Translations under genes and position numbers: made by a program | In this document: piece after piece, positions 1 to 64,000 of the stretch | How the letters are laid out: the number at the start of each line of letters is the position of its first letter | How positions within the stretch are numbered: the stretch's first letter is position 1 | DNA from: a virus | IMG/VR virus record: IMGVR_UViG_3300034061_003277 | Coordinates: 64,479-128,478 of that record | Direction: 5' to 3' (one strand) | Length of the DNA: 64,000 bases | Notes under the pieces: generated by a model | Database searches by the model: none | What the model was told of the DNA's origin: nothing | What the model saw: the letters and a program-made list of their open reading frames with translations, nothing else

Positions 1-2
1 AT

Positions 3-1232
3 ATTGTACCTACTTCTTTGCCATATGTTAATATGTTTGTGACTGAGTCATGGGACACAGTATCACAATACACACAATTAAGTGATCAAAATTACCCATC
101 TTTAAGTAGTGAAATACCAAATGTTAATTTATTAGAAGTAGCATTCTCACCTCAAAATGAGATTGATGATGATATTATAGCTTCATTAGGTTATTTTAAT
201 ATCGGTGAATTTATAGGCGACCCAAGATATGTCTCGTCTTCAAATACTAATTATACAGATCTATATAGATTAAGTGAGGATTATTTCAAGAAATATTTCC
301 TTAACTATACTTTATATGATTACATAAGATTAATTAAATTCTTTGACAACTCATTATTTAAGTTAATTAAAGATTTTATACCTGCTAGAACTAACCTAGT
401 ATCAGGAATAGCAGTTAAATCTCATTTATTAGAGCGAAACAGATACCCTCAACCTCAAATGAGTTGGGAGTCAGTTGAATACTCAGGATCTATAGACACT
501 GCATTTATATCAGGTAGTACAGGGGGTGTTCTAAATCCTTATAATATTTTAATTGATAGTGTTCCTTTTCAAACTGATAATGAAAATTATAATTTAACAC
601 CCTCACCTATTAATCCATTTATCAATTCTACACCAACATCTAGTTTTGATTATGTTTCATGGTCACCTGAATCTGGAGAATTGGTAACATATTTTTATGG
701 GTTTATAAAACTCCAAACAACTGGGGTCGTAGGAAGCTCAGGGACAGCTATTGTAGAATATATATCATCTATTAATGGTCTACTTGAAACTAACACAGAA
801 ATCAGCAACACATCCAATTTCTTCCCATGTGTGTATGGAGAAAAATTCTCAGTACTAATAAGTTCAACTACTTCATTTTTACCTATATATAATTCAAGAT
901 TCATAATTAATAATGTAGTTCCATTTTCAAACCAAGCTTGGTATGAGACTACTATAGGACCATCTGGATCAACATTGTTACTTAATAGCTCTCAAGAAGA
1001 GTTTTACGACGGAGAATTTTCAGGAAGTATTATAGAAGTGACAGATGGGGAACTAAACCCATATAATCCTTTTAAATATATTAACCCAACTGAATTTACA
1101 TTCACCCCAATACTATACAAATATAATATTAACACTAGTAATCCTGAAATAATTACACCATCTGCTGATTTTGTAAATGACAATACTTCACCAAATCAAG
1201 GAGAAATATATTTATGGTTTGGATTTAACTAA
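3..1232 (+). CDS. Virion structural protein, C-terminal part (5' partial)
   Basis: The reading frame is open to the left edge (codons from base 3, no stop), so this is the C-terminal about 410 residues of a longer protein; the TTG at 18 is not needed as a start. The part around VAFSPQNEIDDDI, IGDPRY, then LIKFFDNSLFKLIKDF and PARTNLVSGI resembles the conserved C-terminal region of very large structural proteins in uncultured marine T4-like phages (from memory, not searched). The remainder is Ser/Thr/Asn-rich beta-type sequence. It heads a run of structural genes and is 24 bp upstream of the next. A baseplate or tail-periphery role is inferred from neighbours only. Confidence 0.6.
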   Translation: MVPTSLPYVNMFVTESWDTVSQYTQLSDQNYPSLSSEIPNVNLLEVAFSPQNEIDDDIIASLGYFNIGEFIGDPRYVSSSNTNYTDLYRLSEDYFKKYFLNYTLYDYIRLIKFFDNSLFKLIKDFIPARTNLVSGIAVKSHLLERNRYPQPQMSWESVEYSGSIDTAFISGSTGGVLNPYNILIDSVPFQTDNENYNLTPSPINPFINSTPTSSFDYVSWSPESGELVTYFYGFIKLQTTGVVGSSGTAIVEYISSINGLLETNTEISNTSNFFPCVYGEKFSVLISSTTSFLPIYNSRFIINNVVPFSNQAWYETTIGPSGSTLLLNSSQEEFYDGEFSGSIIEVTDGELNPYNPFKYINPTEFTFTPILYKYNINTSNPEIITPSADFVNDNTSPNQGEIYLWFGFN

Positions 1233-1256
1233 TAAGTTTTTATATTATACAACATA

Positions 1257-3845
1257 ATGAGCAGCCCAGCAGTACACTATGCTAAAATTAGCAAAATAAA
1301 TAAAGAAGGATTTGACATAACCGGCTATCTTTCTCAACTTAACACATTCACAATACAATCTGATGATGTTGGGGAGTTAAACTATAATATTTTATCCTCT
1401 CAAGAGCATCCTACATATTACTTATATCAAGTTGAACCGGTATATACTACATCCTCTTATTACCAAATTTTAGATTATACGTTAAGTGCGGCTAGAGATG
1501 GCATAATTACTGGTAACATAGGCAGCACAGTTATTAGTAATTATACTAGTGTAGACAGTAACCCAAATTCTTATTTCACTGCTTCAAGTGGTGATTATTA
1601 TTTTTACGACACACCTAATATAAGTCTATCGTCTTCATTTACATGCTCATTACTTCTAGATCCAACAACATTTTTAGGCACAGGTAGTAGAGTATTTGTA
1701 AGAATAGCCAGACCTGATGGGGTAGTTTTAACAAAAGATATGTATGATCTAAGCGGATACAATCTCGCCTTTAATCCTACCATATCTGGCTCAACAGTAT
1801 TATCTTTTAATACTCTTTCAACACCATACCCATACAACCCAGGAATTATAGAAAACTCATCGCTTCGAGTATGGGTTACAAATGAAGACCCAGGAGGAGG
1901 AATTGGTGGCCCAGTGAAAATTAAAGACTTCCAATTTAATATATTTCAATCTACAAATCCACAAACCCCACCTGATAGTACTGTTGTATTCTCACCAGAC
2001 CAAGTAAACTTCTTCTATTCAGATTATAATCCGTTATATGGAAATGCTGAGATAAATAGGATATCTCAATTTAGAATGGATGTTGATTATTCTGATAATC
2101 CTTTAGTACCTATTAATTTTGACCAACTGATATCCGGATCCGCAACAAGAGCTGAAGTTCAAGATTCTAATTATGCTTCTCAAGCTTGGTCTAATATAAG
2201 GTATAATGGGTGTGCATCCACAGCTATATTCTCCCAGCTAAATGATGGATTTAATGCTCCTGCAACCCCTCCTGTACCTAATGCTTTAGATAGTGGTTAT
2301 GGTGCTCTTTCACCTGCTGAAAAGAATGAGGCCCTTTTTGCTTATTTTGAAGGAGTAGAAGGAACAGGACCTGAAATTATAGGCCAGACTGCTTATCTTG
2401 TTAAATGGATTATAGACGAAAAAGGAAACGTAACTGACCCTGAAGTTAATATAGATCCATTCACTGGTTTGCAACAAAATGTAGGTGTTATAAATCTAAC
2501 AGATACATTTGAGCCTGGTAAGAATGCCAATGTATCTTTAATATCTAATGACCCATTATTAACATCTAATCCAAATGATGACGCATTAACAGGAATACAT
2601 CCTATAACACACCTTGGAAGAATAAACAGTATACTTATTACTGAAACTGGGTCTAACTCAATAGATTATCTTAGAACCGCTTCTTTTTCTGAGGTTGTAG
2701 AGGGAGTATCACCATCTGTAAACTATAATTTTTTCGCTCTTAGATCTAGCACCATACAAATAAGTCCTAACAGCCCAGTTATTGTCAACTGGAGTAGCGT
2801 AACATCAGATCCATCTAACGCATTCACTCCTCATACTACTTATTACGAATCGCCAGGAGATACTACAGTAGATAATATTCAAGTACAATTTTCTTCTAGA
2901 ATTATAGTAAGAAATACACTTGATGACGATAATACTAACCCAACAATATCTCTAGCAATTGAAAAATCAACAGATGGAGGAGCGACATGGCAGGCTATTC
3001 CTATCACAGGGCAATTTAGACAAGGAAATAATACTGGGTGGTGGCAAAATCCTACTTATTACAATGGAAATAACCAATGGGGATTTATAGGTATAAGTTT
3101 AGCTTTAGGTGCTCCTAATATGTTAAATGAAATTAAAATAGCTACGCCATATATAGATCTAAATACTGGTGACAGAGTTAGATTATATATAAATAGCACT
3201 GATGGTTATAAATTATACGGATTAGACGAAGATGCCAACACTTGGTTCACAGCAAACATGACATATAATCCCCAACTAGAAGCCACTTCTAGTTACTGGA
3301 GAGTAGGTACCTACCACCCAGCATATTCTCGTGAACTTACAGTCCTAACCGCTTCAAATCAATTAAACCAAATATATAACTCTCAGGTACCATATTATCA
3401 AAATATTTATACTGGAATAGATACAACAACATCTCCTCCTACACCTACATCTACAGTTTTAGATTTTGGGTTTAGTGTTCCTCAAATAGCTTTTAATAAT
3501 GGTGATATGGGAGGCCCACGCCCTGGAGATTATATAAGATTTGAATATAATCCTAATCAAGTATATAATATCAAACAAATAGGAGTAGTGACTAATCCTT
3601 CATCTTCATATTTTGGAAATTTAACACTTTCTGTTTTCCCTCCTATCCCCTCTACTGCTAACCTAAACCATTTTAATATATATCGGGTAGTGAATGATGG
3701 CTCATCAGTTATATTAGATGTGCCTAAACCTACAAGTGGTTATAGTTTTAGCGGATTATTATACCCTCAATTCTTAAGTGAAACATTACAAGCATCATCT
3801 TCAGCGATAGTTCAAGATCTATCAACGAAAGGAATAATATCATAA
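1257..3845 (+). CDS. Large virion protein, probably baseplate or tail periphery
   Basis: An 862-residue protein rich in Ser, Thr, Asn, Tyr and Pro, with no transmembrane segment, no Cys pairs and no catalytic motif I can see. The composition and long beta-strand-like stretches fit a secreted or virion beta-sandwich protein. The N-terminus (MSSPAVHYAKISKINKEGFD) looks like a folded docking domain. The residues after about 500 include sandwich-like strands such as STDGGATWQAIPI. It lies between two other structural genes with short gaps and ends just before a late-type promoter. No specific family recognised. Confidence 0.55.
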   Translation: MSSPAVHYAKISKINKEGFDITGYLSQLNTFTIQSDDVGELNYNILSSQEHPTYYLYQVEPVYTTSSYYQILDYTLSAARDGIITGNIGSTVISNYTSVDSNPNSYFTASSGDYYFYDTPNISLSSSFTCSLLLDPTTFLGTGSRVFVRIARPDGVVLTKDMYDLSGYNLAFNPTISGSTVLSFNTLSTPYPYNPGIIENSSLRVWVTNEDPGGGIGGPVKIKDFQFNIFQSTNPQTPPDSTVVFSPDQVNFFYSDYNPLYGNAEINRISQFRMDVDYSDNPLVPINFDQLISGSATRAEVQDSNYASQAWSNIRYNGCASTAIFSQLNDGFNAPATPPVPNALDSGYGALSPAEKNEALFAYFEGVEGTGPEIIGQTAYLVKWIIDEKGNVTDPEVNIDPFTGLQQNVGVINLTDTFEPGKNANVSLISNDPLLTSNPNDDALTGIHPITHLGRINSILITETGSNSIDYLRTASFSEVVEGVSPSVNYNFFALRSSTIQISPNSPVIVNWSSVTSDPSNAFTPHTTYYESPGDTTVDNIQVQFSSRIIVRNTLDDDNTNPTISLAIEKSTDGGATWQAIPITGQFRQGNNTGWWQNPTYYNGNNQWGFIGISLALGAPNMLNEIKIATPYIDLNTGDRVRLYINSTDGYKLYGLDEDANTWFTANMTYNPQLEATSSYWRVGTYHPAYSRELTVLTASNQLNQIYNSQVPYYQNIYTGIDTTTSPPTPTSTVLDFGFSVPQIAFNNGDMGGPRPGDYIRFEYNPNQVYNIKQIGVVTNPSSSYFGNLTLSVFPPIPSTANLNHFNIYRVVNDGSSVILDVPKPTSGYSFSGLLYPQFLSETLQASSSAIVQDLSTKGIIS

Positions 3846-3853
3846 TATTTATA
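3845..3853 (+). promoter_or_regulatory. Late-type promoter motif ATATTTATA
   Basis: Exact motif overlapping the end of the previous gene's stop context, 18 bp before the ATG at 3872; followed by an A-rich leader. Confidence 0.6.
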
Positions 3854-3871
3854 ATAAAAAACATATAAAAA

Positions 3872-4534
3872 ATGGGATTTCTTAATAACCAAATAGTAAC
3901 AGTTGACGCTATATTAACTACAAAAGGTAGAGAATTATTAGCTAAAAACGACGGCTCTTTCAGAATTACACAGTTTGCTTTATCTGACGACGAGATAGAT
4001 TATACTCTTTATAACCCAACAAACCCATCAGGTTCTGCTTATTATGGACAAGCTATAGAAAACATGCCTCTTTTAGAAGCATTTTCTAATGAAACTCAAG
4101 ATATGAAATATTTACTTACTACTCTACCAAGAGGAACAGCTAAATTACCTATAATTGATGTCGGATACACAGCTATTACTTTAAATCAAGGAGCTTCATT
4201 AAGTATAACACCTCAAACTCTTAACTATTTAGGAGCCACCCAAACATATGAGACATCAGGATATACTGCAACTATAGCAGATGTTCGACTAATGAATACA
4301 TTTACTGGAACTGGTATTAATACAGCCGCTGCCCAAGCTGCTAACTCAACAACAACACTAGGAACTAACGTTTCTAAAACAGTTATTGGTACTACTATTA
4401 GTTTAACAGCAACTACTGTTAATATTTTATTCGGTTCATTAACATCTTTAAGCACTACATTAACTATTGTAGGTAGAGATAGTGGAGCAAGAATAACTGT
4501 TCCTTTAGTTGTAACTCAAGCTAACGCTTGCTAA
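3872..4534 (+). CDS. Conserved tail/virion structural protein
   Basis: 220 residues. The N-terminal half is distinctive: VDAILTTKGRELLA, then FRITQFALSDDEIDYTLY and a YYGQAIENMPLLEA segment, which I recall as a conserved small structural protein of uncultured marine myoviruses. The C-terminal half is Thr/Ala/Ser-rich and ends in a strand-rich domain, probably an Ig-like or attachment domain. It has its own late-type promoter and is followed by two paralogous virion proteins. Exact location in the virion is unknown. Confidence 0.6.
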   Translation: MGFLNNQIVTVDAILTTKGRELLAKNDGSFRITQFALSDDEIDYTLYNPTNPSGSAYYGQAIENMPLLEAFSNETQDMKYLLTTLPRGTAKLPIIDVGYTAITLNQGASLSITPQTLNYLGATQTYETSGYTATIADVRLMNTFTGTGINTAAAQAANSTTTLGTNVSKTVIGTTISLTATTVNILFGSLTSLSTTLTIVGRDSGARITVPLVVTQANAC

Positions 4535-4540
4535 TAATTA

Positions 4541-4549
4541 AATTTATAA
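4541..4549 (+). promoter_or_regulatory. Late-type promoter motif, variant AATTTATAA
   Basis: Degenerate form of ATATTTATA, 15 bp before the ATG at 4565, in an otherwise A/T-only spacer. Confidence 0.35.
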
Positions 4550-4564
4550 AATAAAAATATAAAA

Positions 4565-5623
4565 ATGGCTTATAAAAGACTAGACCCTGAAGATTTTGTA
4601 GTAAGTGCAGACTCAGTAGTAGCACCAGCATGGTCTACTAACATTCCTACTTTAACTGAAATGTACACATCATCAGTACAAGAAATCGGATCATCAGGTA
4701 ATTATTATTTAAGTATATATCAAACTGAGTCTCTCCAAAATAGCGCAGAAGTCCAGTTTAGTATAGCTTACGGAGACGCACAAGGATCAGGTTCATACCT
4801 ATACGACCCAGGAGTACCTACTCTTTCACCAACTCGCACAGTTTATGGGCAATTCCGAAACTTAATATATGGTGATGAAAATGCAGAATTTATTTTTGGA
4901 TCAGTAACTCAACCTAATTTTTATGTTATTTCTGTTAATAGATCTAGATATAAGGAGAGTTTATTCCCAGGAAGTTTAAACTTAACCTTATTCTCAGGTG
5001 TTAACTCTATAATCTTAACAGACAATAGTAATGATGTAACTACTACAACATATTGTGACGCAGGTAGAATCTACCAAATAGTTACGGGAAGTAATGGATA
5101 TGCTGTAGCGTCTGCCCAAGCTAATAATGGAGCTACACTAGGCCAAACACTATCAGGTTCATATGGTTTATTCCTTCCAGATATAGGAACTATAGTATTA
5201 AACCCAGCTGCCCTAGCTTTACCATATATCTCAGGAGGTATAAATTTACAAACTCCTCGAAACTCAAATTTTGATGATAATACTCCTGCTCTTCTATATA
5301 AAAGTGGAAGTGGATATGGTATGACATCTGGATCAGGAGCAGGATCAAGTTTCCAAATTCTAGGACAAGAAACAGTAACATCTGACTTTATATTCATTAG
5401 AGCTCGAAACGCTGAATTTAATTACTCTGTTAACCCAAGCTTTATATCTGGTAGTTCTGGTAATATATTATATGATCAATTTATCCAAAACCCAGTAACA
5501 TATATTACAGGAATTGGATTATATAATGACACTAATAATTTGTTAGCAACAGCTAAACTATCAAAACCGCTTAAAAAAGACTTTACAAAAGAAGCTTTAG
5601 TTAGAGTTAAACTAGATTTCTAA
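4565..5623 (+). CDS. Virion structural protein, paralogue of the next gene
   Basis: 352 residues. The C-terminal 80 residues (NAEFNYSVNPSFISGSS, then GIGLYNDTNNLLATAKLSKP and a final VRVKLDF) align with the end of the following gene (ENEFNYSQNPSVISGSG, then VGLYNEAQELLAVAKLSQP and VVNLDM), so the two share a terminal domain. The N-terminal part starts KRLDPEDFVVSADSVVAPAW, a pattern I associate with marine T4-like phage structural proteins. There is no enzymatic motif. Only a 4-nt gap separates it from its paralogue, suggesting a tandem duplication co-expressed as one unit. Confidence 0.6.
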   Translation: MAYKRLDPEDFVVSADSVVAPAWSTNIPTLTEMYTSSVQEIGSSGNYYLSIYQTESLQNSAEVQFSIAYGDAQGSGSYLYDPGVPTLSPTRTVYGQFRNLIYGDENAEFIFGSVTQPNFYVISVNRSRYKESLFPGSLNLTLFSGVNSIILTDNSNDVTTTTYCDAGRIYQIVTGSNGYAVASAQANNGATLGQTLSGSYGLFLPDIGTIVLNPAALALPYISGGINLQTPRNSNFDDNTPALLYKSGSGYGMTSGSGAGSSFQILGQETVTSDFIFIRARNAEFNYSVNPSFISGSSGNILYDQFIQNPVTYITGIGLYNDTNNLLATAKLSKPLKKDFTKEALVRVKLDF

Positions 5624-5627
5624 ATGA

Positions 5628-6602
5628 ATGGGTGCATGGAAATCACTTACAACCTCAGATGTTACGGTTGTACCGTTTGTTGTAAATAAAAGTTTCGCTT
5701 TTATAGGGACTAGTTCCTTTGTAGAACCTGAAGTTGGTATTGATAGATTAATTGGGACTTATATTCCTAATTCTATTCCTTTTAGAGAAGATTTAGACCC
5801 CACAACTGGGTTTGTGGGGACTTACTATCAAAGAGATATATATTCTTCTATAAAACAACTTTACTACACAAACTACATACCTAACCCAATAAGTGGATCC
5901 CTTATATCTTATGAGGTAGATCCTACAAGCGGTGGGTTTAATGTAGTCTCAGAAAACCACACTAATACTAATGTATATAGTAGGTTCTATAACTATGAGC
6001 AAACTACTTTATCACAATCTAGATACTTCCCAACTGAATCTGGGGCTCAAATAGGTGTTATATCTATTCCATCAAAATTATTTGGTGAGTATATTAATCC
6101 TAGAACATTTGAATACACATTCAACTACAGTGGCTCTGAAATGACTACACTTTATGATAACGGAGAAGGAAATATATTAGAAAGCGGTTCAAACAATAAT
6201 GTAGGAATAATAACTTACCAACATGGTTTAATAACTATTACTTCTGCTTCATTATTAACTAACTTTACATCATCAGTTAACACTACATGCAGTTTCCAGA
6301 GTGCATGGACTATATTTGAAACACAATATAGATGTACTCTAAGAGAAAATGAATTTAATTATTCCCAAAACCCAAGTGTCATCTCAGGAAGTGGATTCAC
6401 AAATCCTTTAAATACCACTTGCTCCATTGACCAGAGGGGACTAGTATATGGATTCGTCACAGGCTCAGTTTTCAGTCCATATGTAGCAGCTGTTGGTTTA
6501 TATAATGAAGCCCAAGAATTATTAGCTGTGGCTAAATTATCTCAACCACTCCCTACAACAAGAACAACAGATATGACTATAGTAGTTAACTTAGACATGT
6601 AA
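5628..6602 (+). CDS. Virion structural protein, paralogue of the preceding gene
   Basis: 324 residues sharing the C-terminal NEFNYSxNPS...GLYN...LLAxAKLSxP domain with its upstream neighbour, while the N-terminal 230 residues have diverged (FAFIGTSSFVEPEVGIDRLI, then repeated YYQRDIYSSIKQLYYTNY-type Tyr-rich segments). The ATG at 5628 follows the previous stop directly, so translational coupling is likely. A structural role rests on paralogy and neighbourhood. Confidence 0.6.
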   Translation: MGAWKSLTTSDVTVVPFVVNKSFAFIGTSSFVEPEVGIDRLIGTYIPNSIPFREDLDPTTGFVGTYYQRDIYSSIKQLYYTNYIPNPISGSLISYEVDPTSGGFNVVSENHTNTNVYSRFYNYEQTTLSQSRYFPTESGAQIGVISIPSKLFGEYINPRTFEYTFNYSGSEMTTLYDNGEGNILESGSNNNVGIITYQHGLITITSASLLTNFTSSVNTTCSFQSAWTIFETQYRCTLRENEFNYSQNPSVISGSGFTNPLNTTCSIDQRGLVYGFVTGSVFSPYVAAVGLYNEAQELLAVAKLSQPLPTTRTTDMTIVVNLDM

Positions 6603-6622
6603 AAAAATTAATCTAAAACGTT

Positions 6623-7060
6623 ATGAATTGGTTATATAATAATAAAGGTGTAGAGTCGATAAGTGACCTACCTGAAGGAGCGTATGGGTTTATATACCGT
6701 ATAGTAAGCCCTAGCGGGAAATTTTATATTGGTAAAAAAAGTCTAATCCATAATATTAAAAAAGCTCTCACTAAAAAAGAATTAGCCGAACAATCAGGTC
6801 CTGGCCGTAAAGCTACTAAAAAAGTAGTCCAAAAAGAATCAGATTGGAAAACATATTACGGTTCAGCAAAAGAACTTAAAGACGATTTAGACAAAATTGG
6901 TAAGGAAAACTTCACAAGAGAAATAATAAAAATATGCTATAGTAAAAAATCCTTAACATACTGGGAAATAGCTATACAATGTAAAGAAGACGTCCTACTG
7001 CAAGAGACATATAATGATAACATTTTAGGAAAGTTTTTTCGAAAAGATTTGGAGAGATAA
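6623..7060 (+). CDS. GIY-YIG family endonuclease
   Basis: 145 residues. The GIY-YIG signature appears as YGFIYRI (residues about 21-27) followed by KFYIGKKS (about 33-40). A basic Lys-rich insertion (KKALTKKELAEQSG) and the WKTYYGSAKEL block follow, with a conserved-looking Glu in YWEIAIQ near residue 115. Known members are Mg-dependent nucleases, either homing endonucleases of the T4 Seg type or repair nucleases; this compact form is common in cyanophages and other marine T4-like phages. It starts a short DNA-metabolism cluster (primase, PD-(D/E)XK nuclease) inside a late region. Whether it is a free-standing homing enzyme cannot be told here. Confidence 0.75.
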   Translation: MNWLYNNKGVESISDLPEGAYGFIYRIVSPSGKFYIGKKSLIHNIKKALTKKELAEQSGPGRKATKKVVQKESDWKTYYGSAKELKDDLDKIGKENFTREIIKICYSKKSLTYWEIAIQCKEDVLLQETYNDNILGKFFRKDLER

Positions 7061-7082
7061 GATTTTATGTTATATTATATCC

Positions 7083-8012
7083 ATGGTTGATCAACTATTG
7101 ATAACATTAACAGACTCAGTATTAGGCTTAGGCAAGAATACGGCTAGAGGTAATAGAGCGTATCACTGTCCATTTTGTAACCACCATAAACCTAAATTAG
7201 AGGTTAATATGGTTACTAATTCTAAAGGTGAAAATCCATGGAATTGTTGGGTATGTAATAAAAAAGGCAAAAAACTTATTAATTTATTTAAACTACTAAA
7301 AGTAGATCCTATCAAATTACATGAGTTAAAAGCGCTTGTCGGATCATCTAATACAAACGCAAAAGAAATAGTAATAGAGTCGATTCATTTACCTAAAGAA
7401 TTTACACCTCTATACCCAGCTCCTACAAGTATTATAGCACGTCATGCTCTAGCATATTTAAAATCTAGAAATATAACTGAAGAAGATATTATTAAGTATA
7501 ATATAGGTTATTGCGAATACGGGGAGTACGCCAACATGATAGTAATACCTTCTTATGATGGGAATGGGGTGTTAAATTATTTCTCAACCCGAAATTTTAA
7601 TAAAAATTCAACACTTAAATATAAAAACCCACAAATATCTAGAGATATAGTTCCTTTTGAATTTTATATAAATTGGGATTCTCCTTTAGTATTATGTGAA
7701 GGTCCATTTGATGCGTTAGCTATTAAAAGAAATGCTATACCTTTGTTAGGCAAAAATATTTCTAAATCATTAATGAAAAAAATAGTTAAATCATCTACAC
7801 AAAAAATATATATAGCTTTAGATAAAGACGCTATCAAAGCAGCTTTAACATTCTGTGAAGAATTAATAAATGAAGGCAAAAAGGTATATTTAGTAGAATT
7901 ACAAGATAAAGACCCAGGAGAAATGGGTTTTGAAAATTTCACTAATTTAATCCAACAAACTCAAAAACTAACATTCTCAAAATTATTTGAGAAAAAATTA
8001 CAACTAATATGA
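7083..8012 (+). CDS. DNA primase, DnaG/T4 gp61 type
   Basis: 309 residues. An N-terminal zinc-binding module shows CPFC (C29, C32), a His cluster (NHHK) and CWVC (C55, C58), the CHC2-type primase ribbon. A TOPRIM core follows: LCEGPFDA with the catalytic Glu at about 206, and YIALDKDA with the metal-binding DxD at about 247-249. It would make RNA primers for lagging-strand synthesis with the phage replicative helicase. It is shorter than bacterial DnaG, as usual for phage gp61-type primases, with no helicase-binding domain recognisable. Its stop overlaps the next start as ATGA, indicating coupling with the nuclease gene. Confidence 0.85.
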   Translation: MVDQLLITLTDSVLGLGKNTARGNRAYHCPFCNHHKPKLEVNMVTNSKGENPWNCWVCNKKGKKLINLFKLLKVDPIKLHELKALVGSSNTNAKEIVIESIHLPKEFTPLYPAPTSIIARHALAYLKSRNITEEDIIKYNIGYCEYGEYANMIVIPSYDGNGVLNYFSTRNFNKNSTLKYKNPQISRDIVPFEFYINWDSPLVLCEGPFDALAIKRNAIPLLGKNISKSLMKKIVKSSTQKIYIALDKDAIKAALTFCEELINEGKKVYLVELQDKDPGEMGFENFTNLIQQTQKLTFSKLFEKKLQLI

Positions 8013-8806
8013 TTGAAAAAAATGTAAATGTTAACAAAAAAGCAGTAACTCGTTTAGTAGAAATAGATACTAAAGGAAAACGTGTTAATGTCTTAGATAG
8101 ACGTTTCTACAACAAAAATGGCGAATACTACCCATCTGTAACAAGTATATTACAGTTTATGCCTAAAAATAAGTTTTTTGAAAATTGGCTTAAAGATGTA
8201 GGACATAACGCTGATTTTATCGCTAGAAAAGCAGCAGATGAAGGAACACAAGTTCACGATGCTATTGAGCGTTATTTAGAAGGTGAAAAAATTACCTGGT
8301 TTGACAAAGACGGTAACTCACAATACTCTATGGATACATGGAAAATGATTCTAAAATTTGTAGATTTTTGGGAAACATACACCCCAACATTAGTAGAAAG
8401 TGAAATCCACTTATACTCAGATATTCATAAATTTGCGGGAACATGCGATTTAGTATTAGAAATTAATGGTGAAAAATGGTTAATTGATATTAAAACATCA
8501 AACTCAATCCACACATCATATGATTTACAAACAGCATCATACGCTGTAGCATGGAATGAGACATTTAAAGAAAAAATTGATCGTACTGGTATTTTATGGT
8601 TAAAATCATCTAAACGTGGTGAAGATAAAAAAGGTAAAAAAATCCAAGGTAAAGGATGGGAACTATTTGAATCTGAAAGAAGTATAGAAGAAAACTTTAA
8701 ATTATTTGGATATATATACGAGTTATACAAGTTAGAAAACACAAATTCACCTTCTAGCGAAGAAATACCAACTGAAGTTCAAATTAAACCATCTAAGAAA
8801 AAATAA
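8009..8806 (+). CDS. PD-(D/E)XK nuclease, RecB/Cas4-like exonuclease
   Basis: 265 residues. Visible motifs of the PD-(D/E)XK exonuclease family are GTQVHDAIERYL (residues about 90-101), ESEIHLY (about 131), GTCDLVLEINGEKWLIDIKTS (about 145-166, with the catalytic D and D-I-K), and the downstream DLQTASYAVAW helix with its conserved Gln. A Lys-rich tail may bind DNA. It overlaps the primase gene by 4 nt. A role in recombination, repair or host DNA degradation is inferred from family and context. Confidence 0.75.
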   Translation: MIEKNVNVNKKAVTRLVEIDTKGKRVNVLDRRFYNKNGEYYPSVTSILQFMPKNKFFENWLKDVGHNADFIARKAADEGTQVHDAIERYLEGEKITWFDKDGNSQYSMDTWKMILKFVDFWETYTPTLVESEIHLYSDIHKFAGTCDLVLEINGEKWLIDIKTSNSIHTSYDLQTASYAVAWNETFKEKIDRTGILWLKSSKRGEDKKGKKIQGKGWELFESERSIEENFKLFGYIYELYKLENTNSPSSEEIPTEVQIKPSKKK

Positions 8807-8814
8807 TATTTATA
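8806..8814 (+). promoter_or_regulatory. Late-type promoter motif ATATTTATA
   Basis: Exact motif starting at the last base of the nuclease stop codon, 24 bp before the ATG at 8839. Confidence 0.6.
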
Positions 8815-8838
8815 ACAAATTATTGTTAAATATTACCC

Positions 8839-9324
8839 ATGGATTTAAAATACACCGAACTTGCGAATAAGCTTAGTTTAGATAAATATACTTATGAATT
8901 AGTAGAGGAGTTAAAAAAAGAATTACACTATGATAGTGATATTCAAGCAAAACTCCAACCGCATATACTTTCATTAGTTAAACATATGTTAGGTAAGGGG
9001 ATGAATATATCTCCTTTACCTAAAGTATCTTTTATAGACCATGACTCTGAAAACGCTAATAATGTATTAGGCTTAACCGCATATTATGATCCTATTGGTA
9101 AATCCATTACATTATATACATGTAACAGACATCCTAAAGACATACTACGTTCATTTTCCCACGAGATGATCCATCACATGCAAAATCTTGAAGGTAGACT
9201 ACAGGGTAAAATTCATACTCAAAATGTAAATGAAGATGACTATTTACGAGAAATAGAAAGAGAAGCATATGAACTTGGTAATATGACTTTAAGAGAATGG
9301 GAAAACTCGCTAAAGAACAAATAA
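8839..9324 (+). CDS. Zincin-type metallopeptidase-like protein
   Basis: 161 residues. SHEMIHHMQ contains a textbook HExxH zinc-binding motif (H108, E109, H112), and an EREAYELGN helix about 35 residues later supplies a plausible third Glu ligand. The preceding strand ITLYTCNRHPKDILRSF has the edge-strand arrangement of minimal gluzincin folds. No signal peptide. Similar small putative metalloproteases occur in marine T4-like phages (recalled). The substrate is unknown; a virion-maturation or anti-host role would both fit. Confidence 0.65.
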   Translation: MDLKYTELANKLSLDKYTYELVEELKKELHYDSDIQAKLQPHILSLVKHMLGKGMNISPLPKVSFIDHDSENANNVLGLTAYYDPIGKSITLYTCNRHPKDILRSFSHEMIHHMQNLEGRLQGKIHTQNVNEDDYLREIEREAYELGNMTLREWENSLKNK

Positions 9325-9327
9325 CTA

Positions 9328-9336
9328 ATATTTATT
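9328..9336 (+). promoter_or_regulatory. Late-type promoter motif, ATATTTATT form
   Basis: One mismatch from ATATTTATA at the last base, 14 bp before the ATG at 9351. Confidence 0.5.
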
Positions 9337-9350
9337 AAAAATAAACACAT

Positions 9351-9764
9351 ATGAAACTTTCTCAGTTAAAAAATTTAATTCTAGAAGCTATACAAGAAGA
9401 TAATTTAGCATCTATGCCTCAAGAAAATATTGATGAGCCAATGAAATTCAAAGGCGTCAATATGATCAAAGACTTTTACGTAGTATCAAAACCAACCCCA
9501 GAAAACCGTGAAAGCTCAGTTCGTAAAGCTAATGTATTCGATGAAGTATTAATGGAAGATACACATGGTGTGTATGAATCTCAAGCTGAAGCCACTCGTG
9601 AAGCTAAAAAACTTACTCAAGAATACAGCTCTCAGTTGCAAGAATTAGAAAGTACTATGGAAGAAGTAAGAGCTCAAAAGAAAGAGTTAGAACTTAGAAG
9701 AAAAGAAGCAGCTGAAAAATTAGCCCAAATGAAAGGCAAAAAGAAAAAAGAAGATAAAAAATAA
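9351..9764 (+). CDS. Coiled-coil protein with N-terminal LKxLILE tag
   Basis: 137 residues of unknown function. It opens MKLSQLKNLILEAIQED, one of many short amphipathic helical tags in this window; LILE fits the [LI]-x-E specificity of T4-type prohead proteases. Residues about 80-130 are an uninterrupted charged coiled coil (QLQELESTMEEVRAQKKELE and on), ending in a Lys-rich tail. An internal head (capsid) protein is a reasonable inference from the tag and from its neighbours, not a demonstrated function. Confidence 0.55.
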   Translation: MKLSQLKNLILEAIQEDNLASMPQENIDEPMKFKGVNMIKDFYVVSKPTPENRESSVRKANVFDEVLMEDTHGVYESQAEATREAKKLTQEYSSQLQELESTMEEVRAQKKELELRRKEAAEKLAQMKGKKKKEDKK

Positions 9765-9767
9765 ATT

Positions 9768-10337
9768 ATGTCTGATAATGTTCTAAAAAAGCAGTTCCAA
9801 CAAAAAGACGTTCAACGTCTCCGTAATCTTATGACTGGTAAATACGGTGATAAGACTACAGTTGGTATAGGTTACACTAAACAACATGAATTCCATGATG
9901 AAGGTGATATATGGGAAGAAGATGGTCGTCAATGGACTATTAGAAATGGTGTTAAACAAAATATTACTAAATTAGATAAAGCAAAAGAAGCTGTAAATAT
10001 GCCTCTTTTTTGTCCATGTTGTAATAAATTGATGAAAAATAAATATGATAAGCCATTCTATATGCAATATAGAAGATGCTTTGGCTGTCAAGTTGATTTT
10101 GAAACAGAGTTAAGAATAAAAGGACTCTGGGAAGAATATGAAAAACACATCATAAATTCAGATATAGATGGACTAATAAACGAGTTCACAATCTGGATAG
10201 ACGAAGAAATGACTGAAACCAACACCTCATACATTACAGAAGATGGAGAAGTTGAAAGATGGGTAGGTTCTTCAAAACAAAAATTAATACAAAATAAAGA
10301 AGAAACAATTAAATATCTTGAGAGTTTCAAGAGATAA
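9768..10337 (+). CDS. Zinc-ribbon protein, unknown function
   Basis: 189 residues. A CPCC (about residue 83) and a CFGC (about residue 105) pair form a probable treble-clef or ribbon zinc site, flanked by YMQYRR. The N-terminal third contains QRLRNLMTGKYGDKT and WEEDGRQWTIRNG, which I recall from hypothetical proteins of T4-like cyanophages. The C-terminal 70 residues are acidic and helical. It is 3 bp downstream of the coiled-coil gene. A nucleic-acid-binding role is possible but not shown. Confidence 0.55.
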   Translation: MSDNVLKKQFQQKDVQRLRNLMTGKYGDKTTVGIGYTKQHEFHDEGDIWEEDGRQWTIRNGVKQNITKLDKAKEAVNMPLFCPCCNKLMKNKYDKPFYMQYRRCFGCQVDFETELRIKGLWEEYEKHIINSDIDGLINEFTIWIDEEMTETNTSYITEDGEVERWVGSSKQKLIQNKEETIKYLESFKR

Positions 10338-10341
10338 CAAA

Positions 10342-10350
10342 TATTTATAC
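10342..10350 (+). promoter_or_regulatory. Late-type promoter motif ATATTTATA
   Basis: Exact motif 11 bp before the ATG at 10362. Confidence 0.6.
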
Positions 10351-10361
10351 ACAAAATCAAC

Positions 10362-10748
10362 ATGGATAGAAAATTTGACGTAACCAAATGGAGAAATGAT
10401 CAGTATAACAAAGAAATTGAACGAACTGAAGAAATTTCTCAAATTAAAAACTTAGTCAAAGAAGAAATTAAAAATTTTCTTACTGAAGAAGTAGTTACTA
10501 AAACAATAGAATCATTAACCTTTGATGATGTTGAAGGTTTAGCTTTACCTACAAAAACACAAGGAATATATCGAAAAATCCTTAAAAACCGTGACTTAAT
10601 AGACTGGAAAGAAAATTGGGATAAAGACACCCAAGTCACTATCGACCCTTCAGCAATATGGTTTGACAAAGTAAAAATTGAAGATTTATCTCAAACAGAT
10701 TATATGGGATATATGAATAAAACAGATAAAAATCCTAAATTAGACTAA
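10362..10748 (+). CDS. Hypothetical protein with internal helical tag
   Basis: 128 residues, hydrophilic. Residues 27-45 (ISQIKNLVKEEIKNFLTEE) are a copy of the window's recurring LKxxIKEEI amphipathic helix, here internal and not N-terminal. The remainder (FDDVEGLALPTKTQGIYRKI, WYDKVKIEDL-like end) is not recognised. It is probably transcribed from the motif just upstream with the next three genes. Confidence 0.5.
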   Translation: MDRKFDVTKWRNDQYNKEIERTEEISQIKNLVKEEIKNFLTEEVVTKTIESLTFDDVEGLALPTKTQGIYRKILKNRDLIDWKENWDKDTQVTIDPSAIWFDKVKIEDLSQTDYMGYMNKTDKNPKLD

Positions 10749-10753
10749 ATATC

Positions 10754-11122
10754 ATGAATGAATTTGCAAAACTAATATCATATTTATTCCACTCTCAAAC
10801 CCAATCCCACATATTCCATCTGCAAACACAGTCATATGCTGAGCATAAAGCACTCCAAAAGTATTATGAGAGTATTGATGATTTAATTGATGGTATTATA
10901 GAATCATATCAAGGAAAATATGGTATCTTAACTGGGTATTCTAATTTTAATTTATTAGAATATACAAATCTTGGAGAAGTAATAGCATATTTCCAAGGAC
11001 TAAATAATACTATTGAGAAATTGCGTCAAAGTGCACCTCAAGACTCATATATTCAAAATCAAATTGATACTATAGTAGAGTTAGTAGAATCAACAACTTA
11101 CAAACTTCAATTCTTGAAATAA
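10754..11122 (+). CDS. Small helical protein, DUF5856/ferritin-like
   Basis: 122 residues, nearly all alpha-helix. The pattern SYLFHSQTQSHIFHLQTQSY, AEHKALQKYYE, then LIDGIIESYQGKYG resembles a phage family I recall as DUF5856, whose helical bundle looks Dps/ferritin-like with His and Glu residues in consecutive helices. Metal or DNA protection is only a fold-based suggestion. The stop overlaps the next ATG (TAATG). Confidence 0.55.
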   Translation: MNEFAKLISYLFHSQTQSHIFHLQTQSYAEHKALQKYYESIDDLIDGIIESYQGKYGILTGYSNFNLLEYTNLGEVIAYFQGLNNTIEKLRQSAPQDSYIQNQIDTIVELVESTTYKLQFLK

Positions 11123-11418
11123 TGCCCGATTATAAATTCTATATAGAAACTATTAATACTTTACTTAACTCAGATGGATATAAACCATCTGTATATGTTA
11201 ACGCTAAAGGTAAAAAAGCTGAAGAAGCTTTACATAGATTATATATTGATATGCAAAATGATTTGCATCATCAAAGAGGTGTGCCAAGCCTTAGTGAAAT
11301 AGCTGATGATATATTATCTGAAAAAAAAGCATGTTGGAAAGGATATAAACAAGTAGGAATGAAGGAAAAAAATGGTAAACAAGTTCCAAATTGTGTTCCT
11401 ATTAAAAACAAAAAATGA
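11122..11418 (+). CDS. Small protein with C-terminal CWxGYxQxGMK module
   Basis: 98 residues. The N-terminal half is helical and unrecognised. The C-terminus carries ACWKGYKQVGMKEKNG then VPNCVP, a compact two-Cys Lys-rich module that I recall as a mobile C-terminal cassette on unrelated proteins of uncultured marine phages. Start overlaps the previous stop, and the stop overlaps the next start as ATGA, so it is in a tightly coupled chain. Confidence 0.5.
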   Translation: MPDYKFYIETINTLLNSDGYKPSVYVNAKGKKAEEALHRLYIDMQNDLHHQRGVPSLSEIADDILSEKKACWKGYKQVGMKEKNGKQVPNCVPIKNKK

Positions 11419-11564
11419 TTACCCTAACAGACATATTAAAGGAAATGATTGCTAATTCTAAAATCATTTGCGATAAATGTGGATGGTCATGGAAAATAAA
11501 AGACGGAGGAGACGATTTATTCATATGCCATAAATGCGGCCATGATAACGCCTCTAACAAATAA
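11415..11564 (+). CDS. 49-aa zinc-ribbon protein
   Basis: Short gene with ATG at 11415 inside the previous gene's last codons (ATGA) and TAA at 11562-11564. The product begins MITLTDILKEMIANSK and then has two Cys pairs, CDKC and CHKC, about 20 residues apart around a GWSWKIKDGGDD loop and ending in GHDN. The spacing and the GWSWK / CHKCGH pattern match a zinc-ribbon module found on many uncultured phage proteins (recalled). Its N-terminal DILKEM resembles the other helical tags here. Function unknown. Confidence 0.6.
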   Translation: MITLTDILKEMIANSKIICDKCGWSWKIKDGGDDLFICHKCGHDNASNK

Positions 11565-11568
11565 AACA

Positions 11569-11577
11569 ATATTTATT
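11569..11577 (+). promoter_or_regulatory. Late-type promoter motif, ATATTTATT form
   Basis: Lies 12 bp before ATG 11590 and is one reason to prefer that start over the in-frame ATG at 11542. Confidence 0.5.
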
Positions 11578-11589
11578 ATAAAATATAAC

Positions 11590-12306
11590 ATGGAAAAACA
11601 AATCAACGAGCAATTCCTCAAAATGCAAAAACTTGCAGGAGTAATTACTGAGTCTCAATATGCTAATAAAATAAATGAGATGAGCGTAGATGATGATCTT
11701 CAAATGGAAAAAGCATGGAAAGCTACACCAGAAGAAGAAAAAATAGACATTCTCGTACCTTACACAGACGACGGGGATGTAAAACCTTTTCTTAATCTAT
11801 CAATAGGTGAAATGCCATCTGATATGAGCAAGGCTGTAAAAGATTTTTTAAATGAGCCTTTCTCAGCAGGTAATCCTAATGCATACACAGATGATATCTA
11901 CAATTATGGTGGTGAAATGGATGATATGGGATTTGATGATGACACATTTTATGAGTCTGAAAAACCTAAAAATAAGAAAATGTCTAAAACTGAGTTAAAA
12001 GAAGCTATTCGTAAAGAAATTATGGCTGCTTTGACTGAAGATGGAATAGACTTAGAAGAAGCTAAAAAAGACGAAGAAGAAGAGGAAGTAACATTAGATG
12101 CTGAAGAAACTGAAACAGACGACACAGCAGAAGATACAACCGATGATTCTATGGGTGATGGTAACGGATCAACTGATGAAGTACAACAAGACTTAACAGC
12201 CGCGTTAAACTCAGCTAAACAATTAGGAGATAAAAAACTTGTAAGACAAATTGGTAATGCTCTTACTTATTTTACAAGACAACAAATCTCTACTGAAGAA
12301 GTATAA
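11590..12306 (+). CDS. Acidic head-associated protein with MQKLAGVITE tag
   Basis: 238 residues from ATG 11590; the longer in-frame start at 11542 would overlap the zinc-ribbon gene and put the promoter motif inside the coding region. The N-terminus MEKQINEQFLKMQKLAGVIT followed by ESQYANKINE is the clearest copy of a tag also present on three other proteins here. A second tag-like helix (KTELKEAIRKEIMAALTED) is internal, and the C-terminal half is Glu/Asp/Thr-rich like a scaffold or internal head protein. I-T-E after the tag fits a T4-type prohead protease site. Packaging into the prohead is inferred. Confidence 0.6.
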   Translation: MEKQINEQFLKMQKLAGVITESQYANKINEMSVDDDLQMEKAWKATPEEEKIDILVPYTDDGDVKPFLNLSIGEMPSDMSKAVKDFLNEPFSAGNPNAYTDDIYNYGGEMDDMGFDDDTFYESEKPKNKKMSKTELKEAIRKEIMAALTEDGIDLEEAKKDEEEEEVTLDAEETETDDTAEDTTDDSMGDGNGSTDEVQQDLTAALNSAKQLGDKKLVRQIGNALTYFTRQQISTEEV

Positions 12307-12324
12307 CCCCTAAAAATAAAATAT

Positions 12325-12495
12325 ATGAAACAAGAGTTATTTGAACAAATGCAAACTTTGTGGAATGAGTTAGTGGAAAACCATAACGAGACTACAAAAG
12401 CAGCAGCAGGTCGCGCTAGAAAAGCAGCTAGTAACCTCAAAAAAGTAATTGCAGCTTATAATAAAGCATCAGTTGCTGAAGGTAAAACTAAATAA
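12325..12495 (+). CDS. Histone H1-like (Hc1-type) small basic protein
   Basis: 56 residues from ATG 12325 to TAA 12495. Basic and helical: MKQELFEQMQTLWNELV, then KAAAGRARKAASNLKKVI. The AAGRARKA...LKK core is the pattern of Bacteroidetes Hc1/histone-H1-like proteins, which bind and compact DNA. It has 18 bp of A-rich leader and is followed immediately by a strong terminator. A DNA-condensing or virion-packaged role is inferred from family and charge. Confidence 0.6.
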   Translation: MKQELFEQMQTLWNELVENHNETTKAAAGRARKAASNLKKVIAAYNKASVAEGKTK

Positions 12496-12510
12496 GTATA
12501 CCTAAACTAA

Positions 12511-12545
12511 AAGATACGGGGGGTGTAAAATACCCCCCATCTTTA
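12511..12545 (+). terminator. Rho-independent terminator
   Basis: AGAT-ac-GGGGGGT (12512-12524) pairs with ACCCCCCATCT (12532-12542) around a 7-nt A-rich loop, followed by a short T run. It is one of the strongest hairpins in the window and closes the 11.59-12.5 kb unit. Confidence 0.8.
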
Positions 12546-12547
12546 TA
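12537..12547 (+). promoter_or_regulatory. Possible promoter -7 box, CATCTTTATA
   Basis: Overlaps the 3' arm of the terminator, 12 bp before ATG 12560, the same spacing to the start as the corresponding box in three accessory-block promoters. No TTTG at the expected -33 position, so weak. Confidence 0.25.
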
Positions 12548-12559
12548 AAAATAAACGTC

Positions 12560-13264
12560 ATGCCGTATATTAGAAAGGGAAAATGTGTTTATAATAAAGA
12601 AACTGGAGAAAAAAAAGGATGTTCTTCATCTATCGAAAAAGCTAAAAGATATATGAAGGCGTTGTATTCTTCTGAAATTAAAGAATATTTAGACAATAAA
12701 GACGCCTCATCTAACTTATCAGATAAAGAAACAGATCTAATCAACTACTATTATCAAAGCATAGTTGGTAAAAATCATAAAGAGTTATTTAAGAACTACG
12801 GTCCTGAAGCTGATCAAGTTGCATATTACAGCGCAGTAGATAGAGCTAAAAATAAACTTAATAAGATGAATAAAAAAGAACTTAAAGAAATAATAAAAGA
12901 TGTTTTAAATAGCAACAAATCTAAAAAGGATCAAGACGGTGATGGAGATAACGATTTTGCAGATGTGATGGTATCTCGTATGATGGCATCTGGTAAAAGT
13001 AAAGAAGATGCTGTAAAAGCCACTAAAAACAAAAAATATAATAAAGAATCTTTAGGAGAAGGAGGAGATGGAAGAACTGAAAATTATATGTTTTTTAGTA
13101 ATTTAAAACAAATGAAGCGTCAAATTGAGATATTAATGGAAATGGATCCTACGATGGTAGATTCTATACTCCAAAATGGACATGACTGGGCAGATGATCA
13201 TATAACTGCTGCTAAAGAAAATGTAGATCAAGTGTTTGATTTTTTAATGAATGAAACCAAATGA
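12560..13264 (+). CDS. Multi-module protein with EF-hand-like and Cys modules
   Basis: 234 residues built of several recurring phage cassettes. Residues 1-20 (MPYIRKGKCVYNKETGEKKG, with a second Cys following) form a two-Cys module. Residues about 105-118 (NKKELKEIIKDVLN) are a helical tag. Then DQDGDGDNDFADVM is a calcium-loop-like segment leading into SRMMASGKSKEDAVKATKNKKYN. The C-terminal 70 residues are helical. I recall these modules from structural or hypothetical proteins of marine T4-like phages. Ca2+ binding is inferred from the Asp spacing. The stop overlaps the next ATG (ATGA). Confidence 0.55.
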   Translation: MPYIRKGKCVYNKETGEKKGCSSSIEKAKRYMKALYSSEIKEYLDNKDASSNLSDKETDLINYYYQSIVGKNHKELFKNYGPEADQVAYYSAVDRAKNKLNKMNKKELKEIIKDVLNSNKSKKDQDGDGDNDFADVMVSRMMASGKSKEDAVKATKNKKYNKESLGEGGDGRTENYMFFSNLKQMKRQIEILMEMDPTMVDSILQNGHDWADDHITAAKENVDQVFDFLMNETK

Positions 13265-13785
13265 CCAAGAAAGAACTAATAGAAAAAATTAAAACTGTTA
13301 TCAAACAAGTTTCCGACTCAAGCGAATCATCAGCTTCGTCTCAAGAAATAAATTTAGATACTGTTACTCCTCCTATATCATTTGATGCTGGGAGATTTCC
13401 TATTTTAAGTAGATTCCCACCTTTAAAAGACATTTTAATAGATTTATTGACAGATCAATATGAGTCTTTTATTGAAGAAATCCAGTGGACTGCTCCTAGA
13501 CCTACTACTCTTAAAATTATATTAAATAATGGGCAGAGTTTTTACCTTACCCATACTGATAGATCTTGGATTGCTAAAGTAGAAGGCAAAAAATATTATT
13601 TACTAAACCTCCCTGAAGAAGAACGGGCGGCTGAGGCCATAGCACGTATATTATCATACGCTTGGGCATCAGAACCAGAAAAAGAACCTGAAGGTGGAGA
13701 GGAAACATCCCCACCAGCAGAAGAAACACCTGAACCTGAAGAAGAAGCCCCAAAACCTGAAGAAGAAATACCAGCTGAAGTATAA
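13261..13785 (+). CDS. Hypothetical protein with Pro/Glu-rich tail
   Basis: 174 residues. N-terminus MTKKELIEKIKTVIKQVSDS is another amphipathic tag-like helix. The middle (about 50-130) looks like a small alpha/beta domain (TLKIILNNGQSFYLTH, RSWIAKVEGKKYYLL). The last 40 residues are low-complexity Glu/Pro/Ala. Coupled to both neighbours by stop/start overlaps. Function unknown. Confidence 0.5.
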   Translation: MTKKELIEKIKTVIKQVSDSSESSASSQEINLDTVTPPISFDAGRFPILSRFPPLKDILIDLLTDQYESFIEEIQWTAPRPTTLKIILNNGQSFYLTHTDRSWIAKVEGKKYYLLNLPEEERAAEAIARILSYAWASEPEKEPEGGEETSPPAEETPEPEEEAPKPEEEIPAEV

Positions 13786-14633
13786 TGAAAAAGAACATTA
13801 AAGAAATATCACCATCAGTTATAGCTAATATAAAATTGAATCCTACATTAAGGAATGAATTTGTTAACTCTCCTGCTAATAGCGATGAAAGTCTTGAATT
13901 AGAAGACATTATACGTGATATATTAAGCGAAAAAGGATTATCTGAAGATGATATCGAAACATATATGGATATCTTATATATAGAACGTAATAGTAATATA
14001 CAAGGTGAAGTTCCATTAAGTGAAGTTGATTTAGGTAGGATTAAACAAATGTTAAAGACAAACTCACAAGTTGAGTTTAAAAATGATCCTAAAATATATT
14101 ATGTTAAAAATATCTCCCCAGACGGAGTTAATGTATTTGTAACATTAAATGGGCTACAAACATATAGAAAAAGTTTAAAAAATCTTATTAAAATCGATAC
14201 TAAAATGATTAATGAAGAAAATGACACTAACACAAGACCTTATCTTGATAAAAGAATAAGAGTATTTGTTTATAATTTTGGTGGGAAAGAAAATTTTGAA
14301 AAAACACAAGCTATCCTTAGAGACAATAATGTAGAATTTGAAAAAAAGGTAGCTTCATTTGGTACTAAAGGAGCAGCTAATATAGTAGGACTTCTTATAA
14401 ACTCTAGCCTATACAAACCTACAGCTGCATCTCAGAGTTATTCATCAACTACCGCACCTGTAGCTGCATCCCAAAAGTATAAAAGCACAGTTGAAGTATT
14501 GAAAAATGACATATTAAAAGATCTTCCACAACTTAAATATAGAGAATTTAAAAGCATAACAGAACAAACATTACCTAAAGATCAACTAAAACAAATCATT
14601 AAAGAAGAGCTTATAAAAATACTAACCAAATAA
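13785..14633 (+). CDS. Hypothetical protein with C-terminal LKQIIKEEL tag
   Basis: 282 residues. The last 18 residues, KDQLKQIIKEELIKILTK, are the recurring helical tag in a C-terminal position. Residues about 95-135 (VEFKNDPKIYYVKNISPDGV, then VFVTLNGLQTYRK) form a small beta-rich domain. No enzyme motif seen. It starts with the A of the preceding TAATG. Likely part of the same tagged, possibly head-internal set. Confidence 0.5.
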   Translation: MKKNIKEISPSVIANIKLNPTLRNEFVNSPANSDESLELEDIIRDILSEKGLSEDDIETYMDILYIERNSNIQGEVPLSEVDLGRIKQMLKTNSQVEFKNDPKIYYVKNISPDGVNVFVTLNGLQTYRKSLKNLIKIDTKMINEENDTNTRPYLDKRIRVFVYNFGGKENFEKTQAILRDNNVEFEKKVASFGTKGAANIVGLLINSSLYKPTAASQSYSSTTAPVAASQKYKSTVEVLKNDILKDLPQLKYREFKSITEQTLPKDQLKQIIKEELIKILTK

Positions 14634-14639
14634 ATTCCT

Positions 14640-15287
14640 ATGGTTACATTTGATTCAATACCTACCCAGAGTTTAAACCAAACTCGAGTAGAGTACTTCA
14701 ATGAACTAGCTCAATTTACTTATGATAATAATAAAGACTTAGATCCTATTAACATAGTATTCTCTACTCCTATATATGTTATACCTAATTGGAAACAACA
14801 CTCAACTGGGACTCATAGTAATATAGGCAAAGAAATTGAGCAAGTTCTAGTTAATTATTCCTTATCTAAAGGTGTATTTGCAGAAAGGGGACATGATGAT
14901 ATATTAATAGGTGACAAACAAATAGAAATCAAATCATCTAGAGACAACACTATCCAGTCTCATCTCCAAACATCTTTTGCGTCTAATGTTTCTAATAAAT
15001 TTTATTGTTTTGTAACTAACACTTCATCTCCTGATTTAACATTAAGGATGGTATCTAGTGAAGTTTTATACTATTTATCGTTAGGTGATACCATTACTCG
15101 TGAGTTGTCTGCAACAGGTGACTCCCCAACATTAGAAAACCAACTAAAAGAAGGTTTAAGTTTAATGGATTTTTACCCATTGTTAGACAATTTAATGAAA
15201 ACAGGGCATAATTTAAAATCAACTAAGTCTTTTAAAATAGGAGATAAAGTTAGAATTAGATTTATAACCCAAATAGAATTATTATGA
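14640..15287 (+). CDS. Candidate PD-(D/E)XK restriction-like nuclease
   Basis: 215 residues. GKEIEQVLVNY (about residues 61-71) followed by ERGHDDILIGDKQIEIKSS (about 81-99) gives the arrangement E...D-x(8)-E-I-K expected of type-II-restriction-like PD-(D/E)XK active sites; SHLQTSFAS after it would be the next helix. No methylase is adjacent. I do not recognise a specific family, and the protein could instead be a non-catalytic fold member. Coupled to the next gene by a 4-nt overlap. Confidence 0.45.
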   Translation: MVTFDSIPTQSLNQTRVEYFNELAQFTYDNNKDLDPINIVFSTPIYVIPNWKQHSTGTHSNIGKEIEQVLVNYSLSKGVFAERGHDDILIGDKQIEIKSSRDNTIQSHLQTSFASNVSNKFYCFVTNTSSPDLTLRMVSSEVLYYLSLGDTITRELSATGDSPTLENQLKEGLSLMDFYPLLDNLMKTGHNLKSTKSFKIGDKVRIRFITQIELL

Positions 15288-15997
15288 AAAGTTTAGAAGA
15301 CAAAATACTTAAAGAAGCATTAATTAGATTAAAATCTAAAAAGAAATGTGATTGTGGGTGTTCTCGCAACTGCAATAAAGCACCTATATTAAATGAATCT
15401 AAACAATACGATGCTCCTATTTCTGAGAATTTAAGGTATCATATAACCAATAAAATCGCGATTAACGAAAGTGTTTTCCGCGCTGCATCAACATCTCATA
15501 TTAATCTAGTTATTGAAGCTAGAAATTTATGGAAACAAGGTATTATAGAACTACAAGGTACTGATAAAGAATTATTTGAAAAAACAGATTTAGGTATTGT
15601 AGGTGTATTTGAAAACAAGATAGTTCCTCTTGACTTCCCAATTATGGAAGCAGAAGACTCATTAGCAGCAGATATTAATACTATAGCTGATGAACCTATA
15701 TCTGAGGAAGGTAAAAAGAAAAACCCACCCCTTAATAAACCTCGTCGTGGTGGTTCTAAAAAATTCTATGTTTATGTTAGAGATCCTAAAACTAAACGTA
15801 TTAAGAAAGTGTCATTTGGTATGGCTGGAGGTGGGTTACGCTCTAAATTAAATAATCCTAAAGCACGCCAAGCGTTTTCTAAACGCCACAATTGTCCTCA
15901 AAAGAAAGATAAGACAAAAGCATCATATTGGTCATGTCGCTTACCTCGCTACGCCAAACTGCTAGGACTAAAAACAACATTCTCAGGATACTGGTAA
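15284..15997 (+). CDS. Two-domain protein with basic C-terminal cassette
   Basis: 237 residues. N-terminus MKSLEDKILKEALIRLKSKK then CDCGCSRNC, a tag-like helix plus a Cys cluster. The C-terminal 80 residues (KKFYVYVRDPKTKRIKKVSF, then GGGLRSKLNNPKARQAFSKR, HNCPQKKDKTK, SYWSCRLPRYAKLLGL) form a very basic module that I recall as a shared C-terminal cassette in marine phage proteins. Nucleic-acid contact is plausible from charge alone. Confidence 0.5.
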   Translation: MKSLEDKILKEALIRLKSKKKCDCGCSRNCNKAPILNESKQYDAPISENLRYHITNKIAINESVFRAASTSHINLVIEARNLWKQGIIELQGTDKELFEKTDLGIVGVFENKIVPLDFPIMEAEDSLAADINTIADEPISEEGKKKNPPLNKPRRGGSKKFYVYVRDPKTKRIKKVSFGMAGGGLRSKLNNPKARQAFSKRHNCPQKKDKTKASYWSCRLPRYAKLLGLKTTFSGYW

Positions 15998-15998
15998 T

Positions 15999-16706
15999 AT
16001 GAAACTTACAGAGATACTAAGACAACTCCTTGAGGAGAAAAAGAAAAAAGCTGATCGTTGTAAACGTATTGCTGATCGTAAGTATGATAAACCATCTGCT
16101 TACAAATCTGGGGCTATTGTTAGATGTCGTCAAGGTAAAATCTGGAAAGATCTAAAAGAATATGAAGATCTATCTACTAAAAATAATTATATAGATGCTG
16201 AGGGAAGGTTAGATTTTCAACAGATTCAAAATGATTTAATTAAAATAAAACCATATTATAAATCATTATTGCCTAATTATTTAAATGATGAATCATTAAC
16301 TGATGATCAAATAGATCAATTAATAGAAATTTTCACTGATAATGAAGCTGATATATTTGGTTCTGATTGGATGACAGACACTGATAAACTTAAATTTAAC
16401 CAACGTTGGCAAAAAGCAGATATAGATGATTTAAATGATTGGTTTGTAAGTTTTGTAGAAGGATTGGCTGATAATTGGGAAGAATATCCATTAAATGAAG
16501 ATGAATCACTTCATAAGTGGTTTAAACGTAAAGGAACACCTGGTAAAGAGGGTGGTTGGGTAGATTGTAACACATGCCGTGATGGTAAGTGTAAGTCTTG
16601 TGGTCGTAAAAAAGGCGAAAACCGCGCCAAATACCCATCATGTCGTCCTACACCAGCCCAATGTAAAACTAAAGGCAAGGGTAAAAAATGGGGGAAAACA
16701 AAATAA
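15999..16706 (+). CDS. Cys/Lys-rich multi-module protein
   Basis: 235 residues. MKLTEILRQLLEEKKKK is a tag-like helix. DRCKRIADRKYDKPSAYKSG, then AIVRCRQGKIWK, is a basic two-Cys cassette, somewhat like the DUF5872-type KPSAYxSG modules of large viruses (weak recollection). The middle is acidic and helical. The C-terminal SLHKWFKRKG then GWVDCNTCRDGKCKSCGRKK and YPSCRPTPAQC hold about six Cys in two clusters, probably zinc sites. Starts 1 bp after the preceding stop. Confidence 0.5.
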   Translation: MKLTEILRQLLEEKKKKADRCKRIADRKYDKPSAYKSGAIVRCRQGKIWKDLKEYEDLSTKNNYIDAEGRLDFQQIQNDLIKIKPYYKSLLPNYLNDESLTDDQIDQLIEIFTDNEADIFGSDWMTDTDKLKFNQRWQKADIDDLNDWFVSFVEGLADNWEEYPLNEDESLHKWFKRKGTPGKEGGWVDCNTCRDGKCKSCGRKKGENRAKYPSCRPTPAQCKTKGKGKKWGKTK

Positions 16707-16711
16707 TCAAT

Positions 16712-17116
16712 ATGGATAAGAATAGAATTAAACAAACAATAAAAGAAATATTAGATGAGATAGCATATATCCGTCCTAAAAATGGCAATATGGCTGAAGC
16801 AGTAACAAAATCTACTGTATATAAATTTAAAGGTCTTTTATCAGTAAATACAGGTAAACGTAATAAAGAAGAAGTATTATCAGATATTCGTTCTTTAACT
16901 GGTATTACAATTGTGTCTACTAAACCAGCCGAAGGGGAAAATGTAACTCCTCAAACTGATGAATCTATATTGAGTATTAAAGTTGATCCTCATCCTTACA
17001 TAGGTAAAGGTGGATTTGGGAAAGAAGATATTAAGGGTGTTATAGGTGATATTCGTAAGATAGATGGTGTAAATTATTTTAAACAAATTGGTGATGTTGA
17101 ACTAAAAGGTCTATAA
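16712..17116 (+). CDS. Hypothetical protein with N-terminal helical tag
   Basis: 134 residues from ATG 16712. An upstream in-frame ATG at 16688 would overlap the previous gene by 19 nt, and the later start leaves the tag-like MDKNRIKQTIKEILDEIAY at the N-terminus as in sibling genes. The body has a beta-alpha-beta ferredoxin-like pattern (YKFKGLLSVNTGKRNKEEVL, SDIRSLTGITIVS, then a second ESILSIKVD...IRKIDGV half). No family recognised. Confidence 0.5.
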   Translation: MDKNRIKQTIKEILDEIAYIRPKNGNMAEAVTKSTVYKFKGLLSVNTGKRNKEEVLSDIRSLTGITIVSTKPAEGENVTPQTDESILSIKVDPHPYIGKGGFGKEDIKGVIGDIRKIDGVNYFKQIGDVELKGL

Positions 17117-17120
17117 TAAT

Positions 17121-17372
17121 ATGATTAAACTAATTGATTTATTAAGCGAAACTCAAACAGAGACAAAATACCCACCATACATGTATTCACATGCTGGTTT
17201 TGGGTGCCATGTTTGTAAATTTTACAGCATGCAAGAAGATAAGCATTATTGTGGTAATAAAGAATATCAAAAATATATGGGTACTAATGAACTAATAGAC
17301 CCTATAACTAATGAACAAATAAAAGACCCATCAATGTGGTGTTCTAATTGGTTTTTGCCTAAAGCTGAATGA
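17121..17372 (+). CDS. Small four-Cys protein
   Basis: 83 residues. N-terminus MIKLIDLLSETQTETKYPPY; L-S-E fits a prohead-protease site. Four Cys are arranged CHVC, YC and WCSNW over about 45 residues (HAGFGCHVCKFY, KHYCGNKEY, DPSMWCSNWFLP), reminiscent of small iron-sulfur or zinc proteins, but I cannot assign it. Its stop overlaps the next ATG. Confidence 0.45.
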   Translation: MIKLIDLLSETQTETKYPPYMYSHAGFGCHVCKFYSMQEDKHYCGNKEYQKYMGTNELIDPITNEQIKDPSMWCSNWFLPKAE

Positions 17373-17629
17373 GACCTTACACAGATATAGAAGTTACAGA
17401 TAAATATATTATTCGTGAATTTAGCGAAAATATAGATCCTATTGAATTGATGTGGCATAGAGATAATGAACATCGCACTGTAGAAATTGTAGGAAAAACA
17501 GACTGGAAATTACAACTTGAAAACCAGTTACCAACTTCTATGGATTCTCCAATATTTATTCCTAAACATGAGTGGCATCGTGTTATTAAAGGGACCGGCA
17601 CTTTAAAATTGAAAATTTATAAATCATGA
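17369..17629 (+). CDS. Small cupin-like protein
   Basis: 86 residues. MWHRDNEHRTVEIV, WKLQLENQLPT, then IFIPKHEWHRVIKGTGTLKL gives the H-x(3-5)-H/E and later H-x(n) pattern with the strand order of a single cupin barrel. Similar tiny cupins are common in T4-like cyanophages (recalled). Enzyme activity and metal content are unknown. Translationally coupled on both sides through 4-nt overlaps. Confidence 0.5.
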   Translation: MRPYTDIEVTDKYIIREFSENIDPIELMWHRDNEHRTVEIVGKTDWKLQLENQLPTSMDSPIFIPKHEWHRVIKGTGTLKLKIYKS

Positions 17630-20043
17630 TACAACCTCTTAACGAGCAGTTTGTTCGTATGCAAAAATTAGCAGGTGTTAAATCTACTAATATAAAATAT
17701 AATAAAGTCTTAGAAGGCATTAACATATATTCCCAAATAATGGGGTATAATATCCTAATTACAGAAGCAGATGGTGCCAAAACTAAATCTGTAGATAGTA
17801 AAGCTCAAGTTTGGTTTCAAGGTTTAGATGCTGTCTATAATGCTTTAGATTCTCAAGAGAAAGAAGAATTTGAAAAAGCATTCAAAAAAGCTATTGAAGG
17901 AATACAAGACCAAAATCTATCTCCAGATGAAGTAAAACAAGCTTTAAACCAAAATTTATCAGAGGCAGACGAAGAAAATCCTAATAAATCAGGCTATAAA
18001 TTCATGGCTCCTTTAAATAAATTCTTAGATTCAACCTCTGGGAAGATAAGTAAAGTAATTTTAGCTTTAACAATAGGTGCCGCTATTTTAGCTCCTAAAA
18101 TTGGTAATACTATAAAAGCACTCACACCTGACCAAGTTACTACTATATCTCATAATGTTGATATAGATCAAATTGGTGGTGGAGATGATAAAACAGTATC
18201 TTGGGATGACGCTAAAGCTGTTGGAGCTAACGACGGTGAGGGTAACTCATTACAAGACTTAGAAGATGAAAAAAATTCTTCTACTGAATTTGTTAAGTTT
18301 GAATACGGTAAAGGAAGTGAAAGTGGAATAGCACCTGAAGGTGATAAAGTTATAGATGATATAGCAACCCAGTTGCAAACATTAGACAATGCTGGAGGTG
18401 GTGAAGTCACTATAGATATAGACGGAGAAGCCTCAAACACAGGAAACGGCTCAGACACCCCAGATGATGGTGAAGGTTCATTAGCAGATAATAGGGCTGA
18501 GACAGTTAAAGCTAAAATCCAACAAAAAGTTGACCAATTAGGTTTAAAAAATATAAAAGTCAATGTAACCGCAGATGACACTCCAGATGATCATTATAAA
18601 ACTTTAAAGAAAACATCTAAAAAAGACGGGAATAAAGGAGCAGGAGCATTAGTTACTGTAACTGGTGATGTAGAATCTACAGAAACTACCACAACCCCAG
18701 ATGAGTTCGATAAAGACTTTAACCCAGCATTTAAAAGATGGGGTTGGGATTTCTCAAGAAAGAAAACAAATGAAAAACCAACAGACCAAGAAGAACCATC
18801 AGACGAAGAGTTACCAGACGAAGAAACACCAAAAACATCACCAAACACATCTGATAAAACTGGAGTAAAACTTCCCCCATTAGATATGTCTGACGTATCT
18901 AGTGAAAAGGCTACTCCTATCAAACCTACTCAAGTTAAACAAGATGTCACTAGTTTATCTAAACTAAACAGAAATGGACAAATAGCAATGGTTTTATCTC
19001 GTATGAGTCCTAAACTTAATATTTTTACACAATTAGGCAAAGATACCATTACTAGCCTTTCAGATAATGACTTTAAAAAAGTACAGGATAGTAATGCCCC
19101 AGAAACTGCTAAAAAATTAGCTAAACTTATCCCAAACCTTAGAAAATCACCAGATTCATTTCTGAAAAAAATATCTGCTCTTACTGGTGTTGAGTTGGCT
19201 CCAAGAGCTAAAGCAGTTGCTACTAAACCTGGAGCCAACACACAAGCCCCAATTACACAAGTAACTGAAGCTCAAATTTATTTACAAGAGGCAGCTATTG
19301 ATGATTTATTTAGTGAATTGGGAATAACACCTGAAGAAATTAAAGCTAACAGAGTAGCTATCATAGCATTATTAGGAAGTATGTATGCTGCGGAAGGAAA
19401 TACAGATGTTAGTATTGTAGATCCTTCAAAACTTTCTAAACAAGAACAAAAAGAACTTCAAGGTATGGGGTTTGCACCTCAAGATGGGGGCAACTATGTT
19501 TACCTACAACCAGGAGAAACAAAGTCGCAAGCTTATGATAGATCTCAAAAGAATACTAAAGACCAACCTGATGCAAATAAAATAGGCGCTGAAATAGGAA
19601 AAAGAAAAGATATACAGCGATACCTTAAATTAATTAATAAAAAAGATGAGCTTAAAGATCTAACTACAGGCATTATAGGTATAATTGATCCAAATTTAAT
19701 TAAAGACAAAGGAAAATTACGAAGCATAATGTTTGGTATGAGAAATAGAATTACAGAGGAAGAAAAAGATGCTTCAACAGCTATTCAAAATATTCTTAGA
19801 AATCCTACTTTAGTAACTCGTTTTAAAAATATTAACACTGTTGAAGAAGCCATACAAGTCATTCTACGCGAAATAATACCATACCTAAACCCAGATTTCT
19901 TAAAAAGAACATCAGAAATTAGAGGAGCTATCGTAGCCGCAGCTAATGAACTTACTAATGCTACTTCTAAAGATACTACTCAAACCCAACCAGTGAAAGA
20001 ATCATTTACAAGAATGCAAAAATTAGCAGGTGTAATTAAGTAA
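17626..20043 (+). CDS. Large tagged protein with OmpA-like domain
   Basis: 805 residues with the MQKLAGV tag at both ends: N-terminal NEQFVRMQKLAGVKS and C-terminal ESFTRMQKLAGVIK. Residues about 140-165 (KISKVILALTIGAAILAPKI) are hydrophobic enough for one membrane segment. Residues about 225-340 resemble an OmpA/MotB peptidoglycan-binding domain: FEYGKGSESGIAPEGDKVID, VTIDIDGEAS, then DNRAETVKAKIQQKVDQLGL. A Pro/Glu/Asp linker and a helical C-terminal half follow. A head-packaged protein delivered to the host envelope is an inference. It closes the tagged-gene cluster and is followed by a terminator. Confidence 0.6.
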   Translation: MIQPLNEQFVRMQKLAGVKSTNIKYNKVLEGINIYSQIMGYNILITEADGAKTKSVDSKAQVWFQGLDAVYNALDSQEKEEFEKAFKKAIEGIQDQNLSPDEVKQALNQNLSEADEENPNKSGYKFMAPLNKFLDSTSGKISKVILALTIGAAILAPKIGNTIKALTPDQVTTISHNVDIDQIGGGDDKTVSWDDAKAVGANDGEGNSLQDLEDEKNSSTEFVKFEYGKGSESGIAPEGDKVIDDIATQLQTLDNAGGGEVTIDIDGEASNTGNGSDTPDDGEGSLADNRAETVKAKIQQKVDQLGLKNIKVNVTADDTPDDHYKTLKKTSKKDGNKGAGALVTVTGDVESTETTTTPDEFDKDFNPAFKRWGWDFSRKKTNEKPTDQEEPSDEELPDEETPKTSPNTSDKTGVKLPPLDMSDVSSEKATPIKPTQVKQDVTSLSKLNRNGQIAMVLSRMSPKLNIFTQLGKDTITSLSDNDFKKVQDSNAPETAKKLAKLIPNLRKSPDSFLKKISALTGVELAPRAKAVATKPGANTQAPITQVTEAQIYLQEAAIDDLFSELGITPEEIKANRVAIIALLGSMYAAEGNTDVSIVDPSKLSKQEQKELQGMGFAPQDGGNYVYLQPGETKSQAYDRSQKNTKDQPDANKIGAEIGKRKDIQRYLKLINKKDELKDLTTGIIGIIDPNLIKDKGKLRSIMFGMRNRITEEEKDASTAIQNILRNPTLVTRFKNINTVEEAIQVILREIIPYLNPDFLKRTSEIRGAIVAAANELTNATSKDTTQTQPVKESFTRMQKLAGVIK

Positions 20044-20065
20044 CATATTTAAAATTTTAAAATAA

Positions 20066-20090
20066 AGTTTGGCCTTAGGGCCATTCTTTA
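20066..20090 (+). terminator. Intrinsic terminator GGCC-TTAG-GGCC
   Basis: TGGCC (20070-20074), TTAG loop, GGCCA (20079-20083) then a T-rich run. It lies between the two boxes of the next promoter. Confidence 0.7.
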
Positions 20091-20099
20091 TTATTTTTA
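20068..20099 (+). promoter_or_regulatory. Bacteroidetes-type promoter
   Basis: TTTG at 20068-20071 and TATTTTTA at 20092-20099, spacer 20 bp, matching TTTG-N19-21-TAnnTTTG except the final base. The ATG at 20106 is only 6 bp downstream, so the transcript would be nearly leaderless. Confidence 0.6.
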
Positions 20100-20105
20100 C
20101 AGTAT

Positions 20106-21395
20106 ATGAATAAGAAAATAGTTATAGTAGGAGCTGGTGTAGCAGGTATAAATGCTGCTACAAAACTAATCGATAATGGTTACCCAGGTGAATTAATTAC
20201 AATCATAGACAAAGGAAATGACCCACATAATCGTCTACCTGAAGAGGTAATGACAGGTATGCTAGGAGCAGGTGGGTGGTCAGATGGTAAATTAACATAT
20301 CATACTGCAATTGGAGGTGTATTATCAAAATATTGCGGTGAGGAAAAAGCAATGGAGTTAATGGATCAAGTTATTAATAACTTTAGACGTTTCCACCCTA
20401 AACCAGAAGAAATATTTTGCTCTGACCCACAAGCAGAACCTGATTTTATTAAACCATATTTTGGATTACGTTTATTCCCAGTATGGCATATTGGTTCAAA
20501 TTATCTACATGAAATTGCTAAAACATGGTATCAATATTTAGTTGATAATGGTGTTAATTTTATGTGGGGAACCGAAATTACTAATTTAAATCTAGCTAAT
20601 AGTTGGGTTAATTATGTTGATGGGTACGGAGAAAATGAGGCAATAACATATGATACTCTTATATTTGCTGTAGGCAAATCAGGTATTGATTTTGCTCAAA
20701 AAGTATCTAACCAATATGATTTACCAACAGAACCAAAATCAGTACAAATTGGAGTACGTTTTGAAGCACCACAAAAATACTTCCAAAAACTAATTGATGT
20801 AAGTTATGATTTTAAACTATATCAAAAGTTTGACAATGTATCATTACGTTCATTCTGCACTAACAATAATGCAGCATATGTAGCAGTAGAAAAAACATAT
20901 GGTGATATTAGTTATAACGGTCATGCTAAGAAAGGTGAAGAATTTAGAAATGATATGACTAATTTTGGTATCTTAATGGAAATTAAAGGTATTGAAAATC
21001 CATTTGAATGGTCACGTGAAATAGTAAGTAAATTGCAATTTAGAAATATTGGATTATATTATAGTCCATCTCGTACACCATCAAGAACATCTGAAGGTGA
21101 AAATGTTAATGCAGTTCAAATTTTTAATCTAAATCAATTTAAAGAAGTAATGGGTGAATATGCTGATTATATTACTAATTTTATTGATCAAATGAATAAA
21201 GTATTTGAATTTGGTGACGATTGGGGAATGTATATACCTGAAGTAAAATATTTAAGTCCTGAACCACTAGTTGATTATGCTAATTTAGCTTTAACTAACT
21301 ATCCTAATGTGCATTTTGTAGGAGACGCGTTAAGTGCTAGAGGTATAACAGTTAGTGGTGCACATGGAATTTACGTAGCAGAAAATTTATTATGA
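20106..21395 (+). CDS. FAD-dependent dehydrogenase, COG2509-like
   Basis: 429 residues. N-terminal Rossmann dinucleotide motif IVIVGAGVAGINAATKL (GxGxxG), then GGWSDGKLTYHT, typical of the GGAGxxSDGKL signature of COG2509 FAD dehydrogenases. C-terminal PNVHFVGDALSARGITVSGA is the FAD-ribityl-binding GD motif. Cytoplasmic, no signal peptide. The reaction of this family is poorly defined; in a phage it would be an auxiliary metabolic gene. It is the first gene of the host-promoter block and overlaps the glycosyltransferase start by 4 nt, so the two are co-translated. Confidence 0.75.
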   Translation: MNKKIVIVGAGVAGINAATKLIDNGYPGELITIIDKGNDPHNRLPEEVMTGMLGAGGWSDGKLTYHTAIGGVLSKYCGEEKAMELMDQVINNFRRFHPKPEEIFCSDPQAEPDFIKPYFGLRLFPVWHIGSNYLHEIAKTWYQYLVDNGVNFMWGTEITNLNLANSWVNYVDGYGENEAITYDTLIFAVGKSGIDFAQKVSNQYDLPTEPKSVQIGVRFEAPQKYFQKLIDVSYDFKLYQKFDNVSLRSFCTNNNAAYVAVEKTYGDISYNGHAKKGEEFRNDMTNFGILMEIKGIENPFEWSREIVSKLQFRNIGLYYSPSRTPSRTSEGENVNAVQIFNLNQFKEVMGEYADYITNFIDQMNKVFEFGDDWGMYIPEVKYLSPEPLVDYANLALTNYPNVHFVGDALSARGITVSGAHGIYVAENLL

Positions 21396-22438
21396 ATATA
21401 AAAATTGATTTTTCGACCAACTTTCCACTAGAGATAGGAACTCCAATCATTACAGCTTCCCCTGAAGTTGAAAGTGAAGTAAATTCATCTATAATAGTAG
21501 AATTCATAGATGATGAAACTAATAAACTAATAGATTTTAGATTAGTTAAACTTGATAATAAACCAGTCCCTGGGTTTAGACAATATTACACTAAATGGAA
21601 ATTAATTTTTAAAGATTTAGAAAGTAATATACTAGGAACTTATACTTTAGATCTAGAAAATAAAGTAGTATTCATTAAAATGGATGCTAGAGCATTAGGT
21701 GATAATTTAGCGTGGATTGATTATGTAGATCAATTTAGAGTTAAACATAAATGCCATGTAATATGCTCTACATTCTTTAATGAATTATTTGAACAAACAT
21801 ACCCAGACATAATGTTCGTGGCTCCCAACACTAAAATTACTAATGTCGCTGCTCAATATTATATAGGTACTAATAATAGTCCTAATAAAGTATACCAACC
21901 TAGTTTATATCTAAATAATCCATTACAAAAAATAGCTTCTGATATTTTAGGATTAGAATATAAAGAATCTAAACCAAAAATTAATTATCCTAATGTTCCA
22001 CGTAAGAAAAAAGTATGCTTAAGTGAGTATGCTAGTTTAAAAACTAAAGAATGGAATATTATAGGAGGATGGCAAGCCATTGTTGATTTATTTAATGAAT
22101 ACGGATACGAAGTTGTAGTAATTAGTAAAGAATACTCATATTTAAAAAATATTACTAACAAATCAGGTGATTATCCACTAGAAGATCGCATCAAAGATTT
22201 AGCTGAATCTGAGTTTTTTGTTGGTAATTCCTCAGGTTTATCATGGTTAGCATGGGGATGTGGTGCTCATGCGTTTTTAATTAGTGATTTTACTCCTCCA
22301 TATCATGAACCAACAGAAAATATTACTAGGATATATAATAAAAATCACCCTAGAGAAAGTATCAAATATGAAGAAGTATTACATCCTGTCTCAAAAGAAG
22401 ATGTATTAAAAGCTATAAAAGAAAAAATTCAAAAATAA
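21392..22438 (+). CDS. GT9-type glycosyltransferase (heptosyltransferase-like)
   Basis: 348 residues. KMDARALGDNLAWIDYVDQF then KCHVICSTFFNELF matches the N-terminal signature of autotransporter O-heptosyltransferase-like GT9 enzymes (SLGDTIAW...CSTF). The C-terminal nucleotide-sugar domain shows KKVCLSEYASLKTKEWN, WQAIVDLFNEYGYEVVVIS and FFVGNSSGLSWLAWGCGAH, the expected acceptor/donor loop. It could glycosylate phage or host surface molecules; the donor sugar is not predictable. Ends directly at the nested terminator/promoter element. Confidence 0.75.
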   Translation: MNIKIDFSTNFPLEIGTPIITASPEVESEVNSSIIVEFIDDETNKLIDFRLVKLDNKPVPGFRQYYTKWKLIFKDLESNILGTYTLDLENKVVFIKMDARALGDNLAWIDYVDQFRVKHKCHVICSTFFNELFEQTYPDIMFVAPNTKITNVAAQYYIGTNNSPNKVYQPSLYLNNPLQKIASDILGLEYKESKPKINYPNVPRKKKVCLSEYASLKTKEWNIIGGWQAIVDLFNEYGYEVVVISKEYSYLKNITNKSGDYPLEDRIKDLAESEFFVGNSSGLSWLAWGCGAHAFLISDFTPPYHEPTENITRIYNKNHPRESIKYEEVLHPVSKEDVLKAIKEKIQK

Positions 22439-22462
22439 AATTTGGCCTTCGGGCCATTTTTT
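22438..22462 (+). terminator. Intrinsic terminator GGCC-TTCG-GGCC
   Basis: TGGCC (22443-22447), TTCG tetraloop, GGCCA (22452-22456) and six Ts. Nearly identical to the element at 27.58 kb. Confidence 0.8.
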
Positions 22463-22472
22463 GTTATTTTTA
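22441..22472 (+). promoter_or_regulatory. Bacteroidetes-type promoter enclosing a terminator
   Basis: TTTG 22441-22444, 20-bp spacer, TATTTTTA 22465-22472; 14 bp to the ATG at 22487. The spacer contains the terminator hairpin. Confidence 0.7.
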
Positions 22473-22486
22473 CAAAAAAAAAGGTT

Positions 22487-23680
22487 ATGGCAAATTTACA
22501 AGAAGACCTATCACGAATAGGTAAACAATTAATGTTTAATGAACCGTTCTATGGTTTATTTTTATCAACACTTAATAAAGTTACAAGAAAAGACATACCA
22601 ACAGCTGGTGTGTGTAAACAAAACATTAACTATCAATTAGCAGTTAATGAAGAATTTTGGAATTCATTAGATAATGATAAAAAGAAAATTGGACTACTAA
22701 AACATGAATTACTTCATATATGTTTTAATCATTTAGAAGACAGAGAATGGTTCCCAAATCAAGAATTACATAACATAGCAGCAGATTTAGAAATTAACCA
22801 ATACCTAACACCAGAATATTACCCAACAGAAGGTATTATATTATTATCCTCATTTCCTGAACTAACTTTACCTGAAAAAGCAGGTACTAAAGTATATTAC
22901 AATCTACTGCAAAAAGCATTAAATGAAGGGACAAGTCCATCATTACAAGATTTAATGGATGGTTTAACAGGACCTGGGGAATTTGATGGTTTACACCCAA
23001 CATGGAAAGAATTTGATGGAATGAGCGAAGCTGATGCCAAATTAGCTAAAGCACAAATTGAACATCAAATTAAAGACATTGTTAACTCACAAAAAAATAG
23101 AGGATTCATACCAGCAGAATTACAAAGCTGGATTGATGGTATGTTCGAAGACTCAGAACCATCATATGATTGGAAAACATATTTTAGACGATTTTGTGGT
23201 ACATCATCAAAAACATACACTAAAAAAACAAGACGTAAACTAAACAAACGCTTCCAAGAAAACCCAGCATTAAAAATTAAAACTAAAAAGAAAATATTAG
23301 TAGGAGTCGACACATCAGGTTCAGTTGGCAATGATGATTTGATTGAGTTTTTTAGTGAGATTAATCATATGCATAAAACTGGCGTATCAATTACTATAGC
23401 TGAAGGTGACGCCAGTATCACTAATATATATGAATATAAAGGTGACATACCTAACCAAATAACAGGTAGAGGTGGTACTGATATGAATCCATTTATTGCA
23501 TATTTTAACGAGCATAAAGAGTTTAACAGTCTTATCATATTAACTGATGGTCATATAGGTGAAAATACAGTTAAGACGTTTAAACCAATGATGATGGTTA
23601 TATGCTCAAGTGGCGACGACGTAAAATCAGTAAAAGAAAATGGATGGGGCCACACAATTAAAATAGGTTTGGCTTCTTAA
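22487..23680 (+). CDS. Metallopeptidase-like/VWA protein (DUF2201, COG3864)
   Basis: 397 residues from ATG 22487. The frame opens further upstream, but a start at 22442 (TTG) would translate the terminator hairpin (giving AFGPFF), and ATG 22487 is correctly placed after the promoter. KHELLHICFNHL contains HExxH (H73, E74, H77). The C-terminal half is a VWA-like domain with a MIDAS DTSGS at 275-279 and ILTDGHIGE later. This architecture partners MoxR-type AAA+ ATPases, which is exactly the next gene. Substrate and role in infection unknown; a chaperone or remodelling complex is inferred. Confidence 0.75.
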   Translation: MANLQEDLSRIGKQLMFNEPFYGLFLSTLNKVTRKDIPTAGVCKQNINYQLAVNEEFWNSLDNDKKKIGLLKHELLHICFNHLEDREWFPNQELHNIAADLEINQYLTPEYYPTEGIILLSSFPELTLPEKAGTKVYYNLLQKALNEGTSPSLQDLMDGLTGPGEFDGLHPTWKEFDGMSEADAKLAKAQIEHQIKDIVNSQKNRGFIPAELQSWIDGMFEDSEPSYDWKTYFRRFCGTSSKTYTKKTRRKLNKRFQENPALKIKTKKKILVGVDTSGSVGNDDLIEFFSEINHMHKTGVSITIAEGDASITNIYEYKGDIPNQITGRGGTDMNPFIAYFNEHKEFNSLIILTDGHIGENTVKTFKPMMMVICSSGDDVKSVKENGWGHTIKIGLAS

Positions 23681-23699
23681 AAAAACGATGTTATCTTTA
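23668..23699 (+). promoter_or_regulatory. Bacteroidetes-type promoter
   Basis: TTTG 23668-23671 (within the end of the VWA gene), 20-bp spacer, TATCTTTA 23692-23699; 14 bp to the ATG at 23714. No hairpin in this spacer. Confidence 0.65.
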
Positions 23700-23713
23700 T
23701 AAAAAAAAAGGTT

Positions 23714-24910
23714 ATGGCAAAAGAAAAAACAAAAAAACACACAGAAGTGTCTCTGAATATTAAAGAGGCAAAACAATTCCTAAAACACATTATCAACAAT
23801 AACCGCTACCTACAGGAAAATGGTAAACTACCAGTAGCTGTTGAAGTAGTTGGTGACTCAGGTATTGGTAAAACATCAACAATTTTACAACTAGCAAAAG
23901 AAACAGATTTAAACTTTGTTAAGTTAAATTTAGCTCAAATTGAAGAGTTAGGTGATTTAGTAGGTTTTCCAATTCGCCAATTTGAAGTATGTAAAACAGA
24001 TAATGATTGTTTATGGATTGATGAACACGCAGTAGAAGAGTACACTAAACAAGGATATAAATTCACAGGCCTAAACCGTATGAGTTATTGTCCGCCTGAA
24101 TGGATTAGTGGTAAAACAAATGGAGGTATTTTATTATTAGATGACTGGAATCGCGCTGATGTAAGATTCATTCAAGCTGTTATGGAATTAATTGATAGAC
24201 AGCAGTATATTAGTTGGACATTACCTAAAGATTGGCATATCATTTTAACAAGTAACCCAGACAATGGTGATTATTTAGTTAATAGTATTGATAGTGCACA
24301 AAAAACACGATTTATATCAGTTAATTTAAAATTTGACATCAACTGTTGGAGTGAATGGGCTGAGAATGCTACAGTAGATAGTAGATGTATTAATTTCTTA
24401 TTAAAACACCCAGAACTAGTATCAACAAATACTAATTCAAGAAGTATTACAACATTTTTTAATTCAATTTCATCGTTAAATTCATTTGATAATGAATTAG
24501 GATTGATTCAAATGATTGGTGAGGGTAGTGTTGGATCTGAATTTACAACTATGTTCACAATGTTTATTAACAATAAACTAGACAAAATTATCTCACCAGA
24601 AACAATCATGACTCATGAAAGTAATGAATATATTTTAAATACTTTAAAAGGTATTATTGGTAAAGATGATAAATATAGAGCAGATTTAGCCTCAATTATA
24701 TCAACACGTTTGATTAACTTTAGCTTATTTTATTCTAAAAATAATAAAATCGAAAAGTCATATATTGATCGTTTAGCGTTTTTAATAAACGAGGAACTAT
24801 TAGCCACTGATTTAAAATATAAAGTAGTTAAATCAATCTATAATGGTGATACGTCATCATTTAAATCATTAATGTTAAATAAAACTTTAGTTACATTTTT
24901 AATGAAATAA
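23714..24910 (+). CDS. MoxR-type AAA+ ATPase
   Basis: 398 residues. Walker A GDSGIGKT at 47-54, Walker B GGILLLDDWNRAD at about 137-149, sensor-1 IILTSNPDNGDY near 175 and an arginine-finger candidate in DSAQKTRF. The insert between Walker A and B carries CPPEWISGK, usual for MoxR ATPases acting with VWA partners. It should hydrolyse ATP to remodel a target recruited by the metallopeptidase/VWA protein encoded upstream. It has its own promoter and is followed 4 bp later by an uncharacterised gene that may be the third component. Confidence 0.75.
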   Translation: MAKEKTKKHTEVSLNIKEAKQFLKHIINNNRYLQENGKLPVAVEVVGDSGIGKTSTILQLAKETDLNFVKLNLAQIEELGDLVGFPIRQFEVCKTDNDCLWIDEHAVEEYTKQGYKFTGLNRMSYCPPEWISGKTNGGILLLDDWNRADVRFIQAVMELIDRQQYISWTLPKDWHIILTSNPDNGDYLVNSIDSAQKTRFISVNLKFDINCWSEWAENATVDSRCINFLLKHPELVSTNTNSRSITTFFNSISSLNSFDNELGLIQMIGEGSVGSEFTTMFTMFINNKLDKIISPETIMTHESNEYILNTLKGIIGKDDKYRADLASIISTRLINFSLFYSKNNKIEKSYIDRLAFLINEELLATDLKYKVVKSIYNGDTSSFKSLMLNKTLVTFLMK

Positions 24911-24914
24911 TATT

Positions 24915-26018
24915 ATGAATAAAGTATATAAAGATTTACAAATATCTAATGCTACTACCCATAGTGGAAAACGAACTCTTTTATCTTGGAAACAATATAC
25001 TCATATTATACCTGAGAATACTAAAAAAGAAATATATAGTATAGTTCAAAATGCTAAAGATAATAAACTAACTGACAACTCAATAGTATATCGTTCACCA
25101 TTATCTACATTACCCCCATATAAATTAAAAAGTTATATAACTGATAATAAATTAGATATTAAAACAGCTAGAAAATGGGAGAAAATAGACACTGTCATCA
25201 TTGACGAAATATTCATCAATCAGTTTTTTGAAAAAACAAGATGGGATTGGAGATTAAACCAATATGTAAAAGATGGAATGGAAGAACTTGTAGTCATCCC
25301 AACAGAAGCGTTATTAGATAACAGTAAATTTAAACAGCATATCGCATTCAACCAAAGGCCACTTGATGATTTAGAATATACTATTGAATCCCCTAAATGT
25401 ACTCATTTTATAATAAAAGAAAATGAGTTTCAAGAAATGATAAATGCTAACCCAGCATTTGCTGAGTTAAAAATATTAGGAGAGGTTATAAGAGGACAAG
25501 CATTAGAAAAAGAACATGGATCTAAACCATTAACTGACGCTTGTGATTTTTTATTAGATTTTGCTAATAATATATCCTCTTATAAAACTAAAGTAGTATT
25601 AGACTCATCGGTAAATAATGAAATTAATAAAGGATTAATTATTGATTCTGAAGTATTTCAAAACTTATACAATATGCTTAATAGTACTGATACTAGTAAC
25701 TATGAGATGGCTAAGGAAATTATTGCTAATTGTGAGTTTGACGCCTCTAAACCATATATTGTGGCTTTATACAACATATTTCCTGAACTACGAAAATCAA
25801 CTATGAATAAGAATTATAAAATAGTTCAAAAAATACTAGATAAATCCTCATTAAATATTCGTATGTCTACACGATATGGTACACCTACATTTGATCATTT
25901 ATTATCATTCTTTGGGGAAAAATGCCCTGAGCTATTACCTAATTTAATGCCTTGTTTAGTATATCATATTAATATAATATCAAAATCAAATCTTATTAAA
26001 GAAATAATTCTTCATTAA
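24915..26018 (+). CDS. Hypothetical protein, possible AAA+/VWA partner
   Basis: 367 residues, mostly helical, no recognised domain. It has a predicted soluble, Lys/Asn-rich sequence with TVIIDEIFINQFFEKTRWDW and ELVVIPTEALLDNSKFKQH near residues 90-145, a sequence that could be a nucleic-acid or protein-binding domain. It is 4 bp after the AAA+ gene with no separate promoter, so it is co-transcribed. Association with the MoxR/VWA pair rests on this linkage only. Confidence 0.5.
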   Translation: MNKVYKDLQISNATTHSGKRTLLSWKQYTHIIPENTKKEIYSIVQNAKDNKLTDNSIVYRSPLSTLPPYKLKSYITDNKLDIKTARKWEKIDTVIIDEIFINQFFEKTRWDWRLNQYVKDGMEELVVIPTEALLDNSKFKQHIAFNQRPLDDLEYTIESPKCTHFIIKENEFQEMINANPAFAELKILGEVIRGQALEKEHGSKPLTDACDFLLDFANNISSYKTKVVLDSSVNNEINKGLIIDSEVFQNLYNMLNSTDTSNYEMAKEIIANCEFDASKPYIVALYNIFPELRKSTMNKNYKIVQKILDKSSLNIRMSTRYGTPTFDHLLSFFGEKCPELLPNLMPCLVYHINIISKSNLIKEIILH

Positions 26019-26026
26019 TATTTATA
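26018..26026 (+). promoter_or_regulatory. Late-type promoter motif ATATTTATA
   Basis: Exact motif starting at the last base of the preceding stop codon, 15 bp before ATG 26042; the only exact late motif within the host-promoter block. Confidence 0.55.
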
Positions 26027-26041
26027 TGTAAATAATACTCA

Positions 26042-26524
26042 ATGGCCAATATAGTACTTTTAAGTTGTTCTAAATCCAAATTAGACCACGCTGCCCCAGC
26101 ACAAGAACTATATTCAGCCTCCCCAATGTTTAAAAAAACATTAGAATACGGTAAGTCTCTCAAACCAGACAAAATGTACATATTGTCCGCTAAACATCAT
26201 TTAGTACCCCTAAATAAAAAATTAGCACCATATGACAAAACATTGAAAGAAATGCCAGCAGATGAAAAAGAAGCTTGGGGTGAAGAAGTAGCAAAACAGA
26301 TGAAATCATCTGGGATTGATCTTAAAAATGATAATTTTATATTTTTAACAGGTAACGAATATCTTAAACCATTATTAAAATATATTCCTTCTGATCATGT
26401 ATCTAAACCGATGGAAGGTAAACGTTTTGGTCAACGTTTAAGTTGGTTAAATTCTCAAATCCAAAACGTAAAAGAAGTAGTATTAAAAATTAAAAATATT
26501 TTAAATGAAATCTTTAAAAAATAA
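26042..26524 (+). CDS. DUF6884-like protein
   Basis: 160 residues. IVLLSCSKSKLDHAAPAQEL, YSASPMFKKTLEYGKSL, MYILSAKHHLVPLNKKLAPY, DKTLKEMP is the pattern of the family I recall as DUF6884 (LISCxKxK...ELYxSxxF...ILSAKHGL...PYDxTL). Distant relationship to YaaA and to the nucleoside-interacting CSxxKPY domain is possible. The middle of the C-terminal half (NDNFIFLTGNEYLKPLL) has an alpha/beta pattern. Function in phages is not established. The end overlaps the following gene by 20 nt. Confidence 0.6.
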   Translation: MANIVLLSCSKSKLDHAAPAQELYSASPMFKKTLEYGKSLKPDKMYILSAKHHLVPLNKKLAPYDKTLKEMPADEKEAWGEEVAKQMKSSGIDLKNDNFIFLTGNEYLKPLLKYIPSDHVSKPMEGKRFGQRLSWLNSQIQNVKEVVLKIKNILNEIFKK

Positions 26525-26744
26525 TATAAACGAATGTATTAAACTTTATCTTAATGATCTAAATGATTATGAAGATGGAATTGAAGATATAATACTAGCA
26601 GAATATGTTTTAGGTAATTTTAAAACACTACTAACAGAATCTAACACAGATCCTAAAATCTTACTAGCGGAAGTTATCAATAACTCAACAACAGAACATA
26701 AACAAGTATTTAAAGACTTTTTAGAATATTTGGAAAATATATAA
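26505..26744 (+). CDS. Small acidic hypothetical protein
   Basis: 79 residues, helical and acidic (LNDLNDYEDGIEDIILAEYV). TESNTDPKILLAEVINN near the middle. Begins inside the last 20 nt of the preceding gene, in another frame; the overlap suggests coupled translation. No family recognised. Confidence 0.4.
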   Translation: MKSLKNNINECIKLYLNDLNDYEDGIEDIILAEYVLGNFKTLLTESNTDPKILLAEVINNSTTEHKQVFKDFLEYLENI

Positions 26745-26750
26745 CTTATG

Positions 26751-26781
26751 TTTGGCTTTTTATCTATAGACGTTATCTTTA
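26751..26781 (+). promoter_or_regulatory. Bacteroidetes-type promoter
   Basis: TTTG 26751-26754, 19-bp spacer, TATCTTTA 26774-26781; 22 bp to ATG 26804. Shares an extended TTTGGC box with the others. Confidence 0.65.
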
Positions 26782-26803
26782 TAGTAAATAAAAAATAAAA
26801 GTT

Positions 26804-27040
26804 ATGAGTATTGATCCAACATTACAAACAAAAAAGTTTACATCACCTGACGGCACAGTTCGTTATATTAAAGATGGTAAATTACACAACTGGGAAGGAC
26901 CAGCATTAATCACACCTGAAGGTAAAGAAGAGTATTATATCAATGGTACTCAACACACTAAAGATAGTCATAAAAAAGCTAGAAAAGACGGAGTTGGATT
27001 GCCGTGGTATAAATCAGGTGTCGCAAAACAACGATTCTAA
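26804..27040 (+). CDS. Small MORN/YwqK-like repeat protein
   Basis: 78 residues. VRYIKDGKLHNWEGPALITP then EEYYINGTQHTKD follows the LHxxxGPA...YYINGxxH pattern of degenerate MORN/YwqK-type repeats, which form beta hairpins. The tail KDGVGLPWYKSG is basic. Short proteins of this kind occur in T4-like marine phages (recalled). Function unknown. It is transcribed alone from a host-type promoter. Confidence 0.5.
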   Translation: MSIDPTLQTKKFTSPDGTVRYIKDGKLHNWEGPALITPEGKEEYYINGTQHTKDSHKKARKDGVGLPWYKSGVAKQRF

Positions 27041-27050
27041 TTTCTTTTGA

Positions 27051-27059
27051 ATATTTATT
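27051..27059 (+). promoter_or_regulatory. Late-type promoter motif, ATATTTATT form
   Basis: 24 bp before ATG 27084; it puts the tagged gene that follows under late control although it sits amid host-promoter genes. Confidence 0.5.
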
Positions 27060-27083
27060 GTAAACATACTAAAAAACAGGATA

Positions 27084-27551
27084 ATGAATAAAGAATTTCT
27101 TAAAATGCAAAAAATTGCTGGTTTAATCACTGAAGGTCAATATAAAAATAAATTAAGCGAAATTATAGGCGACATTGATGACACTCCACACCCAGATGGA
27201 GATTTTGACCCAATGGATTATGCTGACGACTATACCCCACCAGCATATGAAGCCATTAATGATTTAATGGATTATATACGCCAAGGTACCGGAGTTCGCG
27301 GTCAAATAAAACCATACCGTTCAATCTCTTGGCTACCAGGAGTATCAGCAGAAGATGGAGATATGGATATGTTGACCTATAAAAAAGGAAAACAAGAAAT
27401 AGCAATCGGAGCAGATGATGTATATCAAGACCCAAATGATGAGAATTTTAAATCATGGGTAATTGACTCAAACGATCCTGATCTTGATTTTGGAGAATAT
27501 TTAACTTTTAATGAAGTAGTAGATGCTGTTTCAAATTGGTTAGAATCATAA
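27084..27551 (+). CDS. Small acidic protein with MQKIAGLITE tag
   Basis: 155 residues. N-terminus MNKEFLKMQKIAGLITEGQY is a near-perfect copy of the tag at 11590 (FLKMQKLAGVITESQY), with I-T-E as a candidate prohead-protease site. The remainder is acidic (DIDDTPHPDGDFDPMDYADD, DPDLDFGEY) with no known domain. Late motif upstream. Likely co-packaged with the head, by analogy with T4 internal proteins; not shown. Confidence 0.55.
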   Translation: MNKEFLKMQKIAGLITEGQYKNKLSEIIGDIDDTPHPDGDFDPMDYADDYTPPAYEAINDLMDYIRQGTGVRGQIKPYRSISWLPGVSAEDGDMDMLTYKKGKQEIAIGADDVYQDPNDENFKSWVIDSNDPDLDFGEYLTFNEVVDAVSNWLES

Positions 27552-27570
27552 TCTAAAAAACATATTAAAT

Positions 27571-27596
27571 AAAATTTGGCCTTCGGGCCATTTTTT
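27571..27596 (+). terminator. Intrinsic terminator GGCC-TTCG-GGCC
   Basis: TGGCC (27577-27581), TTCG, GGCCA (27586-27590) and six Ts, about 20 bp after the tagged gene. Confidence 0.8.
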
Positions 27597-27606
27597 ATTA
27601 TCTTTA
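27575..27606 (+). promoter_or_regulatory. Bacteroidetes-type promoter enclosing a terminator
   Basis: TTTG 27575-27578, 20-bp spacer containing the hairpin, TATCTTTA 27599-27606; 14 bp to ATG 27621. Confidence 0.7.
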
Positions 27607-27620
27607 TAAAAACAACTGTT

Positions 27621-28151
27621 ATGAAAATAGGATTTTGTGGGACAATGAGTGTAGGTAAGTCAACACTCGTACATGCATTAAAAGAATTACCTGAATTTAA
27701 AGATTATTATTTTGCTACTGAACGTAGTAAGTATTTACGCGATTTAGGTATTCCATTAAATACTGATAGTACATTAAAAGGACAAACAATATTCTTAGCT
27801 GAACGTTGTTCTGAATTAATGCGTGAAGATGTTATCACTGATAGAACAATTATTGATGTGATTTCATTTGCTAAATGTGCTAATTCAATTCATGATGAAT
27901 ACAAAGAAGCATTTGTTAAGTATGCTGCTCCATTAATTTGGGAGTATGATTATATATTTTACGTGTCACCTGTTGGAGTTAGTATCGAAGATAATGGAGT
28001 AAGAGAAACAGATGCTGGGTATCGTAAACTAATTGATATTACTATTAAGGGTGTTATCAATGAAAATTTAAATCATATCCAAAACTTTGGTATTATTGCT
28101 GGCACTACTGAGGAGAGAATTAGACAAATTAAATCTTATTTGGGATTTTAA
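27621..28151 (+). CDS. P-loop nucleotide/nucleoside kinase (NadR/AAA_28-like)
   Basis: 176 residues from ATG 27621; the frame is open upstream from a TTG at 27576, but that would translate the terminator hairpin. P-loop GTMSVGKST at residues 7-15, then FATERSKYLRDLGIP and VITDRTIIDVISFAKC, the DR-type LID/NMP region of NadR-like or deoxynucleoside kinases. Acts on an unidentified nucleoside or nicotinamide riboside with ATP. It ends the accessory block. Confidence 0.7.
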   Translation: MKIGFCGTMSVGKSTLVHALKELPEFKDYYFATERSKYLRDLGIPLNTDSTLKGQTIFLAERCSELMREDVITDRTIIDVISFAKCANSIHDEYKEAFVKYAAPLIWEYDYIFYVSPVGVSIEDNGVRETDAGYRKLIDITIKGVINENLNHIQNFGIIAGTTEERIRQIKSYLGF

Positions 28152-28152
28152 T

Positions 28153-28161
28153 ATATTTATC
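28153..28161 (+). promoter_or_regulatory. Late-type promoter motif, ATATTTATC form
   Basis: 23 bp before ATG 28185; it opens the packaging/head gene series. Confidence 0.5.
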
Positions 28162-28184
28162 ATCAAAATCTAAATCCTAAAACA

Positions 28185-28796
28185 ATGAAACAACTTAATT
28201 TATTAAGACAAATTATTAAAGAAACCATCGCTGAGATGGATATTGATGAAATGGCTCGTCCTCCTAAAGGTATATCTTTAGTAGACGACTGGAAAGAAAA
28301 ATTAGCCGATCTAAAATCAGCTGAAATGACAAGCCCAGAAGATGCTGTTTTAAAAAGTAAAATATACGGTAAGAAAGGTGAACTTATGAAAACCGTTAAT
28401 GATATTACTACAGCTATGTCTGAAAAAGACGGTTCATCAAAAGGAATGATGACTAAGCAAAATGTAGCTAACTTAACTAGCCCTAAAGGAGTTGGAGACA
28501 CAGCTGGTTTAGCTCAAACTTTTAAAGCATTAACAAAATTCGGAATCTTAGAACCATCATCAGGATATGTTCAAGCAGATGACGAAACTGGAGATATTAC
28601 TGGAGATTATGAATTCAAAGCAAAACCAAAATCAGAAAACCCTGGTGCTAAAGGTCGTCCAAGAGTTGTAGATCCTGGTGTAAAATCAATAGGAGAGAAA
28701 ATTGCTGCTAAATTCGCTAAAGGAATTACAGATTTCACAGATGAGGAAAAAGCATATATTATGAATCTTTCTAAGATGGCTAAATCTAAAAAATAA
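28185..28796 (+). CDS. Tagged protein upstream of terminase
   Basis: 203 residues. N-terminus MKQLNLLRQIIKETIAEMD is a tag-like helix; I-A-E fits a prohead protease site. The rest is Lys/Ser/Thr-rich, with SKGMMTKQNVANLTSPKGVG and EYEFKAKPKSENPGAKGRPR, and a winged-helix-like C-terminal part cannot be excluded. Its position directly before the large terminase gene fits a small terminase, but no gp16-like coiled coil or helix-turn-helix is evident, so I leave it unassigned. Confidence 0.45.
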   Translation: MKQLNLLRQIIKETIAEMDIDEMARPPKGISLVDDWKEKLADLKSAEMTSPEDAVLKSKIYGKKGELMKTVNDITTAMSEKDGSSKGMMTKQNVANLTSPKGVGDTAGLAQTFKALTKFGILEPSSGYVQADDETGDITGDYEFKAKPKSENPGAKGRPRVVDPGVKSIGEKIAAKFAKGITDFTDEEKAYIMNLSKMAKSKK

Positions 28797-28811
28797 TCTT
28801 AAAAAATAGTT

Positions 28812-30392
28812 ATGAGTGAATCCCCAAACATTAGGGAGATAATTCGTGAAGAGTTTGTAAAGTGCGCCACTGATCCGGCGCACTTTATGAACAAATACTG
28901 CTTTATTCAACACCCACAAAGAGGTAGAATACATTTTAATCTTTATCCATTCCAAAGTAAAGTATTACATTTATGGAGAGATAATCCATATAGTATAGTA
29001 TTAAAATCACGCCAATTAGGTATATCAACACTAGCTGCTGGTTACTCTTTATGGCTTATGATGTTTCATAAGGACAAAAACGTATTATGTATAGCTACTA
29101 AACAAGAAACTGCTCGTAACATGGTTACGAAAGTTAAATTCATGTTTGACAACCTCCCATCATGGCTAAAAATACCAGCAGACGAAAATAATAAACTATC
29201 ACTACGTCTAAACAACGGATCACAAATTAAAGCCACATCTGCAAGTAGTGATGCAGGTCGATCAGAAGCAGTATCTTTGCTACTAGTCGATGAGGCAGCG
29301 TTTATTGAAGGAATTGGTGAGATATGGGCATCTGCTCAACAAACCTTAGCAACCGGTGGTGGAGCAATTGTATTATCTACTCCTTATGGTACTGGTAACT
29401 GGTTCCACCAAACATGGGTTAGAGCAGAAGCTCAAGAAAATGACTTTTTACCTATTAAATTACCTTGGTTTGTCCATCCTGAAAGAAATGAAGAATGGAG
29501 AAAAAAACAAGATGAATTATTAGGTGATCCTAGAATAGCGGCACAAGAGTGTGACTGTGATTTTAGTACATCTGGAGATATAGTATTCTATAGTGAATGG
29601 TTAGAATTTATTGGTCAAACAACTATTAAAGAACCATTAGAAAGAAGAGGAGCAGACCAAAATTTATGGATCTGGGAACCGGCTGATTATACACGAGATT
29701 ATTTAGTTACAGCCGACGTTGCTCGTGGGGATAGCAAAGACTTTTCAGCATTCCATGTTATAGACATAGCAACTAATACTCAAGTAGCAGAATATAAAGG
29801 ACAATTATCACCTAAAGAATTTGGTTATTTCTTAGTAGCTATAGCTACAGAATATAATCAAGCTCTATTAGCTGTAGAAAATGCTAACATAGGATGGGCT
29901 ACATTAGACTCAATACAAGAAAGAGGATATAGAAATCTATATTTTTCTCCTAAATCTGACACTAATGTTACAGCTGAGACATATTTTAACAAATTTGAAA
30001 ACCCAGACAATACTGTTCCTGGTTTTACAATGTCTATGAGAACAAGACCACTAGTAATTAATAAATTTAGGGAGTATATCGGCGATAAAAGCGTTACTAT
30101 ACAGTCTAAACGGTTACTAGAGGAAATGAAAGTATTTATATGGAAAAATGGTCGACCTGAAGCTCAATCGGGTTATAACGACGATTTAGTAATGAGTTTT
30201 GGCATAGCTATGTATCTAAGAGATACATCTTTAAAATTTAGACAGCAAAGTTTAGATCTTACACGAAATATGTTAAATAATATTACTTCAGCTAGGAATT
30301 CTTCTTTAGGTGCGTATAATACAGCGAGTCCAAATAACCCATATAATTTTAATGTTAATGGGCAACAGGAAGATTTAAATTGGTTATTTTAA
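28812..30392 (+). CDS. Terminase large subunit, T4 gp17 type
   Basis: 526 residues. ATPase: Walker A variant KSRQLGIST at 65-73, Walker B LLLVDEAAF at 156-164, coupling motif STPYGTG at 189-195. Nuclease: TADVARGDSKDFS with Asp at 302, AVENANIG with Glu at 356, and YNDDLVMSFGIA near 455-466. This is the DNA-packaging motor and headful nuclease that docks on the portal encoded 20 bp downstream. It is shorter than T4 gp17 (610 residues), as in many marine T4-like phages. Confidence 0.93.
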   Translation: MSESPNIREIIREEFVKCATDPAHFMNKYCFIQHPQRGRIHFNLYPFQSKVLHLWRDNPYSIVLKSRQLGISTLAAGYSLWLMMFHKDKNVLCIATKQETARNMVTKVKFMFDNLPSWLKIPADENNKLSLRLNNGSQIKATSASSDAGRSEAVSLLLVDEAAFIEGIGEIWASAQQTLATGGGAIVLSTPYGTGNWFHQTWVRAEAQENDFLPIKLPWFVHPERNEEWRKKQDELLGDPRIAAQECDCDFSTSGDIVFYSEWLEFIGQTTIKEPLERRGADQNLWIWEPADYTRDYLVTADVARGDSKDFSAFHVIDIATNTQVAEYKGQLSPKEFGYFLVAIATEYNQALLAVENANIGWATLDSIQERGYRNLYFSPKSDTNVTAETYFNKFENPDNTVPGFTMSMRTRPLVINKFREYIGDKSVTIQSKRLLEEMKVFIWKNGRPEAQSGYNDDLVMSFGIAMYLRDTSLKFRQQSLDLTRNMLNNITSARNSSLGAYNTASPNNPYNFNVNGQQEDLNWLF

Positions 30393-30400
30393 TATTTATA
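30392..30400 (+). promoter_or_regulatory. Late-type promoter motif ATATTTATA
   Basis: Exact motif starting at the last base of the terminase stop, 11 bp before ATG 30412. Confidence 0.6.
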
Positions 30401-30411
30401 AATAAAAACAA

Positions 30412-32328
30412 ATGGCAGATACTAACATTTTTACCCGACTAAGACGATTATTCTCAACTGATGTAATAATTCGTAATGCCGGAGGAAACGAGTTAAAAGT
30501 AATGGATGTTAATACTATCCAAACAAGTGGAGAATACTCAAATAATTCTCTAATGGATAGATTTAATCGCATATATTCAACTAATAGCACATCACTTTAC
30601 GGAGCTCAATTAAATCTTAACTATCAGTATCTTCGCCCCCAATTATACTCAGATTACGATGCTATGGATACAGATGCGATTATCTCATCAGCATTAGATA
30701 TCATAGCAGACGAAAGTACATTAAAAAATGATATGGGTGAGGTACTTCAAATTAGAAGTAGTGATGAAGATATCCAAAAGATATTATACAACTTATTTTA
30801 TGATGTATTAAATATTGAATTCAATTTATGGTCTTGGGTTCGCCAAATGTGTAAATATGGTGACTTTTTCTTAAAACTTGAAATCACTGAAAAGTTTGGT
30901 GTATATAATGTTATACCATACACCGCTTATCATATTATGAGAGAAGAAGGATATGACAAAGCAGCACCAGCAGCAGTAAGATTCAAATATAGCCCAGATG
31001 GATATGCCGGAGGAAGTGGATATTATGGTACTCCAAACGCTTATGGTTCATACAATAATAACAAAGATGATAATTCTATCTATTTTGATAATTATGAGAT
31101 GGCTCATTTTCGTTTAATGACTGATGTTAACTATCTTCCATATGGTAGATCATATCTAGAACCTGCTCGTAAATTATTTAAACAATATGTTTTAATGGAA
31201 GATGCTATGCTTATTCATAGAATTGCTCGCGCCCCAGAAAAACGTATTTTCTATGTAAACGTTGGTTCTATTCCTCCAAATGAAGTTGAAAACTTCATGC
31301 AGAAGACTATTTCTTCTATGAAGAGAACACCTCTTATGGATCCTCAAACAGGTGAATATAATTTAAAATACAATCAACAAAATATGTTGGAAGATTTTTA
31401 TATTCCTATTAGAGGTAATGACCAAACAACTCGTATTGAACCTACAAAAGGTATGGAATATGATGGTATCACAGACGTAGTTTATTTAAGAGATAAATTA
31501 TTCGCTGCTTTAAAAGTACCTAAAGCGTTTATGGGTTACGAGAAGGATTTAACAGGTAAAGCAACATTAGCCGCCGAAGATATTCGATTTGCTCGTACAA
31601 TTGACCGTATCCAACGTATCATGCTATCAGAATTATATAAAATAGCATTAGTTCATTTATATACTCAAGGGTATAAGAGTGAAAATTTAACTAATTTTGA
31701 TTTAACATTAACTACTCCTTCTATCATATATGATCAAGAAAGAATAGCATTAATGAAAGAAAAAGTAGATTTAGCTCGCCAGATGATGGAAACTAAACTA
31801 TTACCTACCAATTGGATTTACGATAACATATTCCACTTAAGTGAGGATCAATATGATGAATATAGAGATTTAATCACACAAGATCAAAAGCGTACCTTTA
31901 GATTAAAACAAATAGAAAATGAAGGTAATGACCCAATGGAATCTGGTAAATCATATGGTACACCTCATGATCTAGCTTATCTATACGGTAAAGGCAGATA
32001 CGCAGGTATGGACGGAGGAGTACCAGCAGGATATGGTGAAGATTTAACACTAGGTCGCCCTAAAGAAAGAGCATCTGACATAGGTACTCAAGATAATGCT
32101 TTAGGCACAGACAGATTAGGAAATATAGGTATGAAGAAAGGAGACGATACAGGTGAAGATAAAAATATAGGAAATAATTTTAAAGGTAATTCACCTTTAG
32201 CGTTAGAAAATGCTCAAGTTTCATTTCTAAAAAATAGACAACTGTTTGAAAGTTTAGAAAAGAAAATAGTATTCGCACATCAACCTGAAGAGAAATCGTT
32301 ATTAGATGAATCTAATATAAAGGAATAA
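30412..32328 (+). CDS. Portal protein, T4 gp20 type
   Basis: 638 residues. Characteristic T4-type portal segments: MDTDAIISSALDIIADEST near residue 85, LEPARKLFKQYVLMEDAMLI HRIARAPEKRIFYVNVG spread over about 245-285, and KGMEYDGITDVVYLRDKLFA ALKVPKAFMGYEKDLTGKATL at about 345-385. A C-terminal Gly-rich and acidic extension makes it longer than T4 gp20 (524). Forms the dodecameric vertex ring for DNA entry. Placed between terminase and protease-core genes as in T4-like phages. Confidence 0.92.
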   Translation: MADTNIFTRLRRLFSTDVIIRNAGGNELKVMDVNTIQTSGEYSNNSLMDRFNRIYSTNSTSLYGAQLNLNYQYLRPQLYSDYDAMDTDAIISSALDIIADESTLKNDMGEVLQIRSSDEDIQKILYNLFYDVLNIEFNLWSWVRQMCKYGDFFLKLEITEKFGVYNVIPYTAYHIMREEGYDKAAPAAVRFKYSPDGYAGGSGYYGTPNAYGSYNNNKDDNSIYFDNYEMAHFRLMTDVNYLPYGRSYLEPARKLFKQYVLMEDAMLIHRIARAPEKRIFYVNVGSIPPNEVENFMQKTISSMKRTPLMDPQTGEYNLKYNQQNMLEDFYIPIRGNDQTTRIEPTKGMEYDGITDVVYLRDKLFAALKVPKAFMGYEKDLTGKATLAAEDIRFARTIDRIQRIMLSELYKIALVHLYTQGYKSENLTNFDLTLTTPSIIYDQERIALMKEKVDLARQMMETKLLPTNWIYDNIFHLSEDQYDEYRDLITQDQKRTFRLKQIENEGNDPMESGKSYGTPHDLAYLYGKGRYAGMDGGVPAGYGEDLTLGRPKERASDIGTQDNALGTDRLGNIGMKKGDDTGEDKNIGNNFKGNSPLALENAQVSFLKNRQLFESLEKKIVFAHQPEEKSLLDESNIKE

Positions 32329-32338
32329 GGACTTCGTC

Positions 32339-32347
32339 ATATTTATA
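32339..32347 (+). promoter_or_regulatory. Late-type promoter motif ATATTTATA
   Basis: Exact motif 14 bp before ATG 32362. Confidence 0.6.
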
Positions 32348-32361
32348 ATAAAAAATTCTTA

Positions 32362-33216
32362 ATGGAAATTAAACATTCCAAATATAAAAATACGGGTATT
32401 CTTTTTGAGTTACTCGTTAGACAAATTACATCTGATACTTTGTCAAATAAAGACTCAAAGGCTACTGGTATCCTCAAAAAACATTTTGTTAAGACAGAAT
32501 TAGGGAGAGAATATAAGTTGTATGAGACTTTGTTAAAAAATACCAACTTAAGTGAGGGTAAAGCAGATATGATAACAAACACTGTTTTGGAATCTGCTAA
32601 GCATCTTAATCAATCTATACTAAAAAGACAAAAGTATAATTTGATTAAAGAGATAAAACAACATTACAATATAGATGAGTTTTTTAAAACTAAATTGCCT
32701 AATTATAAGGCTCAAGCTTCTATATATATTTTGTTAGAAAATTATACTCAAGATGGCTCACCTAATCTAACACAAATTATCGATAATAAGATTACTCTTT
32801 TAGAATATTTAACATCTTCTAATTTAGATAAGAAAAATGTAGAAAGTGAAGTAATAGAGGAATTTAACTCACACGATAAAGACATACGTATCTTAACATA
32901 TAAAATTCTTTTAGAGAAATTTAATGCTAAATATGATAGCTTAAATTCTAACCAAAAATTAGTCTTAAAAGAATTCATCAACTCAACTGACTCAACCCCA
33001 AAACTAAAAATATTCTACAACCAGAAGATAAACGAAATAAAAAACGAGTTATCTATGTTGAGAATTACAGTGTCAGATAAAGTAACTAAAATAAAATTAG
33101 ACGAAGTTTCTTCACTTTTAAAGGAATTAGATAAAACATCTAATATGACCAATGATCATATGGTTAATTTGCTCCAATACTATGAGTTGTTGGAAGAATT
33201 GAAAAAAATTAAGTAA
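32362..33216 (+). CDS. Conserved helical protein of the head gene cluster
   Basis: 284 residues, almost all helical (KHSKYKNTGILFELLVRQIT, TLLKNTNLSEGKADMITNTV, KSEVIEEFNSHDKDI). I recall a similar protein between portal and prohead-protease genes in uncultured T4-like phages, but no activity. Lack of a tag and of acidic low-complexity segments argues against being the scaffold core. May be an assembly factor. Confidence 0.5.
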   Translation: MEIKHSKYKNTGILFELLVRQITSDTLSNKDSKATGILKKHFVKTELGREYKLYETLLKNTNLSEGKADMITNTVLESAKHLNQSILKRQKYNLIKEIKQHYNIDEFFKTKLPNYKAQASIYILLENYTQDGSPNLTQIIDNKITLLEYLTSSNLDKKNVESEVIEEFNSHDKDIRILTYKILLEKFNAKYDSLNSNQKLVLKEFINSTDSTPKLKIFYNQKINEIKNELSMLRITVSDKVTKIKLDEVSSLLKELDKTSNMTNDHMVNLLQYYELLEELKKIK

Positions 33217-33217
33217 T

Positions 33218-33727
33218 ATGTTAAGTGAAAAACTAAAAGCGGTAATACGATCTGTAGTAAAAGAGATGAGCGCCACTGGTACTGGTGCTTCATATACTAC
33301 TGGAACAGGTATTGCTACTGCTACACCTGTTGTTAAAAAGAAAAACACAGCTAAAAATGCTAGTCAATATTTTAAAGCAGGTTATAAATTAGTTGACTCA
33401 GAAAAACTGGCTAAAAACTCTAAAGCTATTGATACCAAAAAATTGTGGGTTAACGAAGAGTCGGACGCTAAATTTAATATAGACGACTATATTAGTGGTT
33501 TAAATATTGAAGATGAAAAACTTAAAAAACATATAGCTGGAAAGATCGGAGATTATGATCAAATAGAAGCCCAACTAAATGATTTAAAAGATTTATTAGT
33601 TAAAGCTAAATACGACACTATAAATTACTATAAAGAAAACCCATCATATGATATAAAATACAGTACTAGTACTGCTAAAGAATATTTAAATGATTTAATT
33701 GAACTTTTCCAACCTAAACAAAAATGA
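33218..33727 (+). CDS. Hypothetical head-cluster protein
   Basis: 169 residues. MLSEKLKAVIRSVVKEMSAT is a tag-like N-terminal helix, then a Thr/Gly/Ala-rich stretch (GTGASYTTGTGIATATP), then a helical C-terminus (HIAGKIGDYDQIEAQLNDLK). Starts 1 bp after the previous stop and its stop overlaps the next ATG (ATGA). Function unknown; likely a prohead component by tag and location. Confidence 0.45.
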   Translation: MLSEKLKAVIRSVVKEMSATGTGASYTTGTGIATATPVVKKKNTAKNASQYFKAGYKLVDSEKLAKNSKAIDTKKLWVNEESDAKFNIDDYISGLNIEDEKLKKHIAGKIGDYDQIEAQLNDLKDLLVKAKYDTINYYKENPSYDIKYSTSTAKEYLNDLIELFQPKQK

Positions 33728-35442
33728 AAACAATACAAGAACAATACAACCTACTTAAAGAAGGTAAAGGTAATAAAGACGTTTTTATGAAGTCTGTACG
33801 TAACCTATTTCCTGAATATGTTAATCAATATACATCATATAATGATGCTGTTAATATTTTAAAAAGCAAAAGCGTTATTAGTGAAGGAATTGGAGGTTTA
33901 GTAACATCATCTAATAAAACTCCGGATTGGTTTTCTATCTTTAATGAGAATATGGACTCTCTTAAAGAAGCAAAAGCTGAAGAAAAGAAACCTACTAAAG
34001 ATGTAACTGATATGGAAACACGTGGTTTTGATTACAAAGATCCTAAAAATATTGATAATGTTTACGGACAAGAATTTTTAGTTGGATATTATGCTGAAAT
34101 GAAAGATCCTAAAAATGAGGACAAAAGTGTTGATGAATTAAAAGCTATTGTAGCTAAAAATTTAGCTAAAGATAATCAACATTATGTTAAAGACGGACAG
34201 TTTGGTGTTAAAGGATTAGGATATGAAGTTAAAGCTCCTGCTTTAGGTGAACCTAAAGAAGCAAAAGGCAAATATAAATCATCTGGAATGGAACCAGTTA
34301 AAATAACAGAATCTAAAGCAGATGATGAATTAGAAGAAATGATTCAAATTCGCCCACAAAAAGGTAGTGGTGGAAAACGTTTCATTCCTTCATTCCATAT
34401 GCTCCCTAAAGAAGCGGCTAACGCTTTCCCAGGACTTATTAAAATGGTTAACTCACCTGCAGGTGTAGAAATGTATATATCAGCTAAATTACCACCAGTA
34501 TTTGCCGCTATACATAGAGGTCGTCAAGATGTTCGTAATTTGCCTCCGATGCTTAAAAAAGTACAAGACAAATTATCAAACGAAATTATTAATTTAATTA
34601 AGAACAATTTTGATAATAAAACTGTTGTAGTAAACGGAGAACCAATGCATAAGGTAAATTTACCTATAGCTAAAGTAGAAAACGGAGACTACAAAATTAC
34701 AACTCCATTCGCAGCTGGATTAACTGAATCTTATATGGATGATCTAGAAGCAGCTAAAAAAGAAGCACAAGAGAATTCTAAAGAAGGATATGTTCAGCAT
34801 GTAAACAAAACTGATAACGGATATGAAATATCTGATTGGTACGATAGTGATACTACAGTATATAGCTATGAGAACGGTGAAGAAATTAATAACCGTGAAG
34901 ATATGTTTATGGATGATGAGTTTGCTAATGATTTAGATAATTATGATGACGACATGTATGATCAAAGTTATCAATGGGATGATGAAAACCCAGATTTAAG
35001 AGATTTAGGTGCTAATCTAAGTATGTATGAGCAAAAGTTTCGTTCAATAATTTCACAGCTTATCAAAGAAGAACTTGATATGAAATATATTGAAGAAGTT
35101 GGTGAAGATGCTAAAAATAAAGCAATGCGTGTTAAAATTGATAAAGAAATAAACATGCGTAAGAAAAAACTTAAAGCATTAACTACTTTAACTGAACTTG
35201 AAGAAGATTCTGTTAATCCTAAAAAAGTAAAAGAATTAAAAAAGGAAATTGAGAAGTTAGAAGCTGCTAAGAAGAAATTAACTGGTGGAAAAAAAGAAAG
35301 CAAAGAAGTAGAAGAGGCATTATATGATTTAGACCCAACTAGCACAACAGACAAACCAGTAGTAGCTACCAGCTCGGCGGCGAAAGGCGCTATAACAAGA
35401 GCTGGAGGCAAAGAAATCCCAGGAACTAAAGACGCTAGATAA
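33724..35442 (+). CDS. Large acidic head-cluster protein
   Basis: 572 residues. N-terminus MKTIQEQYNLLKEGKGNKDV, then FPEYVNQYTSYNDAVNILKS. Residues about 410-435 are very acidic (DDEFANDLDNYDDDMYDQSY); a tag-like helix follows (EQKFRSIISQLIKEELDMKY) and then a long coiled coil (KKVKELKKEIEKLEAAKKKL). T-x-E and L-x-E sites are frequent. Coiled coil, acidity and its place next to the protease suggest an internal core or packaged protein; no recognised domain. Confidence 0.5.
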   Translation: MKTIQEQYNLLKEGKGNKDVFMKSVRNLFPEYVNQYTSYNDAVNILKSKSVISEGIGGLVTSSNKTPDWFSIFNENMDSLKEAKAEEKKPTKDVTDMETRGFDYKDPKNIDNVYGQEFLVGYYAEMKDPKNEDKSVDELKAIVAKNLAKDNQHYVKDGQFGVKGLGYEVKAPALGEPKEAKGKYKSSGMEPVKITESKADDELEEMIQIRPQKGSGGKRFIPSFHMLPKEAANAFPGLIKMVNSPAGVEMYISAKLPPVFAAIHRGRQDVRNLPPMLKKVQDKLSNEIINLIKNNFDNKTVVVNGEPMHKVNLPIAKVENGDYKITTPFAAGLTESYMDDLEAAKKEAQENSKEGYVQHVNKTDNGYEISDWYDSDTTVYSYENGEEINNREDMFMDDEFANDLDNYDDDMYDQSYQWDDENPDLRDLGANLSMYEQKFRSIISQLIKEELDMKYIEEVGEDAKNKAMRVKIDKEINMRKKKLKALTTLTELEEDSVNPKKVKELKKEIEKLEAAKKKLTGGKKESKEVEEALYDLDPTSTTDKPVVATSSAAKGAITRAGGKEIPGTKDAR

Positions 35443-35444
35443 TA

Positions 35445-36059
35445 ATGAAACAAGTACTGATAGAAACACAATACTTTACTGCTAAGTCTATTAAGTTAGA
35501 TGAAGGAAAATCCCCAACAGGTAATCCTATTGTCCAAGGTATTTTAGCAACAGCTGAAGTTAAAAACGGCAATGGTAGATACTATTCTAAAGATTTATGG
35601 GAACGTGAGATTGATAAGTATATGGAAAATGTCACTGCTAATAGAGCATTAGGCGAATTAGACCACCCAGACTCATCTATTATCAATTTAAAAAACGTAT
35701 CTCATAACATTAAAAAGATTTGGTGGGACGGAGACAACGTGTTGGGAGCAATTGAACTTTTACCTACACCCTCAGGTAATATTTTAAGATCATTATTCGA
35801 AAACAACATACCAGTAGGTGTTTCATCTCGTGGTATGGGTTCATTAAAACAAATGGGTGATTTAATGGAAGTACAAGATGATTTTGAATTATTATGTTGG
35901 GATTTTGTTTCAACACCATCAAACCCAGGTTCATACATGGCTCCAGCTGGAGGAATGATGAATGAAGGTTTAAATGCTAAATCTTTTAGTAAATACTCTA
36001 AAGTTAACTCATTAATAACTGACATACTTTGTTCACAAGGTACTTGTCCCGTTTGGTAA
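35445..36059 (+). CDS. Prohead protease, T4 gp21 type
   Basis: 204 residues. GELDHPDSS gives the catalytic His (H74) and VSSRGMGS the nucleophilic Ser (S127/S128) of the gp21/HK97-protease-like serine protease fold, with FELLCWDFVSTPSNPG downstream as in T4 homologues. It should process scaffold, capsid and internal proteins after [LI]-x-E-type sites and then itself. Preceded by 2 bp from the previous gene. The many tagged proteins in this window are its likely substrates (inference). Confidence 0.88.
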   Translation: MKQVLIETQYFTAKSIKLDEGKSPTGNPIVQGILATAEVKNGNGRYYSKDLWEREIDKYMENVTANRALGELDHPDSSIINLKNVSHNIKKIWWDGDNVLGAIELLPTPSGNILRSLFENNIPVGVSSRGMGSLKQMGDLMEVQDDFELLCWDFVSTPSNPGSYMAPAGGMMNEGLNAKSFSKYSKVNSLITDILCSQGTCPVW

Positions 36060-36063
36060 AACT

Positions 36064-36510
36064 ATGAAAAAATTACAATTAAAACAAATCATCAAAGAAG
36101 AACTAAAAAAAGTTTTAAAAGAAGCTTCATCTTCAGAATTCGCATCAATTGAGTCAGCATTAAATGATTTTTATGATTCTTATCTCGCTAAAGATCTTAG
36201 ACTAAGTAAAGAAATTACTTCTGAGGAAAGAATTAAAAGACTTGAATCGTTTATAAATGTATTAAAATCATATATTGGTAAACTTAATAGCGGCATTGAA
36301 GAAGAAAATTTCTGGATTGATAAAGCTAAAAATATTACAGAATCTGATGAAGTATTAACTTACGATGAATTATTTGCCAAATACAACCCAGAAGATGGAC
36401 CAGCTTTCTTAGATGGTTTGGAAGATGAACCTGGTTTTAAATTATTACCATCTGAAAAGCGAAGATATTTAGTTAAATGGTTAGAACATCAAAAAAGAAT
36501 GGATAGATAA
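36064..36510 (+). CDS. Small tagged head-cluster protein
   Basis: 148 residues. N-terminus MKKLQLKQIIKEELKKVLKE is the archetype of the helical tag, with V-L-K-E / A as a candidate cleavage point. The rest is helical and acidic (EEERIKRLESFINVLK-type helix, YDELFAKYNPEDGPAFLDGL). 4 bp after the protease and followed by two hairpins that end the unit. An internal capsid protein role is inferred. Confidence 0.5.
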   Translation: MKKLQLKQIIKEELKKVLKEASSSEFASIESALNDFYDSYLAKDLRLSKEITSEERIKRLESFINVLKSYIGKLNSGIEEENFWIDKAKNITESDEVLTYDELFAKYNPEDGPAFLDGLEDEPGFKLLPSEKRRYLVKWLEHQKRMDR

Positions 36511-36515
36511 CCTCT

Positions 36516-36570
36516 CCTAAAATAGTATTTTAGGATTGATGCCTCTCGAAAGAGAGGCATTTCTTTTTCA
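36516..36570 (+). terminator. Tandem hairpins ending the portal-protease unit
   Basis: CCTAAAAT-AGT-ATTTTAGG (36516-36534), then ATGCCTCTC-GAAA-GAGAGGCAT (36539-36560) with a GNRA-type loop followed by a T-rich run. The second is a good intrinsic terminator. Confidence 0.8.
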
Positions 36571-36709
36571 TCCATGTGCATTTTTAAAGAATCCTCATAT
36601 ATGTATATTAGAATATACTGCTCATCTATGCAGTATCTATTAACTAACTATCTATTACGTTTCTTAATAAACGTATTTCCAAAACAAATTAATTGAGGAG
36701 AAAAACAAA
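36571..36709 (+). promoter_or_regulatory. Structured leader of the scaffold gene with strong SD
   Basis: Non-coding leader with a hairpin ATACTGC/GCAGTAT (36615-36621 with 36630-36636) and another TACGTTT/AAACGTA (36656-36662 with 36669-36675). TGAGGAGA lies just before ATG 36710 and is the one clear Shine-Dalgarno sequence I noticed in the window. No late motif here; the promoter is not identified. Confidence 0.55.
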
Positions 36710-37747
36710 ATGAGTAAAACCTTATTTAAAGAAGCAATTGCCGATGCTAGAGCCGTTAAAGAAACAGCTATAGAAAGTGCAAAGGCTGCACTTGAGGAAG
36801 CATTTACTCCACATCTTAAATCAATGTTCGCTGCAAAGTTAGAAACACTAGCTGAAAACGACGATTATTTAGGAGAAGAGGAAATGAAAGACGAGATGCA
36901 AGACGAAACCCAAAATGAAGCTGCAGAGATGGATCTTGAAGAAATCTTACGTGAACTAGCAGAACTAGAAGAATCTGAAAATTCAAACAAAATCGACGAA
37001 GAAGCCGATGAAGCGTTAGAAGAAGAAGAAACTGAAGGTATCTATGAAAACGAAGACAAAGAAGAAGAATCTGAAGAAGATTTTGACATTGAAGACCTAT
37101 CAGCTGAAGATCTTAAAGAACTTGTAGTTGATATTATGGTTGATTTAGGTTTAACTTCAGCTGAAGAAGCTGCTAAATTAAAATCTAAAGAAGCTGGCGA
37201 CGATGAAATGGAGATGGGTGATGATGAAATGGGTGAAGAAGAAGAAACTGAAACAGAGGTTGTTGACGAAATCGATCTTAACGAACTTCTTGCTGAAATC
37301 GAGCTTTTAGAAAAGAAAAACAAGAAAAAAGCTATGAAAGATGAAGAAGAGAAAGAGAAAGATGAAGAAGACAAAGAAACTAAAAAGTTGAAAGAAGATC
37401 TTCAAGAAGCTATGGATTCATTAAATGAATTGAAAAACGAATTAGATGAAGTTAATTTATTAAATGCTAAATTGCTTTACACTAATAAAATTTTCAAAGC
37501 TAAAAACTTATCTGAGACACAAAAAATAAAAGTATTATCAACATTTGATAAAGCGAGTTCTGTAAAAGAAGTTAAACTAGTATATGAAACTTTATCTGAA
37601 GGATTAACTACCTCAACTGAGAAAAAATCCCCAATTAAAGAATCATTAGGTTCAGCTTCAAAAGCAATGGGTATGGCCCCTAAAAAACCAATAATTGAAT
37701 CCAACGAAGTATTTGCACGTATGCAAAGATTAGCTGGAATTAACTAA
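36710..37747 (+). CDS. Prohead core/scaffold protein with C-terminal MQRLAGI tag
   Basis: 345 residues, very acidic: long Glu/Asp runs (EEEETEGIYENEDKEEESEE, DEEEKEKDEEDKE) and coiled coils (LKEDLQEAMDSLNELKNELD). C-terminus NEVFARMQRLAGIN is the tag, here terminal, matching the termini of the packaged-protein candidates. Position directly before the major capsid gene and composition fit the T4 gp22-type core protein around which the head assembles and which is digested by the protease. Sole gene here with a strong SD, consistent with high expression. Confidence 0.75.
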   Translation: MSKTLFKEAIADARAVKETAIESAKAALEEAFTPHLKSMFAAKLETLAENDDYLGEEEMKDEMQDETQNEAAEMDLEEILRELAELEESENSNKIDEEADEALEEEETEGIYENEDKEEESEEDFDIEDLSAEDLKELVVDIMVDLGLTSAEEAAKLKSKEAGDDEMEMGDDEMGEEEETETEVVDEIDLNELLAEIELLEKKNKKKAMKDEEEKEKDEEDKETKKLKEDLQEAMDSLNELKNELDEVNLLNAKLLYTNKIFKAKNLSETQKIKVLSTFDKASSVKEVKLVYETLSEGLTTSTEKKSPIKESLGSASKAMGMAPKKPIIESNEVFARMQRLAGIN

Positions 37748-37775
37748 TTAAAATTAAAACTAAATTAATAAACAA

Positions 37776-39473
37776 ATGAACTCAATTCAATCCCTATTAG
37801 AGTCTGCTAATCCATGGAAGTCACTTCAAAGTGATTCAGCTAAGTTAGCAAACAAGTGGACCAAAACTGGTTTGTTGGAAGGTATCGAAAACGAAACCAA
37901 CAAAAACAATATGGCCCTTATGCTTGAAAACCAAGCAAAACAATTAGTAATCGAAAACTCTCAAACTGGAACCGGTGCTACTTTCACAGTAGGACAAGGT
38001 GAGCAGTGGGCTGGAATCGCATTGCCATTAGTACGTAAGGTATTCGGTCAAATCGCAGCGAAAGAATTCGTTAGCGTTCAACCAATGAACTTGCCTTCTG
38101 GTCTTGTGTTCTTCCTAGATTTCCAATATGGTACTACCAAGAACCCATTCGATAGAAACGGATCTTTATATGGTACTACTGGAAGCCAATACCCATTCGC
38201 AACTCCTAACCCAGTTGGTGGTTTGTATGGTGCTGGTCGTTTCACATATTCTACCAACCAATTCTCAGCTTCTGTAACTGCTACTTCTGGTTCATCTGCA
38301 ACTGCACGTGTAGCGTCTTGGGCTAACGTTAACTTTAACTCAGATTTATCAGCTTCTGCTGCTGCTAGTCAAATTATCCAAGTTGTTGTAACTAGTGCTA
38401 CTACAACTTTATCTAACTTTGATGTTGATGCAGTTCGTGGTTTCGTATTAGTATCTGGTTCATACGCTACTGGAACTATTACTAAGAACTTACCAGCATT
38501 CACAGCTTATGATTACACTAACAACACAATTACTTTCTATGTAACTGGTTCAAGTGTTAATGATTTCTATACTGCAGGTAGCGGATCTTATGTTGTAGAA
38601 TACAACAAGTTGACGTCTATGAATACTCGTGGTGATTTCGAAGATACTCCAGCAGTTTCTTACTCAACACCTAACGCTGAGAGCGCAAGCACAATCGTTA
38701 TCCCAGAGATTAACGTTAGCATGCAATCACAAGCTATCACAGCTAAGACTAAAAAGTTAAAGGCAGTTTGGACTCCTGAGTTTGCTCAAGATTTAAACGC
38801 TTACCAAAACTTGGATGCTGAAGCAGAATTGACTAACATTATGAGCGAGTATATCTCTTTAGAGATTGACCTTGAAATCTTAGATATGTTGATCGAAGAT
38901 GCAGCTGCAGGAACTGAGTACTGGACAGCATTAAACAATGGTGTTTACAACCCAGCTAACGCTGCTGGTTTTGATTTCCCAACTTCAACTACTCAAAACG
39001 GATATTACAACACTCAAGGTCAATGGTTCCAAACTCTTGGTACTAAGATCCAAAAGTTAAGTAACAAAATTCACCAGTTGACTTTACGTGGTGGTGCGAA
39101 CTTCTTAGTATGTTCTCCAACTGTAGCAACTATTTTGGAATCAATCCCAGGATTTGCTTCTAGCAACAACGGTGATGCTGCTCAAATGGAGTATGCGTTT
39201 GGCGTACAAAAAGCTGGCCAATTAAACGGTCGCTACAAAGTTTACAAGAACCCTTATATGACTGAAAACGTAATCTTATTAGGATTCCGTGGAACTCAGT
39301 TCTTAGAAGCAGGTGCTGTATTCGCTCCATACATTCCGTTGATCATGACTCCTCTAGTGTACGATCCAAACACCTTCACTCCACGTAAAGGTTTATTGAC
39401 TCGCTTCGCTAAGAAGATGTTACGTCCTGAATTCTATGGTAAGATTTATGTTAGTGGTTTGAACTCTATCTAA
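37776..39473 (+). CDS. Major capsid protein, T4 gp23 type
   Basis: 565 residues (T4 gp23: 521). N-terminal delta-like region SIQSLLESANPWKSLQSD, KANKWTKTGLLEGIEN-type segment, then the HK97-fold core: GEQWAGIALPLVRKVFGQIA, FVSVQPMNLPSGLVFFLDFQYG, and AEAELTNIMSEYISLEIDLE. The C-terminal LLTRFAKKMLRPEFYGKIYV is typical of gp23. An extra Ser/Thr-rich segment at about 165-290 is probably an insertion domain. Its codon choice is visibly different from neighbours (frequent aac, ttc, gac), as for very highly expressed genes. Followed by a strong terminator. Confidence 0.92.
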   Translation: MNSIQSLLESANPWKSLQSDSAKLANKWTKTGLLEGIENETNKNNMALMLENQAKQLVIENSQTGTGATFTVGQGEQWAGIALPLVRKVFGQIAAKEFVSVQPMNLPSGLVFFLDFQYGTTKNPFDRNGSLYGTTGSQYPFATPNPVGGLYGAGRFTYSTNQFSASVTATSGSSATARVASWANVNFNSDLSASAAASQIIQVVVTSATTTLSNFDVDAVRGFVLVSGSYATGTITKNLPAFTAYDYTNNTITFYVTGSSVNDFYTAGSGSYVVEYNKLTSMNTRGDFEDTPAVSYSTPNAESASTIVIPEINVSMQSQAITAKTKKLKAVWTPEFAQDLNAYQNLDAEAELTNIMSEYISLEIDLEILDMLIEDAAAGTEYWTALNNGVYNPANAAGFDFPTSTTQNGYYNTQGQWFQTLGTKIQKLSNKIHQLTLRGGANFLVCSPTVATILESIPGFASSNNGDAAQMEYAFGVQKAGQLNGRYKVYKNPYMTENVILLGFRGTQFLEAGAVFAPYIPLIMTPLVYDPNTFTPRKGLLTRFAKKMLRPEFYGKIYVSGLNSI

Positions 39474-39493
39474 TCTAAACTAGATATAACTTA

Positions 39494-39522
39494 AAAGGGC
39501 CGGATTTATCCGGCCTTTTTTT
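39494..39522 (+). terminator. Intrinsic terminator after the capsid gene
   Basis: GGCCGGA-TTTA-TCCGGCC (39498-39504 with 39509-39515) followed by seven Ts. Confidence 0.9.
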
Positions 39523-39564
39523 GTTTTCTCTTATATATGTTTTATACTTAGTAGGTTTCTACTT

Positions 39565-39573
39565 ATATTTATA
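39565..39573 (+). promoter_or_regulatory. Late-type promoter motif ATATTTATA
   Basis: Exact motif 17 bp before ATG 39591, separating capsid from the accessory-enzyme unit. Confidence 0.6.
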
Positions 39574-39590
39574 TCAAAATAAAGTATATA

Positions 39591-40505
39591 ATGAAAGAAA
39601 CCCCGTCACAATTAAATGTTCCGTCTTATGTAATGAATTTTCCTTTTACATTAGACACATCTAATCCAAATAACATTTGGATGCAAGAACTAAGCCCCGA
39701 AGAATTAAAAGTAGATAAAAGAAAAGCATATAAACAGTTTATGGACGTTTATAACTTTATATCTGCAGGTGCTTTAGTATATCTATTACCTAATGAAGGT
39801 AATTTTCAAGATCAAGTATATGTAGCAAATTTAGGACTACAATTACCTCACATCACAGATAAAAACACTATCTTATTATCTAACTATACTTCAGAACCAA
39901 GACAAGGTGAAGAATATGTAGGTGAAAAATTCTTTAATATGATGGGTTATGATACCCACATCAGCCCATACAAATGGGAAGGTGAAGCAGATCTAAAATA
40001 CCTACATGATAATGTTTATATCGGTGGCTATGGTATTCGCTCAGATATTAAAGCATATGAGTGGATGGAGAAAAACTTTGATATGAATATTATTAAAGTA
40101 GAAATGGTAGATGATTATTTATATCACTTAGATTGTAGTATATTCCCGTTAACAAGCGAAGACACATTAATTTGCACCGACTTCTACGAGCCCGAAGAAA
40201 TTAAGTTAATAGAACAATATACTAACATTATAGACGTACCTGAGCATATTCATTATTATGATATTACAAATGCTGTACGATATGGTAATATGGTTTTAGG
40301 TAGTTCATTTATTCATGAGTTAGATAAAGGTCATGAATGGTATGACGGTGAGAAAGCAAAAATTGACTTTATGGAGAAAATATGCTATAAACTAGGATTA
40401 GAACCAGTATTTTTCAATATTAGTGAATATGCTAAAAGCGGTGCTGCTTTAAGTTGCATGGTAATGCATTTGAACAGAGTAGATCAAAATAAAATTCTTT
40501 TATAA
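39591..40505 (+). CDS. Arginine-deiminase/DDAH superfamily (amidinohydrolase-like) protein
   Basis: 304 residues. Superfamily signs: VYVANLGLQL near 77, EPRQGEEYV (R104, E107/E108), GEADLKYLHD-NVYIGGYGIRS (E132, D134, residues 131-151), YHLDCSIFPL with the catalytic His at 179, and SGAALSCMVMHLNR with the catalytic Cys at 289. These are the residues of DDAH/ADI-type Cys hydrolases and amidinotransferases, which attack guanidino groups of arginine or its derivatives. Substrate not predictable. Tightly followed by the decarboxylase-like gene, suggesting a functional pair. Confidence 0.7.
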   Translation: MKETPSQLNVPSYVMNFPFTLDTSNPNNIWMQELSPEELKVDKRKAYKQFMDVYNFISAGALVYLLPNEGNFQDQVYVANLGLQLPHITDKNTILLSNYTSEPRQGEEYVGEKFFNMMGYDTHISPYKWEGEADLKYLHDNVYIGGYGIRSDIKAYEWMEKNFDMNIIKVEMVDDYLYHLDCSIFPLTSEDTLICTDFYEPEEIKLIEQYTNIIDVPEHIHYYDITNAVRYGNMVLGSSFIHELDKGHEWYDGEKAKIDFMEKICYKLGLEPVFFNISEYAKSGAALSCMVMHLNRVDQNKILL

Positions 40506-40511
40506 TAAGTT

Positions 40512-41231
40512 ATGGCTAAAACATTAGAAGAGTGGTTGGACAGTGATGTAAAAGAACTGCTAAAACTACCTACAGGCGACCTCTCAAATACATTTTTCTT
40601 TAGAGATCCACCTCGTACTAATTTCATTAACAATGAATATTTCTTCTCACCAGCAGATGGAACTATTTTATACCAAAAATTTATAACTAATCCAAAAGAA
40701 CCAGTTGTAGAAATTAAAGGTGTAAATTATACATTGCAGGATGTGATGTGTGATCCAACATATGATACTCCATCTCTTGTAATTGGTGTATTTATGTCAT
40801 TTTATGATGTTCATATTAACAGAATACCATACTCTGGTGTGTTAAAATATGACCCAATTGAAAGCATAGAGTCAACTAACAAACCTATGTTAGCACTTGA
40901 AAAAGATATTCTAAACAAAGCTATTAATCCTAATAATTTAGATTATTTAAAAAATAATGAGCGAATGTTTAATGAAATTTATTCACCTTCATTAGATTAT
41001 TCTTATTATTTAATACAAATTGCTGATGAAGATGTAGATGTTATAGCTCCATTTGTTAAATATCAAAATACTTATTTAACCCAAAACGAAAGATTTAGTC
41101 TAATACGTTGGGGTAGCCAAGTAGATTTGGTATTACCGTTAGATGAGCGTTATAAATTTGAATTAATACACCCTGACACGACTCACGTGGAAGCGGGGAT
41201 AGACACGTTAGTTAAACTAATATATAAATAA
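40512..41231 (+). CDS. psd: Phosphatidylserine decarboxylase-like proenzyme
   Basis: 239 residues. FFSPADGTILYQ (D49), FMSFYDVHINRIPYSGVL (H101) and IRWGSQVDLVLPL (S202) match the Asp, His and pyruvoyl-serine motifs of phosphatidylserine decarboxylase proenzymes (SPxDG, FDVHxNRxP, GS at the self-cleavage site). The enzyme makes phosphatidylethanolamine by decarboxylating phosphatidylserine or a relative. The usual GST is GSQ here, and no membrane helix is evident, so activity on a soluble or different head group is possible. Starts 6 bp after the amidinohydrolase-like gene. Confidence 0.7.
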   Translation: MAKTLEEWLDSDVKELLKLPTGDLSNTFFFRDPPRTNFINNEYFFSPADGTILYQKFITNPKEPVVEIKGVNYTLQDVMCDPTYDTPSLVIGVFMSFYDVHINRIPYSGVLKYDPIESIESTNKPMLALEKDILNKAINPNNLDYLKNNERMFNEIYSPSLDYSYYLIQIADEDVDVIAPFVKYQNTYLTQNERFSLIRWGSQVDLVLPLDERYKFELIHPDTTHVEAGIDTLVKLIYK

Positions 41232-41232
41232 T

Positions 41233-41919
41233 ATGGCTTCGAATGATTACAATGATGAAGTATTTCAAAACAAAAGAAAACCTAAAAATCCTATTAAATT
41301 TAAAATAGAACTTAATAGTGAGCAGAAAGAAGCGAAACAACTAATTTTAGAAAATCCTGTTACTTTAATAAAAGGAATGGCAGGATCAGGTAAAACATTG
41401 GTTGCATGTCAAATAGCATTAGACATGGTTTTTAAGAGAGAAGTTGAGAAAATTGTAATCACACGACCTACTGTAGCAAAAGAAGATATCGGATTCTTAC
41501 CAGGTGATCTAAAAGAAAAAATGGATCCCTGGTTGGCTCCTATATATGCTAACTTGCATTTACTCTATGATAAAGATAAAATAGACAAAATGGTTGCTGA
41601 AGGTCAAATTGAAATTGTACCTTTCGCATTTATGCGAGGAAGAACATTCCCTAACTGTTTTGTAATTGTAGACGAATGTCAAAATATTACTCACGGTCAA
41701 ACTGAAATGATGTTAGGTCGTTTAGGTAAAGGTGGTAAAATTGTATTTTGCGGAGACATAACTCAAACTGATTTAAAACAAAAGAAAGATAGTGGTATTG
41801 GTTTCTTTACTCGTTTAGAAGCAGAAATTAAAGGAGTAAAAGTAATAACATTAAAGACAAACCATCGTCACGAGATAGTAGAACCAATTCTTAAACTTTA
41901 CCAAGAATATAGAGATTGA
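41233..41919 (+). CDS. phoH: PhoH-like P-loop ATPase
   Basis: 228 residues. Walker A KGMAGSGKT (47-55), ITRPTVAKEDIGFLPGDLKE, Walker B FVIVDECQNI, and GDITQTDLKQKKDSGIGFF are the hallmarks of PhoH. It hydrolyses ATP and probably acts on RNA; phoH is one of the commonest marine-phage auxiliary genes. Starts 1 bp after the previous stop and its stop overlaps the next late motif. Confidence 0.9.
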   Translation: MASNDYNDEVFQNKRKPKNPIKFKIELNSEQKEAKQLILENPVTLIKGMAGSGKTLVACQIALDMVFKREVEKIVITRPTVAKEDIGFLPGDLKEKMDPWLAPIYANLHLLYDKDKIDKMVAEGQIEIVPFAFMRGRTFPNCFVIVDECQNITHGQTEMMLGRLGKGGKIVFCGDITQTDLKQKKDSGIGFFTRLEAEIKGVKVITLKTNHRHEIVEPILKLYQEYRD

Positions 41920-41927
41920 TATTTATA
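41919..41927 (+). promoter_or_regulatory. Late-type promoter motif ATATTTATA
   Basis: Exact motif starting at the final base of the phoH stop, 17 bp before ATG 41945. Confidence 0.6.
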
Positions 41928-41944
41928 ATAGATAATCAATCTAT

Positions 41945-44900
41945 ATGACAATAGTTAAACAAAGCCAGTTTGCTAAATCTGCGTTACAAGCTCAAAATGC
42001 AATTACAGCTACTAGTGCATCATTTGCTTCAACCGCTACTTCAGCATCATATGCGGGAACCGCATCTTATGTTTTAACACCAATTATCCCGTCTTTACAA
42101 CAAGTTGTAAATGTTGGAAATAGTATAGTTAATTTTGGAGGAACAGGTAACGCATCTTTACTATCAGTCAATTTTACAAATAATAGAACATTATACCTTA
42201 ATGATAATTCTTATCCTACTATAAGATTAGTAGATAATAACAATTCATCAAATAATCTCCAAATTGATATTGACACCATTAGTTTAGATGGTACTCCATA
42301 CAATTGGTCAGATATTGTTAGTAACACATCTTCATATGCTGAAACTGCATCATATTTAAATTCATTACATCAAGATGTAAATATTTTTGGTAACTTAATG
42401 GTTACTGGTAATTTAAATGTATTAGGAACAGCATCTTTTATATATACTACTCAATCTATTGTAGATATAGGAGCAGGATTTATTAATCTAAACACAGATT
42501 ACCCTGCAGCTCAATTTGGAGGAATAAATGTTGTAGATTCTGGCTCATTTGGTAATGATTCAACTGGATCTTTACTTTGGGATTCATTAAATAATAAATG
42601 GATATATTCTAACCCATCTGGTTCAAGTTACTCAAGTGGAATGCTTATTTCGGGTCCTAGAAACACTGGATCAATAGGTAATGAACAAGGTACTACATTA
42701 AATGCTTTAATGAAAGGACAGGGAGGTGATCATATTACCTCATCAGGTATATTTGAAGTAAGCGGAAGTGTAGGTATAGGGACATCAACTCCTACTTCTG
42801 GGTCATTAATTATTGTAGGAGCATATGCCGCAACTACATCTGCTCCATTAGTTACTCGAAATACTACGCCATATGGAGGAGCTGCCAATCAGTACTCTCA
42901 AGTTTGGCTTAACGCAGCAGGTGGTGTGATGGGTTATTTTAGAAATGATGGAAGGTTATATACTACTAATGATATTAACTCAAATTATATTATTGCAAAT
43001 CAAACAGGAAATGCAGGCACCCCTATAATTAGAGGCCCAGGCACAAGTGGGTTATTTTTTCCTGCAACTAACGGTTTAGCAATAACAACAAATGGTACTG
43101 AAGCACTACGTGTATTTTCTAATCAAAATATTAGTATTGGCACAACAACAGACGGAGGATACAAACTTGATGTGAATGGAACAGGAAGGGTGAGTGGGAT
43201 ATTTGTAGCATCAGATAGATTAACAGTTGGCGGAACAACTATAATTGCAAACGCATCTGTTCAAGTAAACGGAACAAATAAATTTGTTAACTTTAATGCA
43301 GCATATTTAAACGGCAGCTTTTATACTTATCAATGTTTTGGTGGGTATGAAGTTTTTGGTACAGACTCAGCATTAACAGGTTTACTAACTATTGGTGGTT
43401 ATCGCGCTTCGCAATGGACAGGAATAACATTCCATTCAAGTGGCTCTGAAAGAATGCGCATTGCAACAGGCGGAAACGTCCTCATCGGCACAACAACAGA
43501 CGCAGGGTATAAGTTAGATGTTAATGGCACTACTAGACTTGCTGGAAATACTCTAATAGCATCAGCTGCAACCCAACTAGGCACAGAAACAGCTAAACTA
43601 AAAGTACTTTCTGGGTATGAGGGTGGAGTAATGAATGGTATATTAGTGGAAGCAAATGGAGCTACATACACTACCATATTAAGGCATACAGGAAGCTCAC
43701 CTGGATCTTTGTATATTGACGCTACTAATGCAGGACTATCCGCCATGACTAGAGCTATATATATTAATGGGTCTTCAGCTCTTACTAATTATGTAACATT
43801 TGCGGAATCTGGTACCCCACGTTTTAATATATCAAGAGCAGGCACTATATCATTAGCCGGAGACATATATAAAAATATTGATAATTCATCTTTAGCACTA
43901 TACGGCGGTTCAGACGGAGTACAAGACGGATTTATAAAAATTAGTGGAAACTCATATTATTGGGGTATGATCCAATTTAATATGGGATATGATGCTAATA
44001 ACTCTAAAATGACTTGGACTTTACAAGACACTACTGAGTTAATGAGACTTACAGGAGGTGGTAGTTTACTTATTAATACTACATCTAGTGCTGGTTATAA
44101 ATTAGATGTGAGCGGAAGTACTAGAACCAACAACTTTAGATTAAATGATAACTCGTTAATAGCATCACAATATACTGTAGGTGGTACTACATTAACAGTG
44201 CTAAACACAGGCCATAATGGCGCAGTTGGGGTAAAAAGTACATCTGCCGTAGGAGTACACGCCATCAGCAGCTTAGGAGTAAGCGGCAACAACCCAACTG
44301 GAGCATCAGTATACGCTGCTGGAGGTAACCAGACTGGGAACATCTCATTAGGATTACTATCAAACAGAGCATTAATAACCAGTACTACAAACGGTTTAGC
44401 AATGCATACTAGCTCAATGTTGCAAGTTGATAGTACAATACAAGGATTTCTGCCTCCACGTACTAATTTAACTTCTAATATCACTACTCCTGCTCAAGGT
44501 TTAATGACATATCTTACTGGGTCTATTAATGAAGGATTATATTATTACAACAGCGGGTCACAAACTGGGTGGCATAAAGTATTAACTAATATTGGTTTAC
44601 AAAATATAACAGGATCACTCATAGTATCAGGAACATACGGTGGTATTAATACTACTTTTAATAAACCAAATCTATTTGATGCTAATGGAATTGCAAGAGT
44701 AGATTGGTCTACTGGGACCTTAACTAGTGTTGCAAATGATGTAACTGTAGATTGGGAGAATAAAATACTATATGACTCAACTACTAATACAGCATTAGAC
44801 TGGGAGAACAAAATACTATCTGATTCAACAAGTGCTAACAGCATAAATTGGGAAAATAGAACACTATTAGAACCTAGCAATACCTGGGTTGCCTTAGATT

Positions 44901-45382
44901 TCTCTAATGATACTATTGTGTCTAGTGAATTATACAACATTCAAAATATAGCCGACCAAGTACAAAGATCCTTCGCGGACACAGCTAATTATGCTGGTCA
45001 ATTAATACAAGCACCTATAGATGTCGGAGTAGCTGACTACAGTCTAGTTTACTTAGAAACTGATGGGACATGGTATAATCCTAAAGCTACTGTCGGATAT
45101 GGGCCGGATAAGATGCTAGGCATATGTTTAGCCGGCGGTAGCATACTAATAGAAGGAGATATAGGAGTAAGTGATGACAATAGCCAAGGTGTATACATAC
45201 CAGGCGCAGATTATGGTTTACCTGTATATATTTCTGATACTACTGGTAGAATGACAATAACTGCTCCTTCATCTACTAATAATGTAGTAAGAATAGTAGG
45301 TCATATATATTATCGAAGTGCTACAAATAGTAGTTGGTGGACAATGAAATTTAGACCAAGTAATGATTGGTATGTAATATAA
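41945..45382 (+). CDS. Long tail fibre protein A
   Basis: 1145 residues. N-terminus MTIVKQSQFAKSALQAQNAI then Ala/Ser/Thr heptad-like ATSASFASTATSASYAG repeats that could form a fibrous stem. FGGINVVDSGSFGN, GSLLWDSLNNKWIYSN and LISGPRNTGS form a module shared with fibre B. Three copies of GTTTDxGYKLDVNGT-type repeats (near 43.14, 43.49 and 44.08 kb). Three DWENKxL repeats precede a C-terminal head (PDKMLGICLAGGSILIEGDI onward). Receptor-binding fibre; no chaperone or cleavage site recognised. Confidence 0.75.
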   Translation: MTIVKQSQFAKSALQAQNAITATSASFASTATSASYAGTASYVLTPIIPSLQQVVNVGNSIVNFGGTGNASLLSVNFTNNRTLYLNDNSYPTIRLVDNNNSSNNLQIDIDTISLDGTPYNWSDIVSNTSSYAETASYLNSLHQDVNIFGNLMVTGNLNVLGTASFIYTTQSIVDIGAGFINLNTDYPAAQFGGINVVDSGSFGNDSTGSLLWDSLNNKWIYSNPSGSSYSSGMLISGPRNTGSIGNEQGTTLNALMKGQGGDHITSSGIFEVSGSVGIGTSTPTSGSLIIVGAYAATTSAPLVTRNTTPYGGAANQYSQVWLNAAGGVMGYFRNDGRLYTTNDINSNYIIANQTGNAGTPIIRGPGTSGLFFPATNGLAITTNGTEALRVFSNQNISIGTTTDGGYKLDVNGTGRVSGIFVASDRLTVGGTTIIANASVQVNGTNKFVNFNAAYLNGSFYTYQCFGGYEVFGTDSALTGLLTIGGYRASQWTGITFHSSGSERMRIATGGNVLIGTTTDAGYKLDVNGTTRLAGNTLIASAATQLGTETAKLKVLSGYEGGVMNGILVEANGATYTTILRHTGSSPGSLYIDATNAGLSAMTRAIYINGSSALTNYVTFAESGTPRFNISRAGTISLAGDIYKNIDNSSLALYGGSDGVQDGFIKISGNSYYWGMIQFNMGYDANNSKMTWTLQDTTELMRLTGGGSLLINTTSSAGYKLDVSGSTRTNNFRLNDNSLIASQYTVGGTTLTVLNTGHNGAVGVKSTSAVGVHAISSLGVSGNNPTGASVYAAGGNQTGNISLGLLSNRALITSTTNGLAMHTSSMLQVDSTIQGFLPPRTNLTSNITTPAQGLMTYLTGSINEGLYYYNSGSQTGWHKVLTNIGLQNITGSLIVSGTYGGINTTFNKPNLFDANGIARVDWSTGTLTSVANDVTVDWENKILYDSTTNTALDWENKILSDSTSANSINWENRTLLEPSNTWVALDFSNDTIVSSELYNIQNIADQVQRSFADTANYAGQLIQAPIDVGVADYSLVYLETDGTWYNPKATVGYGPDKMLGICLAGGSILIEGDIGVSDDNSQGVYIPGADYGLPVYISDTTGRMTITAPSSTNNVVRIVGHIYYRSATNSSWWTMKFRPSNDWYVI
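43130..44125 (+). repeat. GTTTDxGYKLDVNGT-type protein repeats
   Basis: Three dispersed copies (about 43135-43190, 43488-43535 and 44070-44125) encoding [IN]xTTxxGYKLDV[NS]Gxx, the last more diverged. Their DNA is visibly richer in G/C than flanking sequence around 43.4-43.5 kb, hinting at module exchange. Confidence 0.6.
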
Positions 45383-45391
45383 AAATAATTT

Positions 45392-45877
45392 ATGGCTAAT
45401 ATATCTCAAATAAATGGCAATGTAATAGCAGCTACTACAGTTGTAGGCTCATACTTTGCTCAAGGTAAATTAAGTGCTAACCAACTAATAGCAACAGGAT
45501 CAGATGTTATTATACAATTTGTAGATGACTATGACCCACAAAGTTGGTGGAATACTTCAACATATAGATTTACTCCAAGTGTAGCTGGTTATTATAACGT
45601 TTCATTTGGTGTGTGGTTTGATAATATGGCTACAACTTCTTCAAACCAAATAAATATTCAAGCTAGAAAAAATGGTAACTCATTTATGATTATACAACAA
45701 CCATGTCAAAATGGTACTGGTATAAGTTTAAATGGTTCTAAAATTATTTATCTTAATGGCAGTACAGACTACCTTGATTTTACAGCTTATAATGGAGCAC
45801 TTGCTTCTAAAAATATACTACAAGGAACAGCCGCTGGATCTGGCACCTGGTTTGCAGCATCTTTACTAACACAATAG
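45392..45877 (+). CDS. C1q/TNF-like jelly-roll fibre-associated protein
   Basis: 161 residues. SYFAQGKLSANQLIATGSDV, YRFTPSVAGYYNVSFGVWFD and NSFMIIQQPCQNGTGISLNG, ending AASLLTQ, follow the strand pattern of C1q/TNF-like trimeric jelly rolls, with the FTPSVAGYYNVS core typical of bacteriophage examples. Probably a fibre tip or adaptor binding sugars. Starts 9 bp after fibre A in the same transcription unit. Confidence 0.6.
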   Translation: MANISQINGNVIAATTVVGSYFAQGKLSANQLIATGSDVIIQFVDDYDPQSWWNTSTYRFTPSVAGYYNVSFGVWFDNMATTSSNQINIQARKNGNSFMIIQQPCQNGTGISLNGSKIIYLNGSTDYLDFTAYNGALASKNILQGTAAGSGTWFAASLLTQ

Positions 45878-45911
45878 TTAATAATAGTTGTAAAGTTTTT
45901 CAAACAACGCC

Positions 45912-45920
45912 ATATTTATA
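45912..45920 (+). promoter_or_regulatory. Late-type promoter motif ATATTTATA
   Basis: Exact motif 13 bp before ATG 45934. Confidence 0.6.
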
Positions 45921-45933
45921 ACAAAAACTAAAC

Positions 45934-46338
45934 ATGGCCGCTGGTAGATATTCATTTACAATAGAACAAGGAGTAACAGCTAATTTTGAAATTCAATACC
46001 TGGATTCAAATGGCACTCCTGTAGACTTAACAGGATACTCAGGTAGAATGCAAATTAAATCTAATTATGCTGACCAAAATCCTATTGTTTATCTTACATT
46101 ATCTAGTTCCCTTCAACCTGATGGAACAGGATTAAATTTTAGTGGAAGTAACGGAACAACTCCTCCAACAAGTGGATCTATAGGAGTTTATATTTCTTCT
46201 TGCACATCTTCTTTATTAACATTTGATAATGCATTATATGATTTAGAAATATACACAACTGGATCAGGAAACTGTTCTGTAGTGACTCGCTTATTACAAG
46301 GTACAGTTAATTTAAGTCAAGAAGTAACAACTATATAA
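45934..46338 (+). CDS. Small beta-sandwich virion protein, fibre-linked
   Basis: 134 residues. SFTIEQGVTANFEIQYLDSN, TPVDLTGYSGRMQIKSNYAD and SGSIGVYISSCTSSLL match a small domain common in marine and Bacteroidetes phages near fibre genes (FTIEQGxT...DLTGYxARMQIR, recalled). Probably a fibre adaptor or baseplate-upper-like domain. Stop overlaps the next start (TATAATG). Confidence 0.55.
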   Translation: MAAGRYSFTIEQGVTANFEIQYLDSNGTPVDLTGYSGRMQIKSNYADQNPIVYLTLSSSLQPDGTGLNFSGSNGTTPPTSGSIGVYISSCTSSLLTFDNALYDLEIYTTGSGNCSVVTRLLQGTVNLSQEVTTI

Positions 46339-47453
46339 TGAATGTAATAGTAGTAACAAGCCCTGGCCCACAAGGTCCACAAGGTCCTCAAGGAGGAATA
46401 GGCCCATCTGGATCACAAGGACCTATTGGGTTAACAGGACCACAAGGAGAACAAGGCCCATCTGGCTCACAAGGCCCATCTGGCTCTATTAACTCTAGTA
46501 GTTTAGCCACAACAGGTTCTAATATTTTTATAGGTAACCAAATAGTGACTGGTTCTTTGTTCACATCTGGTTCAAATATACTAATAGGAAATACAGAACT
46601 AACAGGTTCTTTAAGTGTTAGTGGTTCAACTTTATTTGTAGGAATCCATACTTTAAGTGGATCAAATACAATTACTGGAAATACTATAATGAGTGGTAGT
46701 ATAGAAGTTAGTGGATCATCTAATTTTCATAATAGTGTATTTATTGTGACAGGATCAACATCTGTATCTGGTTCATTTAATGTTAAAGGAACATCAACAT
46801 TTTCTGACACTACCTTTACTATAACAGGATCACAACTATTTACAGGTTCATCATTTATTAATGGAAATCAAACTATATCTGGGTACCAATCTGTTAGTGG
46901 ATCATCTTCTATTACAGGCTCATTAAATGTCATAGGAGATATTAATGTAGTGAGTGGCTCTTCATTCTATCGTTGGGGTAATAAACTATTTAACTATGGA
47001 GCGTTTTCATCTACTCAAACGCAAATAGGACTGAGGAACAGCATACTTAGTATGTCCTTCGACACAACAGATATTGGAGGATCGGGGGTGAGCCTACTCG
47101 ACAGCACAAAAATCGCAGTAGAGAACACGGGTATATATAATTTACAATTCTCAGCCCAATTGGATCGAACTACAAGCGGAACTAACATAGTAACTATATG
47201 GTTTGCATATACTGGGAGTAGCATTGCAAACAGTGCTACTGATGTAACAATAACAGGAGGAGCTGCAGCAAATCCATTAGTAGCATCTTGGAATTATATA
47301 TTACCTATGTCTGCAAGCTCATATGTTGAAATATATTGGAGTCATAATGATAATGCTGATGATGATATTGAGCTAAAAGCTGTAACTACAAGAATAAACC
47401 CACCACGCCCAGCAGTACCTTCTGTAATCGCTACCCTAACTCAGATATCATAA
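46338..47453 (+). CDS. Collagen-like fibre with C1q/TNF-like head
   Basis: 371 residues. Residues about 8-50 are Gly-X-Y triplets (GPQGPQGPQGGIGPSGSQGP and on, a collagen triple-helix stem). Then about 150 residues of Ser-Gly/Thr repeats (TGSLFTSGSNILIGNTELTG). The C-terminal 140 residues (LFNYGAFSSTQTQIGLRNSI, VENTGIYNLQFSAQLD) have a C1q-like jelly-roll pattern ending in VIATLTQIS. A trimeric accessory fibre is inferred. Confidence 0.65.
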   Translation: MNVIVVTSPGPQGPQGPQGGIGPSGSQGPIGLTGPQGEQGPSGSQGPSGSINSSSLATTGSNIFIGNQIVTGSLFTSGSNILIGNTELTGSLSVSGSTLFVGIHTLSGSNTITGNTIMSGSIEVSGSSNFHNSVFIVTGSTSVSGSFNVKGTSTFSDTTFTITGSQLFTGSSFINGNQTISGYQSVSGSSSITGSLNVIGDINVVSGSSFYRWGNKLFNYGAFSSTQTQIGLRNSILSMSFDTTDIGGSGVSLLDSTKIAVENTGIYNLQFSAQLDRTTSGTNIVTIWFAYTGSSIANSATDVTITGGAAANPLVASWNYILPMSASSYVEIYWSHNDNADDDIELKAVTTRINPPRPAVPSVIATLTQIS

Positions 47454-47470
47454 ATTGATTAATTGTTTTA

Positions 47471-47479
47471 ATATTTATA
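47471..47479 (+). promoter_or_regulatory. Late-type promoter motif ATATTTATA
   Basis: Exact motif 15 bp before ATG 47495. Confidence 0.6.
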
Positions 47480-47494
47480 ATAAACTTATATCTA

Positions 47495-50383
47495 ATGCAA
47501 AGTAATAGTGTAAATGGACAACCCGATATAGCCAGTGTAGTAGTAACTACAGCTGATAATCAAATCATTGTCCCTCAGCCTATTACTACTGTTGTAGAAG
47601 TAAACAGCCCCGGCCCACAAGGTGCTAAAGGAGAAAGAGGTCCTATAGGCCCATCTGCCCCATTTAATGAAATAGTAACGGATGTTTGGGCTACTACATC
47701 AAGCATAGAAATATCAGGATCACTTACAGTATCAGGTTCTTCTACTTTTACAAACATAGGCCCAGCTGTATTTTCAGGTAGTGTTAATGTAACTGGTTCT
47801 ATATTTAATTGGAATGGAAATCAAGTATTAACATTTGGTGATACTGGATCTATAACTGTATTAAGCGCTAGTTATGCTGAATCTGCATCTTATGCCGTAA
47901 CTTCAAGTTACTCTAATGCATCAACTAGTGCCTCATATTCATTAACTTCAAGTTACTCAGATACATCAGTAAGCGCTTCATATGCTTTAAGTTCATCTTA
48001 TTCTGTAACTTCAAGCTATTCAAATACTTCTACAAGTGCTTCATACACTATAACTTCAAGTTACTCAAATACTTCTACAAGTGCCTCATATGCTTTAAGC
48101 TCATCTTACACTATAACATCAAGTTATTCTGTAACTTCAAGTTACTCAAATACTTCTACAAGTGCCTCAAACGCTTTATATGCTTCACAATCTATAACTT
48201 CAAGTTATTCAAATACTTCAACTAGCGCATCATTTGCATTAACTGCTAATAGCATAAATCCATTATATCAAGATGTTTATATAAGTGGCTCTACAGTAAT
48301 AGATGGGAACTTAACAGTATTTGGAACCGCGTCTTATGTTTATATAACTGCGTCCCAATTGGATGTAGGAACTAATACTATATCTGTAAACATAGCTGAA
48401 CCAGCTCAAAGATTTGGTGGGTTATTAGTATATGATTCTGGATCATTTTCACATCAATCTACTGCTAGTTTACTTTGGGATTCACTAAATAATCATTGGA
48501 TTTATCAAAACGCCTCAGGCAGCTCATACTCAGGAGGAATGTTTTTGTCTGGTCCTAGAAACACAGGATCATTAGGAGACGAACCTAGTTTAACTAGATT
48601 CTTAGTCCCAAGAGGAGACGGGGGCGATCATTTAAATAATACACAAATATATAGTAGTGCCTCTATAACCCAAATAACAGGATCATTATTAGTATCAGGC
48701 TCAACCAATGGAATAGATACAATTAGTGGAACATTAATATCTAATGGAAAAACCTCAGTTGATTGGGATGGATATACATTATATGATGAGAATGCTAATA
48801 CAAGCATAGACTGGAAAGGTAGAGCTTTAATCACTTCTTTAGGAACTTTATCTATAGATTATGAAAATAACGCTTTAAGTGATTTATTATCAAATGTATC
48901 TTTTGATTGGGAAAATAGGTATTTAGTCTACCCTGGTGGGACATCTAGAGCTATAAATTTTGGTACTTTAAATCAAATAATAACAACCGGATCTATTATA
49001 TCATCTGGAAGTATATTAGCAGCGTCTTCTAACACTGCGATACCAGCAATTACTTCATCAGCTTTTACAGATGATTATAATAGAGTAACATTATCACCTG
49101 GTGGTACTCCATCTTTAACCTATACTAATACTAACACAGGAGCAGGTAATGCTACTATAGTTACAAATTATCTTAATATAGCCAACGGAAACCCAGCAGG
49201 ACAATCATATACTACAGTACCTTTATCCGGATTCTCATCACCATATAATGCTACATTAGCAAGCAATACTGGTGATCTAATCGAGTGGACTTTTAATTTA
49301 AGAACAAACCGTAACACCATATTTTCAGGTTTTGGAGTTGGGCAGTACAGTGGAGCCATAATATTAGTAGGATCAAACGCTAATGTTCAAACATTAGGCC
49401 AAGGGTATGCTTTAGTATATGGTGGAACCGGGACTAGAAACTGGAGATTAGTTAGATATAATAATGGGTTATCTGGAACTTTAACTGATGTTATAGCAGG
49501 AGGAATATTCGCTGCTAATACAAACTATGTTAGTGTGAAAATAACTTACATTCCTTCTACAAACACTTGGTCATATTATTTTAGAGATGACGGAGCAGTA
49601 GGATGGGGCGATCCAACAACAGTAAGTACATTAATAAGTACAGCAGTTGATAGTACTTATACTTCTACTCTTATGAGTGTATTTGGAGTATATTTCAATT
49701 ATTCTACCGCTGCTTCTCAAAACTTACAGTTTGACAATTTAGCGATAAATTCATATCAAACATTCCCGCTTACTCCTCAAAACATGCTGACAGTTAAAGA
49801 TGCTTCTGGCAACAATGACTTTACAGTGACTGATACAGGAAACATAACAGCATCGGGAAGTATATTAGGATATGGAGGAATATCAGGCTCATTCTCAGGA
49901 AGTTATGTAGGTAATGGTAGAGCATTAGTTTTAGGACAAACTGGATCTTCGGTATTCGGCACAGGAGTATTATCAGTAACTAGTGCTGTCACTACTTTAA
50001 CCCTCATCCCAGGATTAACAACAACATTTACTGTTCCTTCAGGTGGTACTTACCTGACTTATATTGCTACTAATGGAGGAATTAACACTACTGCTACTAC
50101 TTCAACAGGAGTATCCGCGATAGATGTAGCTATACAAGTAGACGGGGCCATTCTTACAGCTGGAGGATATAACAGAATGTATGCCGACAACCCAGCAGCT
50201 AACGCAACTGTAACTAACTATGTATCAAACTGGAATATGCATGTTGTAACACCTTTAGCAGCTGGATCTCATACTGTAAATGTTAGTGCGGCTTTTGTAG
50301 CAGGTTCAACAGCTACAGTTAGTGGAGGAGCTACAACTATTAAACAAGGTACTTTAACAATAATGATATTAAAAGCTTCATAA
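47495..50383 (+). CDS. Long tail fibre protein B
   Basis: 962 residues. Near the N-terminus a short collagen-like PGPQGAKGERGPIG. About 125 residues of SYSxTSxSASYxLxSSYS repeats (about 47865-48250). The module FGGLLVYDSGSFSHQ, ASLLWDSLNNHWIYQN, LSGPRNTGS is paralogous to fibre A. Four DW/DYExRxL-type repeats follow, then beta-rich receptor-domain sequence (residues 500-750), and a C-terminal TNF/C1q-like domain ending LTIMILKAS. Second candidate receptor-binding fibre. Confidence 0.72.
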   Translation: MQSNSVNGQPDIASVVVTTADNQIIVPQPITTVVEVNSPGPQGAKGERGPIGPSAPFNEIVTDVWATTSSIEISGSLTVSGSSTFTNIGPAVFSGSVNVTGSIFNWNGNQVLTFGDTGSITVLSASYAESASYAVTSSYSNASTSASYSLTSSYSDTSVSASYALSSSYSVTSSYSNTSTSASYTITSSYSNTSTSASYALSSSYTITSSYSVTSSYSNTSTSASNALYASQSITSSYSNTSTSASFALTANSINPLYQDVYISGSTVIDGNLTVFGTASYVYITASQLDVGTNTISVNIAEPAQRFGGLLVYDSGSFSHQSTASLLWDSLNNHWIYQNASGSSYSGGMFLSGPRNTGSLGDEPSLTRFLVPRGDGGDHLNNTQIYSSASITQITGSLLVSGSTNGIDTISGTLISNGKTSVDWDGYTLYDENANTSIDWKGRALITSLGTLSIDYENNALSDLLSNVSFDWENRYLVYPGGTSRAINFGTLNQIITTGSIISSGSILAASSNTAIPAITSSAFTDDYNRVTLSPGGTPSLTYTNTNTGAGNATIVTNYLNIANGNPAGQSYTTVPLSGFSSPYNATLASNTGDLIEWTFNLRTNRNTIFSGFGVGQYSGAIILVGSNANVQTLGQGYALVYGGTGTRNWRLVRYNNGLSGTLTDVIAGGIFAANTNYVSVKITYIPSTNTWSYYFRDDGAVGWGDPTTVSTLISTAVDSTYTSTLMSVFGVYFNYSTAASQNLQFDNLAINSYQTFPLTPQNMLTVKDASGNNDFTVTDTGNITASGSILGYGGISGSFSGSYVGNGRALVLGQTGSSVFGTGVLSVTSAVTTLTLIPGLTTTFTVPSGGTYLTYIATNGGINTTATTSTGVSAIDVAIQVDGAILTAGGYNRMYADNPAANATVTNYVSNWNMHVVTPLAAGSHTVNVSAAFVAGSTATVSGGATTIKQGTLTIMILKAS
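47865..48250 (+). repeat. Ser/Ala/Tyr-rich fibre stem repeats
   Basis: Short-period repeats encoding SYxxTSSYSNTSTSAS-type units; nucleotide repeats of about 30-33 bp such as tcaagttactcaaatacttc recur. Slippage or recombination would easily change the stem length. Confidence 0.7.
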
Positions 50384-50384
50384 T

Positions 50385-50711
50385 ATGGTTTGGAATAACT
50401 TAAGTATAGAATTAGTAAGTAATAATGAAATAATAAACACTGGATTTGCCACTAATGAAGGTTTAGTTACTTTAACTCCACTTGAAATTCAAGAAACTTT
50501 AGAAATTATATTCTATGAAATTGAAAATCCATCATTAAAAAAAGGAATACCATCACAACCATTATGGGATTCATTTTATATAAAACTATGCGATGATAAT
50601 GTAGTAGTAAATTTTGTTTTAATTGAAAAACAAATTATGGAGTATGATATGATGATAAATGACTATACTCGCCCTGAGTATTTGAAATTTCAATATGATA
50701 ATTTAATATAA
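50385..50711 (+). CDS. Hypothetical protein after fibre B
   Basis: 108 residues, acidic, no recognised domain (WNNLSIELVSNNEIINTGFA, TPLEIQETLEIIFYEIENPS). Starts 1 bp after the fibre gene, so it is co-transcribed and may be a fibre-assembly factor, which is inference from position. Late motif follows its stop immediately. Confidence 0.45.
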   Translation: MVWNNLSIELVSNNEIINTGFATNEGLVTLTPLEIQETLEIIFYEIENPSLKKGIPSQPLWDSFYIKLCDDNVVVNFVLIEKQIMEYDMMINDYTRPEYLKFQYDNLI

Positions 50712-50719
50712 TATTTATA
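50711..50719 (+). promoter_or_regulatory. Late-type promoter motif ATATTTATA
   Basis: Exact motif but only 6 bp before ATG 50726, the tightest spacing of the set. Confidence 0.5.
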
Positions 50720-50725
50720 GACAAA

Positions 50726-51880
50726 ATGACTAATAATCTCCAAATCTTTGAATTTAATCCTTCTAGACCACGGCTGTTTAAAAGAATTATAACTCATGTC
50801 AAACAAATATCAGGTATGTTTGTTAAAGGTCAATCTTCATATAATAATATTTTAAATGAAGATATATCCAAAGGAACAACCCCCACAATAATTATTACTA
50901 AATCTCCATATGGTTCATATATAGCACCATTAGTAAACATTTACGGAGAAGAAATTAAAGAAGCTTGGAATCTCAATTATACCATCTCCACCACTGTTAA
51001 ATTAAACCGATTCCCATCTACAGTTTACACCCCAGACTTAAAAAAGTTAACTAAAAATAATGAACTAGAAAAAGATCAAATTTTTTATCATAAATCATTT
51101 CCTATAACTAAAAAAAGAACAGATTTAGCAGTATACCATTATGGAGAACATTATATCTCACAAAATATAATAGGTTATGAAAAAGGAGTAGATGAAAATG
51201 GAAATGGTATTAAAATTCCAATATATGAAAATGTAGTTAATGAAAAACCATTAGGGACTATTGAATTTGGAGCTATGGCACCTTATTTCCAAGATGCTAA
51301 AAAACCATCTAATTTATTTTCATTGTGTGTATATATAAACTTAGGCAAAACTAGATACTCATTATATACTGATTATAAATTTAAATTAGGAAGTATAAAT
51401 AAAATTGACTTTTCAATAGAGACTATTAAGCCTACTGACCTAGAAAACGAAAAATGGATAAGAGAAATAAAACTATTTGTTAATGGTGAACAACAAGAAG
51501 TAGTTCAATATTTTGGAAAAGTATGGAATAAGCATAAAAAAGAAATTGAATCTGGGATAATTGCTTCTTCTCCTAATTTTGGCCAATATGCAAATGCTAA
51601 AAGACCACCTAAAGGCCTTGAAGAATTAAAAATACATAAATCTATTATAGATTATATGGAAATACCTACAGATTGGTTAAAGTTTTTAAATAAAATTGAA
51701 TGTTCTCCTATTGTTAGTAGACATTCTAAAACATTATCTTCTAAAGATTTACCTTCTTTAAATAATGGTGTAGATTTTGGTCCTATTAATATTTATAGTA
51801 GCACAACTGAAAAAGACAAAGAAATACTCCCTGAGTATGAAAAAGCACTCCCTAACGAGGGGGCTTCACAAGATATTTAA
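50726..51880 (+). CDS. Hypothetical protein preceding the structured RNA
   Basis: 384 residues, unrecognised. It has a mixed alpha/beta sequence (KLNRFPSTVYTPDLKKLTK, FGAMAPYFQDAKKPSNLFSL, IRE IKLFVNGEQQEV) with Lys-rich character, no signal peptide and no Cys motif. Its 3' end contains an exact ATATTTATA (51789-51797) that could drive the downstream RNA. Could be a fibre-related or an RNA-linked protein; nothing in the sequence decides this. Confidence 0.5.
   Translation: MTNNLQIFEFNPSRPRLFKRIITHVKQISGMFVKGQSSYNNILNEDISKGTTPTIIITKSPYGSYIAPLVNIYGEEIKEAWNLNYTISTTVKLNRFPSTVYTPDLKKLTKNNELEKDQIFYHKSFPITKKRTDLAVYHYGEHYISQNIIGYEKGVDENGNGIKIPIYENVVNEKPLGTIEFGAMAPYFQDAKKPSNLFSLCVYINLGKTRYSLYTDYKFKLGSINKIDFSIETIKPTDLENEKWIREIKLFVNGEQQEVVQYFGKVWNKHKKEIESGIIASSPNFGQYANAKRPPKGLEELKIHKSIIDYMEIPTDWLKFLNKIECSPIVSRHSKTLSSKDLPSLNNGVDFGPINIYSSTTEKDKEILPEYEKALPNEGASQDI
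51789..51797 (+). promoter_or_regulatory. Internal late-type promoter motif, possible RNA promoter
   Basis: Exact ATATTTATA in the 3' end of the preceding gene, about 85 bp before the structured non-coding region; no motif lies closer. Confidence 0.35.
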
Positions 51881-52131
51881 CGCGTTTAGGTGAGAACCTG
51901 GACTATAGACCATCTTCTCGATTTACATGTATCTTGAGGGTGAAGGTGCCAACTGTGACCTCCTTAGCGGGAAGGAACGGTTGGAAAATTTAACTCGTCT
52001 AGTTCGAGTTAAAGTGATGCTAGTGGGGGTTTAATCCCCTTCGGGGGATTAGATTCCGGGGCCATCCGGCACAACTAGCATCTTGAAAACTAAAAAAGCT
52101 GGGGAAGTCGCGCTCCCTGGCTTTTTTTATT
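51881..52131 (+). ncRNA. Orphan structured RNA, unknown class
   Basis: A 250-bp non-coding stretch clearly richer in G/C than its surroundings with several compatible helices: AGGT-GAGA-ACCT (51888-51899, GNRA loop); CCAAC/GTTGG around 51950-51983; TTTAACTCG/CGAGTTAAA (51989-51997 with 52005-52013); and a long-range 9-bp stem GATGCTAGT/ACTAGCATC (52016-52024 with 52074-52082) enclosing TAATCCCC-TTCG-GGGGATTA (52032-52039 with 52044-52051). It ends in an intrinsic terminator. I found no match to tRNA, tmRNA, SRP RNA, RNase P, hammerhead or common riboswitch signatures. Possible promoter inside the upstream gene. Function unknown. Confidence 0.7.
52092..52129 (+). terminator. Terminator of the orphan RNA
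   Basis: AGCTGGGGA (52097-52105) pairs with TCCCTGGCT (52114-52122) with two wobble pairs, A-rich upstream and seven Ts downstream. Confidence 0.85.
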
Positions 52132-52156
52132 TTAATTAATCTATTTTACTTTCCTA

Positions 52157-52165
52157 ATATTTATA
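52157..52165 (+). promoter_or_regulatory. Late-type promoter motif ATATTTATA
   Basis: Exact motif 14 bp before ATG 52180, just after the RNA terminator. Confidence 0.6.
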
Positions 52166-52179
52166 ACAAAATCTAACAC

Positions 52180-53340
52180 ATGAATGTTCCTATATACCCT
52201 GGCAGCTCGTCATTCTACCCAGGATTAACACCATTTGGGTTTTATGACTATGATTATCAATTTCAACAAGATGCTGATAAAGTAACAACATTTTGTGCTC
52301 GTAGATTAGGATACCCTATTATGGAGGTAGAGTTACAAAACTTAAACTTCTATGCTGCTTTTGAAGAGGCAGTTACAACATATGGTAATGAATTATACGC
52401 ATTTCAAGTTAGAGATAACTTATTATCTTTAGAAGGAACATCTACAGGATCAAATTTAAATAATGCTCTTATCACCCCCAATATGGCTAATATTGTCAGA
52501 TTATCTCAACAATATGGCGAAGAAGCGGGAGTAGGAGGTAACGTAAATTATTATAGTGGATCTGTAGCATTAACATCTAGCATTCAAGATTATGACTTAG
52601 CACAATGGGCTATAAGTAATGGAATTGATGGAGGAATAGAAATTAAACAAGTATTCTTTTATCCACTACCCGCTATTAATCAAATGTATGCCCCATATGG
52701 TGGATTCGCAGGATTAGGAGGAGTACCATCAGCTGGTATATATGGTGGAGGAATGTTAGGTAGTGGATATGGTACTGGTTATTTAATGATGCCATTATCA
52801 TATGATATGTCTACTCTTCAAGCAATTGAAATGAGTAACCAAGTTCGCTTATCTAATTACTCATTCCAGTTAATTAACAACAAATTACGAATATTCCCTA
52901 TACCTTTCACTGAGGATGAAACACATGGTGGATATATTTGGTTTAATTATATCAAATCATCAGAACGTTTAAATAATGGATTAGTTACTCCTGGAGGAGT
53001 TACAAACCCATCAAACGCTCCTTACGGTAACCCAGTATACACTCAAATTAACTCAGTTGGAAGACAATGGATATTTGAATATACTTTAGCTTTAGTAAAA
53101 GAAATTCTAGGATATGTACGTGGAAAATATAGCACTGTACCTATCCCAGATCAAAATATGACTCTTAACCAAGCTGACTTGTTAGCATCAGCTACTGCTG
53201 ATAAAAATGCTTTGATAGAAAGATTAAGATTTTATTTTGATGATACTTCACAAAAAGCTTTACTTGAAAGACGTTCACAAGAAAGTGAATTTAGAAAACA
53301 AGAAATTATGAATGTACCAATGGTAATTTATATAGGATAA
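52180..53340 (+). CDS. Neck protein, T4 gp13 type
   Basis: 386 residues. DADKVTTFCARRLGYPIMEV ELQNLNFYAAFEEAVTTYGN resembles the N-terminal TTFVxRxLGxPxxxVEL signature of gp13-family head-completion proteins. The mid-region has a Gly/Ala/Tyr-rich insertion (MYAPYGGFAGLGGVPSAGIY). C-terminal helical part LLASATADKNALIERLRFYF. Connects portal to tail; encoded before the gp14-type gene as in T4. Its stop overlaps the next start by 1 nt. Confidence 0.78.
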   Translation: MNVPIYPGSSSFYPGLTPFGFYDYDYQFQQDADKVTTFCARRLGYPIMEVELQNLNFYAAFEEAVTTYGNELYAFQVRDNLLSLEGTSTGSNLNNALITPNMANIVRLSQQYGEEAGVGGNVNYYSGSVALTSSIQDYDLAQWAISNGIDGGIEIKQVFFYPLPAINQMYAPYGGFAGLGGVPSAGIYGGGMLGSGYGTGYLMMPLSYDMSTLQAIEMSNQVRLSNYSFQLINNKLRIFPIPFTEDETHGGYIWFNYIKSSERLNNGLVTPGGVTNPSNAPYGNPVYTQINSVGRQWIFEYTLALVKEILGYVRGKYSTVPIPDQNMTLNQADLLASATADKNALIERLRFYFDDTSQKALLERRSQESEFRKQEIMNVPMVIYIG

Positions 53341-53849
53341 TGGCAATATTTGGCTCGGCGAGAGATATATCAATGTTTAGGCACGTTAACCGCGAGTTAT
53401 TGTGGGATGTTATTACTCAACAATGTGCTTTATATAAATTTATTTTAGACAAAACTACTGTTAACATGTATGGAGAAGCAGCAGGAGGTAAATTCTATGA
53501 TGGTCCTGTATTGTTAAACGCTTTAATAACAGTAAAAGATAATACAACTCCAATAAATGAATTTGGAGCCGATTTTGGATGGGGTATTGATGTAGCATTT
53601 TTAAGAGATGATTTAGTTCAAGCTAATGCTCACCCCGAAGTTGGGGATATAATTCTATACCAAGAAAGTTATTTCGAAGTGGACAATACAAATGAAATCC
53701 AATACTTTGCTGGTAAGAACCCAGATTACCCATACAATCCTAATCCATTAAACCCAGGATTAAGTAATTTTGGATATAATGTATCTATAGTATGTCAAAC
53801 TCATTATGTACCTGCCGACAGACTTAACTTGATAAAAACTAGATTATAA
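53340..53849 (+). CDS. Neck protein, T4 gp14 type
   Basis: 169 residues. FRHVNRELLWDVITQQCALY, KTTVNMYGEAAGGKFYDGPV and GDIILYQESYFEVDNTNEIQ match the pattern of gp14-family neck proteins in T4-like cyanophages (recalled). With gp13 it completes the neck joining head and tail. Adjacent, overlapping genes of the same order as T4. Shorter than T4 gp14 (256), as in other marine relatives. Confidence 0.75.
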   Translation: MAIFGSARDISMFRHVNRELLWDVITQQCALYKFILDKTTVNMYGEAAGGKFYDGPVLLNALITVKDNTTPINEFGADFGWGIDVAFLRDDLVQANAHPEVGDIILYQESYFEVDNTNEIQYFAGKNPDYPYNPNPLNPGLSNFGYNVSIVCQTHYVPADRLNLIKTRL

Positions 53850-54751
53850 TGACTGAAATAAGAAAACCCATACCTAAAACTCAAAGAGAAATAAGCATTT
53901 CTCAGCAGAGACCATACCAGCCACCTCCTGGAGCTGAGGGTTTTCAAGCTATTGGCAACCCAAATAAAGCTGAAGGTTTAAATAGAGGAGAACAAGTATC
54001 ATTTAAAGACGATACTACAAAACCTTTTTCAGTCGGGTTAGAAGATATAGACTGGGCTGTAATGTATTATTTTGAAAATGTTATAAGCCCAACTGTAGTA
54101 CAAAATGGACAAAGACTTCCTGTACCTATAATATATGGTTCACCTGAACGTTGGAAATCATTTCAAAAAGATGGTTACTATAGAGATGCTCAAGGTAGAA
54201 TAATGGCTCCACTTTTAATGTTTAAAAGAGAAAGTGTTGAAAAGAATAGAAGTGTAGCTAATAAATTAGATGCTAATATTCCATACAATTATGCTGTTAC
54301 TCAAAAATCATATTCTACTCAAAACGCTTATGATAAGTTTAATGTTCAAAATAATATTAGACCTGAAAAAGTATATTACGTTACTGTAGTCCCTGATTAT
54401 GTTACAATAACATATGAATGTGCTGTATTTACTTACTATATGGAACAACTAAATAAAATAGTAGAAGCTATAGAATACGCGTCCGATGCTTATTGGGGTG
54501 ATCCATCTCGTTTTAAATTTAAGACTATGATTGATACTTTTAGTACTAACATAGAAATGACAGAAGGTACAGAACGTATAGCTAAAAGTACATTTACTAT
54601 AAAAATAAATGGATATATAGTTCCTGAGATTTTACAAAAAGACCTTAACTCAATTAAGAAATATTCTAATAAAAATATATTAACGTTCACCGGCGAAGCA
54701 GTTTCATCAATAGAAAGTGTGAATTTTCTACCTCCAGGTGCACAAATTTAA
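53849..54751 (+). CDS. Tail completion/sheath stabiliser, T4 gp15/gp3-like
   Basis: 300 residues. DIDWAVMYYFENVISPTVVQ, VPIIYGSPERWKSFQKDGYY, RDAQGRIMAPLLMFKRES and FTYYMEQLNKIVEAIEYASD match the core of the gp15-like tail terminator family of marine T4-like phages. C-terminal FTIKINGYIVPEILQKDLN. Likely ring at the top of the sheath that links to the neck. Overlaps the gp14-type gene by 1 nt. Confidence 0.72.
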   Translation: MTEIRKPIPKTQREISISQQRPYQPPPGAEGFQAIGNPNKAEGLNRGEQVSFKDDTTKPFSVGLEDIDWAVMYYFENVISPTVVQNGQRLPVPIIYGSPERWKSFQKDGYYRDAQGRIMAPLLMFKRESVEKNRSVANKLDANIPYNYAVTQKSYSTQNAYDKFNVQNNIRPEKVYYVTVVPDYVTITYECAVFTYYMEQLNKIVEAIEYASDAYWGDPSRFKFKTMIDTFSTNIEMTEGTERIAKSTFTIKINGYIVPEILQKDLNSIKKYSNKNILTFTGEAVSSIESVNFLPPGAQI

Positions 54752-54760
54752 ATATTTATA
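54752..54760 (+). promoter_or_regulatory. Late-type promoter motif ATATTTATA
   Basis: Exact motif 13 bp before ATG 54774. Confidence 0.6.
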
Positions 54761-54773
54761 CTAAACATATAAC

Positions 54774-57359
54774 ATGGCTATATTAACACTAAGACAAGGC
54801 TCAATAGCAGGAACTTTACCTAATGACGTATACTTAAAAGGAGCAAAAATATCCATTAGTGAAATGGATAACAATTTAATCTTTTTAGCGAATACTCTTT
54901 TAGGACCCGAAAACTCAATATCAGGCTCATTAGTCCTATCAGGTTCATTAGTGGATTTTACACAAGTAACTTCAGTAATAGGATTAAACATGACTGGATC
55001 TGTCGGTACTTTTACAGGTTCATTTACAGGTTCATTTAGTGGTGATGGAAGCGCATTAACAGGAGTGACTGGAGAATGGGACGGAACACATGATGGTAAC
55101 GCTCAAATCACTGGAAGTTTATCTCAAGGATTAAATAATACTACAACTGGCACTTATTCACACGCTGAAGGATTTCAAACCACTACTGTTGGAGATTATT
55201 CACATACTGAAGGATACGGAACAATAGTAGATGGTACTGGGGCTCATGCTGAAGGTAATTCAACAACTGCTATAGGTAGCTACTCACATGCTGAAGGTTA
55301 TTTCACTACTACTACTAATACTTTCTCACATGCTGAAGGTAAAGAAACTACATCAGCGGGATATGCGTCTCACGCTGAAGGATCAGGATCAATATCTTTA
55401 GGATGGTATTCACATGCTGAAGGTTTTAGAACAACAACACCCGGTATGCATTCTCATGCTGAAGGGAGAACAACAACGTCGGTTGGTGAGTACTCACATA
55501 CTGAAGGGCTACAAACTGTAGCTATAGGCACTGGCTCACACGCTGAAGGACATATAAACTTAGCACAGGGTAATTATTCACATGCTGAAGGTAATGTTAG
55601 TACTGCTGAAGGTCAATACTCACACGCTGAAGGAAATGATACTGTAGCCGCTGGTCAATTCTCACATGCTGAAGGATCACAAACTAAAGCAGCATCAAAT
55701 GGATCACATGCTGAAGGTCTATTCTCAACAACAATAGGTGTTAGTTCACATGCTGAAGGTTATCTTACTACATCAAAAGGATTTATCTCTCATGCTGAAG
55801 GATATTCAACAACATCATCTGGTTCTTATTCTCATACTGAAGGAAGTGGCTCTATAGCAGTAGGAGATGCATCACACGCTGAAGGATTTCAAACAACTGC
55901 TAAAGGAAATGGATCTCATGCTGAAGGTGTTTCATTCATTGTAGGAACTGGCATTATTACCCCCGCCTCAGTCAATTATTTTGAATATGACGAATACTCA
56001 GGAGGCGTAGTTTCATTAACAACAACAACATTAGTAGTAGATGGTGACTACTCAGGCAATACAGTTCCATATACTATAGAGTATCTTTACTTAGAAAATC
56101 CATCTTATGCTTATCAAATAAATGCTTATTATTATACAACTTTCCCAATAATAACAAATATTTCATATAGTGCAGGAACTGATGAAAGTACATTTACATT
56201 CTCCCCAGCACTCCAACCATTTTATAATGATGTTACTGGTTCACAAAATATAGCATCTGGATCATATTCGCACGCTGAAGGACAAGGCACTACTTCAGTG
56301 GGATTAGCTTCACATACTGAAGGATGGAATACTACAACAGTAGGTAATTATTCTCATGCTGAAGGATTCCAAACTACTGCTATGGGTAATTATTCACATG
56401 CTGAAGGAGGTTATACCCAACCTTTAGGTTATGGATCACATGCTGAAGGAATAGGTTCTATAGCTGAAGGCGAGTACTCACACGCTGAAGGTGATAATAC
56501 GACTGCTAAAGGAATTAGATCACACGCGGAAGGCTCTTCAACAATAGCTTCAGGCTCTTATTCACATGCTGAAGGAGCCGGCACTATCTCAATTGGACAA
56601 GAATCTCATTCAGAAGGAGCTTCAACAACTTCTATTGGAAATTGGTCTCACGCTGAAGGAAGTGCTAATAAAGCAATAGGAGATTGGTCTCATGCTGAAG
56701 GATATTTTACTACAGCAATAGGCGATTGGTCACATGCTGAAGGATCTAATACAAAAGCGTCAGGTTCTAACTCACACACTGAAGGATCAGGTACTTTAGC
56801 TATAGGCTCTTACTCACACACTGAAGGATCAAATACTTTAGCAATAGGATTAGCATCACATGCTGAAGGTGTTGAAGTTACAGCATCTGGTGATTATTCT
56901 CACGCTGAAGGTTTTAGAACAAAAGCAATTGGATATTCCTCACACGCAGAAGGTTATCAAACTATAGCATCTGGTACTTATTCACACGCTGAGGGAGCTC
57001 AATCAACAACAATAGGTCTTTATTCACACGCTGAAGGTCAAAGTACCACATCAATAGGATACAGCTCACACACTGAAGGTCGAGGTACTGTAGCATCAGG
57101 ATCATACCAAACTGTAGTAGGCCAATATAATGTATATAATGATACTACTAGCCCATTTATTGTAGGATTCGGAACATCAGATTCAATTAGAAAAAATGCT
57201 TTTAAAGTGACATTAAGTTCTTCTATTGTAGTAGCAACTCAAAGTGCTGCTCCAGCATGGGCGGGCACAGAAGGAGAAATGATACCTGTAAATAATGGTG
57301 GATCATATTTCATATACACTTATATTGGAGGAGCTTGGAGATCTGCATCTCTAGCTTAA
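54774..57359 (+). CDS. Fibre with SHAEG beta-roll repeats (YadA-head-like)
   Basis: 861 residues. Residues about 129-860 contain about 39 copies of a 14-residue unit, SHAEGxxTxAxGxYS-like, the pattern of YadA-type left-handed beta-roll heads. A 110-residue non-repeat insertion interrupts the array (about residues 388-498) and may be a functional side domain. N-terminus ILTLRQGSIAGTLPNDVYLK then LAN-LLGPE, an anchoring domain. C-terminus (YNVYNDTTSPFIVGFGTSDS) is a small terminal domain. It lies between neck and sheath genes, so a collar whisker or fibre is plausible. Confidence 0.7.
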   Translation: MAILTLRQGSIAGTLPNDVYLKGAKISISEMDNNLIFLANTLLGPENSISGSLVLSGSLVDFTQVTSVIGLNMTGSVGTFTGSFTGSFSGDGSALTGVTGEWDGTHDGNAQITGSLSQGLNNTTTGTYSHAEGFQTTTVGDYSHTEGYGTIVDGTGAHAEGNSTTAIGSYSHAEGYFTTTTNTFSHAEGKETTSAGYASHAEGSGSISLGWYSHAEGFRTTTPGMHSHAEGRTTTSVGEYSHTEGLQTVAIGTGSHAEGHINLAQGNYSHAEGNVSTAEGQYSHAEGNDTVAAGQFSHAEGSQTKAASNGSHAEGLFSTTIGVSSHAEGYLTTSKGFISHAEGYSTTSSGSYSHTEGSGSIAVGDASHAEGFQTTAKGNGSHAEGVSFIVGTGIITPASVNYFEYDEYSGGVVSLTTTTLVVDGDYSGNTVPYTIEYLYLENPSYAYQINAYYYTTFPIITNISYSAGTDESTFTFSPALQPFYNDVTGSQNIASGSYSHAEGQGTTSVGLASHTEGWNTTTVGNYSHAEGFQTTAMGNYSHAEGGYTQPLGYGSHAEGIGSIAEGEYSHAEGDNTTAKGIRSHAEGSSTIASGSYSHAEGAGTISIGQESHSEGASTTSIGNWSHAEGSANKAIGDWSHAEGYFTTAIGDWSHAEGSNTKASGSNSHTEGSGTLAIGSYSHTEGSNTLAIGLASHAEGVEVTASGDYSHAEGFRTKAIGYSSHAEGYQTIASGTYSHAEGAQSTTIGLYSHAEGQSTTSIGYSSHTEGRGTVASGSYQTVVGQYNVYNDTTSPFIVGFGTSDSIRKNAFKVTLSSSIVVATQSAAPAWAGTEGEMIPVNNGGSYFIYTYIGGAWRSASLA
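55158..57108 (+). repeat. 42-bp tandem repeats encoding SHAEG units
   Basis: Two blocks (55158-55928 and 56268-57108) of about 19 and 20 units of 42 bp, each carrying a core like tcacatgctgaagg. They are separated by about 340 bp of unrelated coding sequence. Confidence 0.85.
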
Positions 57360-57367
57360 TATTTATA
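57359..57367 (+). promoter_or_regulatory. Late-type promoter motif ATATTTATA
   Basis: Exact motif overlapping the fibre stop codon, 13 bp before ATG 57381. Confidence 0.6.
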
Positions 57368-57380
57368 ATAAAATAAATTT

Positions 57381-57632
57381 ATGACAACTAAAGTTTTAAC
57401 CCCAGAAGAAATTGAATTATTAAAATCAATCCAAACCAAACAAAATGATCTAATTCAAAATTTAGGCATTGTAGAATATAAAATGCAAATGTTAGAATTA
57501 GATAAACAAGTTCTTAAAGCCGAAATCCAAAAACAAATAGAATCAGAATCTAGTTTAGGAAAACAACTTCAAGAAAAATATGGTGATGGGACTATTGATT
57601 TAGAAAAAGGAGAATTTATTAGTTCTAATTAA
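57381..57632 (+). CDS. Small coiled-coil protein before the sheath
   Basis: 83 residues, a single helix-like coiled coil (ELLKSIQTKQNDLIQNLG, QMLELDKQVLKAEIQKQI) with acidic ends. Similar tiny proteins precede sheath genes in many marine myoviruses (recalled); function is not known, possibly a tail-assembly or baseplate subunit. Own late promoter. Confidence 0.5.
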   Translation: MTTKVLTPEEIELLKSIQTKQNDLIQNLGIVEYKMQMLELDKQVLKAEIQKQIESESSLGKQLQEKYGDGTIDLEKGEFISSN

Positions 57633-57650
57633 CTTTTACACCCTCCTTTG

Positions 57651-57659
57651 ATATTTATA
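57651..57659 (+). promoter_or_regulatory. Late-type promoter motif ATATTTATA
   Basis: Exact motif 23 bp before ATG 57683. Confidence 0.6.
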
Positions 57660-57682
57660 ACAAAATTAAATAACAACATCAC

Positions 57683-59758
57683 ATGGCAGAAACCTTAATA
57701 TCCCCAGGAGTATTAGCGAGAGAAAATGATTCTTCATTTGTTTCTCGCCAACCTATTGCTGCTGGAGCCGCAATTATTGGCCCTACAGTTAAAGGACCTG
57801 TAAATATACCTACATTAGTTAGTTCATATAGCGATTTCAAAAATAAATTTGGAACTGTATTGATTAGCGGTAGTGATACTTATACTTACTTTACATCTAT
57901 AGCAGCCTACAATTATTTTAACAACGGAGGAGTTTCATTACTAGTAGCTCGAGCAGTAAATGGTAATTATTCCCCAGCAACTAGTTCTGGTATCATTAAC
58001 TCTGAACCATCACTCCCAGGAGCATATTCTAGAGGCAATGTGAATATAGTTAATGACTTAGCAATTGGATCTGGAGAAGTTAGAGTGACAGGAAGTTTCG
58101 GCTTATACAGATATATTTCTACTGCTACAGTAGGTACACCAGCTGATGATGTTGATGGACAATTATACTATTTTGCTAGTGGATCTAACCTTGCAGCGAC
58201 TGCAACCAATTTAGCTACTGTATTAAACACAACTTTAGGTAGCTATTTTACAGTAACTTCAGGATCAGGTGGATTGATTTTCTCTTCATCAGTATCATCT
58301 TCAGCATATAATGGAACAGCTATCCTCTCAGGATCTGGAACTACTTTCTCAAATATATTAACTATCAGCGGAGGTGTAACAGGAATTGGATCAGTACCAT
58401 TTGTGTTAGAAACACTTTCTGAAGGCGAAATTATGAATAGTGATGGCCCAATTGATGCTTATGGAGCATTAGCTAGTGGGTCTGCTGATAACATTAGATG
58501 GGAAATATTAAACTCAGATGCAGATTCAGGAACATTTGACTTATTAATAAGAAGAGGTGATGATACAACTAATGACCAAATTGTATTAGAAACTTGGACT
58601 GGATTATCATTAGACCCAACTCAAGGAAACTTTATAGCTAAAGTATTAGGTGATCAAGTTGAAGTATATAACCCAACAACTAATCAAATTGAATTAACTG
58701 GATTCTACGCTAATGCATCTCAATATGTAAGAGTAAGTACTGTTAATTATTTAACACCAAATTATTTTGATAATGCAGGTTCACCAAAACCACAATATGC
58801 TGATTACCTTCCATTAGATTCTGAAGGAGCATTTGGTGGAGCTTTAGGTGATGTGATGGGTGGAGCTAATTTCTACAATGATATCAACTCAACTAACACA
58901 CAAGGATTAGTAGGAACAGATTATGATAATATGATTAATTTATTATCAAACCAAGATGACTATATATTCAATGTGTTAATGACTCCTGGTTTGATTAACT
59001 CATTACATTCTTCACAAGTAACAAGCATTATTACAAATACTCAACAAAGAGGAGATAATATCTATGTAGTAGATATGGTTCCTTATGGATCAAATGTAAA
59101 CGCAGTTGTAGCTCAAGCTACAAGTAGAAATACTTCATATGCCGCAACATACTGGCCTTGGACTTTAGTATTCGATCCAGACACTGGAGACATGGTTTGG
59201 GTACCAGCTTCAACAGTAATTGGTGGAGTATATGCTTACACCGATAACGTATCAGAACCTTGGTTTGCACCAGCAGGTATTAATCGTGGTGGATTACAAG
59301 TAGTAAGAGCTGAGCAAAAATTACCACAATCATATCGCGATACTTTATATAATGGAAAAGTGAACCCAATCGCTACATTCCCATCAACCGGAGTAGTAGT
59401 ATATGGTCAAAAGACATTACAAACAAGAGCATCAGCATTAGATCGTGTAAATGTTCGCCGCTTGTTAATTGCTCTTAAAGCTTATATTTCTCAAGTAGCT
59501 CAAAACTTAGTGTTTGAACAAAACACAGCAGCAACAAGAAATAGCTTCTTAGCAGTAGTTAACCCATACTTAGAAAGTGTTCAACAAAGACAAGGATTGT
59601 ATGCGTTTAAAGTAGTAATGGATGATACAAATAATACAGCAGATGTAGTAGATAGAAACCAATTAGTAGGTCAAATTTACTTACAACCAACTAAAACTGC
59701 TGAATTTATTTACTTAGATTTCAACATTACTCCAACAGGAGCTACTTTCCCAGCGTAA
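57683..59758 (+). CDS. Tail sheath protein, T4 gp18 type
   Basis: 691 residues (T4 gp18: 659). N-terminus LISPGVLARENDSSFVSRQP and AAGAAIIGPTVKGPVNIPTL, then YNYFNNGGVSLLVARAVNG; C-terminal sheath core with TYWPWTLVFDPDTGDMVWVP, AGINRGGLQVVRAEQKLPQS, then LYNGKVNPIATFPSTGVVVYG and VNVRRLLIALKAYISQVAQN. These are clear gp18/contractile-sheath signatures. The central variable part is Ser/Thr/Gly-rich. It is followed by the tube gene, the conserved order. Confidence 0.93.
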   Translation: MAETLISPGVLARENDSSFVSRQPIAAGAAIIGPTVKGPVNIPTLVSSYSDFKNKFGTVLISGSDTYTYFTSIAAYNYFNNGGVSLLVARAVNGNYSPATSSGIINSEPSLPGAYSRGNVNIVNDLAIGSGEVRVTGSFGLYRYISTATVGTPADDVDGQLYYFASGSNLAATATNLATVLNTTLGSYFTVTSGSGGLIFSSSVSSSAYNGTAILSGSGTTFSNILTISGGVTGIGSVPFVLETLSEGEIMNSDGPIDAYGALASGSADNIRWEILNSDADSGTFDLLIRRGDDTTNDQIVLETWTGLSLDPTQGNFIAKVLGDQVEVYNPTTNQIELTGFYANASQYVRVSTVNYLTPNYFDNAGSPKPQYADYLPLDSEGAFGGALGDVMGGANFYNDINSTNTQGLVGTDYDNMINLLSNQDDYIFNVLMTPGLINSLHSSQVTSIITNTQQRGDNIYVVDMVPYGSNVNAVVAQATSRNTSYAATYWPWTLVFDPDTGDMVWVPASTVIGGVYAYTDNVSEPWFAPAGINRGGLQVVRAEQKLPQSYRDTLYNGKVNPIATFPSTGVVVYGQKTLQTRASALDRVNVRRLLIALKAYISQVAQNLVFEQNTAATRNSFLAVVNPYLESVQQRQGLYAFKVVMDDTNNTADVVDRNQLVGQIYLQPTKTAEFIYLDFNITPTGATFPA

Positions 59759-59804
59759 GAGTTGAAAAAATAAATACGTATAATAAACAAAATACAATAG
59801 AAAC

Positions 59805-60293
59805 ATGGCAATTTTAGATGCAAACGAAATATTTTTTACAGCGTTTGAACCCAAACAGCAGAACAGATTCATCCTTTATGTAGACGGTTTTCCAAGTTAT
59901 ATAATCAAAGGAGTATCAGGAGTTGAATATACCGCTGATGAAGTAGTTTTAAACCATATAAACATTTATCGTAAAGTAAAAGGTAAATCAAAATGGAGCG
60001 ATATCACATTAACATTATTTGACCCAGTAACACCATCAGGTGCTCAGGCAGTAATGGAATGGGTACGTTTACACCACGAATCAGTAACAGGTAGAGATGG
60101 GTATTCAGATTTTTATAAAAAAGATTTAACCATTGATATCCTAGGTCCTGTAGGTGATGTAGTGAGTGAGTGGATTATCAAAGGAGCATTTATCAAATCT
60201 GCTAACTTTGGAGATTATAACTATGATAATGAATCTGTAGCTCAAAACATTTCAATGGTCGTAGGTATGGATTACTGCGTATTGAACTACTAA
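59805..60293 (+). CDS. Tail tube protein, T4 gp19 type
   Basis: 162 residues (T4 gp19: 163). FEPKQQNRFILYVDGFPSYI, IKGVSGVEYTADEVVLNHIN, KGKSKWSDITLTLFDPVTPS and IIKGAFIKSANFGDYNYDNE match the gp19 family that forms the rigid inner tube. Upstream sequence has only a weak promoter-like ATACGTATAATAA, so read-through from the sheath unit is likely. A strong terminator follows it. Confidence 0.93.
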   Translation: MAILDANEIFFTAFEPKQQNRFILYVDGFPSYIIKGVSGVEYTADEVVLNHINIYRKVKGKSKWSDITLTLFDPVTPSGAQAVMEWVRLHHESVTGRDGYSDFYKKDLTIDILGPVGDVVSEWIIKGAFIKSANFGDYNYDNESVAQNISMVVGMDYCVLNY

Positions 60294-60310
60294 TACAAAT
60301 ACTTATTTTT

Positions 60311-60345
60311 AAAAGAGGCTCAACTTTTGTTGAGCTTTTTTTTTC
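60311..60345 (+). terminator. Intrinsic terminator after the tail tube gene
   Basis: GCTCAAC-TTTT-GTTGAGC (60318-60324 with 60329-60335) followed by a run of nine Ts. Confidence 0.88.
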
Positions 60346-60350
60346 TTTAT

Positions 60351-60359
60351 ATATTTATA
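60351..60359 (+). promoter_or_regulatory. Late-type promoter motif ATATTTATA
   Basis: Exact motif directly after the terminator, 32 bp before ATG 60392, the longest spacing of the set. Confidence 0.55.
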
Positions 60360-60391
60360 TATGATAATAATGTTATAATTAAATAAAGATC

Positions 60392-61126
60392 ATGGAAAAT
60401 AAAATTAACGTCCCAACAGAAACTGTTGAATTGCCTTCTAAAGGTTTAGTGTATTCTAAAGATAATCCACTTTCAAGCGGTACAATAGAAATGAAGTATA
60501 TGACTGCTAAAGAAGAAGATATTCTAACTAACCAATCATATATTCAAAAAGGAATTGTTTTAGATAAATTAATGACTTCACTTATTGTATCTAAGATAAA
60601 TTATGATGATTTGATAGTAGGCGATAAAAACGCTGTTATGGTCGCTTCTCGTGTTTTAGGATACGGTAAAGACTATAAATTTAAATATAACAACGAACAT
60701 CATGAAGTAGATTTGTCTACATTGGAGAATAAAATTATCGATGAGACACTATTTACACCTGGAGTTAATGAATTTTCTTTTATATTACCTGCTTCTCAAA
60801 CACCAATCACATTCAGATTGTTAACAGGACATGAGGAAAAGAAAATTGAAGCGGAAATCAACGGTATGAAGAAAGTTAACTCAAATATCTCAGCTGAGTT
60901 ATCTACTCGTATGAAATATATTATTACATCTGTTAATGGAGATAGAGACACTAAAACTATACGAGAATATGTCGATACAGCTTTATTAGCTCGAGATTCT
61001 CGAGCGTTAAGAGATCATATTAAAGCAATTCAACCAGATGTAGATCTAACTTTTTTTCCCCTCGGAAGTAACGAGTCAATTTCAATTCCAATTGGACTTA
61101 GCTTTTTTTGGCCTGACTACGAATAA
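60392..61126 (+). CDS. Tail assembly chaperone / gp26-like protein
   Basis: 244 residues. ETVELPSKGLVYSKDNPLSS GTIEMKYMTAKEEDILTNQS and QKGIVLDKLMTSLI match the gp26/T4_baseplate-type family (SKGxxYxxxNPL...MTxxEEDILTNxxyIxKG). It lies between tube and tape-measure genes and overlaps another open frame, an arrangement typical of tail-assembly chaperones. The 3' end contains T7 runs at 61051-61057 and 61103-61109 where ribosomes could slip into the following frame. Confidence 0.7.
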   Translation: MENKINVPTETVELPSKGLVYSKDNPLSSGTIEMKYMTAKEEDILTNQSYIQKGIVLDKLMTSLIVSKINYDDLIVGDKNAVMVASRVLGYGKDYKFKYNNEHHEVDLSTLENKIIDETLFTPGVNEFSFILPASQTPITFRLLTGHEEKKIEAEINGMKKVNSNISAELSTRMKYIITSVNGDRDTKTIREYVDTALLARDSRALRDHIKAIQPDVDLTFFPLGSNESISIPIGLSFFWPDYE

Positions 61127-61406
61127 TATATCTGAAGCTCGATTTAACGTTTTTAAACAAATACATGAAATAGTATTTCATGGTAATGGCGGGTACTCAT
61201 GGGAAACAGTCTATAACATGCCTGTTTGGTTAAGGAACTTTACATTTAGTGAAATCCAGAAATTCCATGATAATGAGCGAGAAAGAGTATCTAAAGTAAA
61301 TAAACCTAATACTACTACAGTGATGGACTCCCAGGGTAATGTTTTAGTTGATAAGAATAGTATACCTAAACCAATTGCTCCTCAAAAGGCTCCAAGTTAT
61401 AAATAA
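61092..61406 (+). CDS. Chaperone C-terminal extension or separate small protein
   Basis: 104 residues if read from TTG 61092; the frame is open from 61050. It has no early ATG (first in-frame ATG is near residue 43), so translation by +1 (or -2) frameshift at a T7 run from the upstream gene is more likely than independent initiation. AFFGLTTNNISEARFNVFKQ, IHEIVFHGNGGYSW and YNMPVWLRNFTFSEIQKFHD form a helical domain, then a Pro/Lys tail. Likely a tape-measure chaperone segment. Confidence 0.6.
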   Translation: MDLAFFGLTTNNISEARFNVFKQIHEIVFHGNGGYSWETVYNMPVWLRNFTFSEIQKFHDNERERVSKVNKPNTTTVMDSQGNVLVDKNSIPKPIAPQKAPSYK

Positions 61407-61421
61407 AAATTTAAAAGTTAA

Positions 61422-61430
61422 ATATTTATA
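61422..61430 (+). promoter_or_regulatory. Late-type promoter motif ATATTTATA
   Basis: Exact motif 13 bp before ATG 61444. Confidence 0.6.
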
Positions 61431-61443
61431 GCAAATCTACTTT

Positions 61444-63894
61444 ATGGCTGGTAAAAAAGAAATAGATGATCTACTAAAACAGATAGAAGATAAGTATGAT
61501 GCTTTAGGGAAAAAGAACCCATTTAGCGCTAAAAACTTCAATACTGGTAAAGTAGAAGAAATTATAGCTATATTAACAGCTGGTCTTAAAGACATTACTA
61601 GAGAATATGATAAGTTTAATGAGTCAATAGGTGATTCATTAAGCGGTCTTCGTGATGCCATGTCTGAATTAAAAAAAGGCCCTAATGCTATTAAAGAAAC
61701 ATCTAAAGCATATCGTGGATTAACAGACATAGCTAGAGATCTTATTAAATTTAAAAAAGGAGACATTGATCTTTCCGGACAAGAAATTAAAGAACTCCAA
61801 AAGCAAGCTTCTTTACATAAACAACGCATAGCTGATTCATTAAGATTAAATCAACTTAGAGCTCAAGGATTAGATAGTGAATTAAAAGGTATCCTTAATG
61901 GAAGAAAATTCAATCAGACTGCTGGCGAGGAAAGAAAACGATATCAAGAAATTCTATCTACTAAAAAAGATATTGAAACCCAGAATAAAATTCTTCTTGA
62001 TCAAGAAAAAGAATCAAAAGAACTTATTGGTGATATAGATGGTGAATTAAATAATGCTGCTAAAGGAACTAAAGCTTTTGAAGGCAAATTCAAAGCATTA
62101 AGTGCCTTATTTGGAAAAGGAGAAATAGGCCAAGCTATAGCCAAGCGATTATCAGGACCTAATTCATACAAAGGATCAGCATTTACCCCTCCAGGTGGTG
62201 CGGGTGGAGGAGGAGCACCTCCTACTGGAGGAGGCGGAGCCTCAGCAGCCTCAGGCATGATGGGAGGTGGAGGTGGTGGAGGAGCCATGGCTGGAGCAGC
62301 AGGAGGAGTATATGGTATGCTTTTAGCAAAAGCTGCTGAGAAACTTGGAGAAATAGTAGAGGAAATTAAAAAAACATTTAAGGAACTTGACAAAGCCGTT
62401 GGTGATATGGCTGGAGAATTTGGTATTAGTTACCAAGAAGCAGCTCGTCTTAGCAATGAGATGAACACTCAGGCTAATTTGTCAATGGCTACTTCTGTTA
62501 GTACTAAGAAAATTCAAGAGGCCAACATGGCTATAAATAGAGTATTAGGTACTAATGCTGCTTTATCAGCTGAAATGGCTGTAGACTATGCCCAAATAAC
62601 TCACCAAGCTAAATACTCAGCAGAAGCTATGGATGAGTTTGCTAGAATTAATTTAGCTACTAATGGAGATATGTCTGAAAATTTAGCATTAATGCAGGGC
62701 CAAGCTGTGGCTTTGAATATGCAAAATGGTACTGTTATTAATGAGAAGAAATTATTTGAAGATTTAATGAAAACTTCAAAAACATTACTTCTTACTTATG
62801 CTAACATGCCTAAAGAATTAATGAAGGCAGGGTATGAAGCGGCTAAGTTAGGTACATCTTTAGATAAATTAGAAAAAGCCGGAGAATCATTATTACAATT
62901 CGAAGACTCAATATCAGCAGAATTAGAAGCTCAATTATTAACAGGTGAACAATTAAACTTAGAAGGTGCTAGATTAGCATACTTAAATAATGATATGGTT
63001 GGGTTTGCTAGAGAGTTAGCAGCCCAAAATATAACAGCCGCTAAATTCCAAGGCATGAATCGTCTCCAGCAAGATGCAATAGCCAAATCAATGGGTATGC
63101 AAAAAGATGAGATGGCTGAGATGTTAATGAATCAAGAAGCTTTAAAAAATGTAGGAGCAAAAAACACTGAAGAAGCTAAAAAGAAATATGATGAATTAGT
63201 TAAACAGTATGGTGTTGAAGGAGCTATAAAAAGATTAGGAGACGAAAAACTAGCCCAACAATTCCAATCACAATCTTCCCAAGAAAGATGGAATGATGCT
63301 ACTGAAAAATTTAAAGAAATTCTAGTATCAGTAATGGAAACTCTTATGCCTATAGTAAGTGCATTTTCAAATGTTCTTAAAATTGTAGGACCTATAGTAG
63401 GATTTGTAGCACAGTTACTTAAATTATTATTAAATATTGTTAATCTAGCTAATCCTTTCTCATGGATAGTATCTGGAATCCAATCATTAACTGGAAGTGA
63501 TTTTAAAGATACAATGGCTGGTCAAAGTGTTGAGTCTATTAAAGGAACATTTAAATCTTCAAATACTTCAAAACCAACACCTGGTTTAGCAAGTGGAGGA
63601 ACAGTTGTAGGAGCTGGAGCCATAATGGTAGGAGAAAACGGACCAGAAATTAGAACTGAAAAACCAGGTGCCACTATAACACCTTTAAATAAAGTTAATG
63701 CTGCCTCTGAAAGTGGTGCTAATAATAAACAACTAATAGACTCATTTAATGCTAAATTAGACAGCGTGGTAGCGGCTATTAAATCAATGAACGTATCAGT
63801 AGAGTTAGACGGTGAAAGAATAGGCCAAAATCGAACAGTTACAAATGCTGTGAATACAACTAATAATGTTATGTATAATACTAACATGGCTTAA
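61444..63894 (+). CDS. Tail tape measure protein
   Basis: 816 residues. Long helical segments (DDLLKQIEDKYDALGKKNPF, SQEIKELQKQASLHKQRIAD) in the first 240 residues, then a Gly/Ala/Pro-rich hinge (GGAGGGGAPPTGGGG and GMMGGGGGGGAMAGAAGGVY) at about 248-290, a helical central half, and a hydrophobic segment LKIVGPIVGFVAQLLKLLLN near 640-660. The C-terminus GGTVVGAGAIMVGENGPEIR is the typical tape-measure end. At 0.15 nm per residue it predicts about 120 nm of tail. Located right after the chaperone genes. Confidence 0.82.
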   Translation: MAGKKEIDDLLKQIEDKYDALGKKNPFSAKNFNTGKVEEIIAILTAGLKDITREYDKFNESIGDSLSGLRDAMSELKKGPNAIKETSKAYRGLTDIARDLIKFKKGDIDLSGQEIKELQKQASLHKQRIADSLRLNQLRAQGLDSELKGILNGRKFNQTAGEERKRYQEILSTKKDIETQNKILLDQEKESKELIGDIDGELNNAAKGTKAFEGKFKALSALFGKGEIGQAIAKRLSGPNSYKGSAFTPPGGAGGGGAPPTGGGGASAASGMMGGGGGGGAMAGAAGGVYGMLLAKAAEKLGEIVEEIKKTFKELDKAVGDMAGEFGISYQEAARLSNEMNTQANLSMATSVSTKKIQEANMAINRVLGTNAALSAEMAVDYAQITHQAKYSAEAMDEFARINLATNGDMSENLALMQGQAVALNMQNGTVINEKKLFEDLMKTSKTLLLTYANMPKELMKAGYEAAKLGTSLDKLEKAGESLLQFEDSISAELEAQLLTGEQLNLEGARLAYLNNDMVGFARELAAQNITAAKFQGMNRLQQDAIAKSMGMQKDEMAEMLMNQEALKNVGAKNTEEAKKKYDELVKQYGVEGAIKRLGDEKLAQQFQSQSSQERWNDATEKFKEILVSVMETLMPIVSAFSNVLKIVGPIVGFVAQLLKLLLNIVNLANPFSWIVSGIQSLTGSDFKDTMAGQSVESIKGTFKSSNTSKPTPGLASGGTVVGAGAIMVGENGPEIRTEKPGATITPLNKVNAASESGANNKQLIDSFNAKLDSVVAAIKSMNVSVELDGERIGQNRTVTNAVNTTNNVMYNTNMA

Positions 63895-63901
63895 TTTTTT
63901 A

Positions 63902-63910
63902 ATATTTATA
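63902..63910 (+). promoter_or_regulatory. Late-type promoter motif ATATTTATA
   Basis: Exact motif 13 bp before the ATG at 63924. Confidence 0.55.
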
Positions 63911-63923
63911 ATAAAACACACAT

Positions 63924-64000
63924 ATGGGACTTTTAGACTTACTCGCACAAAATGGCTCTAACCTTACCTCACAAGACGGTCAGACGCCTCCAGGATTTAA
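63924..64000 (+). CDS. Tail-region protein, 3' partial
   Basis: Open from ATG 63924 to the window edge, 25 codons seen: MGLLDLLAQNGSNLTSQDGQ then TPPGF. It is too short to identify; position after the tape measure predicts a baseplate or tail protein. It has a late motif with normal spacing, which supports it as a real gene start. Confidence 0.55.
   Translation, partial: MGLLDLLAQNGSNLTSQDGQTPPGF

Follow-up and report, generated by a model that had tools for sequence, protein, structure and literature searches.

The 299 nt between an orphan gene and the neck genes of a phage contig from IMG/VR (51881-52179 of the 64-kb window, the whole stretch of DNA analysed here) are non-coding, and their + strand folds far beyond chance. 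The feature is real, is unusually clear for a single sequence and is an orphan; on balance, we lean towards reading it as a lineage-specific, accessory, stand-alone late non-coding RNA. The contig, of 140,278 nt and possibly incomplete, encodes a capsid protein 57% identical to that of Flavobacterium phage immuto and 49% identical to that of Microcystis phage Mel-JY01, and its portal, terminase and sheath belong to T4-like or related families. By these similarities the phage appears to be far-T4-like and related to immuto; it is probably a tail-bearing virus with Flavobacterium-like bacteria as hosts.

As the original prediction had it, this gap is the longest stretch of the window free of open reading frames of at least 60 aa; the second-longest such gap, of 253 nt, holds a 56-aa ORF. 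The enrichment in G/C over AT-rich surroundings that had been seen by eye amounts to 0.476 for the 250 nt starting at 51881, against a genome mean of 0.32, and the tRNA region of this phage is likewise raised (0.42). For 51860-52150, the minimum free energy of the + strand is -107.5 kcal/mol, against a mean of -78.6 (sd 4.8) for dinucleotide shuffles, none of which (0/200) was as stable (z = -6.0); the minus strand folds more weakly (-83.8 kcal/mol, z = -4.6). When 250-nt segments were compared across the whole 140,278-nt record with correction for GC, the two largest excesses in folding (-5.3 and -4.2 sd) fell on the two segments lying over the element, and a 250-nt segment aligned on the element reaches -101.4 kcal/mol, below every segment of that scan. 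Since the 11 G-U pairs among the 81 pairs of the fold become A-C mismatches on the opposite strand, any constraint would act on a + strand RNA. Non-coding sequence with a stable fold on one strand is what is generally expected of a small non-coding RNA in a phage, and the element has both.

Helices were called from computed pair probabilities on the + strand of this single sequence (Table 1). At least five compatible helices had been proposed, and six independent ones are predicted with pairing probabilities of about 0.6-1.0; the GAGA (51892-51895) and UUCG (52040-52043) tetraloops are both found, and a terminator scan recovers the RNA's own terminator. The proposed 9-bp long-range closing stem does exist as a perfect inverted repeat (52016-52024/52074-52082), but it encloses only a 49-nt three-way junction and not the whole RNA. 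P2, the loop of which contains the palindrome ACAUGU, is less certain, having alternative registers and an alternative partner at 51864-51868. In the folding model the structure probably starts before 51881, with two further hairpins inside the preceding gene that overlap its last codons; a fold of 51803-52131, which takes them in, has z = -5.5. It can also be seen directly in the sequence that a 5′ strand, CUUCACAAGAUA (51864-51875), is pairable with UAUCUUG-AGG-GUGAAG, the outer pairs reaching about 11% in the model, and as one copy of direct repeat D1 UUUAACGCG (51876-51884) is able to take over part of the role of the 5′ strand in P4. These alternative pairings are possible candidates for switches.

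Table 1. Predicted helices, signals and reading frames in and around the element (positions in the window).
Feature	Position	Strand	Description
Upstream gene	50726-51880	+	384 aa, orphan; 3′ end overlaps likely 5′ part of the RNA
Late-promoter-like motif TAATATTTATA	51787-51797	+	Perfect copy, within the final part of the upstream gene
Two 5′ hairpins (probable)	51824-51829/51833-51838 and 51843-51853/51858-51866	+	Pair probabilities 0.86-0.97 and 0.5-0.84
P1	51884-51903	+	8-bp hairpin, GAGA tetraloop; pair probability about 0.97
P2	51911-51942	+	Hairpin of 7 bp + 3 bp; pair probability 0.58-0.71
35-aa ORF inside the RNA	51927-52034	+	ATG-to-stop frame, judged non-coding
P3	51949-51984	+	8-bp helix (0.99-1.0) around an inner 6-bp hairpin (0.65-0.99)
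P4	51989-52013	+	9-bp hairpin, loop UCUAGUU; probability 0.68-1.0; perfect 9-nt inverted repeat
P5	52016-52082	+	9-bp stem on a three-way junction; probability about 0.8-1.0; perfect 9-nt inverted repeat
P5a	52026-52057	+	14 bp, UUCG loop; arm of the P5 junction
P5b	52061-52070	+	3 bp; arm of the P5 junction
P6	52092-52127	+	Hairpin of the intrinsic terminator, with a U run after it; 14 pairs, probability up to 1.0
Neck-gene late-promoter motif	52155-52165	+	25 nt before its ATG (52180)

The phage has a late-type motif, (T/A)AATATTTATA (WAATATTTATA), which lies mostly 14-32 nt upstream of start codons and which reads as the T4 late box TATAAATA in reverse complement. It occurs 14 times in the window, always on the + strand, against 1.58 copies expected (the sites include 3843, 8804, 26016, 30390, 47469, 52155 and 63900), and related phages carry the same motif just before the neck gene, as seen in their printed locus sequences. 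AYAAA usually comes next after it. The copy in the upstream gene sits 94 bases upstream of the gap, about 90 nt before the RNA core, and is the only one within 41,751 coding nt (32 genes checked), the chance expectation being about 0.001 per 100 nt of one strand. The suggestion that such a motif (placed at 51789 by the original prediction) could serve the RNA alone is credible, and signals for both boundaries, promoter motif and terminator, are present in the sequence. By analogy with short gene leaders, an RNA start is predicted near 51803. Transcription from there would pass through six to eight successive hairpins and stop at the P6 terminator, just before the neck-gene promoter, yielding a presumably stable transcript about 325 nt long. 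The motif does lie within a reading frame, however, and could be a coincidence, in which case the element would be reached by read-through from the upstream gene.

Such read-through leads to the chief rival, which we consider unlikely but far from negligible: the element may be the structured 3′ UTR and terminator of the upstream gene. Its hairpins would then protect the 3′ end of a late mRNA and block run-on into a neck gene that has a promoter of its own, and there would be no separate RNA, or one only by processing. The arrangement suits this explanation, as the element follows directly on the stop codon, begins within the last codons and ends in a terminator, and a single terminator hairpin stands before the neck promoter in some relatives (loci L014, L024, L036 and L041). 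Six to eight hairpins over 250 nt are nonetheless far beyond what a terminator needs, the promoter motif upstream is a separate one, and the element occurs in 0 of about 70 relatives.

That count comes from a comparison of syntenic loci, in which 80 related IMG/VR loci were found (neck protein 62-78% identical) and about 70 slots before the neck gene were inspected. None of these holds a GC-rich structured gap; the slot is occupied by tail-type genes of different sorts or by other cassettes, and sometimes by a simple terminator. In immuto and Mel-JY01, only 12-15 nt separate the neck gene from its preceding neighbour and the RNA is absent. The genes lying between the one at the PhoH position (41233, conserved) and the neck gene vary from phage to phage. 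Searches of PHROGs, Pfam, NCBIfam, PDB, phage records and IMG/VR gave no match to the upstream gene, and the two genes directly before the RNA found no relatives in any search, nor when used as bait. Because the stretch before the neck gene is so variable and rich in orphans, the RNA belongs to a hypervariable accessory cassette of tail genes, at the end of it, and this placement beside two orphan genes may be likened to that of accessory “moron”-like elements.

Homologues of the element itself were sought at several levels of sensitivity. Across the relatives’ loci, nhmmer found none, and single-sequence covariance models of P1-P4 and of P3-P5, each applied to every locus and to 50 complete records of relatives, returned only the window itself. 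As controls, nhmmer recovered 27 of 30 copies simulated with indels at 60% identity and also picked up, in seven relatives, the leader of gene 36710, which shows that it performs well within the loci covered. In larger collections, blastn against phages and plasmids gave only terminator or AT-rich scraps, exact 17-20 nt patterns in IMG/VR gave nothing or chance matches in coding DNA, and degenerate pseudo-peptide patterns (six per scan, in different frames) in IMG/VR and GTDB led to nothing that was confirmed. An 18-mer matched GTDB genomes three times, fewer than the roughly 7 matches expected by chance, and none of the three fitted the model; with the patterns tried, 84,980 species genomes gave no match, and the plasmids gave none either. 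These pattern scans require near-exact stretches and are far less sensitive, and the collections searched may leave out records very near this phage. The element thus seems to have no close homologue beyond its own near kin, and the neighbourhoods of its relatives yielded none. A lack of conservation in related phages had been named at the outset as evidence against a phage RNA of a new kind, and the absence of the element from some 70 syntenic slots and from 50 complete records marks it as accessory and lineage-specific rather than as a conserved phage RNA. The searches of these collections having returned no homologue, support from covariation is absent too.

An element unique to this phage, beside orphan neighbours and with a GC content of 0.48 in a genome of 0.32, could also be foreign DNA without present RNA function, whether the remnant of a mobile element, a retron-like or IS-derived RNA, or recombined host DNA; the orphan neighbours also fit a recent arrival of this kind. 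We nevertheless regard it as improbable. The reverse transcriptase (PF00078) and TnpB-type zinc (PF07282) domains are absent from the 140-kb record, so that neither the reverse transcriptase expected of a retron nor a TnpB-type partner of an IS-derived guide RNA was found, and neither the species genomes, with the patterns tried, nor the plasmids yielded a match. Flanking repeats of insertion type were not found either, and the intact G-U-rich helices and intact terminator speak against decay.

Membership of a known RNA family such as manA RNA, ROOL or GOLLD, in diverged form, is disfavoured, and we hold it to be very unlikely. At gathering cut-offs, Rfam 15 gave no match to any family in the whole window, self-cleaving ribozymes, introns, GOLLD and ROOL included, and ARAGORN found neither tRNA nor tmRNA there, in keeping with the earlier statement that signatures of tRNA, tmRNA, SRP RNA, RNase P, hammerhead ribozyme and riboswitches are lacking. 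At permissive thresholds the top model over the core was manA RNA (RF01745), with 16.5 bits and E = 0.036 in a 320-base search, and no other family came in at E < 1. The manA score lies well under the gathering cut-off of 55.2 bits, and the alignment breaks many pairs, forces the terminator into an internal helix and extends into the neck promoter region; the helices of manA RNA are not kept, and the element is not upstream of a manA gene. That the ATG-to-stop frame of 35 codons within the RNA encodes a small protein is barely credible, given a codon log-odds of -0.40 per codon (35-codon pieces of real genes have a mean of 0.21 and sd of 0.13, and none of those sampled scores as low), a third-position GC of 0.43 versus 0.19, no late-promoter motif before the ORF and no relatives in degenerate-pattern scans, one of them in its own frame. 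In our judgement this ORF is unlike a phage gene. The fold, the Rfam negatives and the codon usage together support the original reading of a structured, non-coding, orphan RNA.

We therefore return to a stand-alone late RNA as the favoured reading. In its favour are the fold at z = -6.0 and the strongest excess of folding in the genome, a + strand that folds much better than the minus strand and contains G-U pairs, a terminator, a perfect late motif some 90 nt ahead of the core, the missing protein signal, a GC content raised as in the tRNA region, the absence of the element from the same slot in about 70 relatives and from immuto and Mel-JY01, and the orphan genes upstream. What stands against it is that the case is built on one sequence, with neither covariation nor conservation. 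For a stable RNA bounded by promoter and terminator, action in trans would be the natural reading: in the infected cell it would bind a protein or RNA of the host or of a competitor. A more ambitious version, in which the element represents a compact class of late phage RNA not described before, with a fold that is self-associating or defined in three dimensions, and works in trans as a ribozyme, as a counter-defence RNA or as a decoy for a protein, strikes us as speculative and improbable; such a fold is suggested by the palindromic ACAUGU and CUAG in hairpin loops and by the alternative pairing of 5′ strands with P2 and P4. The undescribed class of ribozyme or regulatory RNA that had been envisaged would need conservation and covariation, and the collections searched yielded no homologue; covariation being beyond the reach of a single sequence, the claim to a new class is unproven, and the labels riboswitch, ribozyme and “new class” are unsupported. 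Strong folding without relatives does not suffice for a new RNA class.

Comparison with RNAs of other phages places the element by kind rather than by descent. T4 makes two small RNAs of unknown role, RNAC and RNAD, from its tRNA region, and at the date of the review cited a function had yet to be characterised for any regulatory RNA of T4 that acts in trans (PMC3014915). The likeness, of kind only and by description, is that of a small non-coding RNA in a T4-related phage; unlike RNAC and RNAD, the element lies in the late structural region with a late-type motif of its own. GOLLD and ROOL are elaborately folded RNAs of phages and prophages, of unknown function, that usually lie near tRNA islands and show family covariation, GOLLD often exceeding 800 nt (PMC12286853). 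In contrast, the element is a simple hairpin array of about 250-325 nt, matches neither Rfam model and lies 98 kb from the tRNA-Leu/Met pair of this phage. In Staphylococcus phage K, RNA sequencing revealed small and long intergenic non-coding RNAs, at least one of which (lnc001) has its own promoter (PMC9241854); the element is likewise intergenic, but it is predicted from sequence alone whereas the phage K RNAs were sequenced. The element is a clearly bounded candidate for which start, stop and helices are all predicted, and its accessory slot may be of the type in which elements for counter-defence and host adaptation tend to accumulate.

Several other features of the genome were noted along the way. 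The 5′ leader of gene 36710 (36565-36712), just before the major capsid gene 37776, is conserved: the relatives in which nhmmer found it are L020, L018, L013, L004, L051, L024 and L048. It forms two hairpins, with five pairs showing compensatory changes, followed by an invariant ATTTCCAAA stretch, and so has the covariation that the element at 51881 does not; Rfam has no match for it, neither in the window nor in the loci of four of the seven relatives. The 56-aa ORF in the gap 12307-12559 is lysine/alanine-rich (MKQELFEQ...AEGKTK) and histone-tail-like, and a strong terminator follows it. A second stable spot, at about 5200-5700 of L092, was considered as a sister RNA and rejected (z = -1.6): it consists of a gene lying in a GC-rich patch (L092:5085-5402), whose basic product of 105 aa repeats an AT-hook-like GRPV motif, and a spacer of about 330 nt of GC-rich non-coding DNA (L092:5403-5740). 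An IscB candidate at 22442 likewise fell away, the match being a metallopeptidase/VWA-type DUF2201 protein; at 22442-23680 and 23714-24910 an ATPase is paired with a DUF2201 protein of metallopeptidase/VWA-like type, and Pfam disagrees with the label “HNH endonuclease” that PHROG 1314 puts on the DUF2201 protein. Phage tRNA genes for Leu, Met and Val (L090:17783-18056 and L091:9283-9926) were found by both ARAGORN and Rfam, and a fourth tRNA match, at L091:9283-9349, by Rfam only.
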